A stretch of DNA of 13,166 nt, from contig JAISCM010000199.1 in the NCBI GenBank assembly GCA_031265595.1, positions 1-13,166 on the forward strand, given 5' to 3'. The position numbers were made by a program, and so were the translations under genes. Below, piece by piece: positions 1-13,166 of this stretch. The notes under the pieces were generated by a model. That model was not told the origin of the DNA. It did not search any database and was given only the letters and a program-made list of their open reading frames with translations. Numbering within the stretch: position 1 is the first letter of the stretch; each line of letters opens with the position of its first letter. Source of the stretch: Tannerellaceae bacterium. Its GTDB lineage: Bacteria; Bacteroidota; Bacteroidia; Bacteroidales; Tannerellaceae.

Positions 1-65
1 AATAAGAGTAACATACCCCAGGCGGCCATTTGAGTGATGCGGGTAGAGTGTTTGTATAATTTCAT
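1..65 (-). CDS. N-terminus of an exported protein, cut by the left edge
   Basis: Reading the minus strand from an ATG at 65-63 gives 21 open codons to the window edge, beginning MKLYKHSTRITQM and continuing AAWGMLLL. Basic residues (K2, K5, R9) followed by a hydrophobic run look like the start of a signal peptide, so the product is probably exported or a lipoprotein; the cleavage site lies outside the window. A purine-rich tract (repeated AAGA) precedes the start. I see no clean TAnnTTTG box; TATTATTG about 40 bases upstream is a near match. The function cannot be named from 21 residues. The gene is divergent from the lipoprotein at 445, and the palindromic array 199-320 lies between them. 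Confidence 0.5.
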   Translation of the reverse strand, partial: MKLYKHSTRITQMAAWGMLLL

Positions 66-198
66 AATCATCTTTCTTTCTTTCTTACAAGATGCAATAA
101 TACACATTTTTGCTGCATATAGCAGGCAAACCTTATCGAAATTATTACATAAAATCATCGTATCGGTTTATTGTTTTGATGGTGAATAAGTAATTGTA

Positions 199-320
199 TG
201 CTCGCATCCATTTGAGCCTTTCACAGATGTGAAACCTTCCTTTCACGGCTGTGAAACCTTCCTTTCACAGGTGTGAAACCTTCCTTTCACAGCCGTGAAA
301 GGCTCAAATGGATGCGAGCA
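199..320. repeat. Palindromic array: four 22-bp dyad units inside 26-bp inverted arms
   Basis: Positions 199-224 and 295-320 are exact reverse complements (26 bp, beginning TGCTCGCATCC). Between and including the arm tips are four copies of TTTCAC-N4-GTGAAA, starting at 219, 241, 263 and 285, an exact 22-bp period. Three identical CCTTCC linkers separate them. The four-base centres are AGAT, GGCT, AGGT and AGCC; the second and fourth units are exact reverse complements of each other. The DNA or RNA could form four small hairpins or one long interrupted stem. No coding sequence, TAnnTTTG promoter or obvious target-site duplication is seen in or beside it. It lies 134 bases from the start of the minus-strand gene and 124 bases from the ATG at 445. 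The function is unknown; the structure is certain. Confidence 0.95.
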
Positions 321-402
321 AAGCAATAAATCATCTACTATAAACAACTAAAACAATGAGACAAATTGATGAGACCGGCCTGTCATATAATAGCTTTTTT
401 CG

Positions 403-410
403 TACATTTG
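403..410 (+). promoter_or_regulatory. Candidate -7 promoter box of the lipoprotein operon
   Basis: TACATTTG matches the Bacteroidales -7 consensus TAnnTTTG and lies 34 bases before the ATG at 445, giving a plausible 5' leader of about 30 bases. A good -33 TTTG is not evident at the usual distance. Confidence 0.45.
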
Positions 411-444
411 CAAATTAGTATGTGAGACGAAACGGTATAACGGT

Positions 445-1272
445 ATGAAGAGAGTGGCTATTTATAGTGTAGGGATGATGTTCTTGCTGGCCGGATGCAG
501 CCATCGTGAGCAGGAGGCAAGGGCAAGATACCAGAAGGCAGCGGATCTGTATGAGCAGAACGATTTGTTTGCCGCCAGGAATGAGATAGACAGTATACGG
601 CTTTATTACCCCAAAGAGGTAAAGGTACTGAAAGACGCTGTAGAACTGAAACGCCTGGTTGAGCTTAAAGAAGCAGACCGGAATATAGCGTATTGCGACA
701 GCCTGCTACCCATCCGGCAGGAAGAAGCCGGGGTACTGAATAAAAACTTTATCATGGAAAAAGATACGCTTTACCAGGATATAGGCCATTATGTATGGAA
801 ACAACAAACGATAGAACGGAATGTAGAACGAAGCTACGTGCGCTGTAAGGTAAGCGAAGACGGCGTGATGGCGCTGGAGAGCGTTTACTTCGGCAGCCGC
901 CCGCTGAATCATACGGGCATAAACGTGAGCGCCCGCGATGGCCTCTTTGCCGAAACGGTAGCTATCCCATACGACGGCGGCCTGAATTACCGTTTTCAGG
1001 ACTTAGGCAATACCACAGAAGTAGTCACCTATAAAGGAGAAAACGGCGTGGATGCAGTGAAATTTATCTATGCCAATGCCGGCGAACGCATTAAAGTGAC
1101 GTATACAGGCGGCAAAGCGTATACCATCTATATGGCCGACGCCGATAAGAAAGCGCTCGTTGCCACTTACGACCTGGCAACGGTATTGAGCGAAATAGAT
1201 ACCTTGCAGAGAGAGCGCGAGAAAGCAACGAAAAGAAAAGCCTATCTGGAAGGCAAACTAACGAAGGGATGA
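445..1272 (+). CDS. Lipoprotein, TPR-like N-terminal region
   Basis: 275 residues. The N-terminus MKRVAIYSVGMMFLLAGC is a lipoprotein signal peptide with lipobox LAGC, so Cys18 is the likely acylated residue and the product should be anchored in the envelope. Residues about 20-75 (ARYQKAADLYEQNDLFAARNEID) look like one TPR-type helical hairpin. The middle is mixed and probably beta-rich. The last 35 or so residues (LSEIDTLQREREKATKRKAYLEG) are highly charged and probably form a coiled coil. It looks like a conserved Bacteroidales lipoprotein of unknown function; I cannot assign a role. Its TGA stop overlaps the ATG of the phosphatase gene by 4 bases (ATGA), so the two are probably translationally coupled. 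Confidence 0.9.
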   Translation: MKRVAIYSVGMMFLLAGCSHREQEARARYQKAADLYEQNDLFAARNEIDSIRLYYPKEVKVLKDAVELKRLVELKEADRNIAYCDSLLPIRQEEAGVLNKNFIMEKDTLYQDIGHYVWKQQTIERNVERSYVRCKVSEDGVMALESVYFGSRPLNHTGINVSARDGLFAETVAIPYDGGLNYRFQDLGNTTEVVTYKGENGVDAVKFIYANAGERIKVTYTGGKAYTIYMADADKKALVATYDLATVLSEIDTLQREREKATKRKAYLEGKLTKG

Positions 1273-1799
1273 TGGAAATATACCTGATACGGCATACGTC
1301 GGTATGCGTCCCTCCCGGATATGTATATGGACAAACCGATGTAGCGCTGAACGATACCTTTGAGGCGGAAGCCGGCGTAGTGAAGAAAAACCTGGAAGGG
1401 CTTGTGTTTGACGAGGTATGGTGCAGCCCGTTGACGCGCTGTGTGCGCCTGGCCGGCTATTGCGGTTATCCCCACGCCCTGCGCGACGACAGGATAAAGG
1501 AATTGAATTTCGGCGCGTGGGAAATGAAAGTATGGAACGAACTAACGGATGGCCGCTCGAAAGACTGGTTTGCAAACTGGGTAGATACACCTACCCCCGG
1601 CGGCGAATCCCTCACCGACCAATACAAAAGGGTAGCCCTTTTCCTCGACGAGGTACGGCAGGGCGATTACCGGCGGGTAGGCGTATTTGCCCATGGAGGC
1701 GTATTGGCAAATGCCCGCGTATATGCCGGCGAATGTAGTATTGAAAGGGCTTTTGAGCATATTCCCGCTTATGGGGAGATAATAAAGTTACAGTTTTAG
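1269..1799 (+). CDS. cobC: Histidine phosphatase family protein, CobC-like (alpha-ribazole phosphatase)
   Basis: 176 residues of the histidine phosphatase (phosphoglycerate mutase-like) superfamily. The phospho-accepting motif is LIRHTS, with Arg8 and His9; the usual RHG is RHT, common in CobC-type members. Other active-site candidates are Arg57 in SPLTRC, Glu78 in IKELNFG and His142 in FAHGGV. CobC removes the 5'-phosphate of alpha-ribazole phosphate (or adenosylcobalamin phosphate) late in cobalamin nucleotide-loop assembly, in the cytoplasm. The family also contains phosphatases of other substrates, and no other cobalamin genes are present here, so the substrate is inferred. Two ATGs lie in tandem at 1269 and 1272; I use the first, which overlaps the upstream stop. 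Confidence 0.8.
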   Translation: MMEIYLIRHTSVCVPPGYVYGQTDVALNDTFEAEAGVVKKNLEGLVFDEVWCSPLTRCVRLAGYCGYPHALRDDRIKELNFGAWEMKVWNELTDGRSKDWFANWVDTPTPGGESLTDQYKRVALFLDEVRQGDYRRVGVFAHGGVLANARVYAGECSIERAFEHIPAYGEIIKLQF

Positions 1800-1827
1800 T
1801 TGTTTAATTAAAAAGAATCATATCGAT

Positions 1828-2241
1828 ATGAAAAGAGTAGTGTTTTTAATAAGTTGGGCCTTGCTCCTTTTTTCTTGTTCGGACGACGAGAAGCCTTCGA
1901 ATAATTTTATTGAAGGCACCAGGTGGCAGGCAGCTAAATCAGGTTCCAGCTATACGGGAACGAACGAGTTAAGTTACAACTATCAGGAGAGCCGGCGGAT
2001 GGATTTTACAAATACCACATTTACTCTTACCAAAGAGGTAAAGTACGACAGAAACTTAAAGGGAGTTTATATAAAAGAAGATTCATCTACCATAAAAGGA
2101 ACGTATACGTTCGAATACCCGGTAACTACCCTGAAGCCGGACGACGGCAAGGCTATTAAAATAAAGATCGGGACGTATCAGATAGAAACCGTACCGGAGG
2201 GTAGCGAAGGATCATTGATATTTACCAGGGTAAAGGAGTAA
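1828..2241 (+). CDS. Small lipoprotein of unknown function
   Basis: 137 residues. MKRVVFLISWALLLFSC is a lipoprotein signal peptide with Cys17 as the acylation site, followed by an acidic SDDEK linker typical of surface-directed Bacteroidetes lipoproteins. The remainder contains alternating polar and hydrophobic stretches (TRWQA, RMDFTNTTFTLTKEV, KGTYTFEYPVTTL, SLIFTRV) suggesting an all-beta domain, possibly lipocalin-like as in many small Bacteroidales lipoproteins; that fold is inferred. It starts 28 bases after the phosphatase stop with no clear promoter between, so it is probably the last gene of the operon. A strong hairpin terminator starts at its stop codon. Confidence 0.8.
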   Translation: MKRVVFLISWALLLFSCSDDEKPSNNFIEGTRWQAAKSGSSYTGTNELSYNYQESRRMDFTNTTFTLTKEVKYDRNLKGVYIKEDSSTIKGTYTFEYPVTTLKPDDGKAIKIKIGTYQIETVPEGSEGSLIFTRVKE

Positions 2242-2280
2242 AAAAACAACCACAGTCCGGCTGGGCTGTGGTTGTTTTTT
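2241..2280. terminator. Bidirectional rho-independent terminator
   Basis: A 15-bp perfect inverted repeat (AAAAAACAACCACAG at 2241-2255 and its complement at 2266-2280) surrounds a 10-base loop. The A-tract on one side and the T-tract on the other let it work in both directions. It sits between the convergent ends of the lipoprotein gene (stop 2239-2241) and the CoA transferase gene (stop at 2291 on the minus strand). Confidence 0.9.
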
Positions 2281-2290
2281 TGCCTGGAGA

Positions 2291-3784
2291 TCAATTATAC
2301 AGGCTCCAGTCTACATTCCGCATATCGCCGCTTTTGGCTAATTCCTGATGAAAGGCAAAGCAGCATTTCAGATTCTGCGGCGTATGTCCTTTCACGCTCA
2401 TCTCCAGATATTCATTGAGCAGCGGCTTATAGTCGGGATGTACGCAATTGTCTATTATCTTACGGGCGCGCTGTATCGGCGACGTTCCCCGCAAGTCGGC
2501 CACGCCAAATTCGGTAATGATCACCTTTACCGAGTGTTCGCTGTGGTCTAAGTGAGACACCATCGGGACGAACGCGCTGATCTTACCGTTCTTGGCCGTA
2601 GAAGGTGTGGTAAAAATCGAACACATGGCCGAACGCGTAAAGTCTCCCGAGCCTCCGATGCCATTCATCATCCGTGTTCCGGATACATGGGTGGAGTTTA
2701 TATTTCCGAATATATCCGCTTCCAGGGCCGTATTGATGGCTACTAATCCCATGCGGCGCGCTACCTCCGGGTTATTAGATATTTCCTGCGGGCGAAGTAG
2801 TATCTTATCTTTAAAGAAATCGAGGTTGGCATAAATATCGTCCATTACGTCATTGCTTACGGTCAGCGAGCAACCGCTGGCAAATACTACGCGCCCTTCT
2901 TTCATTAATTTAATAACAGAATCCTGTATCACTTCCGTGTATACATAGAAGTTTGGTATCTCTTTGTTCTCGCCCATACAACCCAGTACGGCATTCGCCA
3001 CGTTGCCTACGCCGCTCTGCAAGGGCACAAACTCTTTCGGCAGCCGTCCGGCTTTCATTTCTCCCACAAGGAATGCCGCTACGTTTTGCCCGATAGCCAG
3101 CGTAGCATCGTCAATCGGGGTGAAGGCGCCCCCTTCATTTTCTTCTTCGGTGATCACTACGCCGGCAATCTTCGAAGGGTCTACCTTTACATACGGCTTC
3201 CCGATACGGTCAGAAGGCGTATAAACAGGGATCTCACAGCGGCGGGGCGGGTCTTCCGGTTCGTAAATATCGTGCATACCACGTATTTCCTTCGGATGTT
3301 TCTTGTTTAGTTCTACAATAATACGATCGGCCAGGCGGCAGATAGTAGGCGTAATACCAACCGCGTTGGTAGGAACAATCTCTCCGTTCTCCGTAACGTC
3401 GGCCGCTTCAATAATCGCTGTGTTTACTTTTCCTAAAAAGCCATAGCGTAAGCTCTGTGCCAATTCAGACAGATGCATGTCGAAGTAATGCGTTTCTCTG
3501 GCGTTTAAAAGCGCCCGCAGGTCTGGGCTGGATTGATAAGGCGTACGAAATTTAATTGCTTTGGCGCGTGCAAGTTCTCCGTCGAGTTTGTCGCCGGTAG
3601 AAGCTCCGGTAAACATCCCTATCTGAAACGGATTGCCTTTTTCATGTTCTTCTTTTGCTCTTTTTGCAATAGCTGTCGGAACGGCTTTGGGGCATCCGGC
3701 AGCAGTAAAACCACTAAAGCCCACATTGTCGTCATGCTGAATCAACGAAGCGGCTTCTTCAGGTGTAATAAATTTTAATGCCAT
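2291..3784 (-). CDS. Acetyl-CoA hydrolase / succinate CoA-transferase family
   Basis: 497 residues, full length for the class I CoA-transferase subfamily that includes acetate:succinate CoA-transferases such as AarC and Cat1. The N-terminal half has NVGFSGFTAAGCPKAVP (20-36) and GMFTGASTGDKLDG (56-69). The expected oxyanion-region segment is VPLQSGVGNVANAV (253-266). Glu284 in FYVYTEVIQD is the expected catalytic glutamate that forms the glutamyl-CoA intermediate. NGIGGSGDF (374-382) is the C-terminal CoA-binding signature. In Bacteroidales this enzyme probably moves CoA between succinate and acetate or propionate in the succinate-propionate fermentation; the donor and acceptor cannot be fixed from sequence. 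It has its own promoter downstream of the membrane-protein gene at 3866 and ends at the shared terminator. Confidence 0.93.
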   Translation of the reverse strand: MALKFITPEEAASLIQHDDNVGFSGFTAAGCPKAVPTAIAKRAKEEHEKGNPFQIGMFTGASTGDKLDGELARAKAIKFRTPYQSSPDLRALLNARETHYFDMHLSELAQSLRYGFLGKVNTAIIEAADVTENGEIVPTNAVGITPTICRLADRIIVELNKKHPKEIRGMHDIYEPEDPPRRCEIPVYTPSDRIGKPYVKVDPSKIAGVVITEEENEGGAFTPIDDATLAIGQNVAAFLVGEMKAGRLPKEFVPLQSGVGNVANAVLGCMGENKEIPNFYVYTEVIQDSVIKLMKEGRVVFASGCSLTVSNDVMDDIYANLDFFKDKILLRPQEISNNPEVARRMGLVAINTALEADIFGNINSTHVSGTRMMNGIGGSGDFTRSAMCSIFTTPSTAKNGKISAFVPMVSHLDHSEHSVKVIITEFGVADLRGTSPIQRARKIIDNCVHPDYKPLLNEYLEMSVKGHTPQNLKCCFAFHQELAKSGDMRNVDWSLYN

Positions 3785-3839
3785 GATAGTAAAATTAAAA
3801 TGTAAGATAAATACCTATTATTTCAGAACTCTAAGGTCG

Positions 3840-3847
3840 CAAAGGTA
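3840..3847 (-). promoter_or_regulatory. Candidate -7 box of the CoA transferase gene
   Basis: The minus strand reads TACCTTTG, an exact TAnnTTTG match, in the 81-base gap between the two minus-strand genes. It predicts a leader of about 50 bases before the ATG at 3784. No convincing -33 TTTG was found. Confidence 0.5.
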
Positions 3848-3865
3848 TTAAAAAGAATCTATGAT

Positions 3866-4342
3866 TTAATATTTGCGATGGAGTATTTCAGCGTATACAA
3901 TAGCTTTTTTCAATTCGTCCACGCTACGAAAAGAATCAGCCGGTAGCGCAAAAGCTTCTTCTTCGGATAAGTTTATTAAATCTAACGGTTGGCTGGCCGG
4001 CATTTCCCCAAAAGCGCTTATTCCTTCGCTGCGATAAGCGGGTATAGACGATGTAGCCGGCTTCTTTTTTTCTTGCGTTTTTTTCTTTTTCTCTGTTACA
4101 ACAACGGGCCGGGGCTGAGGCTTCGGCGCTTCTTCCTGCGCTTGCCCTCCGCTCTGCATCTCCTCCAGCAATTCCCAGAAGCTTTTAGGCTTCGGCGCAT
4201 TACTACCTTTGTTTTCTGTTTCCGGCATAGGCTGCTGAGGCGCTTGTCCGGCCTGTTTCTTTTTCTTTGCAGAACTAAAAAGACTGCTGATCCCAACAGC
4301 AATTAAAATAACAATATAAAGCCAGTCGCCCAGGTTGTCCAT
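3866..4342 (-). CDS. Small single-pass membrane protein of unknown function
   Basis: 158 residues. A hydrophobic segment at about residues 7-24 (WLYIVILIAVGISSLF) is followed by SAKKKK, the positive-inside pattern of an N-out, C-in signal anchor. Residues about 29-110 are low complexity, rich in Pro, Gln, Lys and Glu, with a short helical patch KSFWELLEEMQSG and a KKKKTQEKKK stretch. The C-terminus (FRSVDELKKAIVYAEILHRKY) looks like a short conserved helix. It resembles uncharacterised Bacteroidales membrane proteins that pair an anchor with a disordered cytoplasmic linker. The function is not recognised. It lies upstream of, and in the same direction as, the CoA transferase gene, but each has a candidate promoter, so a shared function is not implied. 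Confidence 0.8.
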   Translation of the reverse strand: MDNLGDWLYIVILIAVGISSLFSSAKKKKQAGQAPQQPMPETENKGSNAPKPKSFWELLEEMQSGGQAQEEAPKPQPRPVVVTEKKKKTQEKKKPATSSIPAYRSEGISAFGEMPASQPLDLINLSEEEAFALPADSFRSVDELKKAIVYAEILHRKY

Positions 4343-4364
4343 AACTTTGATTACTTTTGTGCTC

Positions 4365-4372
4365 CAAATATA
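4365..4372 (-). promoter_or_regulatory. Candidate -7 box of the membrane-protein gene
   Basis: The minus strand reads TATATTTG, an exact TAnnTTTG match 22 bases before the ATG at 4342, implying a leader of about 15 bases. No clear -33 element was found. Confidence 0.45.
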
Positions 4373-4418
4373 GGAATAATATTGTAAAATGGAAAAAAAA
4401 GAGAAGAGAAGATTTCTT

Positions 4419-4459
4419 AGGCCGAACCGGTGTTGCCCATAGCTTTTCCGGTATAGCCT
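4419..4459. other. Interrupted dyad with a following T-run
   Basis: AGGC-CGA-ACCGG (4419-4430) pairs with CCGGT-ATA-GCCT (4448-4459), leaving an internal 3x3 loop and a 17-base hairpin loop, and TTTT begins near the 3' arm. It could be a weak plus-strand terminator, but no gene that would need one is visible upstream on that strand. A 17-codon frame at 4389-4442 (MEKKEKRRFLRPNRCCP) overlaps it and is not supported as a gene. Confidence 0.25.
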
Positions 4460-4467
4460 TTTAGTCT

Positions 4468-4528
4468 CGCCAAATTGACTAATAAAAAGTCGCCAAATTG
4501 ACTAAAAACTATCCGCCAAATTGACTAA
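4468..4528 (+). repeat. Three 15-bp direct repeats at a 23-bp period
   Basis: CGCCAAATTGACTAA occurs exactly at 4468-4482, 4491-4505 and 4514-4528. The intervening 8-base linkers differ, so the repeated motif rather than the whole period is conserved. The third copy ends 16 bases before a TAnnTTTG box and its TTGAC lies at the -33 position. This is what an operator array controlling the downstream ATPase remnant would look like; the binding protein is unknown. Confidence 0.9.
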
Positions 4529-4552
4529 TTTCAGAAAGCAAGTGTACCTTTG
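4521..4552 (+). promoter_or_regulatory. Candidate promoter of the ATPase remnant
   Basis: TACCTTTG at 4545-4552 matches the -7 consensus, and TTG at 4521-4523 lies 21 bases upstream as a -33 element. The -33 element is inside the third direct repeat, so a protein bound to the repeats would compete with RNA polymerase. The leader to the ATG at 4582 would be about 25 bases. Confidence 0.6.
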
Positions 4553-4581
4553 CAAATGAAATCCAAAAGAATAGAGAAGAT

Positions 4582-4760
4582 ATGAACAAGTCTGTGATTC
4601 AATATAAACAACGAATAGTAGATAAATTGCTAAGAGAAAAACTGGAAGGGATGGGAGCGGTGATAGAAGGTTCCTAATGGTGCTGACCGGAACCGGGCGA
4701 TATGCCTTTCGCCGGAAGGATGGGGTCTTGGTAGTTCCTATAGGCTGCATGAAGGAGTAG
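4582..4760 (+). pseudogene. Remnant of an AAA+ ATPase with DUF4143, internally deleted
   Basis: From the ATG at 4582 a 31-codon frame reads MNKSVIQYKQRIVDKLL followed by REKLEGMGAVIEGS and stops at 4675-4677. This matches the typical N-terminus of Bacteroidales AAA_14/DUF4143 ATPases, which continue into LIEGPKWCGKTT, the Walker A region; here the frame breaks just before Walker A. A second frame, shifted by two bases (4677-4760), reads MVLTGTGRYAFRRKDG then VLVVPIGCMKE and stops; this resembles the C-terminus of the same family. About 300 or more internal codons have therefore been lost and the junction, near 4670-4677, is out of frame. The family assignment comes from recall of its terminal motifs, not a search. 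The promoter and operator-like repeats upstream remain intact. Confidence 0.75.
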
Positions 4761-4969
4761 TATAAAAATAAATAAGGATAACTTCGCAGCCACCCTTATT
4801 CGATTTAACCAAAACCTTAACTATGAAAAAATTTACGTTTTTCGATACAAATGTAAAATAAGAGTTTTGTATGCGCAAATTTTTTCATAAGTATTTTTGA
4901 AAAAATGATACATTTAATGCTTATTAACATGCGTAGAAACTATAAAATACTTAAAAAAGAATTGTATAT
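4761..4969 (+). other. Intergenic region between the ATPase remnant and miaB
   Basis: AATAAGG (4771-4777) and CCTTATT (4794-4800) form a 7-bp stem around a 16-base loop, possibly a weak terminator for the remnant, although no T-run follows. At 4823-4861 an ATG preceded by AACCTTAACT opens a 12-codon frame (MKKFTFFDTNVK). Its start context resembles those of real Bacteroidales genes, so it may be a decayed 5' end or a leader peptide. The rest is AT-rich. Confidence 0.3.
4866..4899 (+). promoter_or_regulatory. Candidate miaB promoter
   Basis: TATTTTTG at 4892-4899 fits the -7 consensus TAnnTTTG, with TTTG at 4866-4869 upstream at a 22-base spacing, slightly long for a -33 element. The leader to the ATG at 4970 would be about 65 bases and very AT-rich. 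Confidence 0.5.
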
Positions 4970-6307
4970 ATGTCTGAAAACAAGAGAGAACGAAAGCTTT
5001 TTATTGAAACATACGGTTGCCAGATGAATGTAACGGACAGCGAAGTGGTAGCCTCAGTTATGCAGATGGATGGGTATGAAATTACGGCAGAAATGGAAGA
5101 AGCGGATGCCATATTTCTTAATACCTGCTCGGTAAGAGACAATGCGGAACAAAAAATATATAACCGCTTGCAGTATCTACAGTCGTTTCGGAAGAAAAAG
5201 AAACACCTTATCATCGGCGTACTGGGCTGTATGGCCGAACGGGTAAAAGAATCCCTGATCAATGAGCATCAGGTAGACTTAGTGGTAGGCCCCGATTCGT
5301 ATATGGATCTGCCCAATTTAGTAGGCGCTGTAGAGCAGGGCGAAAAGGCGATTAATGTAGAACTATCCACGCAGGAAACCTATAAAGATGTGATACCGCT
5401 TAAAATAGGTGGGGTGAAAATCTCCGGTTTTATCTCTATTATGCGGGGATGTAATAACTTTTGTACGTATTGCATCGTCCCCTATACCCGCGGACGCGAA
5501 CGCAGCCGCGACGTTGAGAGTATACTGAACGAAGTGCGCGACATGAAGGAACAGGGCTTCAGGGAAGTGACTCTGCTGGGGCAAAATGTCAACTCCTACC
5601 GTTTCGTAGAAGGGGATGATACGATCGTAACATTTCCTTTATTATTAGAAAAGGTAGCCCGGGAGGCGCCGGCTATGCGTATTCGCTTCACTACTTCGCA
5701 TCCGAAAGATATGAGCGACGAAACCTTGCACGTGATGGCTTCCTATTATAATATATGTAAGCATATACATTTACCGGCCCAGTCGGGAAGCTCGCGTGTA
5801 CTAAAGGCAATGAACCGTAAATATACCCGTGAATGGTATCTCGGACGGATTGCTGCTATTAAGCGTATCTTACCGGATTGCGCCATCTCTACCGACCTGT
5901 TCTGCGGCTTCCATTCCGAAACGGAAGAAGATTATCAGGAGACGCTCTCCTTAATGAAGGAAGTAGGCTATGATTCATCCTTTCTGTTTAAGTATTCGGA
6001 ACGCCCCGGCACGTATGCCGCGAAGCATCTGGCAGACGATATTGTCGAAGAAGAGAAAATACGCCGACTGCAAGGCATGATCGATCTTCAGAATCATTTA
6101 TCGGAAGAAAGCAACAGGCGCGTTATAGGGAAAGAATTTGACGTATTGATAGAAGGTTTCTCCAAACGTTCGCGCGAGCAGTTGTTCGGACGAACCAGCC
6201 AAAACAAAGTGGTCATTTTCGATAAGAAACAATTCCATGTAGGGGATTTTGTAACTGTACGGATCACCCATGCCTCTTCTGCCACTTTATTTGGCGAACC
6301 GGTATGA
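4970..6307 (+). CDS. miaB: tRNA-2-methylthio-N6-dimethylallyladenosine synthase
   Basis: 445 residues, normal length. MiaB is a cytoplasmic radical-SAM methylthiotransferase that converts i6A37 to ms2i6A37 in tRNAs reading UNN codons. The N-terminal methylthiotransferase domain carries the three auxiliary iron-sulfur cluster cysteines: Cys17 (ETYGCQMN), Cys53 (NTCSVR) and Cys87 (GVLGCMAER). The radical-SAM domain has the CxxxCxxC motif at Cys161, Cys165 and Cys168 (RGCNNFCTYCIVPYTRGRE). The C-terminal 70 or so residues, ending in THASSATLFGEPV, form the TRAM RNA-binding domain. YGCQMN and NNFCTYC favour MiaB over the paralogues MtaB and RimO. It appears monocistronic, with nearly 300 bases before the next gene. 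Confidence 0.97.
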   Translation: MSENKRERKLFIETYGCQMNVTDSEVVASVMQMDGYEITAEMEEADAIFLNTCSVRDNAEQKIYNRLQYLQSFRKKKKHLIIGVLGCMAERVKESLINEHQVDLVVGPDSYMDLPNLVGAVEQGEKAINVELSTQETYKDVIPLKIGGVKISGFISIMRGCNNFCTYCIVPYTRGRERSRDVESILNEVRDMKEQGFREVTLLGQNVNSYRFVEGDDTIVTFPLLLEKVAREAPAMRIRFTTSHPKDMSDETLHVMASYYNICKHIHLPAQSGSSRVLKAMNRKYTREWYLGRIAAIKRILPDCAISTDLFCGFHSETEEDYQETLSLMKEVGYDSSFLFKYSERPGTYAAKHLADDIVEEEKIRRLQGMIDLQNHLSEESNRRVIGKEFDVLIEGFSKRSREQLFGRTSQNKVVIFDKKQFHVGDFVTVRITHASSATLFGEPV

Positions 6308-6401
6308 TTTCTTTCGATTATTAAAACAACCGGATAGCTGTTGCTTCCTTAATACGTAAATAAAAAAAAACAGAGTTGCTTTATCAGCACTGTTATCATA
6401 T

Positions 6402-6523
6402 TACATTTGTTTCCAAATTAAAACACTTTCTCGAATGAAAGTCGTCTTATCTTTTTTGTGAATTAACTAATTGTTAATTTAGGGTTAGTTTTAAGTGGGG
6501 AGCCTGTGAAGGTCCCCCCTTTT
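6402..6523 (+). ncRNA. Candidate small RNA or leader transcript
   Basis: TACATTTG at 6402-6409 is an exact -7 box, with TTG at 6376-6378 in a loose -33 position (23-base spacing). About 90 bases later a GC-rich hairpin followed by TTTT could end the transcript. The interval holds no open frame beyond an 8-codon ATG frame (MKVVLSFL, from 6435). It would give an RNA of roughly 100-110 bases ending before mlaE. It could equally be an attenuating mlaE leader or simply distal miaB 3' sequence. Confidence 0.3.
6497..6523 (+). terminator. Probable rho-independent terminator upstream of mlaE
   Basis: GGGGA-G-CCT (6497-6505) pairs with AGG-TCCCC (6510-6517) around a GTGA tetraloop, with one bulged G, and is followed within a few bases by TTTT. 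It could end a miaB read-through transcript or a short RNA starting near 6415. Confidence 0.55.
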
Positions 6524-6585
6524 AATTAATAGCGTTTGTACCAATATTAGCATCGTATGGCCGTTCGTGTTTTGATTATTTCTGT

Positions 6586-6593
6586 TATCTTTG
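6586..6593 (+). promoter_or_regulatory. Candidate -7 box immediately before mlaE
   Basis: TATCTTTG is an exact TAnnTTTG match only 12 bases before the ATG at 6606. The predicted start of transcription is therefore within about 10 bases of that ATG, giving a very short leader, or favouring the in-frame ATG at 6618 (Met5). Confidence 0.5.
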
Positions 6594-6605
6594 CCCCCTT
6601 AATTA

Positions 6606-7361
6606 ATGGGTATCCGAATGAATGAGTCGTTACATCGTCTGGGCGAATATGTGTTGTTGATGAAAAAAGCGATTGCTCTTCCCGACCGCTGGAGTATGTT
6701 TTTCAAACAACTGATCCGGGAAATATACAAGCTTGGTGTTGATTCGATCTGGATTGTTGTTATTATATCTGTCTTTATCGGTACGGTAATTGCTATCCAG
6801 ATATCACTGAATATCAATACGCCGCTGATCCCTAAGTTTACGATAGGCTATACTACGCGCGAGATCATCTTGCTTGAGTTCTCGTCGTCTATCATGTGTC
6901 TGATCCTGGCCGGGAAGGTGGGAAGCAATATTGCTTCGGAAATAGGGACGATGCGTATTACCGAACAGATAGACGCCATGGAGATCATGGGGGTTAATTC
7001 GGCCAACTTTCTTATCATGCCCAAGATCGCCGGGCTGATGTTGTTTATTCCCGTGCTTGTTGTCTTTAGTATGTTTACCGGAATAATCGGAGGCATTTGC
7101 GCCAGCTACTTAGATACAAAGATGACGCCTTCTTCCTTTGAGTATGGGTTGCAATTCTATTTTAATTCCTTCTATATCTGGTATTCTATCATCAAATCTG
7201 TTGTGTATGCCTTTATCATATCGTCCATTGCCGCTTACTTTGGATATAATGTAAAAGGCGGCGCGCTGGATGTAGGCAAAGCCAGTACGAATGCTGTTGT
7301 AATGAGCAGTATTATGATCCTGCTGGCCGAAGTTATTCTTACCCACTTAATGCTTACGTAA
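6606..7361 (+). CDS. mlaE: MlaE-type phospholipid transport permease
   Basis: 251 residues, permease of an MCE-associated ABC transporter (MlaE/YrbE family). It is an inner-membrane protein with about five hydrophobic helices, including residues 47-68 and others around 93-102, 138-165, 185-210 and 230-250. The family hallmark is the conserved block LAGKVGSNIASEIGTM (101-116) followed by RITEQIDAMEIMGV. Mla-type systems move phospholipids between the inner and outer membranes to keep outer-membrane lipid asymmetry. The ATPase gene follows after one base, so they are surely co-transcribed. No mlaD-type MCE gene is adjacent; in Bacteroidales it is usually elsewhere. The start may be the ATG at 6606 or 6618; residues 1-4 look dispensable. 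Confidence 0.93.
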   Translation: MGIRMNESLHRLGEYVLLMKKAIALPDRWSMFFKQLIREIYKLGVDSIWIVVIISVFIGTVIAIQISLNINTPLIPKFTIGYTTREIILLEFSSSIMCLILAGKVGSNIASEIGTMRITEQIDAMEIMGVNSANFLIMPKIAGLMLFIPVLVVFSMFTGIIGGICASYLDTKMTPSSFEYGLQFYFNSFYIWYSIIKSVVYAFIISSIAAYFGYNVKGGALDVGKASTNAVVMSSIMILLAEVILTHLMLT

Positions 7362-7362
7362 T

Positions 7363-8124
7363 ATGATAGAAGTTAAGAATCTTACCAAGTCATTTGAAGG
7401 ACGAACCGTTTTGTATAACATCAGCGCTGTCTTTGAAACCGGTAAAACGAACCTGATCATCGGACGGAGCGGCTCGGGAAAGACAGTTTTACTGAAAAAT
7501 ATTATCGGACTGATGCAGCCCGACTCCGGAGAGATCTTCTACGATGGGCGGAAACTGATTGGTATGGGGAAAAAGGAATTAAATGCACTTCGCCGCGAGA
7601 TGGGCATGTTGTTTCAGGGCTCTGCTCTGTTTGATAGCATGACTGTGCTCGAGAATGTGATGTTTCCCCTGGATATGTTTTCCGATGATTCGTATAAAGA
7701 GCGTGAAAAGCGGGCAATGCTCTGCCTCGAACGCGTCAACCTTCTTGATGCCGAGCATCTGTATCCCTCCGAGATAAGTGGGGGGATGATGAAACGGGCG
7801 GCCATAGCGCGGGCAATTGCTTTGAAGCCACAGTATTTGTTTTGCGACGAACCTAATTCTGGTCTGGATCCAAAGACTGCCTTGCTGATAGACGACCTCA
7901 TCCATGATATTACGGTAGAATATAAGATGACAACGATCATCAATACGCATGATATGAACTCCGTTATCAATATCGGCGAGAATATCGTATTTATTAAAGA
8001 AGGTATAAAGGAATGGCAGGGCGACAAAGACCAGATCATGAGTTCAAATAATGAAGCGCTGAACGACTTTATCTTCGCTTCCGATCTGTTCAAGAAAGTA
8101 AAGAGAGTCGAAAGCCAGAAATAA
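7363..8124 (+). CDS. mlaF: MlaF-type ABC transporter ATPase
   Basis: 253 residues, the nucleotide-binding subunit that powers the MlaE permease from the cytoplasmic side. The motifs are complete: Walker A GRSGSGKT (34-41), Q-loop Gln85 (MLFQGSALF), signature SGGMMKR (139-145), Walker B YLFCDEP (158-164) with D-loop SGLDP, and switch His196 (NTHDMNS). SGGMMKR in place of SGGQ is characteristic of the MlaF/Ttg2A group. The start is one base after the mlaE stop. The gene converges with metK, 42 bases away. Confidence 0.95.
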   Translation: MIEVKNLTKSFEGRTVLYNISAVFETGKTNLIIGRSGSGKTVLLKNIIGLMQPDSGEIFYDGRKLIGMGKKELNALRREMGMLFQGSALFDSMTVLENVMFPLDMFSDDSYKEREKRAMLCLERVNLLDAEHLYPSEISGGMMKRAAIARAIALKPQYLFCDEPNSGLDPKTALLIDDLIHDITVEYKMTTIINTHDMNSVINIGENIVFIKEGIKEWQGDKDQIMSSNNEALNDFIFASDLFKKVKRVESQK

Positions 8125-8165
8125 AACCCGGCGCTATCCGGCTTCCGGCTTCCGACTCCCGGTTT
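8124..8165. other. mlaF-metK convergent gap: weak dyad and a 7-bp tandem repeat
   Basis: AAACCCGG (8124-8131) and CCCGGTTT (8158-8165) pair except for one C-C mismatch and could be a poor bidirectional terminator. Inside are three 7-base tandem units, TCCGGCT, TCCGGCT and TCCGACT (8137-8157). No strong T-run is present. Confidence 0.35.
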
Positions 8166-8166
8166 G

Positions 8167-9453
8167 TCAGAGAGTAAATACTTCTTTTATCTTCGCTACG
8201 TAGTCTAATTTCTCCCACGTAAACAACTCTACTTCTATGTCTACCGGCTCCGGATTATAGCGTGAGTTGAACGTCTTTGTTTTCGTTTCCGGCTTACGCC
8301 CCATGTGTCCGTATGAGGCTGTTTCCAGATAGATAGGATTACGCAGTTTCAGCCGTTCTTCGATGGCTTTGGGGCGCATATCGAATAATTGCCCTACTTT
8401 ATCTGCAATTTCGCCGTCGCTAAGGTTTACTTTTGAGCGTCCGTATGTATTAACAAAGATATTCATAGGCCTGGCTACGCCGATGGCATAAGATACCTGT
8501 ACTAATAGCTCGTCGGAGACGCCTGCTGCCACCAGGTTTTTAGCAATATGCCGGGCTGCATAAGCTGCCGAGCGGTCTACTTTAGAAGGATCTTTGCCCG
8601 AGAAGGCGCCGCCGCCGTGCGCTCCTTTGCCCCCATACGTATCTACGATGATCTTTCGCCCCGTCAATCCCGTATCTCCGTGCGGGCCGCCAATAACAAA
8701 CTTCCCGGTAGGATTTACATGATAGTTGATATTGTCGCTGAACAAGGCTTGTACATGCACAGGATAAGAAGCTTTTACGCGGGGGATAAGGATATTCTTT
8801 ACATCAAGGATGATACGTTGCTGCATGGCCTTATCGGCTTCCGCCTGTGTGATCCCTTCCGGTTTGATAAATTCGTCGTGTTGCGTGGATATAACAATGG
8901 TATCGATCCGGCGGGGCGAACCGTTATCTTCGTATTCTATCGTAACCTGGCTTTTGGCATCCGGGCGCAGGTAAGGCATCAGTTCAGGCTCGTTTTTGCG
9001 TATAGAGGCCAGTTCTTGCAGCAGGCTGTGCGACAGGTCTAAGGCGAGCGGCATATAGTTGTCCGTCTCATTGGTAGCATAGCCGAACATCATGCCCTGG
9101 TCGCCGGCGCCCTGGTCGTATGGGTTTTCACGCTCTACGCCACGGTTTATGTCTCCGCTCTGTTCGTGAATGGATGAAAATACGCCGCACGATTTGGCTT
9201 CAAACTGATATTCGCTTTTGGTATAGCCAATTTGTTCGATCACATCGCGCACCACTTCTTGTACATCTACGTAGGCGCTTGATTTAACTTCTCCAGCCAG
9301 CACAACCTGTCCGGTTGTAACAAGGGTTTCGCAAGCTACTTTAGAGTTCCGGTCGTAAGCCAGAAACTCATCAAGCAAAGCATCCGATATTTGATCGGCT
9401 ACTTTATCGGGGTGCCCTTCAGACACCGATTCGGAGGTAAATAAATAACTCAT
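8167..9453 (-). CDS. metK: S-adenosylmethionine synthetase
   Basis: 428 residues, cytoplasmic methionine adenosyltransferase making SAM from ATP and methionine. The signatures are present: [15 protein letters not shown] (11-25) with His14 at the ATP site, [12 protein letters not shown] (125-136), [14 protein letters not shown] (264-277), and the glycine-rich loop [16 protein letters not shown] beginning at residue 290. It is somewhat longer than the roughly 385 residues of E. coli MetK, as is usual in Bacteroidales. It supplies the methyl and radical donor used by enzymes such as MiaB; their nearness here is probably coincidental. The leader contains a candidate attenuator (9476-9506). No recognised SAM riboswitch was found. 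Confidence 0.98.
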
Positions 9454-9475
9454 CTCTTTACTAAATTTGATAATT

Positions 9476-9506
9476 AAAAAATACTAAAGCCTTAACGGCT
9501 TTAAGG
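9476..9506 (-). promoter_or_regulatory. Possible attenuator in the metK leader: two exclusive hairpins and a U-tract
   Basis: On the minus strand, AAAGCC-GTTAA-GGCTTT (9502-9486) is a perfect 6-bp hairpin followed after four bases by six Ts (9481-9476), like a weak terminator 22 bases before the metK ATG. The same bases form the alternative hairpin CCTTAA-AGCCG-TTAAGG (9506-9490), also perfect, which cannot coexist with the first. This is the layout of an attenuation switch. The stems are short, so chance is possible. Confidence 0.35.
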
Positions 9507-9716
9507 TTACTTTGAATTGAAAGGAGGGATTGCATTAACTTACCTGGTAACGGCAATAGTAAAGGCCTATTGTTTTTAGCATTTTTTCCTGTGGTTGCAA
9601 GCAATTCAAATCTGTCCACATCAATTCGGCAGTAAAGATATATATATATATTGAGATAATCGCTACTTTGACAGATTAATTAGATTTACGTGTTCAGAAA
9701 CGTTTCTCCTGATAAT
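9507..9716. other. Divergent intergenic region between metK and the palindromic array
   Basis: No gene is visible. Contents noted: dyad TTACC-T-GGTAA at 9540-9550; CAATAG (9554-9559) and CTATTG (9567-9572), a 6-bp stem followed on the plus strand by TTTTT; an (AT)7 run at 9638-9651; and the perfect 12-bp palindrome AGAAACGTTTCT at 9696-9707. The metK promoter probably lies here, but I found no exact TAnnTTTG box on the minus strand. Confidence 0.5.
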
Positions 9717-9856
9717 TTTTGAAAACCGTTTGCACTAATTTGTTTGCCGACATATATCGGCAATACTGTTGATATATGTCGGCAATATTGTTGATATATG
9801 TCGGCAGTATTGCCGATATATGTCGGCAAACAAATTGTTGCAAGTGGTTTTCAAAA
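9717..9856. repeat. 140-bp near-palindrome: four 22-bp dyad units inside inverted arms
   Basis: The whole interval is self-complementary about 9786/9787. An exact 32-bp inverted repeat (9737-9768 with 9805-9836) is extended outwards by 20 more bases with four mismatches, and inwards to the centre. It contains four 18-bp dyads at 9745, 9767, 9789 and 9811, an exact 22-bp period. The first and fourth (TGCCGACATATATCGGCA and its complement) are perfect dyads; the second and third are identical TGTTGATATATGTCGGCA. Of 70 opposed pairs, 60 are Watson-Crick; nine of the other ten are G-U on the plus strand and one is C-U. It lies between metK (start 9453) and the clostripain gene (start 9964). It has no coding content and no promoter box. 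Function unknown. Confidence 0.95.
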
Positions 9857-9951
9857 GTTAATGAACAAGATCCGCCCGGCAACTGTTATAGATATACTTA
9901 GTCTATATGTAAATAAAAACTATTGAATTACATTATTATTCGTTTTTTTTC

Positions 9952-9959
9952 TAAATTTG
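9952..9959 (+). promoter_or_regulatory. Candidate -7 box abutting the clostripain-family gene
   Basis: TAAATTTG is an exact TAnnTTTG match ending only 4 bases before the ATG at 9964. If real, transcription would start at or within a few bases of the start codon, giving a leaderless mRNA. No -33 TTTG at normal spacing was found (TTG at 9923-9925 is too far), so another promoter may be used. Confidence 0.4.
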
Positions 9960-9963
9960 CACC

Positions 9964-11097
9964 ATGAAACTGTCTTATAAACTATTTTATTTGTCATATA
10001 TCATAACAGGCTTCTCCCTGTTTGCTTCCTGCGACTGGGATTGTACAAGCAACAAAGATACGTATAAGCGAACGGTTATTGCTTATATAGGGCGGGATAA
10101 TAACCTGAAGGTAGGGTATGAAGATAAAATTCAATCCATGCTGGAAGGCTGGAATGGCCGGAACGGGAATCTTATCATTTACCAGGATACGGCCGTAGGA
10201 AATTCCGGCCTGATGGAAGTATATACGGAGAAGGGCGTGAATAAAATTAAAACAGTCCGGGAATTTGCCAATGAAAACTCTGCCGATCCGAACGTTTTCA
10301 AACGTGTATTGAACGACGCTATTTCCCTCTACCCGGCAGATTCGTATGGACTTATTATTTTCTCGCACGCTTCCGGTTGGCTGCCCGAAGCTACGTTAGC
10401 CTCGCCCCGTTCCTTTTTTAAAGATGGTAAAGACGAAATGGAGCTTACTGATATGGCCGCCGCTATACCGGCCGGCTATTTCGATTTTATTGTTTTCGAG
10501 ACTTGTTTCTCTGCCGGCATCGAGGTGGCTTACGAGCTAAAGGATAAAACCAACTATATCATTGCTTCATCTGCCGAGCTGCTTTCGCCCGGGTTTAAAG
10601 AAATATATGCTTCTTCTTTAAACTACCTTTTTGAAAAAGAACCGAAGCTGGAAGCCTTTACGCGAAACATCTTTACCCTTATGAACGAAAGTGATGCGTA
10701 TTATAAGTCGGTCACAGTGAGCCTGATCAAAACAGAGAAGCTTGCCGACCTGGGCGCTTTTCTGCATCAATATATCGACGATGGGAAGATAAACGGCGTC
10801 AATCCGTACGATGTGCAGCATTTCGACAGGTATTCGTACCGGTTGTTTTTCGATTTTGAAGATTACTACTCCCGCATACTAAGCGACGATGCGCCTGCAC
10901 AGGAATTGAACGCTTTGCTGAACGAATGTGTACCCTATAAGGATGCCACGCCTTCTTTCCTTACCGGCTCCAGCAGTTGGATGGGATTCGATATAAAACG
11001 CCATTCCGGCTTAACTACTTACATCAGGCAGGAATACTTTCCGTACCTGAATCAGGAATACAAGAAACTGGCCTGGTACAAGGCCGTATTTGAATAA
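9964..11097 (+). CDS. Clostripain-family (peptidase C11) cysteine peptidase lipoprotein
   Basis: 377 residues. The signal peptide MKLSYKLFYLSYIITGFSLF is followed by lipobox FASC, giving Cys23 as the acylated residue, so the enzyme should be envelope-anchored. The peptidase C11 fold is recognised by the catalytic His135 in LIIFSHASGWLP and Cys181 in FDFIVFETCFSAG, followed by EVAYELKDKTNYIIASSAE, a typical C11 segment. Family members cleave after basic residues, often Arg or Lys, and several Bacteroidales have many such secreted copies. The substrate here is unknown. The start is the only ATG that keeps a full signal peptide. The glycosylase gene follows after 21 bases, probably co-transcribed. 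Confidence 0.88.
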   Translation: MKLSYKLFYLSYIITGFSLFASCDWDCTSNKDTYKRTVIAYIGRDNNLKVGYEDKIQSMLEGWNGRNGNLIIYQDTAVGNSGLMEVYTEKGVNKIKTVREFANENSADPNVFKRVLNDAISLYPADSYGLIIFSHASGWLPEATLASPRSFFKDGKDEMELTDMAAAIPAGYFDFIVFETCFSAGIEVAYELKDKTNYIIASSAELLSPGFKEIYASSLNYLFEKEPKLEAFTRNIFTLMNESDAYYKSVTVSLIKTEKLADLGAFLHQYIDDGKINGVNPYDVQHFDRYSYRLFFDFEDYYSRILSDDAPAQELNALLNECVPYKDATPSFLTGSSSWMGFDIKRHSGLTTYIRQEYFPYLNQEYKKLAWYKAVFE

Positions 11098-11118
11098 ATC
11101 AGGAAACAAAAGCGCTAT

Positions 11119-11739
11119 ATGGAAAACAGGAAAACGGAACAGCATCCGCTGGGCTTCGATCTGCCCCCAAATACAAAACTACTGATGCTGGGAAGCTTTC
11201 CTCCTCCCCGGGAGCGTTGGTCGATGAATTTCTATTATCCGAACTTCCAGAATGATATGTGGAGGATACTGGGCCTCGTCTTTTATGCAGACAAGGATTA
11301 TTTTGTGGCCGCGCCGGGGAAAGCGTTTGATGAAAAGAAAGCCCGGCTGTTTTGCCGCGAAAAAGGGATTGCGCTGGGCGATACGGCCATGGAAGTGATC
11401 CGCTTAAAAGACAATGCGTCGGATAAATTCCTTGAAGTGGTAACTCCCTTTACCCCGGAAGAGGTATTGGATAAGATCCCTGCCTGCGAAGCCTTCGTGA
11501 TCACCGGCCAGAAAGCGATGGACACACTGCGCTCCGTAGTATCTTTTGATGCGCCGAAGACAGGCTCTTTCGCCCCATGCCTTATCGGCGGCAGGATGAT
11601 CCGGGTGTACCGGATGCCCTCTTCTTCGCGGGCATATCCTAAGCCATTACAGGAGAAAGCAAAAGATTATAAAAAGATGTTCGAAGAATTAGGACTTCTC
11701 TCAATATATTTTTTTACATTTGTATTACTTAACATTTAA
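11119..11739 (+). CDS. DNA-deoxyinosine (hypoxanthine) glycosylase, UDG superfamily
   Basis: 206 residues of the uracil-DNA glycosylase superfamily, resembling the hypoxanthine-DNA glycosylase branch (family 6). LLMLGSFPPPRERW (21-34) followed by FYYPNFQNDMWRILG (38-52) is the catalytic-region signature, and MPSSSRAYP (166-174) corresponds to the second active-site motif. Such enzymes remove deaminated bases from DNA in the cytoplasm as the first step of base-excision repair; the preferred base is inferred. The expected family C-terminus is near MFEELGLL (187-194). The last 12 residues (SIYFFTFVLLNI) are hydrophobic and encoded by AT-rich sequence containing the next gene's promoter box, suggesting loss of an older stop codon. 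Confidence 0.8.
   Translation: MENRKTEQHPLGFDLPPNTKLLMLGSFPPPRERWSMNFYYPNFQNDMWRILGLVFYADKDYFVAAPGKAFDEKKARLFCREKGIALGDTAMEVIRLKDNASDKFLEVVTPFTPEEVLDKIPACEAFVITGQKAMDTLRSVVSFDAPKTGSFAPCLIGGRMIRVYRMPSSSRAYPKPLQEKAKDYKKMFEELGLLSIYFFTFVLLNI
11715..11722 (+). promoter_or_regulatory. Candidate -7 box of nhaD inside the end of the glycosylase gene
   Basis: TACATTTG matches TAnnTTTG and lies 35 bases before the nhaD ATG at 11758. It overlaps the codons for the hydrophobic tail of the preceding protein. Confidence 0.5.
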
Positions 11740-11757
11740 ACTTAAATACTGAAACGT

Positions 11758-13166
11758 ATGATAACCTTAATGATTGTCATTTTTCTGGTGGGGTATTTGC
11801 TCATCGCCTTAGAGCATCCACTTAAATTAAACAAATCAGGGACTGCCCTGCTTACCGGGATTATCTTGTGGGTACTGTATACCCTTTCTACGGTGTGGAA
11901 CCTGATACCTGCCGCTTCTCCCGGAGAAGTGGATAAATTTATCCAATCCGTACCGGATTTAGCCAATCTGCCTTATAAGGAACAGTTGACTAAATATGTT
12001 GTTGAACATCAGATACTGGAAAGCGTTGGCGACATCGCCCAGACGCTGATCTTCCTGATCGGGGCGATGCTGATCGTTGAACTGATCGACGCACATGGGG
12101 GATTTATGTTCATCACCAACCGTATTACCACCAAAGACAAGCGTAAGCTATTGGTGATGATTGCTACGATCACCTTCTTTATGTCCGCAGTACTGGATAA
12201 TCTTACTACGGCTATTGTAATGATCGTATTGATCGGTAAGCTGATAGGTAACTATAAAGAGCGGTGGGTCTTCGGCAGTATTATTATTATAGCGGCCAAT
12301 AGCGGGGGCGCCTGGTCTCCTATCGGAGATATTACCACCATTATGCTATGGGTGAGGGGGAATATATCTTCGTCGGCTACTATCCCGCATCTCTTCCTGC
12401 CAAGCCTTGTGTCGGCGCTTGTGCCCGTATTGATCGCCCGGAGGTTTTTGCATGGCGACGTATCATCGCCTCATAACATCCATAATAGGGAGGAAGACAA
12501 CGAATTACTAAAAGAGCTCAAAACGAACGAGAAATTATCAATCCTTATCCTGGGGGTAGGCTGCTTGCTGTTTGTTCCGGTATTTAAGACCATCACCCAT
12601 CTCCCTCCGTTCATGGGTATACTGTTAGGCGTTAGTATTCTGTGGGTCTATACAGAAATTATGTACCGGCGAGATTCCATCCCCGAAGAGCTAAAGCTGC
12701 GGCTCTCTAAGGTGGTTCACCGGATAGACGGTTCCACGCTTTTGTTCTTCCTTGGCATATTACTTGCCGTTGATGCGCTGCGGTGTGCCGGCATACTGGG
12801 CGATTTCTCTACCTGGATGGATGTGAATATCGGGAATGTATATGCCGTCAATTTAATTATCGGCGCGCTCTCGGCCGTTGTCGATAACGTACCGTTGGTG
12901 GCCGGAGCGATTGGTATGTATCCGGTGGCTACCGAGGCGATGGTTGCCGCTTCCGTTGATCCTTCTTATCTGGCGAACTTCGTACAAGACGGCGTCTTCT
13001 GGCAGTTTCTGGCTTATTGCGCCGGCGTGGGAGGACGCATGCTGATCATCGGTTCGGCGGCGGGCGTTGTTGTTATGGGCTTGGAAAAGATAGACTTTAT
13101 CTGGTACCTCAAACGTATTTCTTTATTGGCTTTGCTCGGTTATCTGGCGGGGGCCGGCGTTTATAT
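11758..13166 (+). CDS. nhaD: NhaD-type Na+/H+ antiporter, cut by the right edge
   Basis: 469 open codons from the ATG at 11758 to the edge with no stop. The protein is very hydrophobic, with roughly a dozen membrane helices, beginning MITLMIVIFLVGYLLIALEH. Ion-transporter superfamily hallmarks of NhaD are present: SAVLDNLTTAIVM (143-155), NSGGAWSPIGDITT (181-194) and SAVVDNVPLVAG (372-383), the two paired D-N motifs being the internal repeats that line the ion path. NhaD exchanges cytoplasmic Na+ or Li+ for protons across the inner membrane. A charged cytoplasmic loop lies at about 235-260. The final residues (LLALLGYLAGAGVY) are in the last helix or the one before it, so little is missing. 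Confidence 0.93.
   Translation, partial: MITLMIVIFLVGYLLIALEHPLKLNKSGTALLTGIILWVLYTLSTVWNLIPAASPGEVDKFIQSVPDLANLPYKEQLTKYVVEHQILESVGDIAQTLIFLIGAMLIVELIDAHGGFMFITNRITTKDKRKLLVMIATITFFMSAVLDNLTTAIVMIVLIGKLIGNYKERWVFGSIIIIAANSGGAWSPIGDITTIMLWVRGNISSSATIPHLFLPSLVSALVPVLIARRFLHGDVSSPHNIHNREEDNELLKELKTNEKLSILILGVGCLLFVPVFKTITHLPPFMGILLGVSILWVYTEIMYRRDSIPEELKLRLSKVVHRIDGSTLLFFLGILLAVDALRCAGILGDFSTWMDVNIGNVYAVNLIIGALSAVVDNVPLVAGAIGMYPVATEAMVAASVDPSYLANFVQDGVFWQFLAYCAGVGGRMLIIGSAAGVVVMGLEKIDFIWYLKRISLLALLGYLAGAGVY

Follow-up and report, generated by a model that had tools for sequence, protein, structure and literature searches.

Arrays of four short dyads that recur every 22 bp in intergenic DNA of Bacteroidales are candidate binding sites for HU-HIG proteins, which are HU-type ("histone-like") DNA-binding proteins, with each protein's own array lying before its own gene and further copies dispersed around the chromosome. 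We put the probability of this reading, which is built on sequence comparison, at roughly 80%. A search of open-licence papers, a scope that leaves absence from print unproven, returned no description of the arrays or of HU-HIG target sites, and no mention of PF18291, the Pfam family concerned.

Two unrelated sequences share one architecture

The window (the whole 13,166-nucleotide stretch of Tannerellaceae DNA that was analyzed) contains two arrays. Array 1 has four 16-bp dyads of the TTTCACnGnTGTGAAA type, at 219-234, 241-256, 263-278, and 285-300, between inverted arms at 199-218 and 301-320 that, read directly, match perfectly over 20 bp. Array 2 has four 20-bp dyads of the TTGCCGAYAnnTRTCGGCAA type, at 9744-9763, 9766-9785, 9788-9807, and 9810-9829, with inverted arms at 9713-9743 and 9830-9860. 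Taken as 74-nt arms spanning 9713-9860, array 2 is 85% complementary. Summed over four dyads, the window score peaked at 28 for spacing 22, as against 18 to 20 for every other spacing between 16 and 32 (16 spacings), and the maximum at spacing 22 in 200 local shuffles of the window was 22. The local score between the two arrays was 13, which was equaled in 230 of 300 shuffles. Therefore, the preliminary description was right: two unrelated sequences, which we place at 199-320 and 9713-9860, have inverted arms around four dyads spaced exactly 22 bp apart.

Array 2 lies between divergent genes: metK, encoding S-adenosylmethionine synthetase (8167-9453, minus strand, start at 9453), and a gene for a clostripain-family peptidase (PF03415; 9964-11097, plus strand, start at 9964). 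To the right of array 1 is a gene for a 275-aa protein without a Pfam match (445-1272, plus strand). On the left, the window edge leaves just 23 codons of an open frame (1-71, minus strand), so that divergent placement of array 1 is no more than plausible.

A class of arrays with period 22

A relative, G006 (apparently Parabacteroides sp. PF5-5), was scanned over 1.19 Mb, which yielded 24 four-dyad arrays scoring at least 24 at period 22 but none at the other periods from 16 to 32. Nine dyad families were distinguished. A count by period, which left out 21 and 24, gave 79 arrays at 22 versus 1 to 6 each at 19, 20, 23, 25, and 26, and plain tandem repeats in 388 kb of G006 included 5 of 21 bp versus 13 of 22 bp. 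The shuffle controls of the G006 scans were single shuffles, with letters permuted inside 100-base blocks; one such copy of the 1.19 Mb gave at most one four-dyad match at spacings 20 to 23. Shuffled DNA thus does not yield arrays as often, the outcome that had been proposed as a refutation, and arrays of one architecture but differing sequence form a real class. Not every array has four dyads, and we counted five or more by eye in G074.

Placement between divergent genes, which had been described for both window arrays, is not supported as a rule. Among the 39 classifiable arrays of the 40 listed for G006, 16 are divergent, 15 are tandem, 4 are convergent, and 4 overlap a called open reading frame. 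The divergent share among all G006 intergenic regions of at least 130 bp is 88 of 224.

Array families are linked to HU-HIG genes

All five strong HU-HIG genes in the 1.19 Mb of G006 have an array 14 to 98 bp away, each of a different family. Eight further HU-HIG loci were fetched, and these gave two additional matching pairs. Among Bacteroidales HU-HIG genes coding for at least 190 aa, the best upstream repeat lag was 22 in 31 of 37. Arrays of mostly private sequence were found at 27 of 33 HU-HIG genes beyond the five in G006. Furthermore, dyads and proteins diverge together, since dyad similarity tracks HU-HIG protein similarity (Mantel r = 0.48, P = 0.0002). The linkage bears on the reading of the arrays as mobile elements of a MITE or REPIN kind, in which the copy before an HU-HIG gene is one insertion among many and the protein does not recognize it. 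Chance insertion would not place a different family beside five of five genes, nor mostly private sequences beside 27 of 33 more, and it would not give co-divergence; we consider this reading unlikely.

Native arrays, those before their own HU-HIG gene, often lie just downstream of a promoter -7 box, so that the local effect would likely be autorepression. Counting against the explanation, the box lies between array and ATG in 6 of 31. An array would offer four, sometimes five or more, abutting sites, each probably bound by one HU-HIG dimer, and each such protein would read its own dyad sequence. The earlier suggestion that several protein dimers sit on one DNA face fits HU-HIG proteins as the predicted partners.

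The dyad family of array 2 is found directly before HU-HIG genes. Array 2 and its arm match L045, the leader of an HU-HIG gene in the close relative G001: the left arm falls within a minus-strand match of 87 of 123 positions (window 9712-9834), and window 9773-9853, reaching into the right arm, agrees with L045 at 68 of 81. Dyad similarity is 0.91 to L045 and 0.86 to the array before the F1 HU-HIG gene of G006. The families nearest to array 1 are the dispersed F8 of G006 (0.84) and L023 of G001 (0.79), and its best matches among HU-HIG leader arrays, which are a matter of similarity only, are L255 (0.78) and then L252 (0.69). On the best explanation, the window would hold two dispersed copies, array 2 of family F1 and array 1 of a TTTCAC..GTGAAA family, and these may affect the genes beside them.

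The pairing has exceptions. Three long HU-HIG genes, L260, L304, and L313, are without a period-22 array, although at L313 four dyads can be made out by eye alone; a fourth, L274, has period 23. L285, one of six shorter G006 proteins, has a best lag of 22 (score 34) without visible dyads. We found no HU-HIG partner in G006 for F7 (best 0.41) or for F3, whose best match (0.70) is to a doubtful array, and the partner of F8 within its own genome is weak (0.65). Two more families, CATCCAGATG in G003 and CATCGTAATG in G001, likewise gave no partner. In a co-occurrence check that left out four genomes with weak F1 matches, F1 matched in G011 and G013 without any HU-HIG match and in G023, G027, and G051 with an HU-HIG gene that does not adjoin it.

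HU-HIG proteins and the winged helix

Three HU-HIG proteins scanned against PF18291 scored 88.8 to 91.4 bits (cutoff, 26.2). The Pfam line for PF18291, an HU domain fused to a wHTH, an Ig, or a glycine-rich motif, describes the protein only. We envisage HU/IHF-like dimers with, in most array-linked cases, a C-terminal winged helix. Foldseek likened the winged helix to AspA of pNOB8 (5k5q; probability 1.00, E = 3e-3) and listed IHF weakly, and phmmer against PDB gave an IHF match (E = 4.5e-4). In the VIA-align listing, matches are confined to the winged helix (134-200), which leaves the HU part barely tested there.

The winged helix is neither sufficient nor required for a period-22 array. Six of 34 winged-helix proteins are without a lag-22 maximum, and 15 of 30 proteins longer than 112 aa without a winged helix show one, some strong and some weak. 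The strong cases are the F2 partner, L261, L265, L279, L280, and L281.

Dispersed copies

Further copies of an array would occupy other intergenic regions, and single families are indeed dispersed and expanded in one species. F2 occupies at least 17 places in G006 and was absent among the candidates listed (at most 16 scored per genome) for the 17 other genomes of the genus; an F1 variant is at about 40 places in G073 (40 of 85 candidates scored). Dispersed multiple copies and inverted ends were thus both found, as in MITEs, and the G006 genes beside F1 look unrelated by N-terminal sequence, which also suits a mobile element. However, no consistent target-site duplication was visible by eye in the flanks of F4 or in G073, and no transposase was found. 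The earlier proposal of a MITE-like class is thus partly supported. Elements that spread and double as binding sites combine the two views and are part of the best explanation.

Several candidates were rejected. A RAYT/Y1 transposase is not linked to the arrays: the Y1 gene of G073 is flanked by other repeats, and G003, G035, and G023 have no Y1 match. Rpn nucleases (PF12784) had no match in G006, G073, or G003. For a parent transposon with half-arrays split around a gene, no pair of same-family clusters lay within 6 kb in the 1.19 Mb of G006. Plasmid and phage sequences had no match to array 2. No comparison gave an exact empty site: G006 and G003 are too distant from each other, and at the locus of array 2 the window is set apart from L001 by 2.2 kb of other DNA.

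The dispersed copies might instead be ordinary regulons, with HU-HIG proteins as transcription factors and arrays kept at target genes by selection on expression. This account concerns the dispersed copies and is compatible with the best explanation. It draws on the F1 arrays of G006, 7 of 8 of which are between divergent genes, and on the finding that 6 of 24 array-bearing regions, versus 11 of 147, have an array in the orthologous position. The metK/clostripain locus carries an array in the window, L001, and L003 despite differing units, with a CATCCCAATG core common to L001 and L003. However, a single locus accounts for four of the six orthologous cases, and families differ between species of one genus. 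Solitary dyads, which a regulon might be expected to hold, are rare: with matrices trained on arrays, the 1.19 Mb of G006 gave 54 clusters, of which 7 were solitary dyads, and F7 accounts for 4 of these. We regard regulons as possible but doubtful.

Dyad symmetry and hairpins

We also asked if the conserved feature might be a hairpin or cruciform. RNA or single-stranded DNA could fold into four hairpins in a row, or the array could form a single long hairpin over its full length. Every dyad can pair, whole-array self-complementarity is 79% for array 1 and 85% for array 2, and native arrays, often just after a promoter-like box, would be transcribed. The halves of F1 dyads are more symmetric than when permuted within elements (P = 0.0045), which also counts against the HU-HIG explanation, and F1 dyad cells pair in 87.0% versus 85.7% in shuffles, a level reached by 20 of 500. 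However, pairs changed on both sides numbered 8 in the F1 alignment versus 8.8 in shuffles, and 12 versus 15.3 for F1 as one long hairpin. At variable positions, the symmetry of F2, F3, and F4 dyads is below that seen after their halves are permuted across the family. We therefore reject an RNA structure, and a conserved hairpin or cruciform of any kind is very improbable.

Discussion

With the HU-HIG reading, an HU-like family gains concrete, sequence-defined candidate target sites, and specificity is predicted from sequence in many independent protein-array pairs. The role of HU-HIG paralogues is thereby directly testable in a named Parabacteroides strain. The spacing rule, 22 bp and mostly four dyads, can persist while sequence turns over. 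A more tentative proposal, which we hold at less than even odds, is that several orthogonal "private nucleoid codes" coexist on Bacteroidales chromosomes. In this view, every HU-HIG protein would repress itself through its four-dyad array, which would spread with the protein, and site sets would rise and vanish between sister species and rewire intergenic regions, without a conventional transposase.

The known parallel first raised was with the BrickBuilt MITEs of Porphyromonas gingivalis, which are 23-nt direct repeats of 1 to 22.8 units with a leader and a tail (PMC4596501) and have IS5-like ends, GAGACCTTTGCA (PMC4596501, Table 2). One copy, BrickBuilt_14, has an HU-type gene (PF00216) as a listed neighbor (PMC4596501, Table 1). 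Both kinds are intergenic, dispersed, and made of tandem units of about two helical turns. Unlike the 23-nt direct repeats, the window arrays are 22-bp dyads, mostly four in the class, and their arms, read directly, are without the IS5-like ends. These differences from the tabulated elements argue against identity with BrickBuilt.

Two other known systems offer parallels. REPINs are palindromes scattered over a genome whose partner gene, RAYT, has a copy of its own beside it and encodes a Y1 transposase. The arrays are likewise dispersed, palindromic, and found alongside a candidate partner gene, but that partner would be an HU/wHTH DNA-binding protein, with several different pairs per genome. 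AspA of pNOB8 reads palindromic sites, and the HU-HIG winged helix resembles such centromere-binding wHTH proteins. Unlike AspA, HU-HIG proteins have an additional HU domain, and their candidate arrays are scattered over the chromosome in many families.

A 22-bp period defines a class of dyad arrays

Two arrays in the window each consist of four dyads with a period of 22 bp. Those of array 1 (199-320) are 16 bp long and lie inside perfect inverted arms of 20 bp; those of array 2 (9713-9860) are 20 bp long and lie within 74-nt arms with 85% complementarity. Thus, the architecture claimed in the preliminary description, four dyads at an exact 22-bp period in inverted arms, holds for both, and comparison bore out its view that the two share no sequence relationship. 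The summed four-dyad score of the window had its maximum of 28 at spacing 22, compared with 18-20 at the remaining spacings from 16 to 32 and ≤22 across 200 shuffles. The window also has three 23-bp direct repeats with a CGCCAAATTGACTAA core at 4467-4529, ahead of a short open stretch from ~4582. We looked for inverted repeats or dyads there and found none, and this repeat is not of the same class.

We counted arrays by period in sampled DNA of G006 (apparently Parabacteroides sp. PF5-5), G001, and G003, which are one genus by the grouping used, and in the window and the related locus L002. Period-22 arrays numbered 54 in G006 (1.19 Mb), 14 in G001 (539 kb), 8 in G003 (361 kb), 2 in the window, and 1 in L002. 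Periods 19, 20, 23, 25, and 26 had 1 to 6 arrays each with all sets summed (periods 21 and 24 were outside this count). A four-dyad scan of G006 at a score of ≥24 found 24 arrays at period 22 and 0 at any other period in the 16-32 range. At a score of 22, it found 40 at period 22 versus 8 at all remaining periods combined, with a harmonic at period 33. Among plain tandem repeats, 5 of 21 bp versus 13 of 22 bp occurred in 388 kb of G006, and 21 bp exceeded 22 bp (6 versus 2) in more distant loci totalling 304 kb.

Nine dyad families (F1 to F9) were distinguished in G006. F9 is similar to F1 and the rest appear dissimilar, although by eye most have an A four bases ahead of the dyad centre. By a loose counting rule, there were four dyads per element in 9/9 F1, 7/7 F4, 6/8 F3, and 3/9 F2 elements, and five in both F6 elements. 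Another Tannerellaceae assembly (L019) has long 22-bp arrays of 4.1 and 9.6 units at 12797-12886 and 16364-16574. G001 has a dispersed period-22 family of CATCGTAATGCTTTTGCAAAGA units (L001 9560-9740, L034 8446-8640, and L043 9389-9560), with flanks alike over ~180 bp between copies by eye and no HU-HIG partner found.

Arrays lie upstream of most long HU-HIG genes examined

In the list of G006 neighbour genes, similar-looking genes adjoin arrays of different families, and three of the encoded proteins match PF18291 (HU-HIG) at 88.8-91.4 bits (cut-off, 26.2). An HMM search of 1,639 called ORFs of the sampled DNA gave ten HU-HIG matches. All five strong ones were in G006, each 14-98 bp from an array, and they adjoin five distinct families (F1, F6, F4, F2, and a TTTTCACAG type). 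The five weak ones (four of them small HU-type genes, the fifth encoding 439 aa) were ≥6.8 kb from any array, one being on a contig without an array. Eight further G006 HU-HIG loci were fetched afterwards. Two of them encode long proteins, of 197 and 206 aa, and adjoin F9 and F5 arrays, families partnerless until then. By eye, the six shorter genes (79-153 aa) had no arrays; nonetheless, the best upstream lag of one, L285, was 22. These six (L282 to L285, L288, and L289) share a C-terminal ..C.RTHLD tail and are a separate HU-HIG subgroup. An upstream array was present for 7/7 G006 HU-HIG proteins of ≥197 aa seen, L254 among them.

To cover more species, we used PF18291 searches of the genus (18 genomes) and of the order (149 genomes, of which 20 reached E ≤ 1e-15), cutting out 30 loci per search and adding the G001 locus L045 and the G006 loci. 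Self-similarity of the 300 bp upstream was compared at 17 lags. For proteins of ≥190 aa, lag 22 was uniquely best in 31/37, a set that includes two near copies (L297 and L311); ~2 would be expected if all lags were equally likely. Without the four discovery loci, the count was 27/33. The dyad score was uniquely best at 22 in 26/37, and either measure in 33/37. Lag 22 was best in 4/7 proteins of 145-189 aa, 8/20 of 113-144 aa (part with low scores), and 0/6 of ≤112 aa. Other upstream periods were 23 at L274 and 21 at L303. By domain, the lag-22 maximum occurred in 28/34 proteins with a winged-helix match, 15/30 without one (>112 aa), and 0/6 small proteins. Six of those 15 were strong (score ≥45), including the F2 partner. 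Therefore, arrays accompany the winged helix mainly, but not only.

Dyad sequence follows the adjoining protein

Across 31 long array-linked proteins, protein identity correlated with dyad similarity (Mantel r = 0.48, P = 0.0002). The correlation persisted when only pairs under 60% identity were kept (r = 0.40, P = 0.0002) or only those under 45% (r = 0.26, P = 0.0036). Each matching dispersed family fits one G006 HU-HIG array best: F1, F2, and F4 at 0.97-0.99, with the native copy counted among the dispersed ones, and F6 and F9 at 0.96 and 0.95, with it left out. F8 reached 0.76 with an HU-HIG array of another species and 0.65 in its own genome, with the TTTTCACAG type. F3 and F7 had no good match among the HU-HIG arrays compared.

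F1 arrays found by DNA alone directly precede HU-HIG genes in G001 (C42:17328-17408; gene at 17442), G006 (C2), G035 (C38:14186-14285; gene at 14353), and G074 (C1:404205-404304; gene at 404364). The same arrangement occurs in G054 (C122:6884-6989; gene 7063-7646, with a stop codon inside the frame) and G073 (C54:62493-62605; minus-strand gene reaching 62457). F1 arrays of G011, G013, G023, G027, and G051 are not directly before an HU-HIG gene.

The dyads might instead act as hairpins. Half-to-half agreement at variable positions was commoner in F1 than in halves permuted within elements (P = 0.0045), and in F2, F3, and F4 it was rarer than in halves permuted over the family. The F1 alignment had no excess of doubly changed pairs over shuffles, whether folded as four short hairpins or one long one. 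Because some dyad positions are invariant and others freely variable, and because the outermost half-sites of F3 and F4 are unlike the inner ones, the conservation pattern appears to be that of protein contacts rather than of hairpins.

Array 2 is an F1 member

Its core matches 9/123 genomes of the bacterial family, some of which have many copies. Over the dyad part, an alignment of 18 copies is free of gaps. In G001 and G054, the HU-HIG-adjoining F1 array is the sole place matched. An F1 covariance model matched 7 of 393 Bacteroidales genomes at E ≤ 1e-4, four weakly. Window positions 9773-9853, spanning dyad 2 through dyads 3-4 plus 24 bp of arm, are identical to the G001 HU-HIG leader at 68/81 positions, and the opposite strand matches it at 87/123, starting in the left arm. 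Because both strands match this leader into the arms, array 2 looks like a copied putative HU-HIG operator and leader, with a leader piece on both sides.

The nearest loci found for the window, from Tannerellaceae metagenome assemblies (L001 to L003), align to parts of it only. L001 and L003 have arrays in the same place, between metK and the clostripain-family gene, with units that differ from those of array 2. Over all comparable regions, the orthologous place also had an array for 6/24 array-bearing versus 11/147 array-free regions, and 4 of those 6 are the array 2 locus.

Species-specific expansion of arrays is likely, judging from their distribution. Among the 18 genus genomes, with ≤16 candidates scored in each, F2 was listed in G006 only. 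We found no consistent target-site duplications by eye at the flanks of F4 elements and of G073 arrays, and no array-linked transposase in Y1 searches of G003, G035, G023, and G073. One G073 locus (L244) has a Y1-transposase-like gene flanked on both sides by its own ATCCCGAAGGGAT type repeats. BrickBuilt_14, the 84-nt copy of the BrickBuilt MITE of Porphyromonas gingivalis, is possibly a 23-bp relative of the array class; in Table 1 of PMC4596501, it adjoins an HU-type gene (PF00216).
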